This document shows positions 1-64,000 of a stretch of DNA of 64,000 nt, in pieces. The position numbers were made by a program, and so were the translations under genes. How positions within the stretch are numbered: the stretch's first letter is position 1; each line of letters starts with the position of its first letter. The stretch is from an uncultured Pelagibacteraceae bacterium (lineage in GTDB: Bacteria > Pseudomonadota > Alphaproteobacteria > Pelagibacterales > Pelagibacteraceae), in NCBI GenBank assembly GCA_902570125.1, contig CACFXK010000007.1, positions 1 through 64,000 of the forward strand, written 5' to 3'. Under the pieces are notes generated by a model. That model worked only from the letters and a program-made list of their open reading frames with translations, did no database searches and had not been told where the DNA came from.

Positions 1-413
1 GTTATTATCCTGTAAATAGTGAAATTAGTTGTTTAGATATTTTAGAAATTTTAGAAAAGAAAAATTTTAAAATATCTTTGCCTATTACTAAGAAAAATAA
101 TAATATGGATTTTTACGAATGGTCTTTTCAAGACTCTCTTAGAGTAAGTCAGCAGGGTATTCCTGAGCCAAATACTAAAAAAAAAGTTATTCCAGATGTT
201 TTGATTGTCCCTCTCGTTGGATTTGATAGATATAAATTTAGATTAGGATACGGTGGTGGATTTTATGATAGATATATTAGTAAAATTCTCAAGTTTAAAA
301 AAATTTTAACAGTTGGTTTTGCTTTTTCATTTCAAGAAATTTCAAAAATCCCTATAAGTAAATTTGATCAAAAGTTAAATTTTATTTTAACAGATAAAGA
401 AATTATTAAATGA
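1..413 (+). CDS. 5-formyltetrahydrofolate cyclo-ligase, C-terminal part (partial)
   Basis: This enzyme converts 5-formyl-THF to 5,10-methenyl-THF with ATP, in cytosolic one-carbon metabolism. Only about the last 137 residues are present. The frame is open from base 3, so the start lies before the window; the first internal ATG (78) is not the true start. The family hallmark is clear: GIPEP, then PDVLIVPLVGFD followed by LGYGGGFYDRY, which forms the substrate and nucleotide site. The stop overlaps the start of the next gene (ATG at 410) by four bases, so the two are probably co-transcribed. Confidence is high for the family; the N-terminus cannot be assessed. Confidence 0.9.
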   Translation, partial: YYPVNSEISCLDILEILEKKNFKISLPITKKNNNMDFYEWSFQDSLRVSQQGIPEPNTKKKVIPDVLIVPLVGFDRYKFRLGYGGGFYDRYISKILKFKKILTVGFAFSFQEISKIPISKFDQKLNFILTDKEIIK

Positions 414-1216
414 ATATTTTATTTTTAGGAGATATAGTTGGAAACAGTGGCTGTAGTGCAGTAAAAAAATTTTTACCTAATATTATTAAATCAAAAAAAA
501 TAAACTTTGTTATTGTAAATGGTGAGAATGCCGCAAAAGAGGGTGTTGGTATAACAGAGAATATTGTTAATGAATTATTAAGGTGTGGAGTTGATGTTAT
601 TACTACTGGTAATCATGTCTGGGATCAAAAAGAAACATTCGAATTTATTAAAAAACAAAAAAGGTTGCTTCGACCATTAAACTTATCAAAAGATGCTCCA
701 GGAAATGGATTTGGTATTTACGATTCTATTGGTGGCCATAAAGTTGGTGTATTAAATTTAATGGGAAATGTTTTTATGAAAAAATGTGACGATGTCTTTA
801 TAAAAAGCAAAGAATTTTTAGATCAAAATACAAAAAAAAATAAATATGATTTCCTTATAGTTGATTTCCATGGTGAAATTACTAGCGAAAAAATGGCTAT
901 TGGCCGTGTATTTGATGGTCATGCAACTTTTGTTGTAGGTACGCATACTCACGTACCTACTAACGATGGAAGAATTCTTAATAAAGGAACTGCATATCTA
1001 ACAGATGCAGGAATGTGTGGTGATTATAATTCTGTAATTGGCATGAATGCTGAAAATTCAATTAATAGGTTTTACAAAAGAGATTCTATAAAACATTTTC
1101 CTGCAGAAGGTGAAGCTTCACTTTGTGGGGCAATTATTGAAGCTAATCCGAAAAATGGTTTGGCATTAAATATTAGTCAGTTTATATTTGGCGGTCAACT
1201 CCAGAAAGACAATTAA
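410..1216 (+). CDS. YmdB-type metallophosphoesterase (TIGR00282 family)
   Basis: A calcineurin-like phosphoesterase of 268 residues, the full usual length. Metal-ligand motifs appear in order: GDIVG with Asp8, NGENAA with Glu39/Asn40, TGNHVWD near residue 66, DFHGE near 155 and GTHTHVPT near 180. In Bacillus the family member YmdB hydrolyses cyclic nucleotides and affects RNA turnover; the physiological substrate in Alphaproteobacteria is not settled. It overlaps the preceding cyclo-ligase by four bases and is followed three bases later by yebC, an arrangement that implies one transcript. Confidence 0.9.
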   Translation: MNILFLGDIVGNSGCSAVKKFLPNIIKSKKINFVIVNGENAAKEGVGITENIVNELLRCGVDVITTGNHVWDQKETFEFIKKQKRLLRPLNLSKDAPGNGFGIYDSIGGHKVGVLNLMGNVFMKKCDDVFIKSKEFLDQNTKKNKYDFLIVDFHGEITSEKMAIGRVFDGHATFVVGTHTHVPTNDGRILNKGTAYLTDAGMCGDYNSVIGMNAENSINRFYKRDSIKHFPAEGEASLCGAIIEANPKNGLALNISQFIFGGQLQKDN

Positions 1217-1219
1217 ATT

Positions 1220-1933
1220 ATGGCGGGTCATTCTCATTGGGCAGGGATAAAACATAAAAAAGGAAAGGCAGATAAACAGAGATCTGCTGTATTTTCAAAA
1301 CTATCTAGAGAAATTACAGTAGCCGCAAAACTTGGTGATAAAAATCCAGATATGAATTCAAGGTTAAGATCTGCAATCCAAGCTGCAAGATCAGCAAACA
1401 TGCCCAAAGATAACATTGAGAGAGCTATTGATAAATCATCAATAGCGGCTGATTCTAATTTTGAAAACATCAGATATGAAGGATTTGGACCAGCAAAAAC
1501 TGCAATAGTCGTTATCACTTTAACAGATAATAAAAACAGAAGTGCATCAAATATTAGAACAATTTTTCAAAAATATGGTGGAGGGCTTGGTACCCAAGGT
1601 TCTGCATCACACAATTTTCTCCAACTAGGTGTTATAAAAATTAATAAAGAAGAAATTGAAGAAGAAAAGATTTTTAATCTTGTAACTGATGCTGGAGCTA
1701 ATGATTGTATATTTCATGATGATTACTATGAAATTCACACCAATAAAGATGATATATACAATGTAAAAAATATATTAGAAAAAGAAATTTCTAATTTTAT
1801 ATCTACAGAAATAGAGTGGGTTCCTATAAATAAAATTAAACTAAATGATGAAGACAAAGAAAAAATGATTAAGTTTTTGGAAATTTTAGATGAAGATGAT
1901 GATGTTCAAAATGTTTTTACAAATGCAATTTAA
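1220..1933 (+). CDS. yebC: YebC/TACO1/PmpR family protein
   Basis: A 237-residue protein with the family signature MAGHSHWAGIKHKKGKAD at the N-terminus, followed by the FSKLSREI and MPKDNIERAI motifs. Family members were annotated as transcription regulators. Work on YebC and mitochondrial TACO1 instead supports binding to the ribosome and relief of stalling on proline-rich stretches; which role applies here is not visible. In Alphaproteobacteria yebC normally precedes ruvC-ruvA-ruvB, and here it precedes a RuvC-like gene by nine bases. Confidence 0.93.
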   Translation: MAGHSHWAGIKHKKGKADKQRSAVFSKLSREITVAAKLGDKNPDMNSRLRSAIQAARSANMPKDNIERAIDKSSIAADSNFENIRYEGFGPAKTAIVVITLTDNKNRSASNIRTIFQKYGGGLGTQGSASHNFLQLGVIKINKEEIEEEKIFNLVTDAGANDCIFHDDYYEIHTNKDDIYNVKNILEKEISNFISTEIEWVPINKIKLNDEDKEKMIKFLEILDEDDDVQNVFTNAI

Positions 1934-1942
1934 CTCAATTTT

Positions 1943-2431
1943 ATGTTAATAATTGGAATAGATCCTGGGATAACTGGTGCAATTTGTTTTTTTGAAGATG
2001 GAGAATTAAAGGATGTAATTGATATGCCTACTATGGCATCAGGCAATAAAAATAAAAAGCAAATTAATGGTAGCCAAATATTCAACGAAATATCTTTAAG
2101 GACTCAAAACCACAAATCTGAGAATATAAATGTAGTGGTAGAACAAGTTTCAGCAATGCCTGGACAAGGTGTTACCAGTATGTTTAATTTTGGACAATCA
2201 TTTGGAGTTTTGAAAGGTGTTTGTGCTGCAATGCAACTACCAATTTTTTTTGTGAGACCGGCCAAATGGAAAAAGTATTATGATTTAATAAATTCTCAAA
2301 AAGATTCGAGCAGAGTTAAAGCAATTGAAATGTTTCCTAAGTTTTCATCAATCTTATCTCGAAAAAAAGATACTAACAAAGCAGATGCAATATTAATTGC
2401 TAATTATCATCTAAATTCAAAAGAAAAATAA
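1943..2431 (+). CDS. RuvC-like RNase H-fold nuclease (atypical, phage-type)
   Basis: A 162-residue protein with a RuvC-like layout: GIDPG with Asp7, VVVEQ with Glu67 and a C-terminal KADAILIANY with Asp148. The central VSAMPGQGVTSMFNFGQSFG segment resembles RuvC-like resolvases of phages more than canonical cellular RuvC, and the usual His before the last Asp appears to be Asn145. It sits in the normal ruvC slot after yebC, but ruvA, ruvB and ybgC, which usually follow, are absent; tolQ comes next after 57 bases. It probably cleaves branched DNA. Whether it is the main Holliday-junction resolvase is inference. Confidence 0.7.
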   Translation: MLIIGIDPGITGAICFFEDGELKDVIDMPTMASGNKNKKQINGSQIFNEISLRTQNHKSENINVVVEQVSAMPGQGVTSMFNFGQSFGVLKGVCAAMQLPIFFVRPAKWKKYYDLINSQKDSSRVKAIEMFPKFSSILSRKKDTNKADAILIANYHLNSKEK

Positions 2432-2488
2432 AATAAAGCTTACTTTTATAGACAAATTCATGACACATTTTAGTGTGAAATCAATTAA

Positions 2489-3163
2489 ATGGACGCAGAT
2501 ATAACTTCTCAAGCAGTGGGATTAGCAAGCAATACAGATTTTTCAATTCTAAGTTTATTTTTGAGAGCTGACTTCATCGTTAAATCTGTGATTATCATTT
2601 TAATTGCTAGCTCAGTTTACTCTTGGGCGATAATTTTCGATAAAATTGTAATGTTTAGAAGAATAAATAAAGACTCTGAAGATTTTGAAGAAAGATTTTG
2701 GAAGTCTAAGTCTGCAGAAACATTTTATAATAGTTTGCCCGCGACATTAGATAATCCAATGGCCCAATTATTCAAGGACTCAATGCAAGCTGTTATGAAA
2801 TCAAGATCAAAAACAAATATAAGCCAAAGACTTGAAAATATATTAGAAGTAAATATTGAAAAGCAAATGAATGTTGTTAATAACAAATTTACTTTTCTTG
2901 CAACAGTTGGATCTACAGCACCATTTATTGGATTATTTGGAACGGTTTGGGGTATAATGAATTCTTTTCAATCAATTGCTATATCAAGAAATACTAGTCT
3001 AGCTATTGTAGCTCCTGGTATCGCTGAAGCATTATTTGCAACTGCTCTAGGTTTGTTAGCAGCAATACCAGCGGTAATCGCTTATAACAAATTTGGTAAT
3101 GACTCCAAAAAATATTCACAAAAATTAGAGAATTTTTCAAAAAGATTTATTTCAATAATATAA
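2489..3163 (+). CDS. tolQ: Tol-Pal system proton channel subunit TolQ
   Basis: An inner-membrane protein of 224 residues in the MotA/TolQ/ExbB family. Three membrane segments can be seen near residues 28-48, 138-162 and 172-195. The diagnostic stretch ATVGSTAPFIGLFGTVWGIM lies at the second helix. With TolR it forms the proton-driven motor that energises TolA during envelope constriction. It starts the tolQ-tolR-tolA-tolB run, with only one base between tolQ and tolR. The 57-base gap upstream is the first room for a promoter after the DNA-repair gene. Confidence 0.95.
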   Translation: MDADITSQAVGLASNTDFSILSLFLRADFIVKSVIIILIASSVYSWAIIFDKIVMFRRINKDSEDFEERFWKSKSAETFYNSLPATLDNPMAQLFKDSMQAVMKSRSKTNISQRLENILEVNIEKQMNVVNNKFTFLATVGSTAPFIGLFGTVWGIMNSFQSIAISRNTSLAIVAPGIAEALFATALGLLAAIPAVIAYNKFGNDSKKYSQKLENFSKRFISII

Positions 3164-3164
3164 C

Positions 3165-3581
3165 ATGGCATTTAATTTAAAGCGTTCAGAAAGAGAACCA
3201 ATAAGTGAAATAAATGTAACCCCTTTCGTTGATGTAATGCTTGTTCTTTTAATTATTTTTATGGTAACTGCTCCTTTGCTTACAGTCGGTGTTCAAGTTG
3301 ATCTACCAGAGACATCTGCTGATACTTTACCAGAGGAAAGTGAGCCACTCACATTAACTATAAACTCAAAAGGTGAGGTTTTTATACAAGAGACAAAAAT
3401 TGAATTTAATAATTTAATTAAAAAAATTTTAGCTGTGTCTAACAATAGAACTGACACAAGAATTTATGTTAGAGGTGACAAGACAATTAATTACGGGAGA
3501 GTATTAGAAGTAATGGGTATACTCTCAGGTTCAGGTTTTACTAAAGTTGCCTTAATATCTGAACCGTATAAAGAGAGATAA
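3165..3581 (+). CDS. tolR: Tol-Pal system motor subunit TolR
   Basis: A 138-residue ExbD/TolR family protein. A short cytoplasmic N-terminus is followed by one membrane helix carrying the conserved proton-path aspartate (Asp23 in the NVTPFVDVMLVLL motif), then a periplasmic domain to residue 138 ending with a conserved GFTKVALISEP strand. It works with TolQ as the proton channel. It follows tolQ by one base and precedes tolA by two, as expected of a tight operon. Confidence 0.95.
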   Translation: MAFNLKRSEREPISEINVTPFVDVMLVLLIIFMVTAPLLTVGVQVDLPETSADTLPEESEPLTLTINSKGEVFIQETKIEFNNLIKKILAVSNNRTDTRIYVRGDKTINYGRVLEVMGILSGSGFTKVALISEPYKER

Positions 3582-3583
3582 AC

Positions 3584-4651
3584 TTGTTTAACAAAATTGC
3601 ATTAAGTGGTGTTCCAAACGGATTTAATAATTTTTCTTTTGGTATGTTATTTTCAGTCATTTTTCATGGGTCGATATTTTTCGCAACAATTTTTGCCCTT
3701 CCTTTCGTTGTAAAAAAACCAATTGAGTTACTCCCAAGTATATCAGTTGAATTAATTCAAATTTCTGAGCAGATGAATATTCCGTATGCCCCAAAAGCAG
3801 CTAAAATTATCGAAAAAGCAAAAACTGAAAATAAAAAGTTACTCTCCGAGCAAGCCCCACCAAAAGAGATAAAAACAGAGATAAATAAGCAAGTAAAATT
3901 TGATAATCAAAAAGATGAGATAGACTTATCAAAATCAAAAAAAATACCAGTTCCTGACAGAAAACAGGAAAAAATTAAATTAGAAAAGTCTGAAGCTATC
4001 CCATTACCTGATAAAAAGTTAGAAAAAATAGAAACTAAACAAGAAACTGAGCAACAACCATCTAAAGAAAAAAAAAAAACATTAGTCGAAAAAGAAAAAA
4101 GAAAAAAAATTGAAAAACCGTTAGAAAAAGACTTAGTTATTAAAGAATTTGTTAAAAAAACAAAACCAATTAAAGATGATAAAGCAATCCAAGCTTCTGA
4201 ATATGAAAAAAAAGAATTAGATGTAGATTTAATTAAAGGCTTAATTGCAAAGCAATATGAAAATGTTGGAGAAGTAAAAAAAAAATCTGATGGAACCACA
4301 CAATCTGAAGATAAATCAATGAGATTAACAAAATTATCTGTTACAACAGAATATTCTATTCAGATGCAGTATAAAGATTGTTGGTCACCCCCTATTGGTG
4401 GCGAATATAAAAAAAATGATTATTTAGTTACAGTCAAACTTGATTTAGAAAAAAATGGAAGAGTTAAAAGCAGAGAGATTTTGGAGAGAAATAGAATGGG
4501 TATAGACAGTAAATATAGAATTTTTGCTGAGTCTGTTGATCGTGCAGTATTAAAGTGTAATCCTCTTAGAAATCTACCACTTAAAACCTATGAAGATTGG
4601 AGTACTATGATATTAAGGTTTAATCCAGAAGGTATGATGGTGGGACAATGA
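3584..4651 (+). CDS. tolA: Tol-Pal system protein TolA
   Basis: A 355-residue periplasm-spanning protein anchored by one N-terminal helix (about residues 18-40). A long Lys/Glu-rich segment follows (about 75-215), typical of the TolA helical domain II, with two copies of an IPVPD/IPLPD-type motif. The C-terminal globular domain (about 245-355) has the CWSPP and CNPLR cysteines typical of alphaproteobacterial TolA. The start is TTG, two bases after the tolR stop; no ATG gives the membrane anchor. It links the TolQR motor to Pal and TolB. The last codons overlap tolB by four bases. Confidence 0.88.
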   Translation: MFNKIALSGVPNGFNNFSFGMLFSVIFHGSIFFATIFALPFVVKKPIELLPSISVELIQISEQMNIPYAPKAAKIIEKAKTENKKLLSEQAPPKEIKTEINKQVKFDNQKDEIDLSKSKKIPVPDRKQEKIKLEKSEAIPLPDKKLEKIETKQETEQQPSKEKKKTLVEKEKRKKIEKPLEKDLVIKEFVKKTKPIKDDKAIQASEYEKKELDVDLIKGLIAKQYENVGEVKKKSDGTTQSEDKSMRLTKLSVTTEYSIQMQYKDCWSPPIGGEYKKNDYLVTVKLDLEKNGRVKSREILERNRMGIDSKYRIFAESVDRAVLKCNPLRNLPLKTYEDWSTMILRFNPEGMMVGQ

Positions 4652-6012
4652 AAAAAAATTTATTTTTGATATTTCTTTTTTACGTTATTTTAAAACCAAG
4701 TATTAGTTTTTCACTTGTAGAAATTGATATTACTAGAGGTAATCTTGATCCAATGCCTATTTCAGTGTCACCTTTTTTTTCTGATAAAATTACTGACGAA
4801 AATATTAAAAAAGATTTAAATATTGAAAACCTAGGGCTAGAAATATCAAGAGTAATTGAGAACAATCTGGAAAAAACTGGTTTATTTGATGCAATTGAAA
4901 AAGAGGCATTTTTGCAAAAACCAGATATTGCACATTTAAAACCACGGTTCGAAGATTGGGCTTTGATTAAATCACAAGTTTTGATCACTGGCAAAGTAAC
5001 ATCCAAAATAATAAATGATAAAGATTATATAAATATAGAATTCAAACTTTGGGATGTTTTAGGTGCAAAAATGGTTGATGGTTTTTCTTTAACAACGACG
5101 CCACGTTCTTGGAGAAGAGTTGGTCATAAAATTTCTGACAAGGTTTATGAACGCTTAACAGGAGAAAGTGGTTATTTTGATACTAGAATAATATATGTAG
5201 CGGAGGAAGGACCTAAAACTCAAAGAATAAAAAAATTAGCTTTAATGGACCAAGATGGTTTTAATACGAAGTATATAACATTAGGAAGTGAATTAGTGTT
5301 AACTCCAAGATTTAATCCAGCTAACGACAAAGAAATAACTTATATGTCTTACTTTAGAAATATGCCCAGGGTTTATATTGTAAATCTTCAAACTGGTGAG
5401 CAGAAAGTAGTAGGTGATTTTAGAGGCATGACATTTGCCCCGAGATTTTCACCTGATGGAAAAAAACTTATAATGAGTTTGGCAAAAGATGGTAATTCTG
5501 AGATTTGGGTCAGAAATTTAGAGACAAACATCCAAGAAAAATTAACCGATCATCCCTCTATTGATACCTCTCCATCATACTCACCTGACGGCAAATTTAT
5601 TACATTTAATTCTGATAGAAGTGGTTATCAGCAAATTTATGTAATGAGAAGTGATGGATCAAAAGTTAAAAGAATATCATTTGGAAAAGGTATTTATGGT
5701 ACGCCAGTTTGGTCACCAAGAGGAGATTTAATAGCCTTTACAAAACTACATAAAGGTAAATTTTTTATTGGAGTTATGAGAACTGATGGAACAGGGGAGA
5801 GATTGCTTACAGAAAATTTTTATCAAGAGGCACCTTCATGGTCTCCAAATGGAAGAATAATCATATTTTACAGAGAAACAAAAACCGACGACAAAGGTAA
5901 GGGTTTCTCAGCAAAATTATGGTCAATTGATTTAACAGGATACAACGAGAGGTTGGTATCAACTGAGACTGATGCTTCAGACCCATCATGGTCTTCTTTG
6001 TTAGGAAATTAG
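4648..6012 (+). CDS. tolB: Tol-Pal system beta-propeller protein TolB
   Basis: A 454-residue periplasmic protein. Residues 1-21 form a signal peptide ending near SFSLVEI. An N-terminal TolB domain (about 22-150) is followed by a six-bladed propeller with repeated PD40-type motifs such as FSPDGKKL, YSPDGKFI, WSPRGDLI and WSPNGRII. TolB binds Pal and the TolA C-terminus and cycles between them. The start overlaps tolA by four bases (ATGA). The 95 bases after the stop hold a promoter candidate for pal. Confidence 0.95.
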   Translation: MKKNLFLIFLFYVILKPSISFSLVEIDITRGNLDPMPISVSPFFSDKITDENIKKDLNIENLGLEISRVIENNLEKTGLFDAIEKEAFLQKPDIAHLKPRFEDWALIKSQVLITGKVTSKIINDKDYINIEFKLWDVLGAKMVDGFSLTTTPRSWRRVGHKISDKVYERLTGESGYFDTRIIYVAEEGPKTQRIKKLALMDQDGFNTKYITLGSELVLTPRFNPANDKEITYMSYFRNMPRVYIVNLQTGEQKVVGDFRGMTFAPRFSPDGKKLIMSLAKDGNSEIWVRNLETNIQEKLTDHPSIDTSPSYSPDGKFITFNSDRSGYQQIYVMRSDGSKVKRISFGKGIYGTPVWSPRGDLIAFTKLHKGKFFIGVMRTDGTGERLLTENFYQEAPSWSPNGRIIIFYRETKTDDKGKGFSAKLWSIDLTGYNERLVSTETDASDPSWSSLLGN

Positions 6013-6040
6013 AGAAAATTTACAATTTTGTTAAAATAGG

Positions 6041-6069
6041 TTGATTTTTCTGGACAAAACATCTAATTA
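6041..6069 (+). promoter_or_regulatory. Candidate sigma70-type promoter for pal
   Basis: A -35 box TTGATT (6041-6046) and a -10 box TAATTA (6064-6069) are separated by 17 bases. A clear Shine-Dalgarno AAGGAG (6097-6102) follows, five bases before the pal ATG at 6108. A dedicated promoter fits the high level of Pal usually needed relative to TolQRAB. Assigned by eye; no transcription start data. Confidence 0.5.
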
Positions 6070-6107
6070 CATGGTTAAGTTCATAATATTCTATTTAAGG
6101 AGCAAAA

Positions 6108-6659
6108 ATGAATCTAAGCAAAATTTCAAAAAACGTATTTCTAGTTATAATATTTGGTCTAATCGTTACTGCATGTGCAACTAAGAAATCTGTGAAAACA
6201 ACAACAGAGTCTGCCACTACAACTAAAGCAGCTGAGACACAAAAAGCAGATCCAATTGAAAAATTAGATGCGTTAATGCAGGGCGATGTTTACATTGGCT
6301 CTGATACTGTAGGAGAGCTAGCTAGTGGAGTTCCTGACAGAGTGTTCTTTGCTACAAATGAGACAATATTAACAACAGCTTCGAGAGAAACTTTGAGAAA
6401 ACAAGCTGCTTGGTTAAGACAGAACTCTGATGTGACTGTTGTTGTTGAAGGTCACGCTGATGAGAGAGGTACAAGAGAATATAACTTAGCTTTAGGTGAG
6501 AGAAGAGCTAATGCTGCAAAAGACTATTTGATGACATATGGTGTTTCGTCTGATCGAATAAAAGTTTTAAGTTATGGAAAAGAAAGACCAGTTGACTCAG
6601 GTTCTAATCCACTTTCATGGTCAAAAAATAGAAGATCTGTAACAGTCAAAGCAAATTAA
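6108..6659 (+). CDS. pal: Peptidoglycan-associated lipoprotein Pal
   Basis: A 183-residue outer-membrane lipoprotein. A hydrophobic signal ends in a lipobox VTAC with the modified Cys at 23. A Thr/Ala-rich linker (24-60) leads to an OmpA-like peptidoglycan-binding domain (about 72-183) with VVVEGHADERGTREYN, ALGERRA and NRRSV motifs. It anchors the outer membrane to murein and is the target of TolB. It has a good Shine-Dalgarno sequence, its own candidate promoter and a terminator just after it, so it can be expressed as a separate unit. Confidence 0.95.
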   Translation: MNLSKISKNVFLVIIFGLIVTACATKKSVKTTTESATTTKAAETQKADPIEKLDALMQGDVYIGSDTVGELASGVPDRVFFATNETILTTASRETLRKQAAWLRQNSDVTVVVEGHADERGTREYNLALGERRANAAKDYLMTYGVSSDRIKVLSYGKERPVDSGSNPLSWSKNRRSVTVKAN

Positions 6660-6672
6660 ATATAAATTAAAT

Positions 6673-6709
6673 AAGACCCTTACATTTAAGAAGTAGGGGT
6701 CTTCTTTTT
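6673..6709 (+). terminator. Intrinsic terminator after pal
   Basis: An 11-base-pair stem starts with AAGACCC (6673-6679) pairing with GGGTCTT (6697-6703) and extends inward through one G-T wobble. It closes a nine-base loop and is followed by CTTTTT. It lies 13 bases after the pal stop. This is the only convincing intrinsic terminator I found in the core part of the window. Confidence 0.8.
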
Positions 6710-6736
6710 GCCATTATTATAACTACAAATGTTTTT

Positions 6737-7756
6737 ATGAAATCATTAATTAAGATAATTTTAATTAACTTTGTTTCATTTTTGCTATTTTCAACAAACA
6801 TTTCATTTTCTCAAGATCAAGAGGTAGGAGAAATTTTAGAAAATATTCAAAAAGATCTTAGAACTTTAGAAAGAGCAGTTTACTCACAGTCGTTTTCTGA
6901 AAATTCAGACACAAAAACAACTCAAAAAGCATCAACAAAGGAGTCTGAGCAGGCGTTAACAAAACATTTATTGAAATTAAGCGAAATAGAGACTCAGTTT
7001 CAGGAATTAACAAATAAATTTGAAGAAATAAATTTTAAATTAGACAAGCTTTCTAATAAACTTTCTAAAGTTCAGCAAGATAATCAATTAAGATTTGAGC
7101 AAATTGAGCAAGCTTCTATTGTGAATACAAATAATAAGTCACTCACTTCTTTGCCCAAAACTGAACAAAAACTTGTAAATGAGGAGATGGCTCAAAAAAA
7201 AATACTTCCTGGATCCTCTGAACCACAATCATTAGGACAAATATCTTATAAAGATATGACTAATAGTGATGATACTCAATTGATAGAGACAGTTGAACAA
7301 ACAGAAGCAATAATTTCAGAAGTTTTTAATGCAGAAGAAAAATTATTGCCTGATGCTAGTCCAAAAGAACAATATCAATTTGCTAGAAATTTTTTAAAAG
7401 TTGGAGATTATGCTAATGCTGAGAGGGCATTTAGAGAATTTGTACTGATTAATCCTGATAATGAATTGTCAGGCAACGCACAATACTGGTATGCAGAAAC
7501 CTATAGAATAAGACAAATGTACACTGATGCTGCTACTGCATATTTGGAAGGTTATCAAAAGTATCCAAAAAGTAAGATTGCTCCTGAAAATTTATTGAAA
7601 CTAGGGGTATCGTTGGTTCAGATGGGTGAAAAAGATCAAGGATGCTTGATGATTGCTGGAGTTAAAAAACAATATCCTGACGCAACTCAATCTGTACTTC
7701 AAAAAGCAAAGTATTATGAAGAAAAAGAATTTGAGTGTAAAAAAGAAAATTCATAA
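6737..7756 (+). CDS. ybgF: Tol-Pal coordinating protein YbgF/CpoB
   Basis: A 339-residue periplasmic protein. Residues 1-25 form a signal peptide ending near SFSQDQ. A coiled-coil stretch (about 70-130) is followed by a variable linker and a C-terminal TPR domain (about 210-335): YQFARNFLKVGDYANAERAF, then GNAQYWYAETYR. It coordinates Tol-Pal action with murein synthesis at division sites. It closes the tol-pal group. The 3' end overlaps the probable start of tilS. Confidence 0.9.
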   Translation: MKSLIKIILINFVSFLLFSTNISFSQDQEVGEILENIQKDLRTLERAVYSQSFSENSDTKTTQKASTKESEQALTKHLLKLSEIETQFQELTNKFEEINFKLDKLSNKLSKVQQDNQLRFEQIEQASIVNTNNKSLTSLPKTEQKLVNEEMAQKKILPGSSEPQSLGQISYKDMTNSDDTQLIETVEQTEAIISEVFNAEEKLLPDASPKEQYQFARNFLKVGDYANAERAFREFVLINPDNELSGNAQYWYAETYRIRQMYTDAATAYLEGYQKYPKSKIAPENLLKLGVSLVQMGEKDQGCLMIAGVKKQYPDATQSVLQKAKYYEEKEFECKKENS

Positions 7757-8777
7757 TTTTTATTCCAAAAAATTAAAAGATCCAAGAATAAAAAGAATTT
7801 ACATAAATTTTAAAAAAAAAATATCTAGCCATATTTCAAGTAGTTTTTGTGTAGCTGTTTCAGGGGGTGTAGATAGTATGGCATTATCATTCTTAGCTAA
7901 ATGTTATTCTTTAGAAAATAATGCAAAAGTTTTTTTTTTTATAGTCGATCATAAAATAAGAAAAAATTCTACTTCTGAAGCCAACTTAGTCAAAAAAAAA
8001 TTAAAATTGTTCCAAATTGATAGCAATATACTTAGTATTAAAAAAGTCAAAAGATCAAAAAACCTTCTATCATTTGCAAGAGATAATAGGTACAAGTTAA
8101 TCATTAAACAAAGTCTAATTAAAAAGATAGATTTGATTTTAACTGCACATCACAATGATGATTTAATTGAAAATTTTTTTATAAGATTATTAAGAGGCTC
8201 AGGTTTAAAAGGTTTAATTTCATTTGGTAAAATTAAATCAAAAGCAAAATTTAATGATAAAATTTATATTTTTAGGCCACTAATTGATATACCTAAAAAG
8301 GATCTTGTATATATTTCAAACAATACTTTTAATTTTAATGTTGAAGATCCCTCAAACTTAAATGATAAATTTTTAAGAGCAAAAGTGAGAAAATTAATTT
8401 CGAATTTAGAAGAATATGGTTTAACGTTTGAAAAATTTAAATTAACTCTCAACAATTTAAGTAAAAGTAATTATACAATAGATTATTATGTTCAAAAGAA
8501 TATTAACGATAATTCAAATTACCTAAAATTAACTAAAACAGTTATTTTAAAAGAAAATTTTTTGACACAACCAGATGAAATAGTCTTTAGATCATTTTCA
8601 GAAATTATCCAAAAAGTTGGAAAAAAAAATACTTTTGCTAGAGGTTCAAAAGTTGAGAACATGCTTAAATATTTAAGATCCAACAATAATTATTCAAAAA
8701 AAACACTTTCAGGATGTATAATTCAAAAAATTTCGAATTCAGTCATTATTTCTCCAGAAAAAAGGGAGAATACTTAA
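7716..8777 (+). CDS. tilS: tRNA(Ile)-lysidine synthase TilS
   Basis: It modifies C34 of tRNA-Ile(CAU) to lysidine so that the tRNA reads AUA codons, which are frequent in this AT-rich genome. The PP-loop ATP site is SGGVDSMALSF near residue 49; AHHNDD and RLLRGSG follow. From ATG 7716 it is about 353 residues and overlaps ybgF by 41 bases. A start nearer 7749 would need ATT, and the in-frame ATG at 7653 would lie deeper in ybgF. The usual C-terminal TilS domain is short or missing, as in several Alphaproteobacteria. Function is sure; the start is not. Confidence 0.85.
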   Translation: MKKKNLSVKKKIHNFYSKKLKDPRIKRIYINFKKKISSHISSSFCVAVSGGVDSMALSFLAKCYSLENNAKVFFFIVDHKIRKNSTSEANLVKKKLKLFQIDSNILSIKKVKRSKNLLSFARDNRYKLIIKQSLIKKIDLILTAHHNDDLIENFFIRLLRGSGLKGLISFGKIKSKAKFNDKIYIFRPLIDIPKKDLVYISNNTFNFNVEDPSNLNDKFLRAKVRKLISNLEEYGLTFEKFKLTLNNLSKSNYTIDYYVQKNINDNSNYLKLTKTVILKENFLTQPDEIVFRSFSEIIQKVGKKNTFARGSKVENMLKYLRSNNNYSKKTLSGCIIQKISNSVIISPEKRENT

Positions 8778-8790
8778 AAATTGGCACAAA

Positions 8791-8818
8791 TTGACACTTG
8801 TTAAATTGATAATAATTC
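8791..8818 (+). promoter_or_regulatory. Candidate promoter for ftsH
   Basis: A consensus -35 box TTGACA (8791-8796) lies 16 bases before a weak -10 box TAATTC (8813-8818), within the 54-base gap between tilS and ftsH. FtsH is often heat-inducible, and rpoH lies elsewhere in this window, but I cannot see a clear sigma32 consensus. Confidence 0.35.
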
Positions 8819-8831
8819 TTAATTTATAGTT

Positions 8832-10724
8832 ATGAATTTTAGAAATTTAGCTATGTGGGCGGTAATAGTAATATTGACTATTGGTCTTTACAATATGTTT
8901 AAGAACCCACAAGGCTCAATAAGTCAAAAAAATAATATAATATTTTCGGAGTTTTTAACACAAGTAGATAATGGAAGAGTTGTTCAAGTAGAGATTCAAG
9001 GTAAAAATATTAAGGGAGTAATGTCTAATGGAGAAATGTTTAATACTTATGCTCCTGATGATCCAAATTTAATTCAAAAATTAAGTGATAAAGGAGTTAG
9101 TATCTCAGCAAGCCCGTTAGAAGAGAAAATGCCATCATTATTCGGGATACTTTTATCATGGTTTCCAATGCTGCTTTTAATTGCTGTTTGGATATTCTTT
9201 ATGAGACAGATGCAAGGCGGCAAAGGTGGAGCGATGGGTTTTGGAAAATCTAAAGCAAAAATGATGAATGAAGTAAAAGGTAAAGTTACATTCAATGATG
9301 TTGCTGGAGTGGAAGAGGCTAAAGAGGAAGTTGAAGAGGTTGTAGAATTTTTAAAAGATCCCAAGAAATTTAGCAGACTTGGAGGCAAGATACCTCGTGG
9401 ATGTCTTCTTGTTGGACCTCCTGGAACCGGTAAAACTTTATTGGCAAGGGCAATAGCAGGCGAAGCTGGTGTTCCTTTCTTCACTATATCTGGTTCTGAC
9501 TTTGTTGAAATGTTTGTTGGTGTTGGAGCTTCAAGAGTTAGAGATATGTTTGAACAAGGTAAAAAGCATTCCCCATGTATAATTTTTATTGATGAGATCG
9601 ATGCGGTAGGTAGAAGTAGAGGTGCAGGCTTGGGAGGTGGTAACGACGAAAGAGAACAAACTCTTAATCAATTACTTGTTGAGATGGATGGTTTCGATAC
9701 TAATGAAGGCGTAATAATAATAGCGGCTACTAATAGACCAGATGTTCTTGATCCAGCTTTATTAAGACCTGGAAGATTTGACAGACAAGTAGTGGTCTCT
9801 AACCCTGACTTACTTGGAAGAGAAAAAATATTAAAGGTGCATGCTAAAAAAATATCAATGGCTCCAGATGTAAACTTAAGAACTGTAGCAAGAGGAACTC
9901 CTGGATTTTCTGGTGCTGATCTCGCAAACCTTGTGAATGAGGCAGCATTATTAGCTGCAAGAAAGAATAAAAGAATAGTTACTTATATGGAGTTTGAGGA
10001 AGCAAAAGACAAAGTAATGATGGGTTCTGAAAGAAGATCAATGGTAATGAGCGAGGAAGAAAAAAAACTCACTGCTTATCACGAAGCTGGTCATGCTATT
10101 GTAACTATTAATGAGAAAGCAGCATACCCTATTCACAAAGCAACAATTATACCTAGAGGAAGAGCATTGGGAATGGTAATGCAACTTCCAGAAAGAGACG
10201 AAGTATCACAAACAAGAGAGCAATTACACGCCCAAATGGCTATTGCAATGGGAGGAAGAGTTGCAGAGGAAATTATTTTTGGAGATGATAAAGTAACCAC
10301 AGGTGCTGCGAGTGACATAGAACAAGCAACAAAAAGAGCAAGAGCTATGGTGATGAGAGCAGGATTAAGCAAGGAGCTTGGTCCAGTTGCATATGGTGAA
10401 AATGAGGAAGAAGTTTTCCTAGGAAGGTCAGTTGCAAGACAACAAAATATGTCAGAAGAAACTGCAAGAAAAGTAGATGCTGAGATTAGAAAATTTGTTG
10501 ATAAAGGTTATGATAGAGCAAAAAAAGTATTAACTGAAAAAATTGATGATTTACACAAATTAGCCAAAGCTTTACTCACATATGAAACATTGTCAGGTGA
10601 AGAAATTGAGGACATAGTGAATAAAAATGTATATCCAAAAAATAAAGAGGATTTAAAAGTAGAAGAAGATGATGAAAGTTCCGCTTTAGGCTCAATGGGT
10701 TTGAAACCAAAGATTGTTCATTAA
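8832..10724 (+). CDS. ftsH: ATP-dependent zinc metalloprotease FtsH
   Basis: A 630-residue inner-membrane AAA protease. Membrane helices lie near residues 7-24 and 100-122, flanking a periplasmic domain. The AAA module has Walker A GPPGTGKT (about 195), Walker B IIFIDEID and an SRH region with [19 protein letters not shown]. The zinc protease motif HEAGH is near 417, and a third ligand Asp lies in the [10 protein letters not shown] region. It degrades misfolded membrane proteins and regulatory proteins. The hflKC pair, its usual modulators, is found at 44634-46594. Length and motifs are canonical. Confidence 0.97.
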
Positions 10725-10730
10725 TATTTA

Positions 10731-11783
10731 ATGCAAAAATATTACACAAGAGCGTGTAATTTTTATTATAACAAAACATCTAAAGATAAAGTAAAAAAAA
10801 AACTTTCTCTACCAATCGGCGGTAATAAATCGCACTCATTTGATTCTATTGAGATTTTTACAAGGTCTAATAAAAAAAAAATAAATATAAAAAATATAAA
10901 TAAACTTCCATCAAAAATTAAAGAAAAAGTTTTAATAGATATAAATAATATAACCAAGTCGAAAAAAATCCCCAAATTAAAATTTAATAATTTACCAATA
11001 ATTATGGGTGTTTTAAATATTACACCAGATAGTTTTTCTGATGGTGGAAAATTTAATAAAAAAGTTTCTGCTAAAAAACATATAGAAAAATTAATATTTG
11101 ATGGAGCAAAGATAATTGATGTAGGAGGTGAATCTACAAGACCAGGATCTACAGATATTCTTGAAAGAGAAGAGTGGGTGAGAGTAAATAAAGTTATGAG
11201 TTATTTAAAATATAAAAATTTTTTTGTTTCATTGGACACTAGAAAAAGTTTTATAATGAAAAAAGCTTCTAAATATAAACTAGACCTAATTAATGATGTA
11301 TCTGGCTTAAGTTATGACAAGGAGACAATTAATTTTTTAAAAAAAAGTAAATTACCTTTCGTTTTACATCACATGAAAGGTAACACTCAAACTATGCAAA
11401 AAAATCCAAGTTATAATAATGTTTTACTGGATATTTATGATTATTTTGAAAATAAGTTGAAGTTTATTAGAAAAAAAGGAATTAAACATAATCACATTAT
11501 TTTAGATCCTGGGATAGGATTTGGTAAAAATATGAAACATAATATTACCCTAATCAATCACGTTTCTATTTTTCATTCTTTAGGATTGCCAGTAATGTTG
11601 GGAATTTCTAGAAAGAAATTTATAAAAGATATATCTGGTGAAAATGATAGTAAACAAAGAATAGGTGGGACAGTGTCTTCAAGTATTTTTAGTATGTTGC
11701 AGGGAGTGCAAATACTTAGGATCCATGATGTTAATGAAGTTAATCAAGGAATAAAAGTTTTTAGAAAATTAAATTTCAACTAA
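10731..11783 (+). CDS. folP: Dihydropteroate synthase with N-terminal extension
   Basis: It joins p-aminobenzoate to hydroxymethyl-dihydropterin diphosphate in folate synthesis. The TIM-barrel domain starts near residue 89 with IMGVLNITPDSFSDGG, followed by DVGGESTRPG, INDVSG, LHHMKG and the C-terminal GISRK motif. About 85 residues rich in Lys, Asn and Ile precede the barrel; I see no known domain in them. The start at 10731 is six bases after the ftsH stop; a later start is possible because the extension is unconserved in appearance. The stop shares one base with the glmM ATG. Confidence 0.92.
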   Translation: MQKYYTRACNFYYNKTSKDKVKKKLSLPIGGNKSHSFDSIEIFTRSNKKKINIKNINKLPSKIKEKVLIDINNITKSKKIPKLKFNNLPIIMGVLNITPDSFSDGGKFNKKVSAKKHIEKLIFDGAKIIDVGGESTRPGSTDILEREEWVRVNKVMSYLKYKNFFVSLDTRKSFIMKKASKYKLDLINDVSGLSYDKETINFLKKSKLPFVLHHMKGNTQTMQKNPSYNNVLLDIYDYFENKLKFIRKKGIKHNHIILDPGIGFGKNMKHNITLINHVSIFHSLGLPVMLGISRKKFIKDISGENDSKQRIGGTVSSSIFSMLQGVQILRIHDVNEVNQGIKVFRKLNFN

Positions 11784-13114
11784 TGATAAAAAAATATTTT
11801 GGAACAGATGGCATAAGAGGAAAAGTAAATGGAAATAAAATAAATGGTGATATGTTTTTTAAGTTTGGATTAGCTGCTGGTACATATTTTAATAATCAAA
11901 AAAAAACTAAACAGATTGCAATAATTGCAAAAGACACAAGATTGTCTGGATATATGCTTGAGCCTGCTTTAGTATCTGGATTAACATCAGCTGGAATGCA
12001 CGTGTACACTTTTGGTCCATTGCCAACAAATGGGCTGGCAATGCTAACCAAAAAAATGAAATCTAACATGGGAATAATGATTACTGCATCTCACAATCCA
12101 CATGACGATAATGGTTTAAAATTGTTTGGACCAGATGGATTAAAATTATCTGATAAAATAGAAAAAAAAATAGAAAAACTAATAGATTCTAAGATATCAA
12201 AACAATTATCTAATCCAAAGATATTAGGGAGAGTTAAAAGATTAGAAAGTGGCTCAGAAAAATATATAAAAATAATAAAAAAAAATTTTCCTAAACAATT
12301 TAATTTAAGAGGTTTAAGAATTACAATCGATTGTGCTAATGGTGCTGCATATAAAGTAGGACCACAACTATTTAGATCATTGGGTGCTATAGTTCACGAA
12401 ATAGGAACTTCTCCTAATGGATTTAATATAAATTATAAATGTGGATCTACACATCCAAATAAAATTAAATATCATACAAAAAAAAACAAATCTCATATTG
12501 GAATTTCTCTAGATGGAGACGCTGATCGAATAATAATTTGCGATGAGATGGGTAAAATTGTAGATGGAGATAAGATAATAGCGATGCTTGCAGAAAGATG
12601 GAAAAGAAAAAAAATTTTAAAAGGTGGTGTTGTAGGTACTCTAATGTCTAATTATGGATTGCAAAAATTTTTTTTAAAAAATAAGATAAATTTTATAAGA
12701 TCTAAAGTCGGTGATAGATACGTTAAAGAAGCAATGCAGAAAAGTAAATTTAATTTAGGTGGAGAGCAATCTGGTCATATAATTCTTGGTAAATTTGCAA
12801 CCACCGGCGATGGTTTATTAGTTGCATTAGAAATTTTGTTTTCTATGAGAAAAGGTAAAAAAGCTAGTGAAATATTTAAAAACTTTATTCCAACTCCTCA
12901 ATTGCTTGAAAATGTTGTGGTTAAGGATAAATCTATAATAAATAGTCAAAAGTGTAAAAATGCAATTAAAAAGGCAAATATTTTAATACAAGGAAAAGGT
13001 AGGATGTTGGTAAGAAAGTCCGGAACAGAACCTGTAATAAGAATAATGTGTGAAACAGAAGATCAAACTATGCTTTCAAAGTGTATTAATATTGTAAAAA
13101 AATCAATTATTTAA
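11783..13114 (+). CDS. glmM: Phosphoglucosamine mutase
   Basis: It interconverts glucosamine-6-phosphate and glucosamine-1-phosphate for UDP-GlcNAc and so for murein and LPS. At 443 residues it has the normal length. It begins KYFGTDGIRGKVN; the phosphoserine loop is TASHNPHDDNGLK (about 100), the metal loop SLDGDADR (about 242), and the phosphate-binding loop near the end RKSGTEP. The ftsH-folP-glmM order is a conserved alphaproteobacterial arrangement. Confidence 0.96.
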   Translation: MIKKYFGTDGIRGKVNGNKINGDMFFKFGLAAGTYFNNQKKTKQIAIIAKDTRLSGYMLEPALVSGLTSAGMHVYTFGPLPTNGLAMLTKKMKSNMGIMITASHNPHDDNGLKLFGPDGLKLSDKIEKKIEKLIDSKISKQLSNPKILGRVKRLESGSEKYIKIIKKNFPKQFNLRGLRITIDCANGAAYKVGPQLFRSLGAIVHEIGTSPNGFNINYKCGSTHPNKIKYHTKKNKSHIGISLDGDADRIIICDEMGKIVDGDKIIAMLAERWKRKKILKGGVVGTLMSNYGLQKFFLKNKINFIRSKVGDRYVKEAMQKSKFNLGGEQSGHIILGKFATTGDGLLVALEILFSMRKGKKASEIFKNFIPTPQLLENVVVKDKSIINSQKCKNAIKKANILIQGKGRMLVRKSGTEPVIRIMCETEDQTMLSKCINIVKKSII

Positions 13115-13115
13115 C

Positions 13116-13928
13116 TTGAAAATTAAATCTAAAATTTTAATTATTGCTGGTTCAGACTCTTCGGGGGGTGCTGGTGTACAAGCAGATATTAAAACAGTCA
13201 CATCGCTTGGTTCATATGCTATGACAGCTATAACTGCTTTAACATCTCAAAATACAACAGGTATTAAGTCAATTGTTCCTGTGTCTAGTAGAAAAATTTC
13301 TGAACAAATTGAATTTACAACAAAAGATATAAAACCAGACGCAATAAAAATAGGAATGCTTCATTCAAAAGATGTTATAAATTCTGTGTTAAAATCACTA
13401 AATAGGATAAAAGCAAAAAAAATAATATTAGACCCTGTTATGGTGGCAAAAGGCGGAGAAAAATTAATAAATGAGCCAGCTATTAAAATTTTAAAAAATA
13501 AATTCATATCTAAGGCAGATTTAATTACACCAAATATACCTGAAACTGAAGTTCTAACTAATTCAAAGATATCAAATATCCATGATGTAATTTCAGCAGG
13601 TAAATATTTATTAGAATTAGGAGCAAAAAATGTCCTTATTAAAGGAGGTCATCTGAATACTATAAGTATTCAAGATGTATTTATTAATAAAAAAGTGACC
13701 ACTATATTTAAAAATAAGAAAATAAATACAAAAAATAGCCATGGTACTGGATGTACTCTTTCTAGTGCTATAGCTACTTATTATTCGTGTGGAAAAACTT
13801 TAAAGAAATCTTGTGAAATGGCAATTAAATATGTAAATCATTCATTAAGAACACAACCAAACTTTGGAGAAGGCCATGGTCCTGTAAACCACTTAAATAG
13901 TATTCAAATTAAAAAAATTTTTAGATGA
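13116..13928 (+). CDS. thiD: Hydroxymethylpyrimidine (phosphate) kinase
   Basis: A ribokinase-fold kinase of 270 residues that phosphorylates HMP and HMP-P for thiamine synthesis. Key motifs are [18 protein letters not shown] at the N-terminus, [10 protein letters not shown] near 105 and the anion hole/catalytic GTGCTLSSA near 210. The start is TTG, one base after the glmM stop. SAR11 strains generally lack de novo HMP synthesis but take up HMP or its precursor, so a salvage role is likely; that is inferred from the clade, not from this window. It overlaps purA by four bases. Confidence 0.93.
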
Positions 13929-15217
13929 AAAATGTAGTTGTTGTAGGTTCTCAATGGGGAGATGAAGGAAAAGGCAAAATTGTTGACTGGTTGTCAAGTG
14001 AAGCTGATGTAATAGTAAGATTTCAAGGTGGGCATAATGCTGGCCATACTCTCGTAATAGATGGTCAAGTTTATAAATTAAGATTGTTGCCATCAGGAAT
14101 AGTTAGAAAAAATAAAATATCAATAATTGGGAATGGAGTGGTCGTAGATCCATGGGCATTATTAGAGGAGATTGATGAAATTAATTCTAAGAATGTAGAA
14201 GTAACCTCCAATAATTTAATCCTATCCGAGTCTGCAACACTTATATTACCATTTCACAAAGAAATGGATGAGATTAGAGAAGATGCAGCTGGAAAATCAA
14301 AAATAGGGACTACAAGAAGAGGAATAGGGCCAGCTTATGAAGATAAGGTTGGCAGAAGATCAATAAGGGTAATGGATCTTTCGTCAGAAAATAATTTAGA
14401 CAAAAGATTAGATGCAGTATTACATCATCATAATGCTATTAGAAGAGGTTTGGGAAAACCTGAATTTAAAAAAGAGCAATTAAAAAAAGATTTGTTAAGT
14501 ATTGCGCCACAAATACTTAAATTTTCACAACCTGTATGGAAAAAAATAGATGAATTCAAATCTCAGAATAAAAAAATATTATTTGAAGGAGCTCAAGGAG
14601 TTCTCTTAGATGTTGATCATGGAACCTATCCATTTGTAACATCATCTAATACAGTAGCCTCATCAGCTGCAACTGGCTCAGGATGTGGCATAAATTCTAT
14701 TAATTATGTATTAGGGATTACAAAAGCATACACTACAAGGGTTGGCGAAGGACCTTTTCCAACAGAATTAACTGATGAAATAGGTGAATTGATTGGAACC
14801 AGAGGAAAAGAGTTTGGAACTGTTACTAGTCGAAAAAGAAGATGTGGTTGGTTTGATGGAGTGCTTGTGAGACAAACTCTCAAAATTTCAGGAATTGATG
14901 GAATTGCATTAACTAAACTGGATGTTCTAGACGAACTAGATGAAATTAAAATCTGTATTGCTTATGAAATAAATGGCAAAAAATTTGATTATCTTCCTGC
15001 CTCCATTGATGATCAATTTATTGCTAAACCTATATATAAATCTTTTAAGGGATGGAAATCTTCAACTGTTGGTATTAAAAAATTTGAGGAATTACCAGAT
15101 AATGCAAAAAATTATATAAAAGAACTTGAAAAGTTTATAGAAACTAGAATTTCAAGTATTTCTACTAGCCCTGAAAGAAATGACACAATTTTAATTCAAG
15201 ATCCTTTTAACCTTTAA
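13925..15217 (+). CDS. purA: Adenylosuccinate synthetase
   Basis: A GTP-dependent enzyme that converts IMP plus aspartate to adenylosuccinate, the first committed AMP step. It has 430 residues, the standard length. The P-loop-like [17 protein letters not shown] is at the N-terminus, [10 protein letters not shown] near 36, [14 protein letters not shown] near 127 and [14 protein letters not shown] sequence ([10 protein letters not shown]) near 272. It overlaps thiD by four bases at its start and shares a TTAA tetranucleotide with the converging rpoH stop. Confidence 0.97.
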
Positions 15218-16104
15218 TTTGCTGGTAGTAAGTTTTTTGACTTGGCGGAGTTAAGCATATGCTTTTGAAGTTTTTCAAAAGCTTTATTCTCGATTTGTCT
15301 AACTCTCTCTCTACTGATTTTATATTTTTTACTCAGTTCGTCTAAAGTAGTTGGCTCATCAGTTAATCTTCTAGAATATAAAATTTTTTTCTCTCTGTCA
15401 TTTAGAACTTTTATTGAGTCTTGAAGAAGATCTTTCCTCTGCTCCATTTCGTCACTTTGGGCTATTTTTAACTCGTGATCCATGTCATCATCTACTACCC
15501 AGTCTTGCCACTCATCTCCATCTTCGCCTATAGGAGCATTTAAAGATTGTTCTTTACCTGAGAGTCTTCTATTCATTGATACTACTTCAGCTTCACTTAC
15601 AGAAAGTCTTTTGGCAATATCTTCAACATGTTCTTTTCTAAGATCTCCTTCAGAACGGGGTGCTATTTGATTTTTAATTTTTTTTAGATTGAAAAAAAGT
15701 TTTTTTTGGGCTGTTGTTGTTCCTATTTTAACCAGACTCCATGATCTTAATATATATTCCTGTATTGAGGCTTTGATCCACCACATTGCATAAGTTGCAA
15801 GTCTAAAACCTTTCTCTGGTTCAAATTTTTTTACTGCTTGCATCAATCCAACATTTCCTTCAGAAATCATCTCATTAAGTGGTAGTCCATAACCTTTATA
15901 CCCCATTGCAATTTTAGCTACTAATCTAAGGTGACTAGTTACAAGTTTTTCTGCAGATTTTATATTTCCAGTTGATTTCCAATTTTTTGCTAACATATAC
16001 TCTTCCTCAGCTGCAAGCATTGGAAACTTTTTAATTTGAGCAAGATATGCTGTCAATCCACCTTCATTAGAAAGTGCAGGTAAATTATAAGTATTATTGT
16101 TCAT
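15214..16104 (-). CDS. rpoH: RNA polymerase heat-shock sigma factor RpoH (sigma32)
   Basis: A 296-residue sigma70-family factor. Regions 1.2/2 show [26 protein letters not shown], then [36 protein letters not shown]. The RpoH box is present as [13 protein letters not shown] just after region 2.4. Region 4 ends with [20 protein letters not shown]. It directs heat-shock transcription. It converges on purA with a four-base stop overlap, leaving no space for a terminator. The 47 bases between it and rluD contain an AT-rich imperfect palindrome of ATTTATTTA type. Confidence 0.95.
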
Positions 16105-16151
16105 TTGAGGTATTTATTTAATAAATAAATAAATTTTTACAATGCTTTTTG

Positions 16152-17129
16152 TTACTTGATTTTTCTAAGTTTTTTTAAAATTTTCTCTAGGTCGACCGGT
16201 AATTTTGACGAAAATTCCATTCTTTTATGATTTTTTGGATGGTTAAAACCTAATTTTTTTGCATGTAGAAATTGTCTATTAAGTCTAGCTATCATTTCTT
16301 CAAGCTCAGTGTCGATGTTTACAAATTTTTTAAATTTTTTTTTATACTTTTTGTCACCTAAAATATTATTTCCCTTATAAGACAAGTGAACTCTAATTTG
16401 ATGAGTTCTACCTGTTTCTAGTTTACATTCAACAAGGCTAAATGTTGGAATTTTATCATTTTCAAATACTTCAAGAGTTTTATAGTTAGTTAAAGCCTTT
16501 TTACCTTTTTTAAATGAGACCTCCATTATTTGTCTATTTTTCGAACTTCTTGTAATAAAACTTTCTATCCTACCGCTTTGGGGTCTAATTTTACCCCATA
16601 CTAATGCCAAATAAACTCTTGTAATTGAATGTTCAGAAAATTGTTTTGATAAATTTTCATGCGAAAAATTATTTTTAGCAATAACTATTAGACCCGAGGT
16701 ATCTTTGTCAATTCTATGTACAATTCCAGGTCTTAATTCATTTCCGATGTTTGATAAGTTATTGCCACCATAATTTATTAATGCATTTACAATTGTATTG
16801 TTATAATTTCCAGGCCCGGGGTGAATTGAAATTCCAGCAGCTTTATCAATTATAATTAAATCATTATCTTCATGAATTATATCAAGAGAATATTTATATG
16901 GTTCAAGTGTTTCTTTTTTTGGATCTGATACTTCAAAATGAATTTCATCATTAAATTTAACTCGTTTTGAGGGATCAGTAACTATAACATTATTTATTTT
17001 TAAGTTATTTTCTAAAATTAAACTTTTTACTCTGGACCTACTTAATTTAATTTTTAGATTTGATAATAAAATGTCAATTCTTAAATTTTTTTCTTTATTT
17101 TTTACTTTTATATTTATAATACTTTTCAT
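16152..17129 (-). CDS. rluD: 23S rRNA pseudouridine synthase, RluA/RluD family
   Basis: An S4 RNA-binding domain (about residues 10-70) is followed by the RluA catalytic domain with the active-site motif HRIDKDTSGLIVIAKN and the ETGRTHQIRVHL motif. The ATG at 17129 gives 325 residues; an upstream in-frame ATG at 17165 would overlap the divergent tRNA gene and is rejected. The RluD assignment, modifying 23S positions in helix 69, rests on the S4 domain and length; a close paralogue is possible. In Alphaproteobacteria rluD commonly neighbours rpoH, as here. Confidence 0.9.
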   Translation of the reverse strand: MKSIINIKVKNKEKNLRIDILLSNLKIKLSRSRVKSLILENNLKINNVIVTDPSKRVKFNDEIHFEVSDPKKETLEPYKYSLDIIHEDNDLIIIDKAAGISIHPGPGNYNNTIVNALINYGGNNLSNIGNELRPGIVHRIDKDTSGLIVIAKNNFSHENLSKQFSEHSITRVYLALVWGKIRPQSGRIESFITRSSKNRQIMEVSFKKGKKALTNYKTLEVFENDKIPTFSLVECKLETGRTHQIRVHLSYKGNNILGDKKYKKKFKKFVNIDTELEEMIARLNRQFLHAKKLGFNHPKNHKRMEFSSKLPVDLEKILKKLRKIK

Positions 17130-17150
17130 ATAAACATAGTTATACAATAT

Positions 17151-17224
17151 GCGCTTGTAGCTCAACTGGATAGAGCGCCAGATTTCGGCTCTGGAGGTTC
17201 AGGGTTCGACTCCTTGCGAGCGCA
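17151..17224 (+). tRNA. tRNA-Arg(UCG)
   Basis: The cloverleaf is complete. The acceptor pairs GCGCTTG with CGAGCGC, the D stem is GCTC/GAGC, the anticodon stem CCAGA/TCTGG encloses TTTCGGC with anticodon TCG, and the T arm contains GGTTCGACTCC. The discriminator is A; CCA is not encoded. It is transcribed away from rluD and runs toward the converging sulfotransferase-like gene. Confidence 0.95.
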
Positions 17225-17238
17225 GATCTAATAATAAA

Positions 17239-17895
17239 TTAGATTATTTTAAAAAATTTGGAATATTCTTCTAAATTAGCATTTACTTTTTTGTAATTAT
17301 TTTTATCGAATGCACCACTTCTTCTGATTTTAGATGGTAACTTCATTTTACCTTTTGAAACAAGTTGATATTTTGAGATTAAATAATGAAATAGTGCCAA
17401 ATTATTCTCATAGTTAAGGGTCTGTTCATGGTTAATGAATTCTATATTTGAAAAACTTTTGAGATAATGTATCCAAGTTTCGTACCATTCTTTATGGTAT
17501 TTTATTAAAGTATTTTTATCGTCACGTCTTATATTAACATTATGAAATTTTAAGAATTGATCAAAAAAATCTTGATCATTTCTATCTAAACTATCAATCC
17601 AAAAATTTGAGTTTTTATATAATAAGAATATTATGTATTTTTCATTGTTATATTTTTCTTTAAGTATTGGGCTTGTAGATAAAGAATGTTTATGAAGAGG
17701 ACTATTATAATTCTTGATTTTGTCAGTTGAATTAATTACCTCAATATAAAAATTTTTAACCAAAAAACTTTCTAAATAGTTGGAAAATGTCCTTTGTGGG
17801 CAAAAAATGAGAATTTTTATTATTTTTTTTTGTTTTAGTTTTAAAAAAAAAATTCCTAATTTATTCTTTATATAATCAAAATCAATTTTAGCCAT
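17239..17895 (-). CDS. Sulfotransferase-like protein (tentative)
   Basis: A 218-residue soluble protein. After a basic N-terminus it has a beta strand and a CPQRTFSNYLE motif (residues 32-42). This resembles the PAPS 5'-phosphosulfate loop of sulfotransferases (P-R-[ST]-x-[ST]-x-x-L). A later INHEQTLNYENNLALFHYLI stretch (about 153-173) resembles the end of the fold. Family placement is by eye and moderate. It lies five bases downstream of an ABC-2 permease gene in the same direction, so it may modify an exported or surface molecule. Its 3' end faces tRNA-Arg across 14 bases. Confidence 0.45.
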   Translation of the reverse strand: MAKIDFDYIKNKLGIFFLKLKQKKIIKILIFCPQRTFSNYLESFLVKNFYIEVINSTDKIKNYNSPLHKHSLSTSPILKEKYNNEKYIIFLLYKNSNFWIDSLDRNDQDFFDQFLKFHNVNIRRDDKNTLIKYHKEWYETWIHYLKSFSNIEFINHEQTLNYENNLALFHYLISKYQLVSKGKMKLPSKIRRSGAFDKNNYKKVNANLEEYSKFFKII

Positions 17896-17900
17896 AAAGC

Positions 17901-18692
17901 CTATTCTCCCATATTTATTAATGTACCCTTATTTTTTGCAGCATTAAATGAATAATAAAATAAAAAAATTGAAATTGAAAAATATAAAGCGTTCCACATA
18001 AAAGCATAATAAATGTTTTCAATGTCAACTGCTTGGTTAATTAAAATATTTCTAGCTTCCTCAAAAATATATACTAGTGGCAGCATGTAGGCTATTTTTT
18101 GAAATACCTCAGGTAATGTTTCTATTGGATAATAAATACAACCAAATGGAGCTAGTAAAAACATTGTTGACCATGCTATATTTTCAAAAGATGGACCAAA
18201 TCTAAGCAAACCAGAAGAAACCAAAATACCAAGTGTTATTCCAAAAATATAAAGACTCAGAAAAAGTAAAAATAAAAATATTCCTAAATCTAAAATAGAT
18301 ATTCCAAACAATGGAGAGGTAAGCAATATTGCTGGGACAAGACCAATCAAAGATCTTATTAATGCAGTTATAACAAGTGATGTTAAAATTTCACCAATTC
18401 TCATCGGAGCTATAAAAAGATTGGTGAAGTTTCTACTCCAAATTTCCTCTAAGAAAAGCATATTGAAACCAATACTTGTTCTAAACAAAAAATCATAAAG
18501 TATTGCACAAGTAAGAATTACACCAACAGCATTATTATAATAAGTTGTGTGATTAGCAAAAAAATTTGAGATAAATCCCCATAATGTAATTTGAATAGTA
18601 GGCCAATATACTAGATCTAATATTCTAGGAAATGATCGAGTTATCAGATAAAAATGCCTTAAAAATAAACCGTAGATTCTAATTAAACTCAC
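17901..18692 (-). CDS. ABC-2 type transporter permease
   Basis: A 263-residue integral membrane protein with about six hydrophobic segments, a cytoplasmic N-terminus (IYGLFLRHFYLITRSFPRILDLVYWP) and the SRNFTNLFIAPMRIGEIL loop typical of ABC-2 exporters of the polysaccharide/drug type. It overlaps the ATPase gene by 14 bases, so translation is coupled. The substrate is unknown. The linked sulfotransferase-like gene suggests an exported metabolite or glycan, which is inference. Confidence 0.85.
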   Translation of the reverse strand: MSLIRIYGLFLRHFYLITRSFPRILDLVYWPTIQITLWGFISNFFANHTTYYNNAVGVILTCAILYDFLFRTSIGFNMLFLEEIWSRNFTNLFIAPMRIGEILTSLVITALIRSLIGLVPAILLTSPLFGISILDLGIFLFLLFLSLYIFGITLGILVSSGLLRFGPSFENIAWSTMFLLAPFGCIYYPIETLPEVFQKIAYMLPLVYIFEEARNILINQAVDIENIYYAFMWNALYFSISIFLFYYSFNAAKNKGTLINMGE

Positions 18693-19416
18693 TTTTGCTC
18701 CTAGATAATTTTAAAAAAACTTCTTCTAAATTTGTTCTTCCATGCTTTGTGATTAAATCATCAGGTGTACCTTGGTCTACAATTTCGCCATTTTTCATCA
18801 TAAGTACAGATTTGCACAAACGTGTTACCTCATTCATATTGTGGGAAGCTAAAAGTATTGAGATTTTTTTTTCTTTTCTATATTCTTCTAAAAAAGTCCT
18901 AACAAAATCACCGACTTCCGGGTCTAAAGAAGCAGTAGGCTCATCAAGAAGCAGGACTTTAGGTTCATTAATTAATGCTTTAGCTAAACTTACTCTATTT
19001 TTTTGTCCAGATGAGAGTTCCCCAGTTATACTGTCTAATAATTCACCAATTCTTAATTTTTCTGATAGATATTCTATTCGCTCTTTTATGTTCTTAACTT
19101 TATAAAGTTTTGAATAAACATATAAATTTTGCTTCACAGTAAGTTTTTTTGGTAATTCAATATAAGGTGATATAAAATTGATCATTTCAAGAATTTGTAT
19201 TCTATTTTCTTCAAGTATGAGGTTATTGATAAATATTTGTCCACTTGTGGGTTTTAGCAACCCAAGTAACATCCCAATGGTTGTTGTTTTTCCAGATCCA
19301 TTGGGACCTAACAAGCCCAGAATTTCGTTTTCTTCAACATTAAATGTAATACCTTTAACTGCCTCTTTTTTTCCATAGTTCTTTTTTATATTCTTAACTT
19401 CAATTAAATTTTTCAT
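18679..19416 (-). CDS. ABC transporter ATP-binding protein (ABC-2 exporter)
   Basis: A 245-residue ATPase. Walker A is GPNGSGKTT (about 36), the Q loop lies near NFISPYIELP, the signature is LSSGQKNRVSLAKAL (about 135), Walker B is VLLLDEPTASLDP, and the H loop is LLASHNMNEV. It energises the adjacent permease. It belongs to the DrrA/CcmA-like group that pairs with single ABC-2 permeases. Its ATG overlaps the end of the Sua5-type gene by four bases. Confidence 0.92.
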   Translation of the reverse strand: MKNLIEVKNIKKNYGKKEAVKGITFNVEENEILGLLGPNGSGKTTTIGMLLGLLKPTSGQIFINNLILEENRIQILEMINFISPYIELPKKLTVKQNLYVYSKLYKVKNIKERIEYLSEKLRIGELLDSITGELSSGQKNRVSLAKALINEPKVLLLDEPTASLDPEVGDFVRTFLEEYRKEKKISILLASHNMNEVTRLCKSVLMMKNGEIVDQGTPDDLITKHGRTNLEEVFLKLSRSKSEFN

Positions 19417-20345
19417 TTTTTTGATGCTCTCAAAATTCTATCATTAATCGCTTCACCAATATAAATATTTGGTATTGGTTCAATTGCAATTTTTTTGTAT
19501 CCATTATTTTTGATTTTCCTCAATATTTTGTATAAATTTTTCGCAGCTTCTTTTAAATTATTTGTCTTACTCAAATAAAAATAGTTTTTACTAATCTCTT
19601 TTCTTTTCTTTATCAAAATAAATGCTTCATTATGAAAGTTTTTTTTGGCATTTAGCCTCATGGGTATTCCTGGCGAATAATGTAATTTGCTGTCACCGGG
19701 AACTTTTATTTTAGTTTTTTTTTTATTCTTATTTGATAGTGCATTAATCATTTTGTAGATAATTTTGCTTTCTATTCCACCAAATCTTAAAATATGAGGC
19801 TTTCCAATAAGATTTATTATAGTGGACTCCATACCTATTTTTGATGGTCCGCCATCTAAAATAAACTTTAATTTAGAACCAAATTCATCGACAACATCTT
19901 GCTTTGAAACTGAACTAATACTCTTTGAAATATTTGCACTTGGAGCTGCAAGAGGATAATTAATATTTTTTAGTAGTTTTCTAGTTAGTTTATGATTTGG
20001 AAATCTTACAGCGATTGAATTTGAATTATTTGTGACTAATTTAGATATCATACTTTCTTTTTTTAATTTTAAAACAAATGATATTGGTCCTGGACACAAT
20101 TTTATATATAGTTTTTTAAAGTTCTCATCTATTTCACAATCTCTTTTTAAATCATTAAGATTATAATAGTGAACAATTAAAGGGTTACTTTTGGGGCGTT
20201 TTTTTAACTTATATATTTTGGACACTGCTTTTTTGGAGTAAGCATTCGCTGCTAATCCGTAGACGGTCTCAGTTGGGATTGCTACACATTCATGATTATT
20301 CAAGTATTTTATTGCTTTTTTAATATTTGAATCATTCTTTTTCAT
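19413..20345 (-). CDS. L-threonylcarbamoyladenylate synthase, Sua5 type
   Basis: It makes threonylcarbamoyl-AMP from threonine, bicarbonate and ATP for t6A37 of ANN-decoding tRNAs. The YrdC domain (1 to about 200) has IPTETVYGLAANA, KKRPKSNPLIVH, CPGPISFVLK and SANISKS. A C-terminal Sua5 domain (about 215-310) follows a linker with PGDSKLHYSPGIP, so this is the long Sua5 form rather than short TsaC. It starts only 20 bases from the divergent xseB ATG, so the promoters must overlap coding sequence. Confidence 0.93.
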   Translation of the reverse strand: MKKNDSNIKKAIKYLNNHECVAIPTETVYGLAANAYSKKAVSKIYKLKKRPKSNPLIVHYYNLNDLKRDCEIDENFKKLYIKLCPGPISFVLKLKKESMISKLVTNNSNSIAVRFPNHKLTRKLLKNINYPLAAPSANISKSISSVSKQDVVDEFGSKLKFILDGGPSKIGMESTIINLIGKPHILRFGGIESKIIYKMINALSNKNKKKTKIKVPGDSKLHYSPGIPMRLNAKKNFHNEAFILIKKRKEISKNYFYLSKTNNLKEAAKNLYKILRKIKNNGYKKIAIEPIPNIYIGEAINDRILRASKK

Positions 20346-20365
20346 ATAATATTACCAACTAATAT

Positions 20366-20617
20366 ATGAATGAAAAAAATTTGCCAGATGATATTACGTC
20401 AAAATCTTTAAATGAACTTACAGATTTGGCAGACAAAATTGTTAGAAATTTAGAAAATGAAAATAAGTTAGAAAATACATCTCAGGAGTATGCAAATTTA
20501 TTAAAAATTAATAAAATAATAGAAAAGAAATTTCAAAATAATTTGAAAGAAATATTTAATAAAACAAATACAAAAATCAAAAATATAAGATCAAAAAAAA
20601 ATGCAAAAAAAACTTAA
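20366..20617 (+). CDS. xseB: Exodeoxyribonuclease VII small subunit
   Basis: An 83-residue, all-helical acidic/basic protein. The SLNELTDLADKIVRNLENENKLE pattern followed by a second long helix matches XseB, which packs on XseA in the nuclease that degrades single-stranded DNA. A Lys-rich tail extends it slightly. The 3' end overlaps ispA by 17 bases; the xseB-ispA-dxs order is common in Proteobacteria and supports the call. Confidence 0.85.
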   Translation: MNEKNLPDDITSKSLNELTDLADKIVRNLENENKLENTSQEYANLLKINKIIEKKFQNNLKEIFNKTNTKIKNIRSKKNAKKT

Positions 20618-21470
20618 TAAAATAATTTATAAAACTAATAATTATCTTTATAGATATTTTTCAAAACAAAAAAATACTCAGCTAATTAATCCAATGATTT
20701 ATGGACTTCTTCCTGGAGGCAAAAAAGTAAGATCGAAAATACTCTTTGATGTTGGCTCTATATTCAAAGTAGATAAAAAAATAATTTTGCAAGTTGCAGC
20801 AGCAGTTGAATGTATTCATGCTTACTCACTAATACATGATGACTTACCATGTATGGATAATGACAATATAAGGAGAGGAAAATTAACAACACACAAAAAA
20901 TTTAGCGAGTCGACCGCTATTCTTGCCGGCAATTCTCTGCTTACTATTGCATTTCAAATTCTTAGCGATAAACGATTTAATTTAAATGAGAAAAAAAAAA
21001 TAAAATTAATAAATCTACTTTCTGAAAGCTCGGGACATACTGGAATTGCAGGTGGCCAGTTTTTAGACTTAAGTTATGAAAAGATTAAAAAAAATAAAAA
21101 ACAGATTATAGAGATGCAAATTAAAAAGACTGGTAGACTATTCAGTTTTTGTTGTGTTGCCCCTATTATCATTTCTGGTAAAATAAAATTTATTAATAAG
21201 TTTAACAAAATTGGTAACGAGATTGGCTTATTATTTCAAATTGCAGATGATTTGATAGATCTTAGAGGCAAATCATCAACTGTTGGAAAAAAAACTAAAA
21301 AGGATTTAAAAATGGGAAAAGCTACTTTAATAAGTTTACTAGGGACTGATAATACTATTAAATATGCTGATAATTTAAAATTAAAAATATTTAGGAGTTT
21401 GAAAATTTTTGGAAAAAAAGGTGACGATTTTAAAGAAACAATAAATTATATTTTAAATAGAACAAAATGA
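20601..21470 (+). CDS. ispA: Farnesyl/geranyl diphosphate synthase
   Basis: A short-chain trans-prenyltransferase of 289 residues. The first Asp-rich motif is [15 protein letters not shown] (about 78) with the two-residue insertion typical of bacterial FPP synthases. The second is [10 protein letters not shown] (about 214), and GGKKVRSK is near 36. It supplies FPP for quinones and undecaprenyl phosphate. It overlaps both xseB and dxs (four bases), forming an operon with the first MEP-pathway enzyme. Confidence 0.94.
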
Positions 21471-23380
21471 CTAATAATTATAAATTTTTAAATAATATTA
21501 ATTTCCCTGACGATGTGAGAAAATTATCTCAATCTGATATTAAAGTTTTAGCTGATGAGGTTCGCAAAGAATTAATCGATGTTGTTTCTGAAACTGGAGG
21601 ACATTTAGGCGCGGGTCTAGGAGTGGTAGAATTGACTGTGGTATTACACTATATATTTAATACACCACATGATAAATTAATTTGGGATGTGGGACATCAA
21701 ACTTACCCACATAAAATACTAACTGGAAGAAAAAACAAAATAAGAACTCTCAGAAAGGGTCAAGGATTATCAGGCTTTACAAAGAGATCCGAAAGTGAGT
21801 ATGATCCATTTGGTGCTGCTCATAGTTCAACTTCTATTTCTTCAGCTTTAGGAATAGCGGTAGCTAATAAATTATCAAATAAATCCAGCAATATAATAGC
21901 AGTAATAGGTGATGGAGCTATTAGTGCTGGCATGGCATATGAAGCCATGAACAATGCAGGTGCAAGCAAAACAAAGATGATTGTTGTTTTAAACGACAAT
22001 GATATGTCAATTGCAAAACCTGTTGGTGCTATGAGAAAATATCTTGCAAAAATTTTATCAGGGAAAATTTATTTTAGCTTTAGAGAGACATTCAAGTTAA
22101 TTATATCTGCTTTTTCAAAAAGATTTAAAAATAAAGCAGGAAAAGCAGAAGATTTTTTAAGATCAGCAGTCACTGGAGGAACATTATTTAACTCTATGGG
22201 ATTTTATTATATTGGACCTATAGATGGACATGATATTGATACAATGGTCTCAGTATTTAATAATGCAAAAGATATTGACTATGATGGACCAATTTTGATT
22301 CATGTTAAAACTGAAAAAGGAAAAGGTTACACTTTTGCTGAAAAATCAGAAGATAAGTTTCATGGAGTTTCTAAATTCAATATAAAAACTGGAGAACAAT
22401 TAAAATCTATTTCTAAAATACCTTCATATACAAAAGTATTTGCCAATTCACTAATCAAACATGCGGAAAAAGATAGTAAAGTAGTTGGTATAACTGCAGC
22501 TATGCCATCAGGCACAGGAATGGACTTATTTGGAAAAAAATTTCCAGACAGAATGTTTGATGTTGGTATAGCAGAACAACATGCGGTTACTTTTGCTGCT
22601 GGCATGGCTACAGAAGGATATAAACCTTATGCTGCAATATATTCAACTTTTCTTCAAAGAGCCTATGATCAGGTTGTTCATGATGTTGCTATACAATCAT
22701 TGCCTGTTAGATTTGCAGTTGACAGAGCGGGGTTAGTTGGTGCTGATGGCCCAACACATGCTGGATCTTTTGATATTACATACCTTTCAACATTACCAAA
22801 TTTTGTGGTAATGGCGGCAAGTGATGAAGCCGAGCTTGTAAGAATGATTAATACATCAATGGATATAAACGATAGACCATCAGCTTTTAGATATCCAAGG
22901 GGCAATGGTGTGGGAGTTCAATTACCTGAAATAACTGAGAAAATTGAGTTAGGTAAAGCAAAAATAATTAAAGAAGGAAAAAAAGTTGCAATCTTAAATT
23001 TTGGAGCAAGATTACAGGAGTGTATTTTGGCTTCCAAAAATTTAAAAAAAAAAGGAATTGATATCACTATTATTGATGCAAGATTCGCAAAACCGTTAGA
23101 TGAAAATCTAATATGGCAAATTGCTACAGAACATGAGGTTTTGATTACAATAGAAGAAGGTTCAATCGGGGGATTTGGATCTCATGTCAGCCAATTTTTA
23201 AGTGAAAAAAACTTATTAGACAGTAATCTTAAATTTAGATCAATGATATTGCCTGATAGATTTATTGATCATGATAAACCAGAGCTAATGTATAAGTTTG
23301 CTAATTTAGACTCAATTGGTATTGAAAATAAAATTTTAGATACTTTAAATTCAAAAGTTTTAATTAAAAAATCTAATTAA
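21467..23380 (+). CDS. dxs: 1-deoxy-D-xylulose-5-phosphate synthase
   Basis: The TPP-dependent first enzyme of the MEP isoprenoid pathway and source of the thiamine/pyridoxal precursor DXP, 637 residues, full length. Motifs include [21 protein letters not shown], the TPP/Mg motif [31 protein letters not shown] with the catalytic Glu, and a C-terminal transketolase domain with RFAKPLDE. Its stop shares four bases with the converging aroC stop. Confidence 0.97.
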
Positions 23381-24463
23381 ATTTTATTTTGTGCTGTATT
23401 CATTAAATAGTGATCTAGAATAACACAATGCATCATCGCCTCTCCTATAGGAACCGCTCTAATTCCTACACATGGATCATGTCTACCTTTTACAGATATT
23501 GTCGTATTCTTTCCAAACCTGTCAATTGTTTTCCTCGATGACAAAATAGATGATGTTGGTTTTACTGCAAATGAAACATTTATTTCTTGTCCAGTAGATA
23601 TTCCTCCGAGAATTCCCCCTGCATTATTTGATTTAAAACTAGTTTTAAGTTTCTTTTTAAAAATTTCGTCAGAATTTTCCTCACCAGTTAACATTGCAGA
23701 GTTCATTCCTGATCCTATATTTACACCCTTTACAGCATTAATACTCATCATTGCTGCTGCAAGATCCATATCTAATTTAGAGTATATTGGCGCTCCAAGT
23801 CCTAAAGGAACTCCTCTTGCTCTCACCTCAATAATTGCTCCACAAGATGATCCAGCTTTTCTTATCCCAAGTAAATATTTTTCCCAAAGTTTAATCACAG
23901 TTTTATCAGGACAAAAAAAATGGGTTACTAGAAATTGTTTTGTCTTTCCATTTCTTTAAGTCACATCCTAATATTCCTAATTGTGTAACAGCACCAACTG
24001 CCTGATACTTCTTACCCAGTTTATTTTTCAAAACAACTTTTGCAATAGCACCTGCCGCAACTCTAGCAGCAGTCTCGCGAGCAGATTGTCTTCCACCACC
24101 TCTGTAATCTCGGATACCATATTTTTTAAAATAAGTATAATCAGCATGTCCTGGTCTAAATTTATTCTTTATTGTCTCATAATCTCTAGATCTCATATCT
24201 TTATTATAAATTATTAGAGAAATTGGAGTTCCAGTTGTTCTACCCTCAAAAACACCAGATAAAATATTAATTTTATCATCTTCTTTCCTTTGAGTTGTAA
24301 ATTTAGATTGTCCTGGCTTTCTTTTATTAAGTTCTTTTTGTATATCCCTTTCTTTTATTGGAATATTTGGAGGGCAGCCATCAACTACACATCCAATAGC
24401 TGGACCATGTGACTCTCCCCAAGTAGTAAATCTAAATAACTTCCCAAAAGTATTAAATGACAT
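23377..24463 (-). pseudogene. aroC: Chorismate synthase, split by a single-base frameshift
   Basis: It converts EPSP to chorismate with reduced FMN. Residues 1-185 run from 24463 ([35 protein letters not shown]) to a premature stop after NPFF. The rest ([32 protein letters not shown]) continues to 23377 in another frame. Removing one base from the run of eight A (23913-23920, T on the coding strand) joins the frames through NPFFCPDKT. This gives about 361 residues, the normal AroC length. All motifs are intact, so a sequencing error or slippage rescue is more likely than real loss. Starts: 24463 (ATG), 32 bases from divergent pdxH. Confidence 0.9.
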
Positions 24464-24495
24464 TATTTTAATGTATAAATTATTTTTTTAAATTT

Positions 24496-25119
24496 ATGAA
24501 CGAAAAAAACTCACTTGGACTAAATCTTTGCTTTAAAGATCATAATAACCCAATAAAGCTTTTTGAAGAATGGTTCAATAAAGCAAAAAAAACTGAAATT
24601 AATGATCCAAATGCATTTGCGGTTGGAACTGTAAACAAAAATGGCTTTCCAACAGTTAGAATGGTACTTCTTAAAGATTTTGATAAAAATGGATTTGTTT
24701 TCTACACAAACCTTAATAGTGATAAAAGCAAGGCTATCAAAAATTCCTCAAAAATTTCTATGTGCTTCCACTGGAAAAGTTTACATAGACAAATTAGAAT
24801 AATTGGTATTGCTAGTAAGGTAACAAAAAAAGAAGCTGACGCTTATTACAATTCAAGAGCTTATGGAAGCAGAATTGGTGCTTGGGCCTCAAAGCAAAGT
24901 TCTATTTTAAAAAAAAGACAGGATTTATATAAGTCCATTGAGGAGTTTAAGAAAAAATTTCCAAATAAAAATAAGATACCACGACCCGAATATTGGTCTG
25001 GTTGGAGAATCAAACCTAAAGAAATTGAATTTTGGCTAGATGGACAGAATCGAATTCATGAAAGATTAAAATATATTAGAAAAACCAAAAAATGGAAAAG
25101 AGTATTATTAAGTCCCTAA
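24496..25119 (+). CDS. pdxH: Pyridoxamine 5'-phosphate oxidase
   Basis: An FMN-dependent oxidase of 207 residues that forms pyridoxal 5'-phosphate. Motifs are NAFAVGTVNKNGFPTVRMVLLKDFD, FYTNLNSDKSKAI, CFHWKSLHRQIRI, and the C-terminal PEYWSGWRIKPKEIEFW with HERLKY, which bind FMN and PLP. It is divergent from aroC and converges with ispB, sharing four bases at the stops. Confidence 0.95.
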   Translation: MNEKNSLGLNLCFKDHNNPIKLFEEWFNKAKKTEINDPNAFAVGTVNKNGFPTVRMVLLKDFDKNGFVFYTNLNSDKSKAIKNSSKISMCFHWKSLHRQIRIIGIASKVTKKEADAYYNSRAYGSRIGAWASKQSSILKKRQDLYKSIEEFKKKFPNKNKIPRPEYWSGWRIKPKEIEFWLDGQNRIHERLKYIRKTKKWKRVLLSP

Positions 25120-26129
25120 AAATTTCTTTCAATACTAAAAGATGTTAAGTTTTTTAATATATTTTTATCTTCTGATTCTTCAAATACACTCAAAGAATTA
25201 GATGCTAAATTAATATAATGTTCTGCTTTTTTATAACACTCATTAATAATATTATTTTTTTTTATTAGATCTAACACATATTCTAAGTTTTGCTTTTCAC
25301 GTATATCTTTTTCAAAAAAAGATTTTAATTTTTCTTTTTCAAACTTGTCAACTTTTTGATAAAGTAAAATTATAGGTAAAGTCACTTTACCCTCATAAAA
25401 GTCATTGCCAATATTTTTTCCAAATAATTTTAATTCGGAATTGTAGTCTAATGTGTCATCTGCTATTTGAAATGTAAGGCCTAAATTTTTTCCATAAAAT
25501 TCTAACGCATTTTTATATTTTAAATCTTTTTCAGCTATAATTGCTCCAACTTTAGTAGCTGCTGCAAACAGAGAGGCAGTTTTTGATGAAATAATATTAA
25601 GATATGTTTCTTCTAAGATATCTATTTCTTTATTGTGTTGTAACTGTAGAACTTCACCTTGTGCAATTTCAGACGATGTACATGCTAAAAGTTTTAATAG
25701 TTCTAGATTCCCGTCCTCTACCATCATTTCAAAACATTTGCTAAGTAAATAATCACCTACTAAAATTGAGGAATGATTCCCCCATATTGTGTTTAAGGTT
25801 TTTTTTCCTCTTCTCAGGTCAGCACTGTCTATTACATCGTCATGCATTAAAGTTGCTGCATGTATAAGTTCTACACAAGCTGCAAGATTTACATCCCTTA
25901 ATCCTTTTTGATATTCACAAATTTTAGCACTTTGCAAGGTTAAGAGTGCTCTTAGCCTTTTTCCACCAGTTTTTAAATGATACTTGGTCATCTTTTGAAC
26001 CAAGTCAACCTTACTTGTTAGTCTAGAATTAATTTTTTCTTCTACTAGAATCAATTTATCATCAACAGAATTTTTTAAATCCTCATAAGAATTATTAATT
26101 TGTTTTTTTAGCTGTATTACAGTTCCCAT
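25116..26129 (-). CDS. ispB: Long-chain polyprenyl diphosphate synthase (quinone side chain)
   Basis: A 337-residue trans-prenyltransferase with GGKRLRALLTL, first motif LMHDDVIDSADLRRGKKT and second FQIADDTLDYNS. Unlike ispA at 20601, it lacks the FPP-type insertion in the first motif and is longer, as in octa- to decaprenyl synthases that make the ubiquinone tail. Product length cannot be read from the sequence with certainty. It is single in its transcription unit, with sppA divergent 110 bases away. Confidence 0.9.
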   Translation of the reverse strand: MGTVIQLKKQINNSYEDLKNSVDDKLILVEEKINSRLTSKVDLVQKMTKYHLKTGGKRLRALLTLQSAKICEYQKGLRDVNLAACVELIHAATLMHDDVIDSADLRRGKKTLNTIWGNHSSILVGDYLLSKCFEMMVEDGNLELLKLLACTSSEIAQGEVLQLQHNKEIDILEETYLNIISSKTASLFAAATKVGAIIAEKDLKYKNALEFYGKNLGLTFQIADDTLDYNSELKLFGKNIGNDFYEGKVTLPIILLYQKVDKFEKEKLKSFFEKDIREKQNLEYVLDLIKKNNIINECYKKAEHYINLASNSLSVFEESEDKNILKNLTSFSIERNF

Positions 26130-26171
26130 ATTTTGAAACTATTATATCCAATTTATTAATATACTTATCAA

Positions 26172-26199
26172 TTGACGCACCTTATTCTTTAATTATAAC
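26172..26199 (+). promoter_or_regulatory. Candidate promoter for the S49 peptidase-glyQS operon
   Basis: In the divergent gap between ispB and the S49 peptidase gene, TTGACG (26172-26177) and TATAAC (26194-26199) lie 16 bases apart, about 40 bases before the ATG at 26240. A second TATAAT-like stretch follows at about 26214. Assigned by eye. Confidence 0.5.
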
Positions 26200-26239
26200 T
26201 AGGGTATATAATATATTAAAAAAATTTATAACAATTCTA

Positions 26240-27049
26240 ATGTTCTCATTTTTTAAAAAAAAAAAGATAATAAGTCACCTTAGATTATCAGGAGTTATAG
26301 GAAATGTCGGAAGGTTTAGACAAGGAATAGAATTTTCAAGTGAGGAAGAGATAATAAAAAAGGCTTTTTCAGTAAAGAAAGCTTTGGCCGTTGCAATTAC
26401 AATTAACTCACCAGGAGGATCTCCGGTACAGTCACATTTAATTTACAAACTAATAAAAGAGCAATCTAAAAAAACAAAAAAAAAAGTAATTGTTTTTGCT
26501 GAAGATGTGGCGGCATCTGGTGGATATCTTATTTCATGTGCTGGTGATGAAATTTATGCTAATTCGAGCTCAATCATAGGATCTATCGGAGTTATTTCTG
26601 CATCATTTGGTTTTAAAAATTTAATTGAAAAAATTGGGATTGAAAGAAGAGTTTACACCGCTGGGAAAAATAAAAGTACCTTAGATCCTTTTTTGGATGA
26701 AAAAGAAGAAGATATTAATCGTTTAAAAAATATTCAATTAGAAATACATCAAGATTTTATAGATGTTGTTGAGGAGAGTAGAAAAGAAAAATTAAACAAA
26801 AACGCTGGTATTGAACTTTTCTCTGGGGAATTTTGGGCAGGGAAAAAAGCAAAAGAATTGGGACTAATCGATGGATTAGGAAATGCAGAGCAAATATTAA
26901 GTGAGAAATATGGCGAAGATATAGAAATTAAGAAATTTGGAAAAAGCAAAGGGTGGTTATCAAAAAAGCTATCATCTTCTGAAAATTATACTGATAAAGT
27001 AATTAGTTTATTAGAAGAAAGATCAATCTGGCAAAGGTATGGTCTCTAA
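26240..27049 (+). CDS. S49 family peptidase (SppA/SohB type)
   Basis: A 269-residue single-domain signal-peptide peptidase-like serine protease. The [16 protein letters not shown] oxyanion region and the nucleophile region [30 protein letters not shown] are clear, and a conserved Lys is expected in the KNKSTLDPF segment. There is no obvious long membrane anchor, only a basic, hydrophobic N-terminus. It probably cleaves leftover signal peptides at the inner membrane. Its 3' end overlaps glyQ by 11 bases, so the three following genes may share its promoter. Confidence 0.85.
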
Positions 27050-27911
27050 AATAAAAAAAAAAACTTTATCTTTTCAAGATACAATCTTTAACTTACAAAA
27101 GTATTGGTCTAAAAAAGGTTGTGTGATATTACAACCTTATGATCTAGAGGTAGGAGCTGGGACATTCCATCCAGCAACTACCCTAAGATCGCTTGGCCCA
27201 AAACCATGGAAAACTGCATATGTTCAACCATCTCGCAGACCGACTGACGGAAGATATGGCGACAACCCCAATAGATTGCAACATTATTATCAATTCCAGG
27301 TTTTAATTAAACCTTCACCAAAAGAAATTAAAAAGATGTATTTAAATAGCTTGTCATCAATAGGTATTAATCATGAGGAACACGATATAAGGTTTGTTGA
27401 AGATGACTGGGAAAGTCCTACATTAGGAGCGGCAGGTCTTGGATGGGAAGTTTGGTGTGATGGTATGGAAGTTACACAATTTACTTATTTCCAACAAATG
27501 GCAGGAGTTGAATGTAAACCTGTATCTGTTGAAATTACATATGGATTAGAGAGGTTGTGCATGTTTATTCAAAATAAAAAAAGTGTTTTTGATTTAATAT
27601 GGAATGATGAAGGAATTACCTACAAAGATGTTTTTCATCAGTCTGAGAAAGAGTTTTCAGCATATAATTTTGAATATGCCAATACTGATAATTTATTTAA
27701 AATATTTGAAATGCTAGAAGAAGAAACAAAATTATTAGTTGAAAAAAAGGTTTCTCTACCAGCATATGATCAATGTTTAAAATGCAGTCATGTCTTCAAT
27801 ATTTTAGATGCTAGAGGGGTGATTAGTGTAGCACAAAGAGCTGAGTATATTGCAAGAATAAGGGAATTAACTAAATCAATTGGGAAAGTTTGGATTGAAA
27901 GCCAAAGTTGA
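27039..27911 (+). CDS. glyQ: Glycyl-tRNA synthetase alpha subunit
   Basis: The catalytic class II subunit of the alpha2beta2 bacterial glycyl-tRNA synthetase, 290 residues. It has [36 protein letters not shown] at the N-terminus, then [18 protein letters not shown] and YGLERL. It overlaps the peptidase gene upstream and shares TGATG with glyS downstream. Function certain. Confidence 0.97.
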
Positions 27912-29974
27912 TGTCAGAATTATTTGTAGAGCTATTTAGTGAGGAAATTCCTGCAAAGCTTCAAATAAACGCAAGGAATGAATTAAAAAAAAATATTAAA
28001 AATTTTTTTATTGAAAATCAAATTAAATTCAACGAAAATTTCAATGTTTATTCAACACCAAACAGACTAGTTCTACATGTTGATAAAATCCCTAATGAAA
28101 TCAAATTAAGCTCAGAGGAAATTAGAGGCCCAAATGTTAATGCTCCTGAAAAAGCATTAGAGGGATTTATTAGATCAAACAACACAATGTTAGAGAAAAT
28201 ATTTAAAAAAAATACTGGAAAAGGTGAATTTTATTTTTTTAAAAAAGAGTCTAGAAAAATAAAGGTTTCAGATTTACTAGAAAAAAATCTAAGTGAAATC
28301 TTAGCAAAGATAGCTTGGAATAAATCAATGAAATGGGCAAATTATGATCTTTATTGGGGAAGACCTCTTAAATCCATTTTAGCAATATTTAATAAGAAAC
28401 CTCTAAATTTTGTTTTTAACCACATAAATAGTTCTAACAAAACTTTTATAGATAAATCAATAGAGGAAGGTATAAAAATTTTTAAAGACTTCAATTCGTA
28501 TTCAAAATTTTTTAGACAAAAAGGTATTTTAATTGATCAAGATCTAAGAAAAAAAATAATAAATAATAAGATAAATGAAATAATTAATAAAAAAAATTTA
28601 GAAATCAAACAGAATGATAGTCTTATAGATGAAATAGTAAATATAGTTGAAAAGCCAGTGGTAATTGTTTGTGATTTTGACAAAAAATTTTTGAATGTAC
28701 CCAGTGAAATATTGATTACTACTATGCAGACTCATCAAAAATATTTACCAACTTTTGATAAAAAAAATAATCTTACAAATAATTTTTTTGTAGTTTCAGA
28801 TATTAAAGACATTAAAGGGTTCGTTAAATTAGGAAATGAGAGAGTGATTGAAGCAAGATTAAGTGATGCTGAGTTTTTTTGGGAGAAAAATAAAACCCAA
28901 AATTTAGTTAAACAAGTAGATAAATTAAAAAATATAAATTATTTTAAAGGTTTAGGTTCCTACTTTGATAAAATTCAACGTATGAGAAAGTTATCATCCT
29001 TAATTTCTGATGATTTTTTAATTAGTAAAGATAAAATTGAAATAGCCTCATCAATTTGTAAAGTTGATTTAATGTCTGATCTTGTTGGAGAGTTCCCGGA
29101 ACTACAAGGTATAGTCGGAGGTCATTTTGCAAAGTTTCAAGGGTTTGATAAAGAAGTTTGTCTTGCTGTGTCTGAACAATATTTGCCTAACGGGATGGAA
29201 AGCAAATTACCAAAAAAAATGTATAGTGTTGCTTTATCTTTAAGTGATAAACTAGACTCATTAGTAGGTTTTTTTGGAATTAATCTGAAACCTACTAGTT
29301 CAAAAGACCCATATGCCATAAGAAGAATGGCTATAAGTCTTGTCAGATTAATTGTTGAAAATGAAACAAAAATCAAACTAAAAGATTTAATTGTTTACAC
29401 CTGTTCAGTATATAGAGATCAGGGCTATGAATTTGATACCAAAAAGATACAAAACGAGTTAAGTGATTTCATAATTGAAAGATTTAAAAATTATTTAAAA
29501 GAAAAAAAAATAAGACAAGATATAATAGAAAGCTCAACATTTTTACTTGGATTGGATGATTTATTAAAAGCTTATAAAAAATCTTTATGTTTAAATAAAA
29601 ATATTAAAAAAGAAATCGGCTTTGAAACTATTGCAGCATACAAAAGATCTTCAAATATATTAAATACTGAAGAAAAAATAAGCATTGAATCCCTTGGTTT
29701 TGCAGATCCAGGTTTATTTAAAAATGATTACGAGAAAAAATTATATAAAAAAATAAATGATATTAGAAAATATTTTTTGAGTACTGGAAAAGATGAAAAT
29801 TACGAGGAAAGTCTAAAAATCTTATCAAGCATTAAAAACGAGATAAACGATTTTTTCGATAATGTTATTGTAAATGATGAAGATATAATAATTAAAAAAA
29901 ATAGATTAGAATTATTAAATATGTTGTGCAAAACCTTTGATAACTATTTAAATTTTACAAAAATAAATGCCTAG
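27911..29974 (+). CDS. glyS: Glycyl-tRNA synthetase beta subunit
   Basis: The tRNA-binding beta subunit, 687 residues. It begins SELFVELFSEEIPAKLQ, a strong family signature; later come WNKSMKW and YLPTFDKK, and a C-terminal anticodon-binding/DALR-like helical region. The ATG at 27911 sits in the TGATG overlap with the glyQ stop; the TTG three bases earlier is a less likely start. Length agrees with the family. Confidence 0.96.
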   Translation: MSELFVELFSEEIPAKLQINARNELKKNIKNFFIENQIKFNENFNVYSTPNRLVLHVDKIPNEIKLSSEEIRGPNVNAPEKALEGFIRSNNTMLEKIFKKNTGKGEFYFFKKESRKIKVSDLLEKNLSEILAKIAWNKSMKWANYDLYWGRPLKSILAIFNKKPLNFVFNHINSSNKTFIDKSIEEGIKIFKDFNSYSKFFRQKGILIDQDLRKKIINNKINEIINKKNLEIKQNDSLIDEIVNIVEKPVVIVCDFDKKFLNVPSEILITTMQTHQKYLPTFDKKNNLTNNFFVVSDIKDIKGFVKLGNERVIEARLSDAEFFWEKNKTQNLVKQVDKLKNINYFKGLGSYFDKIQRMRKLSSLISDDFLISKDKIEIASSICKVDLMSDLVGEFPELQGIVGGHFAKFQGFDKEVCLAVSEQYLPNGMESKLPKKMYSVALSLSDKLDSLVGFFGINLKPTSSKDPYAIRRMAISLVRLIVENETKIKLKDLIVYTCSVYRDQGYEFDTKKIQNELSDFIIERFKNYLKEKKIRQDIIESSTFLLGLDDLLKAYKKSLCLNKNIKKEIGFETIAAYKRSSNILNTEEKISIESLGFADPGLFKNDYEKKLYKKINDIRKYFLSTGKDENYEESLKILSSIKNEINDFFDNVIVNDEDIIIKKNRLELLNMLCKTFDNYLNFTKINA

Positions 29975-32636
29975 TATGAAAAAATTTATATTTAATTTTA
30001 AATCAAATAAAATAAAAAAAATTAAACTACCAAAAAATATTCTTGGTGGCAAAGGTGCAAATCTTTCTGAGATGGGAAGAATGGGACTACCTGTACCTCC
30101 CGGTTTTACAATATCTACAGAGGTATGTGACTTGTTTTATAAGAATAAAAAAAAATTAAATAAAAAAATACTTGATGAAATAAGTAAAGAATTAAAATTT
30201 ATTGAAAAAGACTCAGGAAAAAAATTTGGAGATATAAAAAATCCTCTTCTAGTTTCTGTAAGATCTGGAGCTAGGGTTTCTATGCCCGGCATGATGGATA
30301 CAATTTTAAATCTAGGTCTTAATGATAATACAGTAATAGCCCTTGCAAAAAAAACTTCAAATTTAAGATTTGCAAATGATAGTTATAGGCGTTTTATTCA
30401 AATGTATTCTAATGTTGTATTAGGAATTGAAGGTTATCACTTTGAGGATACAATTGAGAACTATAAGTTAACAAAAGGGGTTTTACTAGACACAGAATTG
30501 GATGAGTATGATTGGGAAGCTTTAATAAAAGATTTTAAAAATATCGTAAAAGAAAAAACAAAAAAAGATTTTCCTCAAAATGTCAACGCACAACTGGTAG
30601 GAGCTATAAGTGCTGTTTTTTTATCTTGGGAAAGTCATAGAGCAAAAGTCTATAGAAAATTAAATCAAATACCATCTAATTGGGGTACAGCAGTTAATGT
30701 ACAATCAATGGTTTTTGGAAATATGGGAAATGATTGTGCAACTGGTGTAGTTTTTACTAGAAATCCATCAGATGGAGCCAAAAATATTTATGGTGAATAT
30801 TTAATAAATGCGCAAGGAGAGGATGTTGTTGCTGGAACTAGAACACCACAACATATTACAAAAAAAGCTAGAGTTGAATCAAAAGAAACTCTTAAGTCAA
30901 TGGAAGAAGCAATGCCAGCGACATACAAGCAACTAAAAAATATTCTAAATAAGTTAGAAAAACATTACAAAGATATGCAGGATGTTGAGTTTACTGTTGA
31001 AAATAAAAAACTTTGGATGCTTCAAACACGCTCTGGAAAACGAACAGCTAAGTCTGCTGTAAAAATAGCTGTAGATATGGTTAAAGAGAAATTGATTTCT
31101 AAAAAAGATGCAATATTGCGAATAGAACCAAGTTCTTTAGACACTTTACTACATCCAACTTTAGATGAGAAAGCGAAATTTGAAGTAATTGGGTCAGGCT
31201 TACCTGCATCACCAGGTGCTGCAAGTGGAAAAGTTGTTTTCACATCTGAAGAGGCTGAAAGACTAAATAGTATGATGCAAAGTACAATATTAGTTCGTGT
31301 AGAAACTTCACCAGAAGATATACATGGTATGCACGCAGCAAAAGGAATACTTACCTCAAGAGGAGGTATGACAAGTCATGCTGCAGTAGTTGCTAGAGGG
31401 ATGGGACGACCATGTGTTTCTGGATCTAGTGAAATAGAAATTGATTATGAAAATAAATTATTCAAAACAAACAATAAAGTAATCAAAGAGGGTGAAATAA
31501 TTACAATTGATGGTTCAACAGGCAGAATAATCATTGGTGAGGTAAAAACAGTTAAACCAGAAATATCAGGCGATTTTTCAAAAATAATGAGTTGGTCTGA
31601 TGATTTTAGAAAATTAAAAATTAGAACTAATTCAGAAACACCATTGGATAGCAAAATTGCTAGAGAATTTGGTGCAGAGGGTATTGGTTTGTGTAGAACT
31701 GAACATATGTTTTTTGACGAAGAGAGAATTTTATCAGTAAGAGAAATGATATTATCAAAAACAATTGAAGATCGATCTAATGCACTCAAAAAGTTATTAC
31801 CACATCAAAAAAAAGATTTTATTGAAATATTTAAGATAATGAAAGGCTTGCCAGTAACAGTAAGGTTACTTGACCCACCCCTACATGAATTTTTACCAAA
31901 AAGTAACAATGAAATTAATGATGTCGCAGTTTCACTAAAAGTTCCTGTTAAAGAACTTGAAGTCAGAATTTCAGAACTTCATGAACAAAATCCCATGCTA
32001 GGTCATAGAGGCTGTAGATTAGCAATTTCATTCCCTGAAATTTATGAGATGCAGTGTACTGCAATTTTTGAGGCTTTAGTGGAATGTAAAAAACAAAAAA
32101 TTCAATCAACAATGCCTGAAATAATGATACCTTTAGTTTCAACAGAAGCAGAAATAAAAATCATGAAAGATTTAGTCATTAGGGTTGCGAAAAAAGTTCA
32201 AGATGCGAATAAAATTAAAATCGATTTTTTAGTTGGAACAATGATTGAATTACCAAGAGCAGCGATAAAGGCAAAAGATATCGCTAGACACGCTGAATTT
32301 TTTAGTTTTGGAACCAATGATTTAACTCAAACTACATTTGGAATTAGTAGAGATGATAGTAGTAAATTTCTAAACGACTATATTGAGAACAAAATTTTTG
32401 AAATTGATCCTTTTGTATCAATTGATGACGGAGTTGGAGACTTAATAAAAATTGCAACTTATAAAGGAAGAAAACAAAACAAAAAAATTAAACTTGGAAT
32501 TTGTGGTGAGCATGGTGGAGATCCCAAAAGTATAGAATTTTGTGCAAAAACTGGATTAGATTATGTGTCTTGTTCTCCCTACAGAGTTCCAGTCGCAAGA
32601 TTAGCGGCAGCACAGGCTCAAATAAGAAAAAATTAA
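29967..32636 (+). CDS. ppdK: Pyruvate, phosphate dikinase
   Basis: It interconverts pyruvate + ATP + Pi and PEP + AMP + PPi, giving SAR11 a PPi-linked route between pyruvate and PEP. It has 889 residues. The ATP-grasp N-terminal domain (LGGKGANLSEM, SVRSGARVSMPGMMDTILNLG) is followed by the phosphohistidine swivel domain GGMTSHAAVVARGMGRPCVSG (about 470). The C-terminal PEP-binding barrel has LLDPPLHEFLP, HRGCRLA and GTNDLTQTTFG. The ATG at 29967 overlaps glyS by eight bases; ATG 29976 (MKKF) is an equally good start. It converges with nadC, sharing TTAA. Confidence 0.96.
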   Translation: MPSMKKFIFNFKSNKIKKIKLPKNILGGKGANLSEMGRMGLPVPPGFTISTEVCDLFYKNKKKLNKKILDEISKELKFIEKDSGKKFGDIKNPLLVSVRSGARVSMPGMMDTILNLGLNDNTVIALAKKTSNLRFANDSYRRFIQMYSNVVLGIEGYHFEDTIENYKLTKGVLLDTELDEYDWEALIKDFKNIVKEKTKKDFPQNVNAQLVGAISAVFLSWESHRAKVYRKLNQIPSNWGTAVNVQSMVFGNMGNDCATGVVFTRNPSDGAKNIYGEYLINAQGEDVVAGTRTPQHITKKARVESKETLKSMEEAMPATYKQLKNILNKLEKHYKDMQDVEFTVENKKLWMLQTRSGKRTAKSAVKIAVDMVKEKLISKKDAILRIEPSSLDTLLHPTLDEKAKFEVIGSGLPASPGAASGKVVFTSEEAERLNSMMQSTILVRVETSPEDIHGMHAAKGILTSRGGMTSHAAVVARGMGRPCVSGSSEIEIDYENKLFKTNNKVIKEGEIITIDGSTGRIIIGEVKTVKPEISGDFSKIMSWSDDFRKLKIRTNSETPLDSKIAREFGAEGIGLCRTEHMFFDEERILSVREMILSKTIEDRSNALKKLLPHQKKDFIEIFKIMKGLPVTVRLLDPPLHEFLPKSNNEINDVAVSLKVPVKELEVRISELHEQNPMLGHRGCRLAISFPEIYEMQCTAIFEALVECKKQKIQSTMPEIMIPLVSTEAEIKIMKDLVIRVAKKVQDANKIKIDFLVGTMIELPRAAIKAKDIARHAEFFSFGTNDLTQTTFGISRDDSSKFLNDYIENKIFEIDPFVSIDDGVGDLIKIATYKGRKQNKKIKLGICGEHGGDPKSIEFCAKTGLDYVSCSPYRVPVARLAAAQAQIRKN

Positions 32637-33469
32637 ATCTCTAATTTTAAATCCAAAGCTTGAATACTATGTGTTAACTCACCTACCGATATTCTATCAA
32701 CATTTGTTGCAGCTAGTTTTTTCACATTTTTTAAAGTTATTCCCCCAGAGGCTTCAGTTTCATATTTACCTTTTGCATATTTAATAGCCATCCTTAGAGT
32801 TTTCGGACTCATATTATCAAACAGAACTGTATTAAAATTAAGTCCATTTATTTTTTTAAATTGCTTTAAAGTATCAACTTCTACAGTAATTTTTCTTTTT
32901 TTTTTATTTTTAATTGCCTTTTTAACTATTTCTTCAAATTTCTTTGATGAAGCTAGATGGTTATCCTTAATTAAAAATTCGTCACTTAAATTAAACCTGT
33001 GGTTAGTACCACCTCCTATTTTTACGGCATATTTTTGAATAACTCTAAGATTGGGAATTGTTTTTCGCGTGCAACAAATTTTTGTTTTCATGCCTACTTT
33101 TTTAACAAATTTATTGGTTTTAGTTGCAATGCCAGAGATATGAGAGAGGAAATTTAGAGCAACTCTTTCTCCAATTAATATGTTTTTAATTTTACCTTCG
33201 ATTACAGCAATTAGAGATCCTTTGCTTATTTTTGATCCTTCTTTTTTTTTTATATGAAATTTAATATTTCTATCTAATAAATTAAATGTTTGTTTAGCAA
33301 ATTCTAATCCACCTATAATACCTTTTTCGTTACTTATAAGGTTAACTTTTGAAATTGAATTATTATTTAATAGATTTGTTGTAATATCTCCCGAAGGATA
33401 TAGATCCTCATTAAGAGCTAATTTACAGGTTGATCGGATAAAATTTTTACTTAATTGAATTTTGGGCAC
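32633..33469 (-). CDS. nadC: Nicotinate-nucleotide diphosphorylase (carboxylating)
   Basis: It condenses quinolinate with PRPP to nicotinate mononucleotide in de novo NAD synthesis. It has 278 residues. Motifs include DLYPSGDITTNLL, RVALNFLSHISGIAT, CTRKTIPNLR, KIGGGTNHRFNLSDEFLIKDNH, and the C-terminal EASGGITLKNV. It follows nadA by five bases. No nadB is adjacent, so the oxaloacetate-imine supply for NadA must be encoded elsewhere. Confidence 0.95.
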   Translation of the reverse strand: MPKIQLSKNFIRSTCKLALNEDLYPSGDITTNLLNNNSISKVNLISNEKGIIGGLEFAKQTFNLLDRNIKFHIKKKEGSKISKGSLIAVIEGKIKNILIGERVALNFLSHISGIATKTNKFVKKVGMKTKICCTRKTIPNLRVIQKYAVKIGGGTNHRFNLSDEFLIKDNHLASSKKFEEIVKKAIKNKKKRKITVEVDTLKQFKKINGLNFNTVLFDNMSPKTLRMAIKYAKGKYETEASGGITLKNVKKLAATNVDRISVGELTHSIQALDLKLEI

Positions 33470-33474
33470 AGAAT

Positions 33475-34464
33475 TTATCTGCCTATTTCAGTCATTCTCT
33501 CTACTGATTTCCTAGCTCTCTCAATTGTTTTTTGATCCATTATTAATTCGTTGGTTTCATTTTCTAAACAATCAAGTATTTTTGGCAGTGTAATTCTTTT
33601 CATGTGAGGACATAAGTTACAAGGTCTAATAAATTCTACATTAGGATTATCAATTTGAACATTATCACTCATTGAGCATTCTGTAACCATCATAACTTTT
33701 TCAGGTTGATTATCTTTTACATATTTAATCATTCCACTTGTTGAGCCAGCAAAATCACTTGCTTTTATTACGTCAGGAGGACATTCAGGATGTGCAATAA
33801 TTTTAATTCCGGGATTATTTTTTCTTATTTCGTTAATCTCTTCATCATTAAATTGCTCATGAACCTCACAAGTTCCTTTCCATGAAATAATTTCTACATC
33901 CGTTTGAGACGCAACATATTTTGCTAAATAATCATCTGGTAAGAAAATTACTTTTTTTACACCTAAAGAGTTTACAATTTTAACTGCATTTGCTGATGTA
34001 CAACAAATATCAGTTTCAGCCTTAACATCTGCAGAAGTGTTAACGTATGAAACTACAGGAACTCCAGGATATTGTTTTTTTAAGTTTCTTACATCCTCAC
34101 CAGTTATAGATGAGGATAAAGAGCAACCAGCTTTCATGTCTGGCAGCAAAACTTTTTTACTTGGACTCATTAATTTGGCAGTCTCTGCCATAAAATGTAC
34201 ACCGCACATAACAATTATATCAGCTTCTGTTTTTGCAGCTTCAATTGCTAAGGCTAATGAGTCTGCTGAAAAATCAGATATGCCATGATATATTTCAGGA
34301 GTTTGGTAATTATGAGCAAGAATTACTGCGTTCTTCTCTTTTTTAAGTTTATTTATTTTATAAATGTAAGGTGCATGAGTGGTCCACTCTATTTCAGGAA
34401 TCGATTTGGAAACCTTCTGATAAATAGGATCTGTTGCAATTTTAACTTGAGTTGTGAATTCCAT
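33475..34464 (-). CDS. nadA: Quinolinate synthase
   Basis: A [4Fe-4S] enzyme of 329 residues that makes quinolinate from iminoaspartate and DHAP. It has AHNYQTPEIYHGISDFSADSLALA and MCGVHFMAETAKLM. Cluster cysteines lie in DMKAGCSLS, in the TDICCTSANAV/AHPECPPDV region and in PCNLCPHMKRITL. It is the first gene of a nadA-nadC pair transcribed leftward. The 58 bases to tRNA-Leu must hold both promoters. Confidence 0.96.
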   Translation of the reverse strand: MEFTTQVKIATDPIYQKVSKSIPEIEWTTHAPYIYKINKLKKEKNAVILAHNYQTPEIYHGISDFSADSLALAIEAAKTEADIIVMCGVHFMAETAKLMSPSKKVLLPDMKAGCSLSSSITGEDVRNLKKQYPGVPVVSYVNTSADVKAETDICCTSANAVKIVNSLGVKKVIFLPDDYLAKYVASQTDVEIISWKGTCEVHEQFNDEEINEIRKNNPGIKIIAHPECPPDVIKASDFAGSTSGMIKYVKDNQPEKVMMVTECSMSDNVQIDNPNVEFIRPCNLCPHMKRITLPKILDCLENETNELIMDQKTIERARKSVERMTEIGR

Positions 34465-34481
34465 AATAAAAACTTATCAAC

Positions 34482-34510
34482 TTGAAATAGAATTGTCATT
34501 CATTTAATCT
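34482..34510 (+). promoter_or_regulatory. Candidate promoter for tRNA-Leu
   Basis: TTGAAA (34482-34487) and TAATCT (34505-34510) are separated by 17 bases. The expected transcription start falls about six bases before the mature tRNA end at 34523. Spacing and position are what a stable-RNA promoter should show. Confidence 0.6.
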
Positions 34511-34522
34511 GACGCATGATTT

Positions 34523-34608
34523 GCGGCCATGCTGAAATTGGTAGACAGGCACGGTTGAGGGCCGTGTGAGCCTAGCTCATGAGAGTTCGATTCTCTCTGG
34601 CCGCACCA
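34523..34608 (+). tRNA. tRNA-Leu(GAG)
   Basis: A class II tRNA of 86 bases including encoded CCA. The acceptor pairs GCGGCCA with TGGCCGC, the anticodon stem CACGG/CCGTG encloses TTGAGGG with anticodon GAG, and a long variable arm (GAGCCTAGCTC-type) and a T arm with GTTCGATTC follow. It lies at the left edge of the accessory region and could itself be an integration target, but I found no repeat of its 3' end. Confidence 0.95.
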
Positions 34609-34815
34609 TAATTCATTGAATTTGCTATAAAAATCTATTTTGTAAGATATTGGAGGTCAATTCTAAAGGCTCTAACTACAAACTAGTAAGATTATCTCTT
34701 AATAAGAAAAAAATTACTATTAAAATTTTAAAAATTATACTTCTCAAACAAAAACCAGTCTCATCAAAAATTTATTTGAAGGATTAAAAATTTAAAATTA
34801 TTAATATAAAAAAAT
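34609..34815. other. AT-rich intergenic segment after tRNA-Leu
   Basis: The 207 bases between tRNA-Leu and the SGNH gene contain no RNA gene or repeat I can recognise. One plus-strand frame is open for about 45 codons from a TTG at 34650 (LEVNSKGSNYKLVRLSLNK...), ending just before 34790. It is Lys/Ile-rich as random AT-rich DNA would be, so I do not call it a gene. Confidence 0.4.
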
Positions 34816-35796
34816 TTATAATTTTAGCTTTTTTGTATAGTATTCAGATAAAATATTATAAACATCGCAATTTGGATGATCGTTGCTTAAAGATCTGGTC
34901 ATATTGCTTAAAGTTTTATTTTTTAATAAATAATCATAAGGGTCAAAAATTACAAAATCATTTCCAGAATTAATTTTTGAAAAATATTTTTTCCACATTA
35001 ATTGATTAGTGTTTTCCTTTTTTATAGAAGTCACATTTGGAAAATAAGTTAAATAAAATTTTCCTCCATTTGTTTCTATCTTCTTTTTTAGTAAAATTAT
35101 TAATTTAGATATATAGGCATTTTCTTCAGATTCAAAATCAGTCCATAATTTATTGTACTCAGTTCTAAAAAAAAACTTTTTAAGATAAGGTATATTTACT
35201 AAGGCATCCTTTGCCAGCGCAACAACTTTAAGATGTCTTGTTTTATTATTAATTTTTTTAAAAACTGTATTACTAGACTTTTCGTTTTTCTTCATTTTTG
35301 ATATCAAAGGACAGGACTGGGGTAATGGTAAATTATATTTTTTATTTTTAATAATTGCTAAATCACAAACTTCTTTAGATAACGCGATATCGTTATCATA
35401 TAAAAAAACTAAAAATATATCATCCTCCTTTATGTTTATTTTGTCAACAATATCTAAATAATTTATAACTGTTTTTCCATTTATTCCAAAATTGAAGACA
35501 TCTAAATTTTCAGTTTTTTTTTCAATGTAATCTGATAATGTTTTTTTCTCAAATGCACAGAATTCACCTTGAATAAAACTATCACCAAATAAAATTATTT
35601 TTTTCTCTGATTTAATAAGTTTTTTTTCATCTAAAAATAAATTATATGATATATTATTAATCTTTAATCTGTATGGATTGGTATATGGTTTATAATAATC
35701 ATCCCATCTTAAAAAAACTTCTAATAAAATTAAAGTTATCAAAATGCTTAAAATGGATGTAAGAAAATTTATAAAAAATACTTTTTTTTTTATCAT
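34816..35796 (-). CDS. Membrane-anchored SGNH/GDSL-type hydrolase
   Basis: A 326-residue protein with one N-terminal membrane helix (about 6-29) and an extracytoplasmic SGNH fold. The nucleophile block is LFGDSFIQGE (Ser73), the Gly block is FNFGINGKTVI (about 100), and the C-terminal catalytic block is DHPN (306-309). Such proteins often act on acyl or acetyl groups of surface glycans. In many bacteria a similar SGNH gene accompanies the SxtJ/DUF5989/carbamoyltransferase trio. Here that trio lies at 41370-43746, beyond the tmRNA island, on the other strand. The substrate is unknown. Confidence 0.7.
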   Translation of the reverse strand: MIKKKVFFINFLTSILSILITLILLEVFLRWDDYYKPYTNPYRLKINNISYNLFLDEKKLIKSEKKIILFGDSFIQGEFCAFEKKTLSDYIEKKTENLDVFNFGINGKTVINYLDIVDKINIKEDDIFLVFLYDNDIALSKEVCDLAIIKNKKYNLPLPQSCPLISKMKKNEKSSNTVFKKINNKTRHLKVVALAKDALVNIPYLKKFFFRTEYNKLWTDFESEENAYISKLIILLKKKIETNGGKFYLTYFPNVTSIKKENTNQLMWKKYFSKINSGNDFVIFDPYDYLLKNKTLSNMTRSLSNDHPNCDVYNILSEYYTKKLKL

Positions 35797-35926
35797 AAAT
35801 AAAATTTTTTCTATATTAACTCTAACCTATTTACTCAAATTAATTACTTGAGAAATTTTAGGTTTTTATTATGGTTTAAAAAATTGGTACAATAAATAAT
35901 AATTTTAATTAATAATGTATCATATA

Positions 35927-35955
35927 AGGGCGTACTGTTGCCAGTTACCCCAAAC
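35927..35955. repeat. Decayed copy of the tmRNA 3'-end repeat (att-like)
   Basis: AGGGCGTACTG then TTGCCAGTTACCCCAAAC, in the same orientation as the copies at 36086 and 40101. It matches the intact repeat at most positions, including the central CTGTTGCCAG, and shares CCCCAAAC with the tmRNA copy, which the 36086 copy does not. It may mark an older integration event. Confidence 0.6.
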
Positions 35956-36085
35956 AAAATAACATTATTCGCTAACAATTTGAATTGAAAAGCAATATGT
36001 TATAGTTGAACTGCGCCCTGAGGGCGTCCAAACGTATACTTAGTTAAAATTAATCAAATAAAATATTATAAAAATAAAATTTTAT

Positions 36086-36111
36086 AGGGGCGTTCTGTTG
36101 CCAGGTGCCCC
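36086..36111. repeat. Left 26-base direct repeat (attL-like)
   Basis: Identical over 26 bases to 40101-40126, the 3' end of the tmRNA gene: A, then GGGGC-GTT-CTG-TTGC-CAG-GT-GCCCC, able to fold as a hairpin. Flanking sequence differs on both sides. Two identical direct repeats about 4.0 kb apart, one being the end of a tmRNA gene, is the classic signature of tyrosine-integrase elements targeting tmRNA. Confidence 0.8.
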
Positions 36112-36131
36112 GAACTGTTTATCGAGATCCA

Positions 36132-36350
36132 CTAATAAACACATATAAATACTACCATTGATAGAACACCAATCAAGGAACTTGTGACGCCACCATGACG
36201 CCAAATATTGGAGGAGGGGTCCCAAACAAAGTCCAAAATAGATTTAATTAAAGTTACCCACATACCAATAACTACATAAAGGGGTCCCACTGCTTTAGGT
36301 GTATAGCAAGTCGAATAAAGACAGGACAATTGAAAACTTTTTGGTACCAT
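36132..36350 (-). CDS. Doubtful small membrane ORF in the attachment region
   Basis: An open frame of 72 codons starting MVPKSFQLSC with two hydrophobic stretches (about 24-42 and 58-72). It runs through the TGACGCC repeat and both GGGGTCCCA sites, so the reading frame may be an accident of regulatory DNA. Residue use is less Lys/Asn-rich than the neighbours. It is divergent from the zinc-ribbon gene by ten bases. I list it only as a possibility. Confidence 0.2.
   Translation of the reverse strand: MVPKSFQLSCLYSTCYTPKAVGPLYVVIGMWVTLIKSILDFVWDPSSNIWRHGGVTSSLIGVLSMVVFICVY
36181..36204. repeat. Left paired TGACGCC repeat (candidate integrase arm site)
   Basis: CTTG, then TGACGCCAC-CA-TGACGCCAA: two TGACGCC units on the same strand spaced 11 bases start to start. 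The 24-base block recurs at 40023-40046 with one difference (A/G). Each copy lies 55-70 bases inside a 26-base direct repeat, where arm-type binding sites of tyrosine integrases usually lie. Confidence 0.55.
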
Positions 36351-36360
36351 AAATAATTAA

Positions 36361-36564
36361 ATGGCTTGGTATAATATAAATTCTCAAGATAGTGTTACTG
36401 CAGAAACTTTAGAAAAAATTAGAACTGAAAGGTGTGGTTTCTGCGGACAAGAAAAACCAGTCAGAAAGAGAATGAAAATATATTTTTCAGAATTTGAAAT
36501 AGCAGAAAAACCAGTATGTCGAGATTGCTATGTCCAGAATTCAAAAAAGGCAATAGCTACTTAG
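36361..36564 (+). CDS. Small zinc-ribbon protein, unknown function
   Basis: A 67-residue soluble protein with two knuckles, CGFC (25-28) and CRDC (53-56), separated by a basic KPVRKRMKIYF stretch. A four-Cys zinc site is likely. Such small ribbons in mobile elements may bind DNA, RNA or protein; nothing here decides which. It is the first gene of the island on the plus strand, with ATG right after TTAA and no clear Shine-Dalgarno sequence. Followed by 64 non-coding bases. Confidence 0.65.
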   Translation: MAWYNINSQDSVTAETLEKIRTERCGFCGQEKPVRKRMKIYFSEFEIAEKPVCRDCYVQNSKKAIAT

Positions 36565-36628
36565 TTTTTAGGAATATCATTAGATAAATACAAGCAGACT
36601 CACGGTTATGGATTTGTTATAGTTTTAT

Positions 36629-36886
36629 ATGGCAACATACCAAGAAATTTTAGATAAAGTTCCAGAGTCTGTTAAGGACAAGTTCTTAATTAAAAAAAGA
36701 GAAAGAGCCATTGAAATTGTTAAAGATAAAATTTCTAAGTCTGGAAAAAGTTTAAATGATTTTGATGATGATGAGATGGAAGGAATGATTGCTGATGAGG
36801 AACAAAACCTTAAAGGGGATCAATTAAAAACAATTTTATTTACTTTATTAACAGCAGAGGGTTTGTCTTATTTAGCAAATCTTTAA
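36629..36886 (+). CDS. Hypothetical small helical protein
   Basis: An 85-residue soluble protein predicted to be mostly helical, with an acidic centre (DFDDDEMEGMIADEE, about 44-58) and a hydrophobic C-terminal helix (TILFTLLTAEGLSYLANL). No family recognised. It is followed one base later by a two-helix membrane protein gene, and the four genes to 37791 are arranged head to tail with overlaps, suggesting one operon. Confidence 0.6.
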   Translation: MATYQEILDKVPESVKDKFLIKKRERAIEIVKDKISKSGKSLNDFDDDEMEGMIADEEQNLKGDQLKTILFTLLTAEGLSYLANL

Positions 36887-36887
36887 T

Positions 36888-37319
36888 ATGTATAAAAAAA
36901 GTTTGTTTGCGATAATAGGTACTAAAATTTTATTTTTTTTTAAACCTGAGCTAAAAATCGTATTAAGGAATATAATTTTATGTGCTTTATTTGTGCTTTT
37001 AATTATTTATATTCATTATGAATTTATAAGTTGGTCATCGGTCTCTGGAATAAATGAATATCTTACATTTTCATATATTCTTAAAAATACTTTAATAATA
37101 TTATCGCTAGTTTTATTATTTTTTAGCATAAAAAGGTCAAAACTTAAAAATGATGGATTTGATAAATTTAGAGACAAAGAACTCAAAACATATTCTGAAA
37201 AAAAATTAGAACCTAAAACAAATTTACAAAAAAATGAGATAGACGATGCTTATTTTAATAAATTTAGAAATAAAAAAAAACTAAGAACTACTCAAGAAAT
37301 TAAACTAAACAAAAAATGA
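36888..37319 (+). CDS. Hypothetical membrane protein, two helices and charged tail
   Basis: A 143-residue protein with hydrophobic segments at about 24-43 and 62-80. A Lys/Glu-rich cytoplasmic tail (84-143) follows, in which the motif F-[RN]-[DN]-K appears twice (KFRDKELKT and KFRNKKKLRT), an internal duplication. No family recognised. It overlaps the next gene by four bases (ATGA). The operon position beside a soluble partner suggests they work together at the membrane. Confidence 0.6.
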   Translation: MYKKSLFAIIGTKILFFFKPELKIVLRNIILCALFVLLIIYIHYEFISWSSVSGINEYLTFSYILKNTLIILSLVLLFFSIKRSKLKNDGFDKFRDKELKTYSEKKLEPKTNLQKNEIDDAYFNKFRNKKKLRTTQEIKLNKK

Positions 37320-37732
37320 AAAAACAAAATGAATTGGTTATATTTGAAAAATTTAGATTAAAACTCTCACAAAAAGAAAAAAAAGAAATTGATGCTTTAA
37401 AAATGGAGTTTAAAGGTGCCCCAATCCAAACCACTGGTGCTATGTTATTTCTAGCGGCTGCCACTCCTTTTACAGGGGAGGGTACTAAATTTTACAAAGA
37501 AACAGCATCACAAATTGTAACAATATTTAAATCCTCTATTCGCGATGCAGCAATCAGTGATGTTAGTCAAAGTATTAGAAAAAAAAATAAAAAGGCTTAT
37601 CAATATAATGAAGAAGAGCTAAAAAAACTTATACTTAAACAAGAAAGTAGAATTAAAAAAAAAGGTAGAATTGGTTTAATGAAAAAAATTATTGTTGTAC
37701 ATCTGGGACTCGGCTTTTTACCATTTTTATGA
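37316..37732 (+). CDS. Hypothetical protein with a conserved-looking Gly/Ala hydrophobic core
   Basis: A 138-residue protein. A charged N-terminal coil (1-33) is followed by a hydrophobic GAMLFLAAATPFTGEG segment (about 40-56), an amphipathic region, a Lys-rich stretch and a hydrophobic C-terminus (KKIIVVHLGLGFLPFL). It could insert in or associate with the membrane. No family recognised. The stop overlaps a possible 20-residue ORF at 37729. Confidence 0.6.
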   Translation: MKKQNELVIFEKFRLKLSQKEKKEIDALKMEFKGAPIQTTGAMLFLAAATPFTGEGTKFYKETASQIVTIFKSSIRDAAISDVSQSIRKKNKKAYQYNEEELKKLILKQESRIKKKGRIGLMKKIIVVHLGLGFLPFL

Positions 37733-37791
37733 TTGAAGTATTAATAGCCTTGGAACTTGCATTTTTAGCTTATAAATTTTTGTCAGATTAA
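37729..37791 (+). CDS. Possible 20-residue membrane peptide
   Basis: ATG overlaps the preceding stop as ATGA, the same coupling used between the previous two genes. The product MIEVLIALELAFLAYKFLSD is a single hydrophobic helix. It is too short to judge by composition, but the coupling and hydrophobicity resemble small membrane peptides of toxin or regulator type. Weakly supported. Confidence 0.3.
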   Translation: MIEVLIALELAFLAYKFLSD

Positions 37792-37803
37792 CTCAACTTG
37801 AGT
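37791..37803. promoter_or_regulatory. 13-base palindrome upstream of the secreted-protein operon
   Basis: ACTCAA-C-TTGAGT is a perfect palindrome about 30 bases before the GTG start at 37833. It is too short in stem and lacks a T run, so it is not a terminator. A dimeric repressor operator is a reasonable guess. Confidence 0.3.
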
Positions 37804-37832
37804 AAGAGTTCGGGATTTGTTAATCTTGGATT

Positions 37833-38246
37833 GTGAAAAAGATTTTATCAATTTTTGTTATTAGCTTATTGATTGGTTTAAATGCAAGTGCTGAAATAAT
37901 TGATTTAAAATGTACATGGAACTCTGGATTTACAATTCCTAATGAGGATGTGAGTTCAAATAAAGGAAGAGTAGAATTTTTTAAAATAGATCTTGATAAA
38001 AAAATTATTTTAGACTCACCAAGTGGAGGCTACGAAAATAAAAAATATGAGCTTTCTTACACATGGGTACATGTAAGAGAAGACACCATATCTTTTGGTA
38101 TTAATGCAGGAAACGACACAAGAGTTCATACATATAAAATTGATAGAAATACTGGTATTCTAAAAGAAAATCACTCAATAAAAGAATTAGGATTAATTAG
38201 TAATAATTACCTATGCGAAAAAACTAAAATAAAAAAAAAATTTTAA
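37833..38246 (+). CDS. Small secreted protein with paired cysteines
   Basis: A 137-residue protein. A clear Sec signal peptide ends at ASAEI (cleavage about 21). The mature part is rich in beta-strand pattern, has a Cys soon after cleavage (LKCTW) and another near the end (YLCEK), and shows YKIDRNTGILKENH before the last Cys. This [IL]-[DN]-R-x-x-G-x-L then Cys layout recurs in the secreted protein at 38953 and, more loosely, at 38420. The start is GTG; an in-frame ATG would lose the signal. Function unknown; export to periplasm or medium inferred. Confidence 0.7.
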   Translation: MKKILSIFVISLLIGLNASAEIIDLKCTWNSGFTIPNEDVSSNKGRVEFFKIDLDKKIILDSPSGGYENKKYELSYTWVHVREDTISFGINAGNDTRVHTYKIDRNTGILKENHSIKELGLISNNYLCEKTKIKKKF

Positions 38247-38423
38247 ATGAAAAAACTTTTCAAAACACCATTCGCTAGAGGAAACTCTGTTGGTTTTATT
38301 ATAGGTATAATTGGTATTTCTGGAGTAGGCCCTTATCATTTAGCATGGATTGGAGTTGGTATAATTCTATGGACGTGGGTAGAAAAATACTTCTTTAGCA
38401 AGTACGATAATAGAATTGAATGA
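38247..38423 (+). CDS. 58-residue membrane protein, unknown
   Basis: An ATG one base after the previous stop opens a frame reading MKKLFKTPFARGNSVGFIIG..., with two hydrophobic segments (about 15-28 and 32-46) joined by GVGPYHLAW and a charged tail (EKYFFSKYDNRIE). Its TGA overlaps the ATG of the next gene. Position and coupling support a real gene despite the length. No family recognised. Confidence 0.55.
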   Translation: MKKLFKTPFARGNSVGFIIGIIGISGVGPYHLAWIGVGIILWTWVEKYFFSKYDNRIE

Positions 38424-38476
38424 AAAAACTTTTAAGTATTTTAGCTCTGAGTTTGTTTATGAGCGGGAGTGCTTAT
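38420..38476 (+). repeat. 57-base signal-peptide repeat, copy 1
   Basis: The first 19 codons are base-for-base identical to 38953-39009, including synonymous positions; identity ends at codon 20 (ACT versus GCA). Bases upstream of the ATG differ. Exact identity at third positions points to recent duplication or gene conversion confined to the leader. Confidence 0.85.
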
Positions 38477-38767
38477 ACTGAAACTTGGACTTGTGATAAT
38501 TTCAGACATGGAAAAGCTATGTATGAAGTTAAAGATACAGAAATTATATTAAGCTTTCCAAATAATGATGGCATAACCTTTAAAATAACAAAAGATCAAC
38601 GACAATACAAAATTAGTGTCTACGGAGAGTTCAGCGATAATCAAAGTGATTTTGATTTTGATATTTATATGGATTATGGAGGCAAGTATGTCATTAATAG
38701 AACCCAAGATGCTTTGTCTGGATATTCAAAATCCTATACAGATAAGAATTGTGTAATATTTCATTAA
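38420..38767 (+). CDS. Small secreted protein with paired cysteines (signal peptide copy 1)
   Basis: A 115-residue protein. The signal peptide MKKLLSILALSLFMSGSAY is encoded by 57 bases identical to the start of the gene at 38953. The mature part has Cys near the N-terminus (WTCDNF) and near the C-terminus (KNCVIFH), acidic beta-rich sequence between, and YVINRTQDALSGYSK before the last Cys. Function unknown. It overlaps the preceding membrane gene by four bases. Confidence 0.7.
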   Translation: MKKLLSILALSLFMSGSAYTETWTCDNFRHGKAMYEVKDTEIILSFPNNDGITFKITKDQRQYKISVYGEFSDNQSDFDFDIYMDYGGKYVINRTQDALSGYSKSYTDKNCVIFH

Positions 38768-38785
38768 TATGAAAAAACTTCTTAG

Positions 38786-38953
38786 ATGATGGACCAACTA
38801 ATACCTGTAGTATATATGATAGGAGTTCTATTGTTGGTTCTGCCTGCTTTTTTACAGTCTAATTCTAAATTAAAACAATTGTTAACTAATTTTACTATTT
38901 GGATTATCATAGTGCTTATAATTGTTACTTTTATTTATTTATTTAAGGATTAA
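38786..38953 (+). CDS. 55-residue two-helix membrane protein, unknown
   Basis: The frame reads MMDQLIPVVYMIGVLLLVL... with hydrophobic helices at about 6-22 and 38-52 and a polar SNSKLKQ turn. Either of two adjacent ATGs (38786, 38789) can start it. Its TAA shares one base with the ATG of the following secreted gene. Tight coupling supports expression. No family recognised. Confidence 0.55.
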   Translation: MMDQLIPVVYMIGVLLLVLPAFLQSNSKLKQLLTNFTIWIIIVLIIVTFIYLFKD

Positions 38954-39009
38954 TGAAAAAACTTTTAAGTATTTTAGCTCTGAGTTTGTTTATGAGCGGG
39001 AGTGCTTAT
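38953..39009 (+). repeat. 57-base signal-peptide repeat, copy 2
   Basis: Identical to 38420-38476 over 57 bases. A third, aborted version begins at 38769 (MKKLLR, then stop), just after the first secreted gene. Confidence 0.85.
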
Positions 39010-39405
39010 GCAGAAACAATTAAAAAAATTCATTTTATATGTTCATTTGATAAATTTATAAACATTGTTGCATTTGATGAAATTCCAAAACCAAAAGATG
39101 AATTGCCAACTGTTATTACTAATGACAGATTTTTGATTTTAGGAATTAAACCTAATGACGACATTATAGTTTTAGAAACTTCTTTCTGGATAATCTCAAG
39201 TACATTTGAACCAAAAGAAAGAATAATAATTCCTTCTCAAATAAATGATAAAGAAATTAAATTCAAAATTCCAAGATTATCAGAGAATGTTAACCAAGTA
39301 GTTACCTTAAATAGAAGAAGTGGAAAGCTTGAGTATGCTTTTAAAAGTCCTGTAGATCATGGCAAAATATTCTACACTTGTTCAATAAAAGAAAAATTAT
39401 TTTAA
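38953..39405 (+). CDS. Small secreted protein with paired cysteines (signal peptide copy 2)
   Basis: A 150-residue protein with signal peptide MKKLLSILALSLFMSGSAYA, cut after AYA. The mature part has Cys30 (HFICSF) and Cys143 (FYTCSIK), predominantly beta-type sequence, and the motif VTLNRRSGKLEYAF before the last Cys. It shares its leader DNA with the gene at 38420 but not its mature sequence. Likely a disulfide-stabilised periplasmic or extracellular protein; function unknown. The next gene starts immediately after the stop. Confidence 0.7.
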   Translation: MKKLLSILALSLFMSGSAYAETIKKIHFICSFDKFINIVAFDEIPKPKDELPTVITNDRFLILGIKPNDDIIVLETSFWIISSTFEPKERIIIPSQINDKEIKFKIPRLSENVNQVVTLNRRSGKLEYAFKSPVDHGKIFYTCSIKEKLF

Positions 39406-39966
39406 ATGCAAAAACTTTTTACTCTTTTATTAATATTTATTGTAACAACTGGTTTTTTTCATAGCAAAAAAGATAAAGCACTAGAGAATTGTGCTGATTA
39501 TAATTTTAAAAATAAACATACTAAGGAATATGTCAGCTATTTTTATGATAGAGATGACCCAAAAGTTCTAGGAATATCAAGAACAATTAAAATACAACAA
39601 AAAGCTGTCGATAAATTAAGTCAAAAGCATTCAGATTATTTGAAGAAAAACTATAAAATTGAAAATTCTCTTGCAGTTGTAATAATACCTAAAGATTTGA
39701 CAACGACCGAGGCTAAAAAAAGTTATGAAAATGTAATTGAAAGCCAATCTCTAAAATTATTAGATGCATGGACCGAGGAAGCAGTTTTTTTAAGGCATGA
39801 AAAAAAACTTTTAGAAGAAATGAAAGAATATACTGCTAAGAAAGTATTTAACAAATCCTCAATTAAAGAAAAAATTGAAGTTAACTCCTATTATAAAGAG
39901 CTTTCAAACTGTGAAAAAGAACACTCTGAAGCATCAAAAGCTTTTGAGCTTAAATGGATTGATTAA
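39406..39966 (+). CDS. Exported helical protein, unknown function
   Basis: A 186-residue protein. A hydrophobic leader (1-18, MQKLFTLLLIFIVTTGFF) is followed by HSKKDK. This may be a signal peptide or an uncleaved anchor; no lipobox is visible. The mature part is highly charged and helical (KAVDKLSQKHSDYLKKNY, EAVFLRHEKKLLEEMKEYTAKK), with two cysteines (ENCADY, LSNCEKE). No family recognised. It is the last gene of the island operon. Confidence 0.6.
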   Translation: MQKLFTLLLIFIVTTGFFHSKKDKALENCADYNFKNKHTKEYVSYFYDRDDPKVLGISRTIKIQQKAVDKLSQKHSDYLKKNYKIENSLAVVIIPKDLTTTEAKKSYENVIESQSLKLLDAWTEEAVFLRHEKKLLEEMKEYTAKKVFNKSSIKEKIEVNSYYKELSNCEKEHSEASKAFELKWID

Positions 39967-40022
39967 GAGTTACTCAGTTTTAAACAGTGTCTTATCCAGG
40001 AGTTCATTTACTAAATCCCTTT

Positions 40023-40046
40023 CTTGTGACGCCACCGTGACGCCAA
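40023..40046. repeat. Right paired TGACGCC repeat (candidate integrase arm site)
   Basis: CTTG, then TGACGCCAC-CG-TGACGCCAA; matches 36181-36204 at 23 of 24 positions in the same orientation. It lies 55 bases before the right direct repeat. A 14-base palindrome ACTTTTTAAAAAGT (about 40056-40069) lies between them. Confidence 0.55.
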
Positions 40047-40100
40047 CCTGTATTTACTTTTTAAAAAGTGTTTATTTTTCTAGCGAACCGAGAATCAGGA

Positions 40101-40126
40101 AGGGGCGTTCTGTTGCCAGGTGCCCC
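40101..40126. repeat. Right 26-base direct repeat (attR-like, tmRNA 3' end)
   Basis: The copy of the 26-base repeat that forms the terminal hairpin of the tmRNA coding piece (minus strand). On the minus strand it reads GGGGC-AC-CTG-GCAA-CAG-AAC-GCCCC. Identical to 36086-36111. Confidence 0.8.
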
Positions 40127-40358
40127 AAACCCCGTAACCTAATTAATTAATTAATTAAGCTGCAAGTGCATAACTTTCGTTAGCATTTATAAATTAGCCC
40201 ATCACGGCGGAGCAATACCGAACGAAAGAACAACTTTTAGACATCCGTCGATCCTAATTCACCCCCCTAAGTTGAAAATGGTGGAGGTGGTGGGTACTGC
40301 CCCCACGTCCGTAATGGTTATTACGAAATTCGTTTATCGTCATAGTTGGAAAACCAAC
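40102..40358 (-). ncRNA. ssrA: Permuted two-piece transfer-messenger RNA (alpha-tmRNA)
   Basis: On the minus strand the acceptor piece comes first (40358-40279). It has a GTTGG-TTTT-CCAAC hairpin, a CGTAAT-AACC-ATTACG helix, a T arm GTGGG-GGCAGTA-CCCAC, acceptor strand CACCTCC, then A and CCA. After about 12 bases the coding piece begins (40266) with GGGGGTG, which pairs fully with CACCTCC (one G-T), then GGATCGACGG, a tmRNA hallmark. It carries the tag frame (40184-40155) and ends in the GGGGC/GCCCC hairpin. The T-loop GGCAGTA is unlike TTCGANT but fits the alphaproteobacterial type. With SmpB it rescues stalled ribosomes. Ends are approximate. Confidence 0.92.
40155..40184 (-). other. tmRNA proteolysis-tag reading frame
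   Basis: GCT AAC GAA AGT TAT GCA CTT GCA GCT TAA encodes ANESYALAA, added after the alanine charged on the tmRNA. The ALAA end is the usual ClpXP/ClpAP degron. The TAA is followed by a TAAT/TAATTAAT tandem (to about 40141) that supplies stops in further frames. Confidence 0.9.
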
Positions 40359-40364
40359 ACTATT

Positions 40365-40392
40365 AATATAAAAGCTAATATAATAGATTCAA
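40365..40392 (-). promoter_or_regulatory. Candidate tmRNA promoter
   Basis: On the minus strand TTGAAT (40392-40387) and TATATT (40370-40365) are 16 bases apart. The predicted start, about seven bases downstream, falls at 40358, the first base of the acceptor-piece hairpin. It occupies the 44-base gap to the divergent thyX ATG. Confidence 0.55.
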
Positions 40393-40402
40393 TAATTTAT
40401 TC

Positions 40403-41350
40403 ATGAAATTTACCAAAGATCAAATAAACGATATAAAAGAACAACAAGCTCAAGATAATAAGACTAAGAGAGTTACTGCTCCTGAATTAGAAAAAATTTT
40501 ATACGAGGCTTTTCCAGCTTTAGATCATGGCTTTATAAGAGTTATTGATTATATGGGGGATGATAGCTCAATTGTTCAGTCCGCAAGGGTATCTTACGGA
40601 AAAGGGACTAAGCAAGTTTCAACAGACAGTGGATTAATTAAGTATCTTATGCGTCACTGGCATAGTACCCCTTTTGAAATGTGTGAAATTAAATATCATG
40701 TTAAATTACCTATTTTTATCGCAAGACAATGGATCAGGCATCGTACAGCGAATGTGAATGAATACTCAGCAAGATATTCAATTTTAGATAAAGAATTTTA
40801 TCTACCCAATCAAGAAAATTTAGCTGCACAATCAATTGCAAACAGACAAGGTCGAGGAGAAGTTATTGAGGGTGAGCAAGCAATAGAAGTTTTAGAACTT
40901 TTAAAAAATGATGCAGAAAGAACTTATGATAATTACGAAAAGATGCTTAATCAAAAATATGATGGAACGACAATTGATGAAAATAAAAAAGGGCTGGCAA
41001 GAGAACTGGCTAGAATGAATCTAACTTTAAATACATACACACAGTGGTATTGGAAGACTGATTTGTTGAATCTAATGAATTTTTTAAGATTACGGGCAGA
41101 TCATCACGCGCAATATGAAATTAGAGTGTATGCAGATATTATGCTGGACACTTTAAAGAGATGGGTTCCAATTACTTATGATGCCTTTCTAGATTATAGA
41201 GTTGGTGGCACTGAAGTCTCTTTAAAAGGAAAATCTGTAATTAAAAAAATGCTTAATGGTCAAGAAATTTCATATGAAAATTCAGGTCTTTCAAAAAGGG
41301 AGTGGAATGAATTAATGCAATCATTTGATCAACATAATAAAATAGTTTAA
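40403..41350 (+). CDS. thyX: Flavin-dependent thymidylate synthase
   Basis: It makes dTMP from dUMP using methylene-THF and FAD. At 315 residues it is longer than many ThyX because of an N-terminal extension. The ThyX motif [15 protein letters not shown] (about 114-128) contains the RHRxxxxxEySxRY pattern. WHSTPFE and the C-terminal [14 protein letters not shown] segment bind dUMP/FAD. It is divergent from the tmRNA gene. No thyA is seen in this window. Confidence 0.95.
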
Positions 41351-41369
41351 TTTTAATTGATAAATAAAT

Positions 41370-41753
41370 ATGAAATCCCAATCAATTTCTTCAAATCGAA
41401 GCTTTGGAATTTTATTCTTTTTTGTTTTTTTGATAATAAGTTTATGGCCAATTTTAAATGAAGAAAATATTAGACTTTGGTCAATCTTAATCTCTTTGAT
41501 ATTTTTATTTTTAGGTATACTTAATTCAAAAATCTTAACACCACTAAATAAAGCTTGGATAAGGTTTGGCTTTTTGATAGGAAATATTATATCTCCAATA
41601 GTAATGGCAATTATTTTTTTTGGAGTTGTTACACCAACAGGAGTTGTATTAAAGTTATTTAAAAAAGATATTTTAAGATTAAAAAAAAATAATAATAGCT
41701 CTTATTGGATTAATAAAGATAATTCAAACAACAATATGAAAAATCAATTTTAA
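41370..41753 (+). CDS. SxtJ-family membrane protein
   Basis: A 127-residue protein with three to four hydrophobic segments (about 12-28, 35-53, 65-88). The central NSKILTPLNKAWIRFGFLIGNIISPIVMAIIFFGVVTPTG matches the pattern of SxtJ-like proteins, and the tail is Lys/Asn-rich. In saxitoxin clusters sxtJ lies beside the O-carbamoyltransferase sxtI; the biochemical role is unknown. Here it directly precedes DUF5989 and carbamoyltransferase genes, which supports the assignment. Confidence 0.75.
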   Translation: MKSQSISSNRSFGILFFFVFLIISLWPILNEENIRLWSILISLIFLFLGILNSKILTPLNKAWIRFGFLIGNIISPIVMAIIFFGVVTPTGVVLKLFKKDILRLKKNNNSSYWINKDNSNNNMKNQF

Positions 41754-41904
41754 ATGAGCTTTTTGATCGAGTTTTGGAACTTTTTAAAAAATAAGAAAAA
41801 AATACTGGTTATTGCCAACTATATTTGTACTTTTATTGTTTGGTGGATTAATTGTTTTAAGTCAAGGGTCTGCCATAGCACCATTTATTTATACTATATT
41901 TTAA
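41754..41904 (+). pseudogene. DUF5989 family small membrane protein, frameshifted in a poly-A run
   Basis: ATG 41754 abuts the SxtJ-like stop. The frame reads MSFLIEFWNFLKNKKK, then hits a run of seven A (41796-41802). With one A fewer it continues YWLLPTIFVLLLFGG... ending GSAIAPFIYTIF at 41904, a typical DUF5989 protein of about 50 residues with one membrane helix. As written, the frame runs on instead into the carbamoyltransferase region as a 63-residue nonsense product. Small proteins of this type sit with SxtJ and carbamoyltransferases in many genomes. The shift is either a sequencing error, slippage-corrected, or real loss. Confidence 0.75.
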
Positions 41905-41907
41905 AAA

Positions 41908-43746
41908 TTGACTTCAATTTTAGGAATTTCGGCTTTTTATCATGACAGTGCAGCCTCCCTTTTAATTGATGGAAAAATAATTGCTGCAGCACAAGAAGAA
42001 AGATTTACAAGAATAAAACATGATTCAAATTATCCTAAGAATGCAGTAAATTTTGTATTAAATTATGCTAATGTAAAATTATCCGAAGTTGATTACGTCA
42101 TTTTTTTTGAAAAACCTTTTTTAAAATTCGAGCGTCTTTTGGAAACTTATGTTGCTTTTGCTCCAAAAGGTTTTATCCAATTTTCTCATGCAATGCCTAA
42201 ATGGCTCAGAGATAAATTATTTCAAAAAAAACAGCTTATGAATTTCTTAAAAAGCCAAGACAAAAATTTTAAAGATGAGAAAAAGTTGTATTTTTCAGAA
42301 CATCATTTAAGTCATGCAGCGAGTGCTTTTTATCCTTCTCCATTTGATGAAGCTATTGTTTTAACATCTGATGGTGTAGGAGAATGGGCAACAACCACTG
42401 TTGCCCTTGGAAAAGGAAATGACCTTGAAATAAAAAAAGAAATTCACTTTCCACACTCATTGGGTTTGCTTTATTCAGCTTTCACTTATTATATTGGCTT
42501 TAAAGTTAACAGCGGAGAATATAAATTAATGGGTCTTGCTCCATATGGTGAGCCTAAATATTACAATAAAATAAAGGAAAATTTGATTGATTTAAAACCA
42601 GATGGATCATTCTACCTTGATCAGAGTTATTTTGATTATGCAACTGGACTAAAGATGACCAACTATAAATTCAACTCACTATTTGGACAAAATGTAAGAA
42701 ATGCAAAAAATGAAAATCTTACACAATTTCATATGGATATCGCTGCATCTATTCAAAAAGTTACAGAGGAGATTATGCTTAAAATGGCAAAATCTTTAAG
42801 AGGTGAGTACAATATTAAAAATTTATGTATGGCTGGAGGAGTTGCTTTAAATTGTGTTGTAAATGGCAAAATTTTAAATGAAAGAATTTTTGAAAATATA
42901 TGGATCCAACCTGCAGCTGGAGACGCTGGAGGCTCTCTGGGTGCTGCGCTGGCTTTTTGGCATATCCATCAAAAAAATAAACGCATATCAAATCCAAATG
43001 ATGATATGAATGGATCATATTTAGGTCCCGAATATTCTCAGAAACAAATAGAGTTAGATTTAAAAAAAATTGGAGCCAAATATCAAATTTTAAGTGAGGA
43101 GGAGATTTTAGATAAAACAGCTGAGGATTTAAGTAAAGGTGAGGCGATAGGATGGTTCCAGGGAAGAATGGAATTTGGACCAAGAGCCTTGGGTGGTAGA
43201 TCTATATTAGGAGATCCCAGATCATCTACAATACAGAAAAATTTAAACTTAAAAGTTAAGTACAGAGAAAGCTTTCGTCCTTTTGCACCATCAATATTGA
43301 GAGAGGATTTAGAAAAATGGTTTAATATTAATGTTGATAGTCCATACATGTTAATGGTTGCAGACCTTAAAAAAAACAAAATTATTGAAATGAATGAAGA
43401 TCAAAACAAACTTTTTGGCATTGAAAAATTAAACGTCAAAAGATCAGAAATTCCAGCTGTTACTCATGTGGATTATTCAGCAAGAATACAAACAGTGCAT
43501 AAAGATACTAATCATATATATTTTAAACTTATTCAAAAGTTTAAAGAAAAAACTGGTTGTCCTTTAATTGTAAATACATCTTTTAATGTAAGAGGAGAGC
43601 CGATCGTAAATACTCCGTCTGATGCCTTTAATTGCTTTATGGGAACAGAATTAGATAAACTAATTATTGGAAATTGTTATTTGGATAAACGTATCCAAGA
43701 CATATCTCTTAAAAAAGATTACTCAAAAAAATTTGAATTAGACTAA
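41908..43746 (+). CDS. O-carbamoyltransferase of the NodU/CmcH/SxtI family
   Basis: A 612-residue enzyme that transfers the carbamoyl group of carbamoyl phosphate, via carbamoyl-AMP, to a hydroxyl. The N-terminal Kae1-like domain has ILGISAFYHDSAASLL, SEHHLSHAASAFYPSPF (metal His) and LTSDGVGEW. The C-terminal YrdC-like part has GEAIGWFQGRMEFGPRALGGRSILGDPR and FRPFAPS. Start is TTG, three bases after the DUF5989 stop. The acceptor is unknown; a surface glycan or secreted metabolite is likely given the membrane partners. It converges with mrp across nine bases. Confidence 0.88.
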   Translation: MTSILGISAFYHDSAASLLIDGKIIAAAQEERFTRIKHDSNYPKNAVNFVLNYANVKLSEVDYVIFFEKPFLKFERLLETYVAFAPKGFIQFSHAMPKWLRDKLFQKKQLMNFLKSQDKNFKDEKKLYFSEHHLSHAASAFYPSPFDEAIVLTSDGVGEWATTTVALGKGNDLEIKKEIHFPHSLGLLYSAFTYYIGFKVNSGEYKLMGLAPYGEPKYYNKIKENLIDLKPDGSFYLDQSYFDYATGLKMTNYKFNSLFGQNVRNAKNENLTQFHMDIAASIQKVTEEIMLKMAKSLRGEYNIKNLCMAGGVALNCVVNGKILNERIFENIWIQPAAGDAGGSLGAALAFWHIHQKNKRISNPNDDMNGSYLGPEYSQKQIELDLKKIGAKYQILSEEEILDKTAEDLSKGEAIGWFQGRMEFGPRALGGRSILGDPRSSTIQKNLNLKVKYRESFRPFAPSILREDLEKWFNINVDSPYMLMVADLKKNKIIEMNEDQNKLFGIEKLNVKRSEIPAVTHVDYSARIQTVHKDTNHIYFKLIQKFKEKTGCPLIVNTSFNVRGEPIVNTPSDAFNCFMGTELDKLIIGNCYLDKRIQDISLKKDYSKKFELD

Positions 43747-43755
43747 TAAATAAAA

Positions 43756-44580
43756 TTAAAAATATTTTTTTTTAATTTTTTTTGCAAATTTTAAATATAT
43801 TTCTGAAATTTCATGATTAGGATCGGCTTCAACAATTGGTTTTCCTGAGTCGCCGTACTTACCTACCTCTGAATTAATTGGTATCTCTCCTAAAAATTCT
43901 TTATTAAATTCGTCTGCAGTTTTTTTAACACCTCCGTCTCCAAAAATATTATATCTCTTACCATCCTCTCCAATAAAAAAACTCATATTATCAACCAAAC
44001 CTAGTATATTTACTTTAAGCTTATCAAACATTCTTATTCCTCTTTTTACATCCTGAAGTGCTATTTCCTGAGGAGTTGATACTATTATTGCACCATCTAC
44101 ACTAATCTCTTGTGCAAAAGTAAGCTGTGTATCACCTGTACCTGGAGGCATATCAACTATGATGAAATCTAAATTTTTCCAACCAACCTTTTGAGTAAAG
44201 GTTTTAATAGCACTTGTTACCATTGGTCCTCTCCAGATCATGGGTGTTTGCTCATCTGTTAAAAAACCAATAGACATACATTGAATGTCATACTTTACGA
44301 TTGGCTTTAAAGTTTGCCCATCGCTATCTGGCTTTTCATTTATAGAGAATAGTTTTGGTAAAGATGGACCATAAATATCAGCATCTAAAATTCCAACTTT
44401 GCATTCAACTTTTTTTAAGGCTAAAGCTAAATTTGTAGCAAAAGTAGATTTTCCAACACCGCCTTTTGCACTAGATATTGCAATTGTAAATTTAGTACCT
44501 GGAATTGGGTTTCTTTTGAAGGTTTTTGGCTCAGTTTTTGCCTTCATTGTGTCACTAAGACCTACTTTTTTATCATTCAT
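43756..44580 (-). CDS. mrp: Mrp/NBP35-family Fe-S carrier ATPase
   Basis: A 274-residue P-loop protein: SSAKGGVGKSTFATNLA (deviant Walker A), DADIYGPSLPKL, VDMPPGTGDTQLT. It is thought to carry and transfer Fe-S clusters. The usual CxxC cluster-binding motif after NMS is missing: the segment reads NMSFFIGEDGKRYNIFG. Several alphaproteobacterial Mrp proteins also lack it, so this may be a lineage feature. The N-terminal DUF59 domain of longer Mrp is absent too. Confidence 0.88.
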   Translation of the reverse strand: MNDKKVGLSDTMKAKTEPKTFKRNPIPGTKFTIAISSAKGGVGKSTFATNLALALKKVECKVGILDADIYGPSLPKLFSINEKPDSDGQTLKPIVKYDIQCMSIGFLTDEQTPMIWRGPMVTSAIKTFTQKVGWKNLDFIIVDMPPGTGDTQLTFAQEISVDGAIIVSTPQEIALQDVKRGIRMFDKLKVNILGLVDNMSFFIGEDGKRYNIFGDGGVKKTADEFNKEFLGEIPINSEVGKYGDSGKPIVEADPNHEISEIYLKFAKKIKKKYF

Positions 44581-44595
44581 AAAAATACACTTACC

Positions 44596-44623
44596 TTGTT
44601 TTTGAATATAAAGACACTATATA
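44596..44623 (+). promoter_or_regulatory. Candidate promoter for hflK operon
   Basis: TTGTTT (44596-44601) and TATATA (44618-44623) lie 16 bases apart in the 53-base gap between divergent mrp and hflK. Weak -35 match; by eye only. Confidence 0.35.
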
Positions 44624-44633
44624 GAATGTCATA

Positions 44634-45734
44634 ATGACAATTTATAAAAATCAAAGTCCATGGGGAAGTCCTCCAGGTAGTGGTGGAGGAAGCGGAAATG
44701 GTGGAGGTTTCAGAAGAGGCCCTACACCTCCTAATTTAGATGAAGCAATTAAAAAATTACAGGACACTATAAACAAATTTACTGGAAGTGGTACAGGTGG
44801 AAAAAAACCTATTATATTAGGTTTGATCATACTAGTTGTAATTTGGGCATTGAGTGGTTTGTATAGAGTTTTACCTGATGAACAGGGCGTGGTCTTAAGA
44901 TTTGGAAAGTTTGTAAATACCACTCAACCAGGATTAAATTATCATTTTCCATTCCCAATTGAGAGTGTGTTAACTCCAAAAGTTACAAAAGTTAATAGAA
45001 TGGACATCGGTTTTAGATCAGAGAGAGATAGTGGATTTGGTCAAGGCGGTGGTGTTGCGGATGTTCCAGAGGAAAGCTTGATGCTAACTGGTGATGAAAA
45101 TATTGTTAACATAGACTTTTCAGTATTTTGGGTAATAAAAGATGCTGGAAACTTTCTTTTTAAAATTCAAGATCCAGAAGGTACAGTAAAAGCTGCAGCA
45201 GAAACTGCAATGAGAGAAGTGATTGCGAGATCAAATATTCAACCTATTCTTACAGAAGGAAGAGCGGTTATTGAAAGAGATACTCAAGATATTATTCAAG
45301 GAATACTTGATGAATATGAGAGTGGTGTACAAATTACACAAGTTCAAACTCAAAAAGCTGACCCACCAGACCAGGTTATTGATGCTTTCAGAGATGTGCA
45401 AGCTGCTAGAGCTGATATGGAAAGGTCGAAAAACGAAGCAGAAGCTTACGCCAATGATGTAATACCAAGAGCTCGGGGAGAAGCAGCAAAAATTTTACAA
45501 GCTGCTGAAGCTTATAAAAAGGAAGTTGTAGCAAAGGCAGAGGGTGAAGCAAGTAGATTTTTATCAATCTACACAGAGTACGCTAAAGCAAAAGAGGTGA
45601 CACAAGAAAGAATGTATTTAGAGACAATGGAGCAGGTACTTGCTGATATTAATAAAATTATAATTGATAAAGACTCAGGATCTGGAGTCGTGCCATATCT
45701 TCCATTACAAGAATTAAAATCAGGGACAAATTAA
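44634..45734 (+). CDS. hflK: FtsH protease activity modulator HflK
   Basis: A 366-residue SPFH/prohibitin-family membrane protein. It has a Gly/Pro-rich cytoplasmic N-terminus (GSPPGSGGGSGNGGGF), one membrane helix (about 58-76), then the SPFH domain starting LYRVLPDEQGVVLRFGKF, followed by an Ala/Glu-rich coiled coil. With HflC it forms the cage around FtsH in the inner membrane. Its stop overlaps the hflC ATG by one base. Confidence 0.95.
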   Translation: MTIYKNQSPWGSPPGSGGGSGNGGGFRRGPTPPNLDEAIKKLQDTINKFTGSGTGGKKPIILGLIILVVIWALSGLYRVLPDEQGVVLRFGKFVNTTQPGLNYHFPFPIESVLTPKVTKVNRMDIGFRSERDSGFGQGGGVADVPEESLMLTGDENIVNIDFSVFWVIKDAGNFLFKIQDPEGTVKAAAETAMREVIARSNIQPILTEGRAVIERDTQDIIQGILDEYESGVQITQVQTQKADPPDQVIDAFRDVQAARADMERSKNEAEAYANDVIPRARGEAAKILQAAEAYKKEVVAKAEGEASRFLSIYTEYAKAKEVTQERMYLETMEQVLADINKIIIDKDSGSGVVPYLPLQELKSGTN

Positions 45735-46594
45735 TGAAAGCTGGAAAATTTATATTACCCATTATCATTTTGATAGGAGCGACTTTATTCTTTTCAATAT
45801 TTATAGTTAAAGAAGTAAACCAAGCTATAGTACTACAATTTGGTGATCCAAAAAGAATAATCCTAAAGCCAGGTTTAAACTTTAAGCTACCTTTTATTCA
45901 AAACGTAGTGTTTTTAGATAAAAGAGTTTTAAATTTAGATACTCCGCCTGAGGAGGTTATTGCATCTGATCAAAAACGTCTAATAGTTGATGCATTTGCA
46001 AGATTTCAAATTATTGATCCATTAAAATTTTATATTTCCGTAGGAAACGAAAGAGTTGCGAGATCAAGACTAGCAACTATTATTAATTCGAGAATAAGAA
46101 ATGTACTAGGTCAACAAAAACTACAAACATTATTATCTGAAGATAGATCAAAGCAAATGGCTTTAATTCAACAAGGTGTTAACAATGAAGCTGAAAACTT
46201 TGGTATTAAGATAGTTGACGTGAGAATTAAAAGAGCTGATCTACCTCAAGCAAATAGTGATGCAATCTTTAGAAGAATGCAAACTGAGAGGGAGAGAGAA
46301 GCAAAAGAATTTAGAGCAAAAGGTGCTGAGATGGCTGTTACTATAACATCAACAGCAGATAAAGAAGTTACAGTTATTCTAGCTGACGCCCAAAAGAAAT
46401 CAGAAATTATGAAAGGGGAAGGAGATGGTCAAAAAAATAAAATTTTTGCTGATGCATTTGGACAAGACCCTGAATTTTTTGGTTTTTACAGAGCAATGCA
46501 AGCTTACCAAAATGCTTTAATTGGGGGAGAAACATCAATGATATTATCTCCTGATAGTGAATTCTTTAAGTTTTTTGGAAATAAAGAAAAATAA
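45734..46594 (+). CDS. hflC: FtsH protease activity modulator HflC
   Basis: A 286-residue SPFH protein with an N-terminal helix (about 6-26), VNQAIVLQFGDPKRII, LNFKLPFIQNVVFLDKRVL and a long coiled coil with EREREAKEFRAKGAE. It ends in PDSEFFKFF, a characteristic HflC C-terminus. Partner of HflK. It is followed by a DUF2065 gene and a DegP-type protease, a conserved envelope-quality-control group. Confidence 0.95.
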   Translation: MKAGKFILPIIILIGATLFFSIFIVKEVNQAIVLQFGDPKRIILKPGLNFKLPFIQNVVFLDKRVLNLDTPPEEVIASDQKRLIVDAFARFQIIDPLKFYISVGNERVARSRLATIINSRIRNVLGQQKLQTLLSEDRSKQMALIQQGVNNEAENFGIKIVDVRIKRADLPQANSDAIFRRMQTEREREAKEFRAKGAEMAVTITSTADKEVTVILADAQKKSEIMKGEGDGQKNKIFADAFGQDPEFFGFYRAMQAYQNALIGGETSMILSPDSEFFKFFGNKEK

Positions 46595-46608
46595 CATCTT
46601 TAGTTAAC

Positions 46609-46794
46609 ATGAAAGAACTGATCATAGCATTTGGTCTTTTCTTATTTATTGAAGGTGTTTTATATGCCTTATTTCCATCAAAAATGAAAAATATGTTAAA
46701 AAAACTCGATGCTGTAGCTGATAAACAATTAAGAGCAGGTGGATTAGTATTTGCAATTATAGGATTTATAATTATTTGGTACTCAAAGTCATGA
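46609..46794 (+). CDS. DUF2065 (YjeT-type) small membrane protein
   Basis: A 61-residue protein with two hydrophobic helices (about 3-20 and 43-58) flanking KMKNMLKKLDAVADKQLRAGG, the family pattern. YjeT is found next to hflC in E. coli too; its function is not established. The stop overlaps the ATG of the protease gene (ATGA). Confidence 0.85.
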   Translation: MKELIIAFGLFLFIEGVLYALFPSKMKNMLKKLDAVADKQLRAGGLVFAIIGFIIIWYSKS

Positions 46795-48188
46795 AAAATA
46801 TGTACAAAATTTTATCAATATTAATAGTTTCAATAAGTTATTTTTCGATTTCCAAAGCTCAGGAAATTCCATCATCATTTGCAGATTTAGCAGAAAGATT
46901 AATGCCATCAGTTGTAAATATTTCAACTACCACAACTGTAACAACTAGATCAAATCCTTTGCCATTTGAATTTCCACCAGGTTCACCATTTGAAGATATG
47001 TTTGGCTCTCCTCAACAAAGACAAACTAGTGCGCTAGGATCAGGTTTTATAATTGATGAGGAGGGAATTGTAATAACAAACAACCATGTTATTCAAGGAG
47101 CATCAGATATATTTGTTAGAGTTAATGGAGATGAAGATTATAAAGCAGAAGTGCTCGGTGCCGACGCAGGCATGGATATTGCAGTATTAAAAATAAAGTC
47201 TGACGAAAAATTTAAACCAGTAAAATTTGGCAACTCAGACAAATCTAGAATTGGAGATTGGGTTATTGCAATAGGTAATCCATTTGGTCTTGGAGGCACA
47301 GTAACAGCAGGAATAATCTCTGCCAGAAATAGAAGTATAGGATTATCTAGATATGAAGATTATATTCAAACTGATGCTTCAATAAACCAAGGAAATTCAG
47401 GCGGTCCACTATTTAATATGAACGGAGATGTTATTGGAATTAACACAGCTATACTTGGTCAATCTGGTTCAATAGGAATAGGTTTTGCAATACCATCAAA
47501 TAGTGCTCAAAAAGTAATTGAACAATTAATTGAATTTGGAGAAACAAAAAGAGGATGGCTTGGAGTTAGAATACAAGTCGTAGATCAAGGAATAGCAGAT
47601 GCGGAAAAGCTGGACAAACCTAGAGGTGCTCTGGTTGCAAGTGTTGCGGACAATAGTCCATCCGATAAAGGAGGAATTAAACCTGGCGATATAATTTTAG
47701 AGTTTGATGGAAAACCTATTAATGAAATGAAGGAACTGCCCAAAATAGTTGCTGAAACAGATGTTGGGAAAAAAGTAATTGTTAAAGTTTGGAGAAATAA
47801 AAGAGAAATTATAAAAGAAATAATTCTCGGAAGATTAGAAACTTCAGAAGATTTTAATGCACAAAAACCTGCTATTGAAAAACCAAAAGTAAAGAGAGTT
47901 GAAGGATTGAAAATAGATGTTCGTTTATTGCGTAAGGATGATATTGAGGCAAGAAATCTTCCGAAAGGAACAAGTGGAGTAGTAATTACAAAAATAGATA
48001 AAGATAGTCCTATAAACTATTTACAAGTAAACAATGTTATTGTTGAAGCAAATAGAAAAAAAATTAATACAATAGGTGATCTTGATAATGTGGTAAAATT
48101 AAAGTTAAGAAGTGATGAAAATAACTTGCTAATTGCAATTTATAATAACCAAAATCAAAGAACATATATTGGTGTTAAATTAAAATAA
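46791..48188 (+). CDS. Do/DegP-type periplasmic serine protease
   Basis: About 465 residues. A signal peptide ends near SKAQE. The trypsin-like domain has the triad His in ITNNHVI, Asp in AGMDIAVL and Ser in GNSGGPLF. Two PDZ domains follow (about 255-345 and 370-465). It degrades or chaperones misfolded periplasmic proteins. The ATG at 46791 overlaps the DUF2065 stop by four bases and gives the signal peptide directly; a TTG fifteen bases earlier is less likely. DegP, DegQ and DegS-like roles cannot be separated by sequence alone. Confidence 0.92.
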   Translation: MKNMYKILSILIVSISYFSISKAQEIPSSFADLAERLMPSVVNISTTTTVTTRSNPLPFEFPPGSPFEDMFGSPQQRQTSALGSGFIIDEEGIVITNNHVIQGASDIFVRVNGDEDYKAEVLGADAGMDIAVLKIKSDEKFKPVKFGNSDKSRIGDWVIAIGNPFGLGGTVTAGIISARNRSIGLSRYEDYIQTDASINQGNSGGPLFNMNGDVIGINTAILGQSGSIGIGFAIPSNSAQKVIEQLIEFGETKRGWLGVRIQVVDQGIADAEKLDKPRGALVASVADNSPSDKGGIKPGDIILEFDGKPINEMKELPKIVAETDVGKKVIVKVWRNKREIIKEIILGRLETSEDFNAQKPAIEKPKVKRVEGLKIDVRLLRKDDIEARNLPKGTSGVVITKIDKDSPINYLQVNNVIVEANRKKINTIGDLDNVVKLKLRSDENNLLIAIYNNQNQRTYIGVKLK

Positions 48189-48192
48189 TAAC

Positions 48193-49101
48193 ATGGACCT
48201 AAAGTCCAAAATAATATTAATCTCAGGTCCAACTGCATCAGGTAAGTCTAAAGCTGCATTGAAAATTGCCAAAAAGTTAAATGGAGAAATTATTAATGCA
48301 GATAGTATGCAGGTTTATAAAGAATTAAAGATCTTGACTGCTCGACCTTCAAAAACCGATTTGAATAAAATCGATCATCATTTATATGGTTTTAGAAGTG
48401 TTAAAAAAGAATTTTCATCAGGTGAGTGGTTAAAATTAGCAAAAAAGAATATTAAAAAAATTAGAGACAAAAACAAAATACCAGTCTTAGTTGGTGGTAC
48501 TGGTCTTTATTTCAAAGCTTTGACTGATGGTTTGGTTAAAATTCCAAAAATACCCATCTCTGTTCGTGATAAAATTAGAAGAATGCAAAATAAATTAGGT
48601 CAAAAAAAATTTTATTTAAAACTCTTAAATAATGATCCATTAGTAAAAAATAAGATTGACCCCACCGATGTTCAAAGATCAATAAGAGCTTATGAAGTTA
48701 TCAAGTTTACAAAGAAATCAGTTTTTAGTTGGTATATGAAAACAAAACCATCTTTCAAAAAAGATCAATTTATAAAAATTTATGTCGATTATCCTAAAGA
48801 GATATTAATTAATAAAATATCCAAAAGAGTTGATCAAATGATGAAAAATGGAGCTATTCAAGAAGTTAAGGATTTTTTAAAACTTGATTTGAAGAGTGAC
48901 AGCAACATCTTCAAGGTTATAGGAATAAGAGAGATTAAAGAATTTATCGATAAAAAAATTTCTATGCATGATTTAAAACTGAATATTGTTATAAAAACTA
49001 GACAATACGCTAAAAGACAGCGAACTTGGTCTAGAGGTCAAATGAGTGATTGGGAAAAATTTGATGCTGAGGCTCTTTCAAAATTTATAAAAAAATTATA
49101 A
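48193..49101 (+). CDS. miaA: tRNA dimethylallyltransferase
   Basis: It adds the dimethylallyl group to A37 of tRNAs reading UNN codons. It has 302 residues. P-loop SGPTASGKSKAALKIA, then NADSMQVYKELKILTARP, VGGTGLYFKALTDGL, and the C-terminal TRQYAKRQRTWSRGQ. It starts four bases after the protease stop, so it may be part of the hflK-to-miaA operon. Confidence 0.95.
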   Translation: MDLKSKIILISGPTASGKSKAALKIAKKLNGEIINADSMQVYKELKILTARPSKTDLNKIDHHLYGFRSVKKEFSSGEWLKLAKKNIKKIRDKNKIPVLVGGTGLYFKALTDGLVKIPKIPISVRDKIRRMQNKLGQKKFYLKLLNNDPLVKNKIDPTDVQRSIRAYEVIKFTKKSVFSWYMKTKPSFKKDQFIKIYVDYPKEILINKISKRVDQMMKNGAIQEVKDFLKLDLKSDSNIFKVIGIREIKEFIDKKISMHDLKLNIVIKTRQYAKRQRTWSRGQMSDWEKFDAEALSKFIKKL

Positions 49102-49117
49102 AAATCCTCACAATAAC

Positions 49118-49147
49118 TTGACCAATGAGTACAACTTCAGCTAGATT
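49118..49147 (+). promoter_or_regulatory. Candidate promoter for the ilv-leu operon
   Basis: TTGACC (49118-49123) and TAGATT (49142-49147) lie 18 bases apart. The -10 box is only six bases before the ilvB ATG at 49154, which would give a leaderless or nearly leaderless message. No attenuator-type leader peptide rich in Leu, Ile or Val was seen. Confidence 0.3.
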
Positions 49148-49153
49148 GGCTGA

Positions 49154-50920
49154 ATGCCAAAATTATATTCAGGAGCTGAGATAGTATTCAAATGTTTGGA
49201 AGATCAAAATGTTAGTCACATATTTGGTTATCCGGGAGGAGCAGTCCTTCCAATATATGATGAATTAAAAAATTTTAATTCAATAAAACATATTTTAGTA
49301 AGACATGAACAGGGCGCAGGACACGCAGCTGAGGGCTATGCAAGGTCAACTGGAAAACCAGGTGTATTGTTAGTAACTTCAGGTCCTGGAGCCACCAATG
49401 CTGTTACTGCCTTGACAGATGCTTACATGGACTCTGTGCCGTTAGTTTGCATCACAGGACAAGTTCCAACACATTTAATTGGTACTGATGCATTTCAAGA
49501 ATGTGACACAACAGGAATAACTAGACCTTGTACTAAACATAACTGGTTAGTAAAAGATATTAATGACTTAGCTGAAGTAATGCATAAAGCTTTTGAAGTA
49601 GCAACAACAGGTAGACCAGGACCAGTTTTAGTTGATATACCTAAAGATATTCAATTTCAAAAATCTAAATACAAAAATTATAAAAAGAATAAAAAATTAA
49701 ATGGAAAATCTCATGATAACTATTCACAAAAAAATATTGATGAATTAATTAATTTAATTAGCAAAGCAAAAAAACCAATTTTTTACACCGGAGGTGGAGT
49801 AATAAATTCAGGAACAAAAGCAAGTGAACTTTTAAGAGAACTTGTATATGCAACAGGTTTTCCAATAACTTCAACTTTGCAGGGTCTGGGTTGTTTTCCT
49901 GCTGATGATAATCAATTTTTAGGAATGTTAGGTATGCATGGAACCTACGAAGCAAACAACGCCATGTATTCATGTGACTTAATGATAAATGTTGGTGCAA
50001 GGTTTGATGATAGAATTACTGGAAAGATTGATGAGTTCTCTCCTAAATCTAAAAAAGTTCATATTGATATAGATCCATCATCAATAAATAAAAATGTAAA
50101 AGTAGATTTAGCAATTGTGGGAGATATTAAGTCGGTTTTGACATCAACACTAAAAACTTTAACAAAATCTAAAAATAATTTTTCTAAATCAAACAAACAT
50201 CAAATATCAAATTGGTGGGAACAAATTCAGAAATGGAGATCTAAAAGATCATTAGACTACATTGGTAGTGAAGAAACTATTAAACCCCAATATGCGATTG
50301 AAAGATTATATGAACTGACTAAAGATAAAGATACATATATAACAACTGAAGTAGGCCAACATCAAATGTGGGCTGCTCAACATTACAAATTCAATAAACC
50401 AAATAGATGGATGACTTCTGGAGGTCTAGGTACGATGGGATATGGATTGCCAGCAGCAGTTGGAGTCCAAATTGCTCATCCTAAGAAATTAGTAATTGAT
50501 ATTGCTGGCGAAGCGTCTGTTTTGATGACTATGCAGGAAATGTCAACTGCAGTTCAGTACAATTTGCCTATAAAAATATTTATTTTGAATAATGAGTACA
50601 TGGGAATGGTAAGACAATGGCAGGAATTATTACATGATAAAAATTATTCAGAGAGTTATACGGCAGCGTTACCAGATTTTGTTAAAATGGCAGAAGCTTA
50701 TGGTTGTGTAGGCATAAGAGCAAAAACACCAGAAGAATTAGATGATAAGATTATTGAAATGTTAAACACAGATCGACCAGTAATATTTGATTGCCTTGTA
50801 GATAAACAAGAAAACTGTTTTCCAATGATACCTTCTGGAAAGCCTCATAATCAAATGTTACTTGGTCCTAAAGATCAAAAAGAAAAAAAGATTACAGGAA
50901 AGGGTAGAACACTGGTTTAA
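49154..50920 (+). CDS. ilvB: Acetolactate synthase large subunit
   Basis: A TPP- and FAD-dependent enzyme making acetolactate or acetohydroxybutyrate, the first step of Val/Leu/Ile synthesis. It has 588 residues. Motifs are FGYPGGAVLPIYDEL, VRHEQGAGHAAEGYARSTGKPG, SGPGATN, ITGQVPTHLIGTDAFQE, and the TPP motif GEASVLMTMQEMSTAVQYNLPIKIFILNN, where the usual GDGS Asp is replaced by Glu-Ala (GEAS). It shares one base with the small-subunit gene. Confidence 0.95.
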   Translation: MPKLYSGAEIVFKCLEDQNVSHIFGYPGGAVLPIYDELKNFNSIKHILVRHEQGAGHAAEGYARSTGKPGVLLVTSGPGATNAVTALTDAYMDSVPLVCITGQVPTHLIGTDAFQECDTTGITRPCTKHNWLVKDINDLAEVMHKAFEVATTGRPGPVLVDIPKDIQFQKSKYKNYKKNKKLNGKSHDNYSQKNIDELINLISKAKKPIFYTGGGVINSGTKASELLRELVYATGFPITSTLQGLGCFPADDNQFLGMLGMHGTYEANNAMYSCDLMINVGARFDDRITGKIDEFSPKSKKVHIDIDPSSINKNVKVDLAIVGDIKSVLTSTLKTLTKSKNNFSKSNKHQISNWWEQIQKWRSKRSLDYIGSEETIKPQYAIERLYELTKDKDTYITTEVGQHQMWAAQHYKFNKPNRWMTSGGLGTMGYGLPAAVGVQIAHPKKLVIDIAGEASVLMTMQEMSTAVQYNLPIKIFILNNEYMGMVRQWQELLHDKNYSESYTAALPDFVKMAEAYGCVGIRAKTPEELDDKIIEMLNTDRPVIFDCLVDKQENCFPMIPSGKPHNQMLLGPKDQKEKKITGKGRTLV

Positions 50921-51468
50921 TGGCTAATTCAAAATCAGCATATAGTTTTGCAGGAAAAAAACAGAAGCCTGATACTCATATTATAGTTGTATGGGTGGAT
51001 AATGAGGCCGGAGTTTTAGCTCGTGTAGTTGGTTTATTTTCTGGAAGAGGCTATAATATCGAGTCCCTTGCAGTAGCTGAGGTCGATCAGAAGCAAAATA
51101 TTTCAAGAATAACAATTGTAACTACCGGTACACCACAAGTAGTAGATCAGATTAAACTCCAATTAAAAAAATTAGTTCCAGTTCATAAAGTAGCAGATTT
51201 TAAGAGAGAAGATAAAAATGTTATTTTTAAAGAAATGGCATTGTTTAAGTTTGTTGCAAACAATGGTAAATTAAATAAAGCTTTTGAAGCTTGTAAAAAT
51301 TTTAATCCAGTTATATTAGATCAAACAAATAAATCCAATGTTATACAAATTACAGCTTTAAGAAGAGAAATAGATACTATGTCAAAAAATTTAAAAAAAT
51401 TTGGTTTAGTGAGTGTTTCAAGAACAGGTGCAGTCGCTATGACAAGAGGATCAGAAATATTTAAATAA
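50920..51468 (+). CDS. ilvH: Acetolactate synthase regulatory small subunit
   Basis: A 182-residue protein with an N-terminal ACT domain (VWVDNEAGVLARVVGLFSGRGYNIESLAV) that binds the feedback inhibitor valine, and a C-terminal ALS_ss_C domain (about 95-175). It starts at the final base of the large-subunit stop. Valine feedback is known for the family; inhibition here is inferred from the conserved ACT motif. Confidence 0.94.
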   Translation: MANSKSAYSFAGKKQKPDTHIIVVWVDNEAGVLARVVGLFSGRGYNIESLAVAEVDQKQNISRITIVTTGTPQVVDQIKLQLKKLVPVHKVADFKREDKNVIFKEMALFKFVANNGKLNKAFEACKNFNPVILDQTNKSNVIQITALRREIDTMSKNLKKFGLVSVSRTGAVAMTRGSEIFK

Positions 51469-51480
51469 ATTAAAAATTAA

Positions 51481-52515
<1,035 letters not shown>

Positions 52516-52572
52516 ATAAATAATTGTTTTATTTGGCCTAAAATAGCCATTTTATTTTGCAATCTGAGCGTG

Positions 52573-52593
52573 AGCATGTATGATACTCATGCT
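52573..52593. promoter_or_regulatory. Inverted repeat just upstream of leuA
   Basis: AGCATG (52573-52578) and CATGCT (52588-52593) form a six-base-pair stem with a nine-base loop, ending 12 bases before the leuA ATG. No Shine-Dalgarno sequence is visible. It could be an operator or a translation-control hairpin. A weaker hairpin TGGC/GCCA with T-rich sequence (52534-52557) lies upstream and might end ilvC transcripts. Confidence 0.3.
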
Positions 52594-52605
52594 TAAATTA
52601 ATTAA

Positions 52606-55229
<2,624 letters not shown>

Positions 55230-55234
55230 TCAAA

Positions 55235-56077
55235 ATGTCTAGAGAAATGGGCAGAGATGATTTGGTCATATCTGCTCGTTCAATTTTTTTGAATAAAGGT
55301 AATAGACGAAAATTTTCACTTTTAACTTTAATTGCAGTATCCTTAATTGTTTTATCATTAGAATATTTTAAAACAGGACCTATTAATCAGTTTAGGTCAG
55401 TAGCCAAAGATGCTATTTTTAAAACTTCATATGTTATATCATTACCTTTTTTATCTTTAAAAAATGCTTATTACGGTGTTAGTGATCTTTTCAAAATATA
55501 TGAAGAAAATAAACAACTTAAGATTATTGATTTAAATATTGAAGAGTTAAAATTTGAAAATCAATTTTTAAAAGAGGAAAATTTAAGGCTTAATGCACTG
55601 ATTGAGGAAAAAAAACTCTTTTCAGATAATTATCACTTAACTAAAATTTTACTAGATCAGAAGAGTCCATATTTAAGGTCAATTTTGATTAATAAAGGTT
55701 TCAAACATAATATTAAAATAGGGTCAGCTGTGAGAGGTGGACCATATTTTATAGGAAAAGTAGTTGGAGTTAATTACTTAACCTCCAGAGTTTTATTAAT
55801 AAATGATCTTAATAGTAAGATACCTGTTATAATTGAACCTAATGGTATTAGCGCGATAGTTTCAGGTAATGGAAGTAAATATAATGGTGATATTGAGTAT
55901 CTGCCTGAAAAAAATCAAGTTGAGGAGGGTAATATTGTTTATACTTCAGGAGCCGATGGAATAATTTCGCCTGGAATCCCTATAGGCAAAATAACTATTA
56001 TAGATTCCAAAAAATTTGTGAAATTTTTTGCAGATTTTGATCAAATTAAATATGTTAAGGTTTATTTTAAAAAGTGA
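55235..56077 (+). CDS. mreC: Rod-shape-determining protein MreC
   Basis: A 280-residue bitopic inner-membrane protein. One helix (about 28-46) is followed by a coiled coil (about 88-125) and a periplasmic double-beta-barrel with LINKGFKHNIKIGSAV, GKVVGVNYLTSRVLLINDLNSKIPV and the C-terminal TSGADGIISPGIPIGKI motif. It links MreB to PBP2 outside the membrane. Overlaps mreD by four bases. Confidence 0.93.
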   Translation: MSREMGRDDLVISARSIFLNKGNRRKFSLLTLIAVSLIVLSLEYFKTGPINQFRSVAKDAIFKTSYVISLPFLSLKNAYYGVSDLFKIYEENKQLKIIDLNIEELKFENQFLKEENLRLNALIEEKKLFSDNYHLTKILLDQKSPYLRSILINKGFKHNIKIGSAVRGGPYFIGKVVGVNYLTSRVLLINDLNSKIPVIIEPNGISAIVSGNGSKYNGDIEYLPEKNQVEEGNIVYTSGADGIISPGIPIGKITIIDSKKFVKFFADFDQIKYVKVYFKK

Positions 56078-56604
56078 GTTTATTTGCTAACAGAATTTAT
56101 TCTAAGACAATTACAAGTTTACCCACTTTAATTTTATTTTTAGTCGTAATTTTAGGTTTAAATATTAATATTATTTATAATAATTATGATTTTATCGTAA
56201 ACTTTAGCTACATAATTGTATTCTTCTGGAGTTTAAAAAAACCAGAACATCTAGGTTATGGATTAATTTTTTTTGCAGGTATTATAAATGATGTAGTTCA
56301 AAGTTTACCAATTGGAATATCTTCCCTAGATTATTTATTATTATCTGCGATTGGAGCATTTATAAGAAATAGATCGATCATATACAATTTAATTTATGAT
56401 TGGATATCATTTTTCATAGCAATTTTAATTGTAGGATCAGTAAATTATATTATATTAATAACAATATTTAAAATTCCAATTGTCTATGAAAGTTTAATAT
56501 TGGGTTTATTCGTAACATTTTTAATTTACCCTATATTTTACAAAATATTTGCTTGGATAGATAATATGGTGCTAGTTAAAGAGAATGATAAAAAAAATAG
56601 GTAA
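56074..56604 (+). CDS. mreD: Rod-shape-determining protein MreD
   Basis: A 176-residue integral membrane protein with five to six hydrophobic helices, and PEHLGYGLIFFAGIINDVVQSLPIGISSLDYLL, the family's conserved region. The start is GTG inside the last codons of mreC. MreD stabilises the MreC-PBP2-RodA assembly. It overlaps the PBP2 gene by 20 bases. Confidence 0.85.
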   Translation: MSLFANRIYSKTITSLPTLILFLVVILGLNINIIYNNYDFIVNFSYIIVFFWSLKKPEHLGYGLIFFAGIINDVVQSLPIGISSLDYLLLSAIGAFIRNRSIIYNLIYDWISFFIAILIVGSVNYIILITIFKIPIVYESLILGLFVTFLIYPIFYKIFAWIDNMVLVKENDKKNR

Positions 56605-58531
56605 TTTAAACAAAAATAAAATTATAAGTAGAAGACTTTTTGTTTTAGTTGCTGCAAAAGTTGGGTTACTTGGGATTGTTACTTCAAGATTATATAATCT
56701 TCAAATTTCTCAAAAGGAAAAATATGAAGTTTTATCTGACAAAAATAGAATTAGAGAATGGAAAACTCCACCTCAAAGAGGAATAATAACTGATTATTTT
56801 AATAATATTATTGCAGATAATCAAAGAGTTTATCAAGTTCATTTATCTCTTGAAGAAGTTTCCAATTTTAATAATTCAATTTTTAAACTTAAAAATATTA
56901 TTAGTCTTAAAGAGGATGAAATAAAAAAAATATATGAGAGGAAAGAAAAGTCTAAGCCATGGGATACTTTAATAATTTCTGAAAATTTATCATGGAAAGA
57001 ATTTTCTAAATTAAATTTATACTTGCATGAATTGGATGGAGCGAAGCCAGTTTTATCTACTTCAAGATATTACCCTTATTCCAATGATTTAGTACATGTT
57101 GTTGGTTATGTTGGTGATGCAACAACTCAAGATATTCAAAATAAAAAAAAAATAGAGGAAAATTTTGTACCAGGTTTAAAAGTTGGAAAAATTGGTATTG
57201 AAAATTCAAAAGATACTGACCTAATAGGAAATCATGGAATTAAAAGATATGAAGTAAATGCATCAGGAAAAAAAATAAGTGAAATTAGTTATAATAAAGA
57301 AACTCAAGGTGAAAATTTAAGAACGACCATTGACTTAGAAATCCAGCAATTGGCTCAAGAATTATTAAAAAATCAGGCAGGTTCAATATGTGTTATGGAT
57401 ATATACACAGGTGAAGTAATTACCATGGCATCGTCCCCAACCTACGATCCTAATAAGTTTACGCATGGAATAAGCGCTAAAGATTGGAATGAAATTAAAA
57501 ATAATAAGTTAAGACCTTTACTAAATAAATCGTTAGCTGGATTATATTCTCCTGGATCAACTATAAAACCCTTGGTTGCACTTGCTGCTCTAGAATATGG
57601 GATAATAGACACAAAGTTTAAAGTGAACTGTAAAGGTCATGATCATCCATATGAATTGTATGGAGAAAGATATCATTGTTGGAAAAAAAATGGTCATGGA
57701 TGGATGAGCATGAGGAATGCCATTAAACAGTCATGTGATATTTATTTTTATGAAGTCGCAAGACTTTTAGGCGTAGATAAACTCTCATTAATTGCAAAAA
57801 GATATGGCCTAGGTTCAAAAGTCTTAGAAGATTTTTATCCAGAAGAAAAAAAAGGAATCGTACCCTCAACGAAATGGAAAAAACAAGTTTTAGAGCAGTC
57901 CTGGTATCTTGGGGAAACTGTAATTACTGGAATAGGACAGGGTTACATTCAGACTACTCCACTTCAATTATGTTTGATGACAGCGCAGTTGGCTAATGGA
58001 GGCTATAAAATTAAGCCAAATTTAATTTATGATAAAGAAATAGATTTAGACATTATTAAATCAAAAATTGAAAGTGAAAAAAATAAATCTGTAAGTCAAA
58101 ATATTTTGAAAGATCACGAATTTAAATACTATGAAAGACTTCACAGAAATCCAAAAAATTTAAAGTTTGTTCTTGATGCAATGTATGGTTCAACCAATGA
58201 ACAATTTGGTACCTCCTTTAGATCTAGACATAAAGAGGATAAATACAAATTTGCTGGAAAAACTGGAACTTCTCAAGTTAAAAGAATTACCGATCAAGAT
58301 AGAGAGCTTGATTTAGACCTTGAAGAGATAGAATATAAAAGTAGAGATCATGCTTTATTTATTGCGTTTGCACCTTATGATAAACCAAGATATTCCCTTA
58401 GTGTTTTAATAGAGCATGGAGGCTCTGGTAGTAAAGCAGCTGCCCCATTAGCAAACAAATTAATAAAAAAAATTTTAGATAGGCATGAATTAAGAGAAAA
58501 AATTAGAAAAGATTTAAAAAATATTGCATGA
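56585..58531 (+). CDS. mrdA: Penicillin-binding protein 2 (elongation transpeptidase)
   Basis: A 648-residue class B PBP. One N-terminal helix (about 20-37), the dimerisation region with TPPQRGIITDYFNNIIADNQ, then the transpeptidase domain: SPGSTIKP (SxxK), SCD (SxN-type) near 385 and KTGTSQVKR (KTG). It cross-links murein during rod elongation with RodA. Overlaps rodA by four bases. Confidence 0.95.
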   Translation: MIKKIGNLNKNKIISRRLFVLVAAKVGLLGIVTSRLYNLQISQKEKYEVLSDKNRIREWKTPPQRGIITDYFNNIIADNQRVYQVHLSLEEVSNFNNSIFKLKNIISLKEDEIKKIYERKEKSKPWDTLIISENLSWKEFSKLNLYLHELDGAKPVLSTSRYYPYSNDLVHVVGYVGDATTQDIQNKKKIEENFVPGLKVGKIGIENSKDTDLIGNHGIKRYEVNASGKKISEISYNKETQGENLRTTIDLEIQQLAQELLKNQAGSICVMDIYTGEVITMASSPTYDPNKFTHGISAKDWNEIKNNKLRPLLNKSLAGLYSPGSTIKPLVALAALEYGIIDTKFKVNCKGHDHPYELYGERYHCWKKNGHGWMSMRNAIKQSCDIYFYEVARLLGVDKLSLIAKRYGLGSKVLEDFYPEEKKGIVPSTKWKKQVLEQSWYLGETVITGIGQGYIQTTPLQLCLMTAQLANGGYKIKPNLIYDKEIDLDIIKSKIESEKNKSVSQNILKDHEFKYYERLHRNPKNLKFVLDAMYGSTNEQFGTSFRSRHKEDKYKFAGKTGTSQVKRITDQDRELDLDLEEIEYKSRDHALFIAFAPYDKPRYSLSVLIEHGGSGSKAAAPLANKLIKKILDRHELREKIRKDLKNIA

Positions 58532-59658
58532 TACTTTCAACGTCACTAAATTCTACTAGCTATTCATTTATTGATAAACTGAAGGCAGTTGACTATTTTT
58601 TAATAATAATCGTTGCCATAATAGGTTCAATTAGTGTTTTTTCAATTTATTCTACAGAAAGTGGGAACTTTTCTTATTATACTAAAAATCATCTAACTAG
58701 ATTTCTAGTATTTTTTTTTATGTTTTTAGTTGTGTCATTTGTAAGAGTTTCATTTTGGTATAAACAGGCATATATTTTTTATATTCTAGGAATTTTACTT
58801 TTATTGCTTGTAATTTTTTTTGGAATTTCTGCGTCAGGGTCTAAACGATGGATAAATTTTTTCATAATGAACCTTCAGCCTTCAGAACTGATGAAAATTG
58901 CAATAATAGTTTGTTTTGCAAGATATTACCATCGTATTCAAAGCTCAGATATTCAAAGTTATAAATATTTATTACAACCAATTATACTTTTGTTGATACC
59001 TTGCTATTTAGTTATAACTCAACCTGATTTAGGAACAGCAATTTTAATAGCAGGAAGTGGGTTGGCTATTATTTGGTTAGCAGGACTTAATTTAAAATAT
59101 TTTATATATTCAGGATTAATATTGTTAGTCTCATTACCTTTTGTAATTTCAATTTTAAAACCATATCAAAAATCAAGAATATTAACTTTTTTTAATCCAG
59201 ACAGAGACCCTTTAGGTGCAGGTTATCAAATAATTCAATCTAAAATAGCAATTGGTTCAGGAGGATTGTTAGGTAAAGGTTTCTTACAAGGTACACAAAG
59301 TTATCTTGAATTCTTACCTGAAAAACATACTGACTTTATTTTTACTCTTTTTTCTGAAGAATTTGGATTTGTTGGTTCAATGATTCTAATTTTATTATAC
59401 GCTTTATTAATTTATAGAATAATAAGGATTGGTTTTTCTAGTAGATCATTTTTTGCAAAACTATACTGTTTTGGTTTTGCATCTGCTTTATTCTTATATA
59501 TATTTGTAAATATAGCTATGGTAGTCGGGTTGTTGCCAATTGTTGGAGCACCGCTACCTATCATGTCATACGGAGGATCATCTATGTTATCAATAATGCT
59601 TGGTTTAGGTATCGTAATGAGCTGCAAAATTTATAGTCGAGATCCGATCGGCAATTAA
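58528..59658 (+). CDS. rodA: Rod-shape peptidoglycan glycosyltransferase RodA
   Basis: A 376-residue SEDS-family membrane protein with about ten helices. Conserved motifs are GSKRWINFFIMNLQPSELMKIA, TQPDLGTAILIAGSG, FLPEKHTDFIFTLFSEEFGFVG and the C-terminal GLLPIVGAPLPIMSYGGSSML. It polymerises lipid II together with PBP2. Last gene of the mre group; 74 bases separate it from the next gene. Confidence 0.95.
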   Translation: MILSTSLNSTSYSFIDKLKAVDYFLIIIVAIIGSISVFSIYSTESGNFSYYTKNHLTRFLVFFFMFLVVSFVRVSFWYKQAYIFYILGILLLLLVIFFGISASGSKRWINFFIMNLQPSELMKIAIIVCFARYYHRIQSSDIQSYKYLLQPIILLLIPCYLVITQPDLGTAILIAGSGLAIIWLAGLNLKYFIYSGLILLVSLPFVISILKPYQKSRILTFFNPDRDPLGAGYQIIQSKIAIGSGGLLGKGFLQGTQSYLEFLPEKHTDFIFTLFSEEFGFVGSMILILLYALLIYRIIRIGFSSRSFFAKLYCFGFASALFLYIFVNIAMVVGLLPIVGAPLPIMSYGGSSMLSIMLGLGIVMSCKIYSRDPIGN

Positions 59659-59732
59659 GATATTGTAAACAGTTATCTGCCGCGATCAAATAACATCTAT
59701 TATAATTTATCCCACCAACTATATTTTATCTC

Positions 59733-60974
59733 GTGTCAGAAAAAATTTTAAAAATTGGTATAATAGGAGCAGGAATTCAAGGAGTATGTAATGCTCTTTT
59801 TCTTCAAAAAAAAGGCTACCAAGTAATTTTGTTCGATAGAGATGAACCTGGAAATGCAGCCTCTTATGGTAATGCTGGTCATTTTTCTCCTTACGCATCA
59901 GTGCCTTTAAACAGACCAGATATTGTAAGTGATGTTCCATCAATGCTTATGAGCTCAAGAGGACCTTTGGCACTTAAATGGAATTATGTTCCAAAAATGA
60001 TCCCTTGGTTTTCAAAATTTTTAATGAATTGTACTAATAATAAAATGATGCATACCGCAAAAAATATGCATCAAATTTTAGATCAATCATTACTGGCTTA
60101 TGATGAACTATTCGAAGAGATAGATCTAGAAGGTTTAGTTGAAAATAATGGAATTTTATATGTTTGGAATGAAAAAAATTTAAAAAGTAGAGAACTAGAA
60201 ATTAAAATTAGAGATGATTTAGGTGTTAAACAGCAGGTTGTAAATAAAAAAGAAATACACGACTTGGAACCAAATTTAAAACCATTTTATCATGGAGGTG
60301 TTTTCTATGATTATGCAAGACATGCAAGAAATCCAAAAAAAATATTAATAAAGCTATTTGAAAATTTTATAAAAAAAGGTGGAAAGTTTTTAAAACTAAA
60401 TATCCAAGATTTGAATTTTGATGAGGAAAAACCTGTTTTAAGATCGGAAACCCAGAGATTTGTTTTTGATAAATTGGTTATTGCATGTGGTGCGTTTTCA
60501 AAAAAACTTACTGATAAACTTCATGAAAATATTCCACTAGATACCGAAAGAGGGTATCATGTTCATTTTAAAGATTTTGATCATTTAATTTCTAGACCAG
60601 TGGTTTATTCTAACAGAGGGTTTGGAATGTCACCAATGGATCAAGGGTTAAGAGTGGTTGGTACTGTGGAGTTTGGCGGCTTAGAAAATGCTTTATCAAA
60701 ATCCAGGATCAAAAACTTAATTTTAAATGCAAAGGATATGCTTGACGGTTTGCCCGAGCACAAAGATGAGTGGTTAGGGTTTAGACCTACACTGCCGGAT
60801 TTTTTACCAATAATTGGACCATCAAAAAATTATAAAAATGTATTTTACTCATTTGGTCATCATCATTTAGGATGGACTTTAGGTGCAATTTCTGGAAAAA
60901 TAGTGTCTGGTATGATTGCAAATGAAAATACTAATATGGATTTGAAGCCTTACAGTTCAGTTAGATTTGCTTAA
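59733..60974 (+). CDS. DadA-like FAD-dependent amino-acid oxidoreductase
   Basis: A 413-residue DAO-family flavoprotein. The Rossmann FAD motif is IGIIGAGIQGVCNALFLQKKGYQVILFDRD, followed by NAASYGNAGHFSPYASVPL typical of D-amino acid dehydrogenase small subunits, and the C-terminal GFRPTLPDFLPIIGPS with FYSFGHHHLGWTLG. It probably oxidises a D-amino acid or similar amine to a 2-oxo acid, passing electrons to the quinone pool. The substrate is unknown. Start is GTG. It is followed after 14 bases by indolepyruvate:ferredoxin oxidoreductase, which consumes 2-oxo acids. Confidence 0.85.
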   Translation: MSEKILKIGIIGAGIQGVCNALFLQKKGYQVILFDRDEPGNAASYGNAGHFSPYASVPLNRPDIVSDVPSMLMSSRGPLALKWNYVPKMIPWFSKFLMNCTNNKMMHTAKNMHQILDQSLLAYDELFEEIDLEGLVENNGILYVWNEKNLKSRELEIKIRDDLGVKQQVVNKKEIHDLEPNLKPFYHGGVFYDYARHARNPKKILIKLFENFIKKGGKFLKLNIQDLNFDEEKPVLRSETQRFVFDKLVIACGAFSKKLTDKLHENIPLDTERGYHVHFKDFDHLISRPVVYSNRGFGMSPMDQGLRVVGTVEFGGLENALSKSRIKNLILNAKDMLDGLPEHKDEWLGFRPTLPDFLPIIGPSKNYKNVFYSFGHHHLGWTLGAISGKIVSGMIANENTNMDLKPYSSVRFA

Positions 60975-60988
60975 AAAAGTTAAATAGT

Positions 60989-63900
60989 GTGGAAATTAAA
61001 CTTGAAGACAAATATAAATTAAGTAAAGGCACTAGATTTTTAACTGGTGCCCAAGCTCTTGTTCGAGTTCCAATTGTTCAAGCAAGAAGAGATAAACAAA
61101 AAAACTTAAATACTGCATGTTACATCTCTGGCTATAGAGGATCTCCTCTAGGTGGCTACGATCAGCAAATTTTAAAAAACAAAAAATATTTGAATGAAAA
61201 CAATATTTATTTTCAACCAGGAATAAATGAGGAACTCGCTGCAACTTCTTTATGGGGAACACAGCAAGTCAATCTTAGAAAACAAGATAAATATGATGGT
61301 GTTTTTGGCATATGGTATGGTAAAGGACCAGGAGTAGATAGAGCAGGAGATGCATTAAAACACGTAAATCTGGCAGGTACCTCAAAGTTTGGAGGAGTCA
61401 TTGCTTTAATGGGAGATGACCATATATGTGAGTCCTCAACAACCTCTCATCAAAGTGAATTTGCAATGATTGATGCGATGATACCTTTTTTTAATCCAAG
61501 TGGTGTTCAAGAAATACTAGATTATGGAATAATAGGAATAGAATTATCAAGAAAAAGTGGATGTTGGGTAGGGATAAAGTGTGTTCATGATAACGTGAGT
61601 TCAGGAGCAACAGTTGACTTAGATGAAAATAGGTTAAATCTTTTAGATATTTCAAGTGAAACCTATCCATCTGAAGGTTTAAATATAAGACTCAAAGATA
61701 CCGCTCAAGAAAAAGAATATCGTTTGCATCATCATAAAATAAAATATGTAAAAGAATTTTGTAAACTAAATAGTTTAAATAAATTAATTTTTGATTCAGA
61801 AAATCCAAAAGTTGGAATAATTAGTACTGGAAAGTCTTTTTTAGATACAAAATTAGGGCTAGAAAAAATTGGAATAAACGAAGATGTTGCTAACAAAGCA
61901 GGAATTAAATTTCTTAAAATTGCTATGCCTTGGCCATTAGAAGAAACAATAATTGAAAATTTTGCAGAAAGTTTAGAAAAAATCATTGTTGTTGAAGAAA
62001 AAAGATCAATCATTGAAACACAAGTCAAGGAAATATTATTTAATAAAAATTTAAATATAAAAGTAGTTGGAAAAAATGATGAAAATAATAATGATTTATT
62101 TGTTTCTTCTGGAGCTTTAGACCCAGGAGAAATTGGTTTAAAAATATATGAAATAATTAATTACCTTAACTTACCAGATGAAGCACATAATCTTTCAAAA
62201 AAATTAAAGTCTTTGAAAGAAAAAACTAATTCAAATATTTCCTTAAAAAGAGTTCCACACTTCTGTTCTGGGTGCCCTCATAATACCTCAACTAGAATAC
62301 CGGAAGGTAGTCGAGCAATTACAGGTATTAGTTGTGCATACCTAGTAGAACATATGGAGAGAAATAATGAAGGCTTTTCACAAATGGGATCAGAGGGAGC
62401 AACTTGGGTTGGTGAGTCTGTATTTAGTAATACTGACCATGTTTTTCAAAATATGGGAGATGGGACTTACATCCATTCGGGAATTCTATCTATAAGACAT
62501 GCAGTTGCAGCAAAAACTAAAATGACATTTAAGATTTTGTATAATGATGCCGTCGCTTTAACAGGAGGTCAAGCATTAGATGGATTGCCAACAGTTTCTC
62601 AAATGTCTAAACAACTTGAAGCAGAAGGTGTCGAAGAAATTGCAATAATCACAGATGAAATTGAAAAATATAGTGACAGAGGAGGTTTTGCGAGAAATTC
62701 TAAAGTTTATGATAGAAAAAATATTATAGATGTTCAAATTGAATTGAGCAAAATTAATGGAACAACTGTAATAATTTATGATCAAACTTGTGCAGCTGAG
62801 AAAAGAAGGAGAAGAAAAAAAGGTATCCTAGAGGAGCCTAAGAAAAAAATTTTTATTAATAAAGACTTATGTGAAGGTTGTGGGGATTGTGGAATTCAAT
62901 CTAATTGTGTTTCTATTGCACCTATCGAAACAGAGTATGGAAGAAAAAGACAAATTGATCAATCTTCTTGTAATAAAGATTACACGTGTGTAGATGGGTT
63001 TTGTCCAAGTTTTGTAAGTCTTGAGGGAGATATAAGACTCAAGAAAAATTATGACGATAATTTAATTAATAAAATAAATTCAAAGATAGACGATCCAATA
63101 TTACCTCAAATTGATAAATCTTTTGGGATAATGATCGCTGGAATTGGTGGTACAGGAGTTGTTACAATTGGAGCTGTGCTTGCAACTGCTGCTCAAATAG
63201 ATGGAAAAGGATCGGGAGTTTTAGATATGACGGGATTAGCTCAAAAAGGTGGAGCTGTTAAAAGTTTCTTAAGAATTTTTGAAAAACCAGAAGATGTTGG
63301 GGCCATAAGATTATCTTATGGTGATACTAACTTACTTCTGGGATTTGATTTACTTGTATCAAATGATTTAGAAATTATAAAAACCTTAGACAAAAAAATT
63401 TCAAAGTTAATAGTTAATACAGATGAGGTTATGCCTGGAGATTTTACAAGGGATAAAAATTTTTACTTACCTTTTGAAGAAATGAGAGATAATTTAATTA
63501 ACATAGCAGGTCAAGAAAATATAAAGTTTATATCATCAAATAAAATTACATCTAAGATTTTAGGAAATTCAATTTTATCAAATATGTTTAATGTTGGAGT
63601 AGCATATCAATCAGGTTTAATTCCAATTTCAGCTTCATCAATTGAAAAAGCAATTGAGTTAAATGGTGCAAGTGTAAAAGATAATATTGATGCGTTCAGA
63701 TTTGGAAGACATTATGAAAATTTAAAAGATGAAGTTTTAGATATAATTAAAGATGAGCCAGAAGTGCTAGAGGGTTTTGAGGAAAAATATAAGAATAGAT
63801 TTAAGTTTTTAGAAGACTATCAAAATATAAAATATGCTGAAAAATTTGGAGATCTCGTAAGCTATGCAAGAAAGATAGATAAAAATATAGGAAACGGTAG

Positions 63901-64000
63901 TCAATTCTCAACTGCAGTTTTAAAAAATTATTTCAAATTAATGGCATACAAAGACGAGTATGAAGTATCGAGATTAATGACTAATAAAAAATTCGTAGAC
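60989..64000 (+). CDS. Indolepyruvate:ferredoxin oxidoreductase, fused alpha-gamma type (3' end beyond window)
   Basis: About 1004 residues are present and the frame stays open at the window end. It oxidatively decarboxylates aryl- or other 2-oxo acids to acyl-CoA with ferredoxin. It starts at GTG 60989. Motifs include YISGYRGSPLGGYD, IWYGKGPGVDRAGDALKH, HFCSGCPHN, the TPP motif NMGDGTYIHSG and NDAVALTGGQ. The 4Fe-4S region CEGCGDCGIQSNC and CNKDYTCVDGFCP is followed by the gamma domain GIGGTGVVTIG and TGLAQKGGAV. The one-chain form is usual in Proteobacteria. Confidence 0.93.
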   Translation, partial: MEIKLEDKYKLSKGTRFLTGAQALVRVPIVQARRDKQKNLNTACYISGYRGSPLGGYDQQILKNKKYLNENNIYFQPGINEELAATSLWGTQQVNLRKQDKYDGVFGIWYGKGPGVDRAGDALKHVNLAGTSKFGGVIALMGDDHICESSTTSHQSEFAMIDAMIPFFNPSGVQEILDYGIIGIELSRKSGCWVGIKCVHDNVSSGATVDLDENRLNLLDISSETYPSEGLNIRLKDTAQEKEYRLHHHKIKYVKEFCKLNSLNKLIFDSENPKVGIISTGKSFLDTKLGLEKIGINEDVANKAGIKFLKIAMPWPLEETIIENFAESLEKIIVVEEKRSIIETQVKEILFNKNLNIKVVGKNDENNNDLFVSSGALDPGEIGLKIYEIINYLNLPDEAHNLSKKLKSLKEKTNSNISLKRVPHFCSGCPHNTSTRIPEGSRAITGISCAYLVEHMERNNEGFSQMGSEGATWVGESVFSNTDHVFQNMGDGTYIHSGILSIRHAVAAKTKMTFKILYNDAVALTGGQALDGLPTVSQMSKQLEAEGVEEIAIITDEIEKYSDRGGFARNSKVYDRKNIIDVQIELSKINGTTVIIYDQTCAAEKRRRRKKGILEEPKKKIFINKDLCEGCGDCGIQSNCVSIAPIETEYGRKRQIDQSSCNKDYTCVDGFCPSFVSLEGDIRLKKNYDDNLINKINSKIDDPILPQIDKSFGIMIAGIGGTGVVTIGAVLATAAQIDGKGSGVLDMTGLAQKGGAVKSFLRIFEKPEDVGAIRLSYGDTNLLLGFDLLVSNDLEIIKTLDKKISKLIVNTDEVMPGDFTRDKNFYLPFEEMRDNLINIAGQENIKFISSNKITSKILGNSILSNMFNVGVAYQSGLIPISASSIEKAIELNGASVKDNIDAFRFGRHYENLKDEVLDIIKDEPEVLEGFEEKYKNRFKFLEDYQNIKYAEKFGDLVSYARKIDKNIGNGSQFSTAVLKNYFKLMAYKDEYEVSRLMTNKKFVD

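Follow-up and report, generated by a model that had tools for sequence, protein, structure and literature searches.

Cis-mobilizable elements (CIMEs) have att sites at both ends and no integrase of their own, depend on a relative, and are descended from conjugative elements. Islands placed at tmRNA genes have been described in Dehalococcoides and Pseudomonas. The ssrA-specific islands of Dehalococcoides occur in tandem downstream of the tmRNA gene and are bounded by a direct repeat of the tmRNA end, and 16 of the 31 islands described have an integration module (PMC3146451). The intY islands of Pseudomonas are tyrosine integrase elements at the tmRNA 3' end that have direct repeats and varying cargo; for one of them, mobilisation by a jumbo phage has been demonstrated (PMC12595487). 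VEIMEs and tycheposons are named in PMC11389934 as phage satellites of marine bacteria, and the same source treats MITEs and CALIN arrays as deletion derivatives or arrays that keep their recognition sites while the enzyme is encoded elsewhere.

The locus described here bears on how genes move between SAR11 genomes, which are very streamlined. The window, meaning the whole stretch of DNA analysed, comprises 64,000 nucleotides from an uncultured Pelagibacteraceae bacterium (contig CACFXK010000007.1).

The island and its ends

A 26-base direct repeat, AGGGGCGTTCTGTTGCCAGGTGCCCC, occurs at 36086-36111 and 40101-40126 and brackets an island of about 4 kb. The last 25 bases of this core, with up to 3 mismatches allowed, were found only at those two sites in the window and in none of 100 shuffles. 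The right copy lies inside the 3'-terminal part of a permuted tmRNA gene (Rfam alpha_tmRNA), called by ARAGORN as tmRNA* with the tag ANESYALAA. The perfect repeat and the identity of its right copy with the terminal hairpin of the tmRNA, both proposed in a preliminary description of this DNA, are therefore real.

Six other SAR11 genomes contain islands with the end sequences of the window at the same tmRNA. Four of these (L015, L018, L023 and L155) have no integrase and carry different cargo, while L024 and L020 encode a 343-aa integrase adjoining the right arm site. The features of the window are the following:

34523-34608, forward: tRNA-Leu(GAG), host neighbour adjoining the tmRNA in empty sites (ARAGORN; empty sites of relatives)
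35923-36085, forward: older remnant, a degenerate core copy and, after it, the left end of a different type of island (visual comparison with L085, L100 and L137)
36086-36111, forward: attL, left 26-nt core copy (repeat search; empty relatives have a single copy)
36112-36360, forward: conserved non-coding left shell, common to L015, L018, L023 and L155 and, more distantly, L024
36184-36203, forward: left putative arm-type site, two TGACGCC units with an 11-bp period
36216-36224, forward: GGGGTCCCA, with a second copy 65 bp further on, at 36281-36289
36361-36564, forward: 67-aa shell gene with a CxxC...CxxC pattern, present in all six complete islands of the window type
36629-37732, forward: cargo genes of 85, 143 and 138 aa, nearly unchanged in L018
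37833-39966, forward: cargo array of 137, 58, 115, 55, 150 and 186 aa, several with signal-peptide-like starts
38420-38484, forward: leader repeat copy 1, 97% identical to copy 2
38769-38785, forward: truncated leader remnant (MKKLLR, stop)
38953-39017, forward: leader repeat copy 2, 100% identical over 64 nt to a leader within the L155 island
39965-40023, reverse: putative deletion scar, matching in frame the C-terminal end of the L024 210-aa gene (78% over 59 bp)
40026-40045, forward: right putative arm-type site, motif identical to the left one
40101-40126, forward: attR, right core copy, terminal hairpin of the tmRNA coding piece (repeat search, Rfam)
40098-40396, reverse: permuted tmRNA gene, target of the island (Rfam alpha_tmRNA, 228.6 bits; ARAGORN)

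Three of these features were absent from the preliminary description. The first is a second pair of sites just within the cores, GTGACGCCACCRTGACGCCA at 36184 and 40026, with no further copy in the genome at up to 3 mismatches. These paired inner sites have the layout known from tyrosine-integrase arm-type sites and may function as such; the window, L018, L155 and L023 have both of them intact. Named arm repeat pairs are TGACGCC, TGTGCCA and AATTCCGA, and L137 is among the islands with other arm repeats. The second is the degenerate third core copy (35923-35947, 4 mismatches), and the third is the putative deletion scar, which was matched with an E value of 3.5e-7 in a database of six islands and has kept its reading frame. 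In the window, L018 and L155 alike, the in-frame tail of the 210-aa gene is joined to the right arm site.

In the left shell, both copies of the L024 counterpart of the GGGGTCCCA pair read GGGATCCTA. The 67-aa gene has 19 relatives in the protein collection; the model of its product is of low confidence (pLDDT 58) and had no PDB match at E<=0.001.

The longest frame between the core copies encodes 186 aa. The cargo is a mosaic in which a single secreted-protein body is found beneath differing signal-peptide leaders. No match at E<=0.001 was obtained for any of nine window cargo frames in Pfam or ten in PHROGs, nor in PADLOC for the window frames tested (best hit mad3, E 0.003), and for this reason we claim no function for the cargo. 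A tyrosine-integrase HMM recognised none of the 14 ORFs of the window island; the same HMM finds the integrases of L024 and L196 at E values of about 1e-74, and still recovers both after they are withheld from it. The earlier account of small unknown genes and no integrase is thus borne out.

Island occupancy of SAR11 tmRNA loci

A tmRNA match was found in 128 of 151 genomes, of which 99 loci were fetched (29 were not). The 99 were chosen by hand for a tmRNA match reaching the 3' hairpin, island presence being no criterion; L155 (G392) was added for its arm motif and does not enter any count per 99. For a core copy, as many as 5 mismatches were tolerated. A second copy is present at 19 of the 99 loci, with no integrase recognised between the copies at any of those 19, and 33 have a single core copy and the host neighbour gene no more than 400 bp away. 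The preliminary description had suggested looking for empty sites, alternative cargo and joined repeats; these 33 empty sites and the four islands that share the ends of the window island but lack an integrase and differ in cargo supply the first two, and the outcome that it had named as refuting did not arise. It had also regarded such an island as unusual in a streamlined genome, a view that we cannot maintain for this genus given the 19 loci with a second copy among the 99 sampled.

The integrase HMM found nothing among the 66 ORFs of five integrase-less islands of the window type, nor among 92 ORFs in 20 two-copy loci. In the genomes of these 20 loci PF00589 was matched in 16, always on a contig other than that of the tmRNA, and had no match in the other four. 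A related integrase was found at the tmRNA in 2 of 399 genomes; the integrase-bearing sibling is the rarer element. If the islands rely on helpers with which they seldom share a cell, the carriers of flexible genes here would be hitchhikers.

Proposed origin and movement of the island

We consider that the island is probably a deletion derivative of a satellite-like element of the L024 type and would be excised and inserted in trans by the tyrosine integrase of that element. It retains both cores and two paired arm-like sites and has no integrase. The integrase of L024 (PF00589, E 2.7e-19) is 94% identical to that of L020, a primase-like gene (PHROG, E 3.3e-7) lies between the left shell and the integrase in L024, and the right ends of the window and L024 are 98.2% identical over 109 bp. 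The earlier suggestion of an integrase-less tmRNA island, either borrowing an integrase or stabilised as a remnant, gains support from L024 and L020, candidate lenders with the same ends. The scar appears to be the trace of the deletion that took out the integrase block, and indicates one route by which such an island comes to lose its integrase.

The integrase and a 109-aa gene would have been lost together with the primase and the greater part of the 210-aa gene in a single internal deletion, after which cargo would have been inserted between the ends. A helper integrase would bind the putative arm sites and recombine the two cores, leaving the tmRNA whole, and docked islands could also swap cargo where the shared shell and the repeated signal-peptide leaders allow homologous recombination. 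For the passage between cells our best guess is phage packaging, by analogy with other primase-bearing satellites.

Several observations count against this explanation. The left arm of L024 itself is degenerate, one right arm unit is lost in L015, and matched arm pairs did not stand out in 16 of 23 other island units (units below 300 bp dropped, cross pairings among the six window-type islands left out). The genome of the window (86% complete) seems to hold no helper at present, because its single PF00589 match is distant from the island and without arm sites. Moreover the joined core junction, the remaining check, was found in no viral contig, the left end of the window had no match among 50,697 phage records, and the 67-aa marker protein had none in viral contigs. 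In further searches the L024 primase was not matched in viral contigs, nor the window tmRNA in annotated phages. The integrase has one relative in viral contigs (L025, 26%) and matches 389 annotated phage records, all below 60% identity, the best among the matches listed being 32%.

Another explanation is that the shell is immobile for site-specific recombination and forms a fixed docking platform, on which cargo is swapped by homologous recombination alone, using the conserved ends and the leader repeats. The cargo histories speak for it. Between the window and L018 there are 6 mismatches in 1100 bp of cargo and 19 in the first 440 bases of shell; the cargo being closer than the shell, it would move without the shell, which counts against movement of the whole island. 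Between L015 and L018 an amidohydrolase block is 99.65% identical, compared with 94.2% for the first 533 island bases and 95.0% for the flanks. The ends of exchanged blocks that were inspected visually lie within leaders, at gene starts or close to them, and once at a stop codon. From these comparisons, homologous recombination appears to transfer at least the cargo. However, the shell and the chromosomal flanks are discordant in both directions: the window and L018 share 95.6% in the shell and 85.8% in the flanks, whereas L018 and L024 share 89.2% and 95.0%. Empty loci were also found among the seven closest flank relatives of each of the six carriers tested (L023, with too short a flank, was left out of these comparisons), and both arm sites are intact in the four islands named above. 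We therefore regard a platform of this kind as unlikely.

It is quite improbable that the island, after losing its integrase, has remained where it was and undergoes nothing but decay. The missing integrase, the degenerate older core copy alongside and the partial loss of the L015 arm site would agree with decay, but the frames are open, the cores and arm sites are perfect, and five integrase-less islands with the same ends have swapped nearly identical cargo. Least credible is movement by the 312-aa tyrosine recombinase whose gene lies elsewhere in this genome and which is the genome's sole PF00589 match, given that proteins of similar length lie away from the tmRNA in most of 25 genomes searched, mostly with no hairpin or TGACGYC repeats around them (L172 has one TGACGYC), and that L024 has such a protein too, yet bears its own integrase.

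Returning to mobilisation in trans by an L024-type integrase, a wider picture can be drawn which, taken jointly, we put forward only tentatively. A guild of islands lacking an integrase might share the SAR11 tmRNA hairpin as its dock, the core being the same throughout; the paired 7-bp arm repeats might be the address naming the rare integrase-bearing satellite that can move each island; signal-peptide leaders, being repeated, might let docked cargo be reshuffled with no enzyme dedicated to the task; and lytic phage genomes might be a further landing place and vehicle for the islands, since the tmRNA of T4-like marine phages contains an identical 25-nt core. The arm motif was found in seven viral contigs, six of them read only around the motif; the seventh, phage contig L007, has it on both sides of a tRNA-like fragment with an integrase adjoining, an arrangement that speaks for mobilisation in trans as proposed above. 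It also occurs in four non-SAR11 genome contigs, with no hairpin in three (the fourth is L019). Arm repeats that differ with island type would allow helper and hitchhiker to be paired from sequence and the pairing to be tested experimentally.

Comparison with known elements

The L024 and L196 elements, with an integrase and a primase-like gene, presumably resemble satellites of the VEIME and tycheposon type. VEIMEs and tycheposons are small integrated elements at RNA genes, as are these islands. Phage satellites (VEIME, tycheposon, PICI, PICMI) are characterised by an integrase and a replication gene, which are absent from the window island and present in L024. The Pseudomonas intY islands carry their own integrase, an AlpA-like gene and a much larger shared region of about 18 kb (PMC12595487), whereas the window island is without an integrase. 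The Dehalococcoides islands use serine recombinases and a 20-bp repeat, in contrast to the tyrosine integrase and 26-nt core of the window type, and the descriptions of them given in PMC3146451 do not mention arm sites or a deletion scar such as are seen here. MITEs and CALIN arrays, as described in PMC11389934, involve other enzymes and terminal inverted repeats or attC sites, while the cassettes of the window are bounded by gene starts.

The window island is like CIMEs in having att sites at both ends and no integrase of its own. No conjugation gene was found among the Pfam and PHROG matches, either for the window frames or for four frames of L024, and it is not a CIME in the strict sense. 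In the broad sense it is CIME-like, with a core at both ends, one of them in the target gene, no recombinase of its own, and relatives with the same ends and an integrase (L024 and L020) that would mobilise it in trans. Att-flanked islands that remain after integrase loss are an already known kind, and the window island would belong there.

Ends and inner sites of the island

The island in the window (36086-40126) had been described as bracketed by a 26-base direct repeat whose right copy is the end of the tmRNA, with no integrase among its frames. We found the repeat as described, the right copy being the 3' end of the permuted tmRNA, and no integrase inside (longest frame 186 aa, no family at E ≤ 0.001). 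The preliminary description had overlooked a pair of repeats lying just inside the core copies:

Inner paired sites of the window island
36184-36203, left inner site, GTGACGCCACCATGACGCCA, TGACGCC twice at a period of 11 bp
40026-40045, right inner site, GTGACGCCACCGTGACGCCA, TGACGCC twice at a period of 11 bp

No further copies were found elsewhere in the genome holding the window in a scan allowing up to three mismatches. A viral contig scan found the motif in seven contigs, one of which, the phage contig L007, was read. There the motif lies where a 371-aa tyrosine integrase (PF00589, E 1.6e-21) ends, and adjoins what by eye is an apparent tRNA-Leu fragment, with a slightly different second copy on the fragment's other side. 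Attachment sites flanked by arm-type sites are laid out in this way, and by their layout the window sites are putative arm-type sites.

A second repeat pair, GGGGTCCCA, is found at 36216-36224 and 36281-36289, 65 bp apart, and is common to five islands. In a sixth, that of stretch L024, both places (island positions 167 and 232) read GGGATCCTA, a matched change of the kind that paired sites of a single protein would show. To the left, 35923-36085 contains a degenerate core copy together with a left end from an island of another type, which suggests an earlier insertion, since decayed. Between tRNA-Leu and the island a 326-aa GDSL-like protein is encoded (34816-35796, minus strand; PF00657 22.7 bits, below the cut-off of 23.6), perhaps the cargo of an older insertion.

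Relatives with the same ends and a deletion scar

When genome contigs were scanned for the motif, ten stretches matched; six are from Pelagibacteraceae, and all six have the hairpin. Six complete islands (window, L015, L018, L023, L024 and L155, the last covering the L022 place more fully) have in common the right end and the left shell, the conserved island end that runs through a 67-aa gene. Left shell identity is 94.1-97.8% among the five islands without integrase and 89.2-91.3% against L024. The L024 left arm is degenerate and the L015 right arm consists of one unit only.

L024 carries a 343-aa integrase whose frame starts at the right arm site, as well as a primase-like gene (PHROG E 3.3e-7). 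L020 has an integrase 94% identical to it in the same place, on a contig that stops before any left end. The 66 ORFs of the window, L015, L018, L023 and L155 islands gave no match in an HMM search for integrases, which does find the integrases of L024 and of L196, described below, though both were left out of the HMM.

In the six-island database, 59 bp at the window right arm site match the 3' end of a 210-aa gene of L024 (78%, E 3.5e-7), and L018 and L155 match the same gene end at 80% over 56 bp. The translation reads ERDLVNELLDKTLFKTE then stop in the window and ERDLVKELLDKTLPKSK then stop in L024. In L024 this gene end is placed far left, beside the 67-aa gene. The window, L018 and L155 thus lack the greater part of the 210-aa gene, together with the primase, a 109-aa gene and the integrase. 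Island comparisons found no comparable scar in L023 or L015, and for this reason these two may have lost the integrase separately.

Probable gain of shells and exchange of cargo

Empty sites, which the preliminary description proposed to look for, exist (e.g. L056, L059, L061 and L065, with tRNA-Leu(GAG), a short spacer and a single hairpin). Shell and chromosome identities are in conflict: window and L018 share 95.6% in the shell and 85.8% in the flank, L018 and L024 89.2% and 95.0%, respectively. Moreover, empty loci occur among the seven closest flank relatives of six carriers (window, L015, L018, L155, L024 and L020; L023 left out). Both observations support a horizontal gain of shells, which would not in itself indicate the responsible enzyme. 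No joined junction was found in the viral contigs searched, no match to the island left end in the phage records searched, and no helper in the window's own genome (86% complete); transfer between cells we only infer.

Over its first 1760 bp the window island matches L018 at 98.2% identity. Bases 1-440 contain 19 mismatches and bases 551-1650 six, the cargo being closer than the shell. L015 and L018 share an amidohydrolase block of 1150 bp at 99.65% identity, against 95.0% in their flanks. By eye, the boundaries of shared blocks fall in leaders, at or close to gene starts, and once at a stop codon. The leader of the gene at 38420 is 97% identical to that of an unrelated gene at 38953, and the body of the 38420 gene has another leader in L023 and L015. 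Across seven island genomes this leader (at least 60 nt, at least 97%) occurs in three places, all inside islands, which would fit recombination in leaders.

The tmRNA gene as an island hotspot, and known systems

Among 99 tmRNA loci, 33 were empty, 19 had a second core copy (≤5 mismatches accepted), 23 had one copy and a displaced neighbour, and in 24 no neighbour was visible. With L155 included, the 100 loci gave 23 extra core copies, against none for each of 20 shuffled hairpins. Across the 20 loci with two copies, L155 among them, HMM search found no integrase in 92 ORFs; 16 of the 20 genomes have a PF00589 match, always on a contig other than that of the tmRNA, and four have none. Relatives of the L024 integrase (E ≤ 1e-20) occur in 18 of 399 genus genomes and lie at tmRNA in two, G224, from which L020 comes, and G530. 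The latter has a complete 6.2-kb element at tmRNA (L196, 5152-11349) that encodes an integrase and a primase-like protein (PHROG E 8.1e-25). By eye L131 has a similar right arm region and may be a hitchhiker of this element.

Other islands at the same core have different ends and different arm-like pairs (TGTGCCA in L137 and L085, AATTCCGA in L090). When each left end was compared with its own and other right ends in 29 units, the six window-type islands ranked first, with none of 23 cross pairings as good; of the other 23 units, seven were equalled by at most one of 28 pairings and 16 did not stand out.

Stretch L001 (G000:C3:87675-88184) concerns a 312-aa tyrosine recombinase; a search of 25 SAR11 genomes found proteins of similar length in most. 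Stretches L198-L203 (contigs G475:C5, G488:C1, G459:C8, G487:C2, G499:C3 and G408:C4) have one to three further core copies each and are possibly parts of broken island arrays. Eight viral contigs (L205-L212), T4-like by eye from the genes read, each carry a single copy of the 25-nt core, identical to that of the islands, inside a permuted tmRNA, with the tag ADENLALAA in seven and a longer form in L209. Such phage genomes are a possible landing site for the islands. Marine phages of this type are described in PMC9004378 as having tmRNA in two pieces.

The island first described is thus real and one of a wider family of integrase-less islands at SAR11 tmRNA, which includes one deletion scar and a sibling bearing the missing integrase; their mobilisation in trans, the borrowing of an integrase first proposed, seems likely. 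Titles and abstract starts on SAR11/Pelagibacter tmRNA, islands and integrase gave no description of such islands in SAR11, and a search for "non-autonomous" found no paper; subscription journals were mostly outside the search, which is hence no proof of novelty. CIMEs, arm-type sites and the traits of satellites, where no paper is named, are general knowledge. The comparison with known systems otherwise relies on passages of PMC3146451, PMC11389934, PMC12595487, PMC10872708 and PMC9004378.
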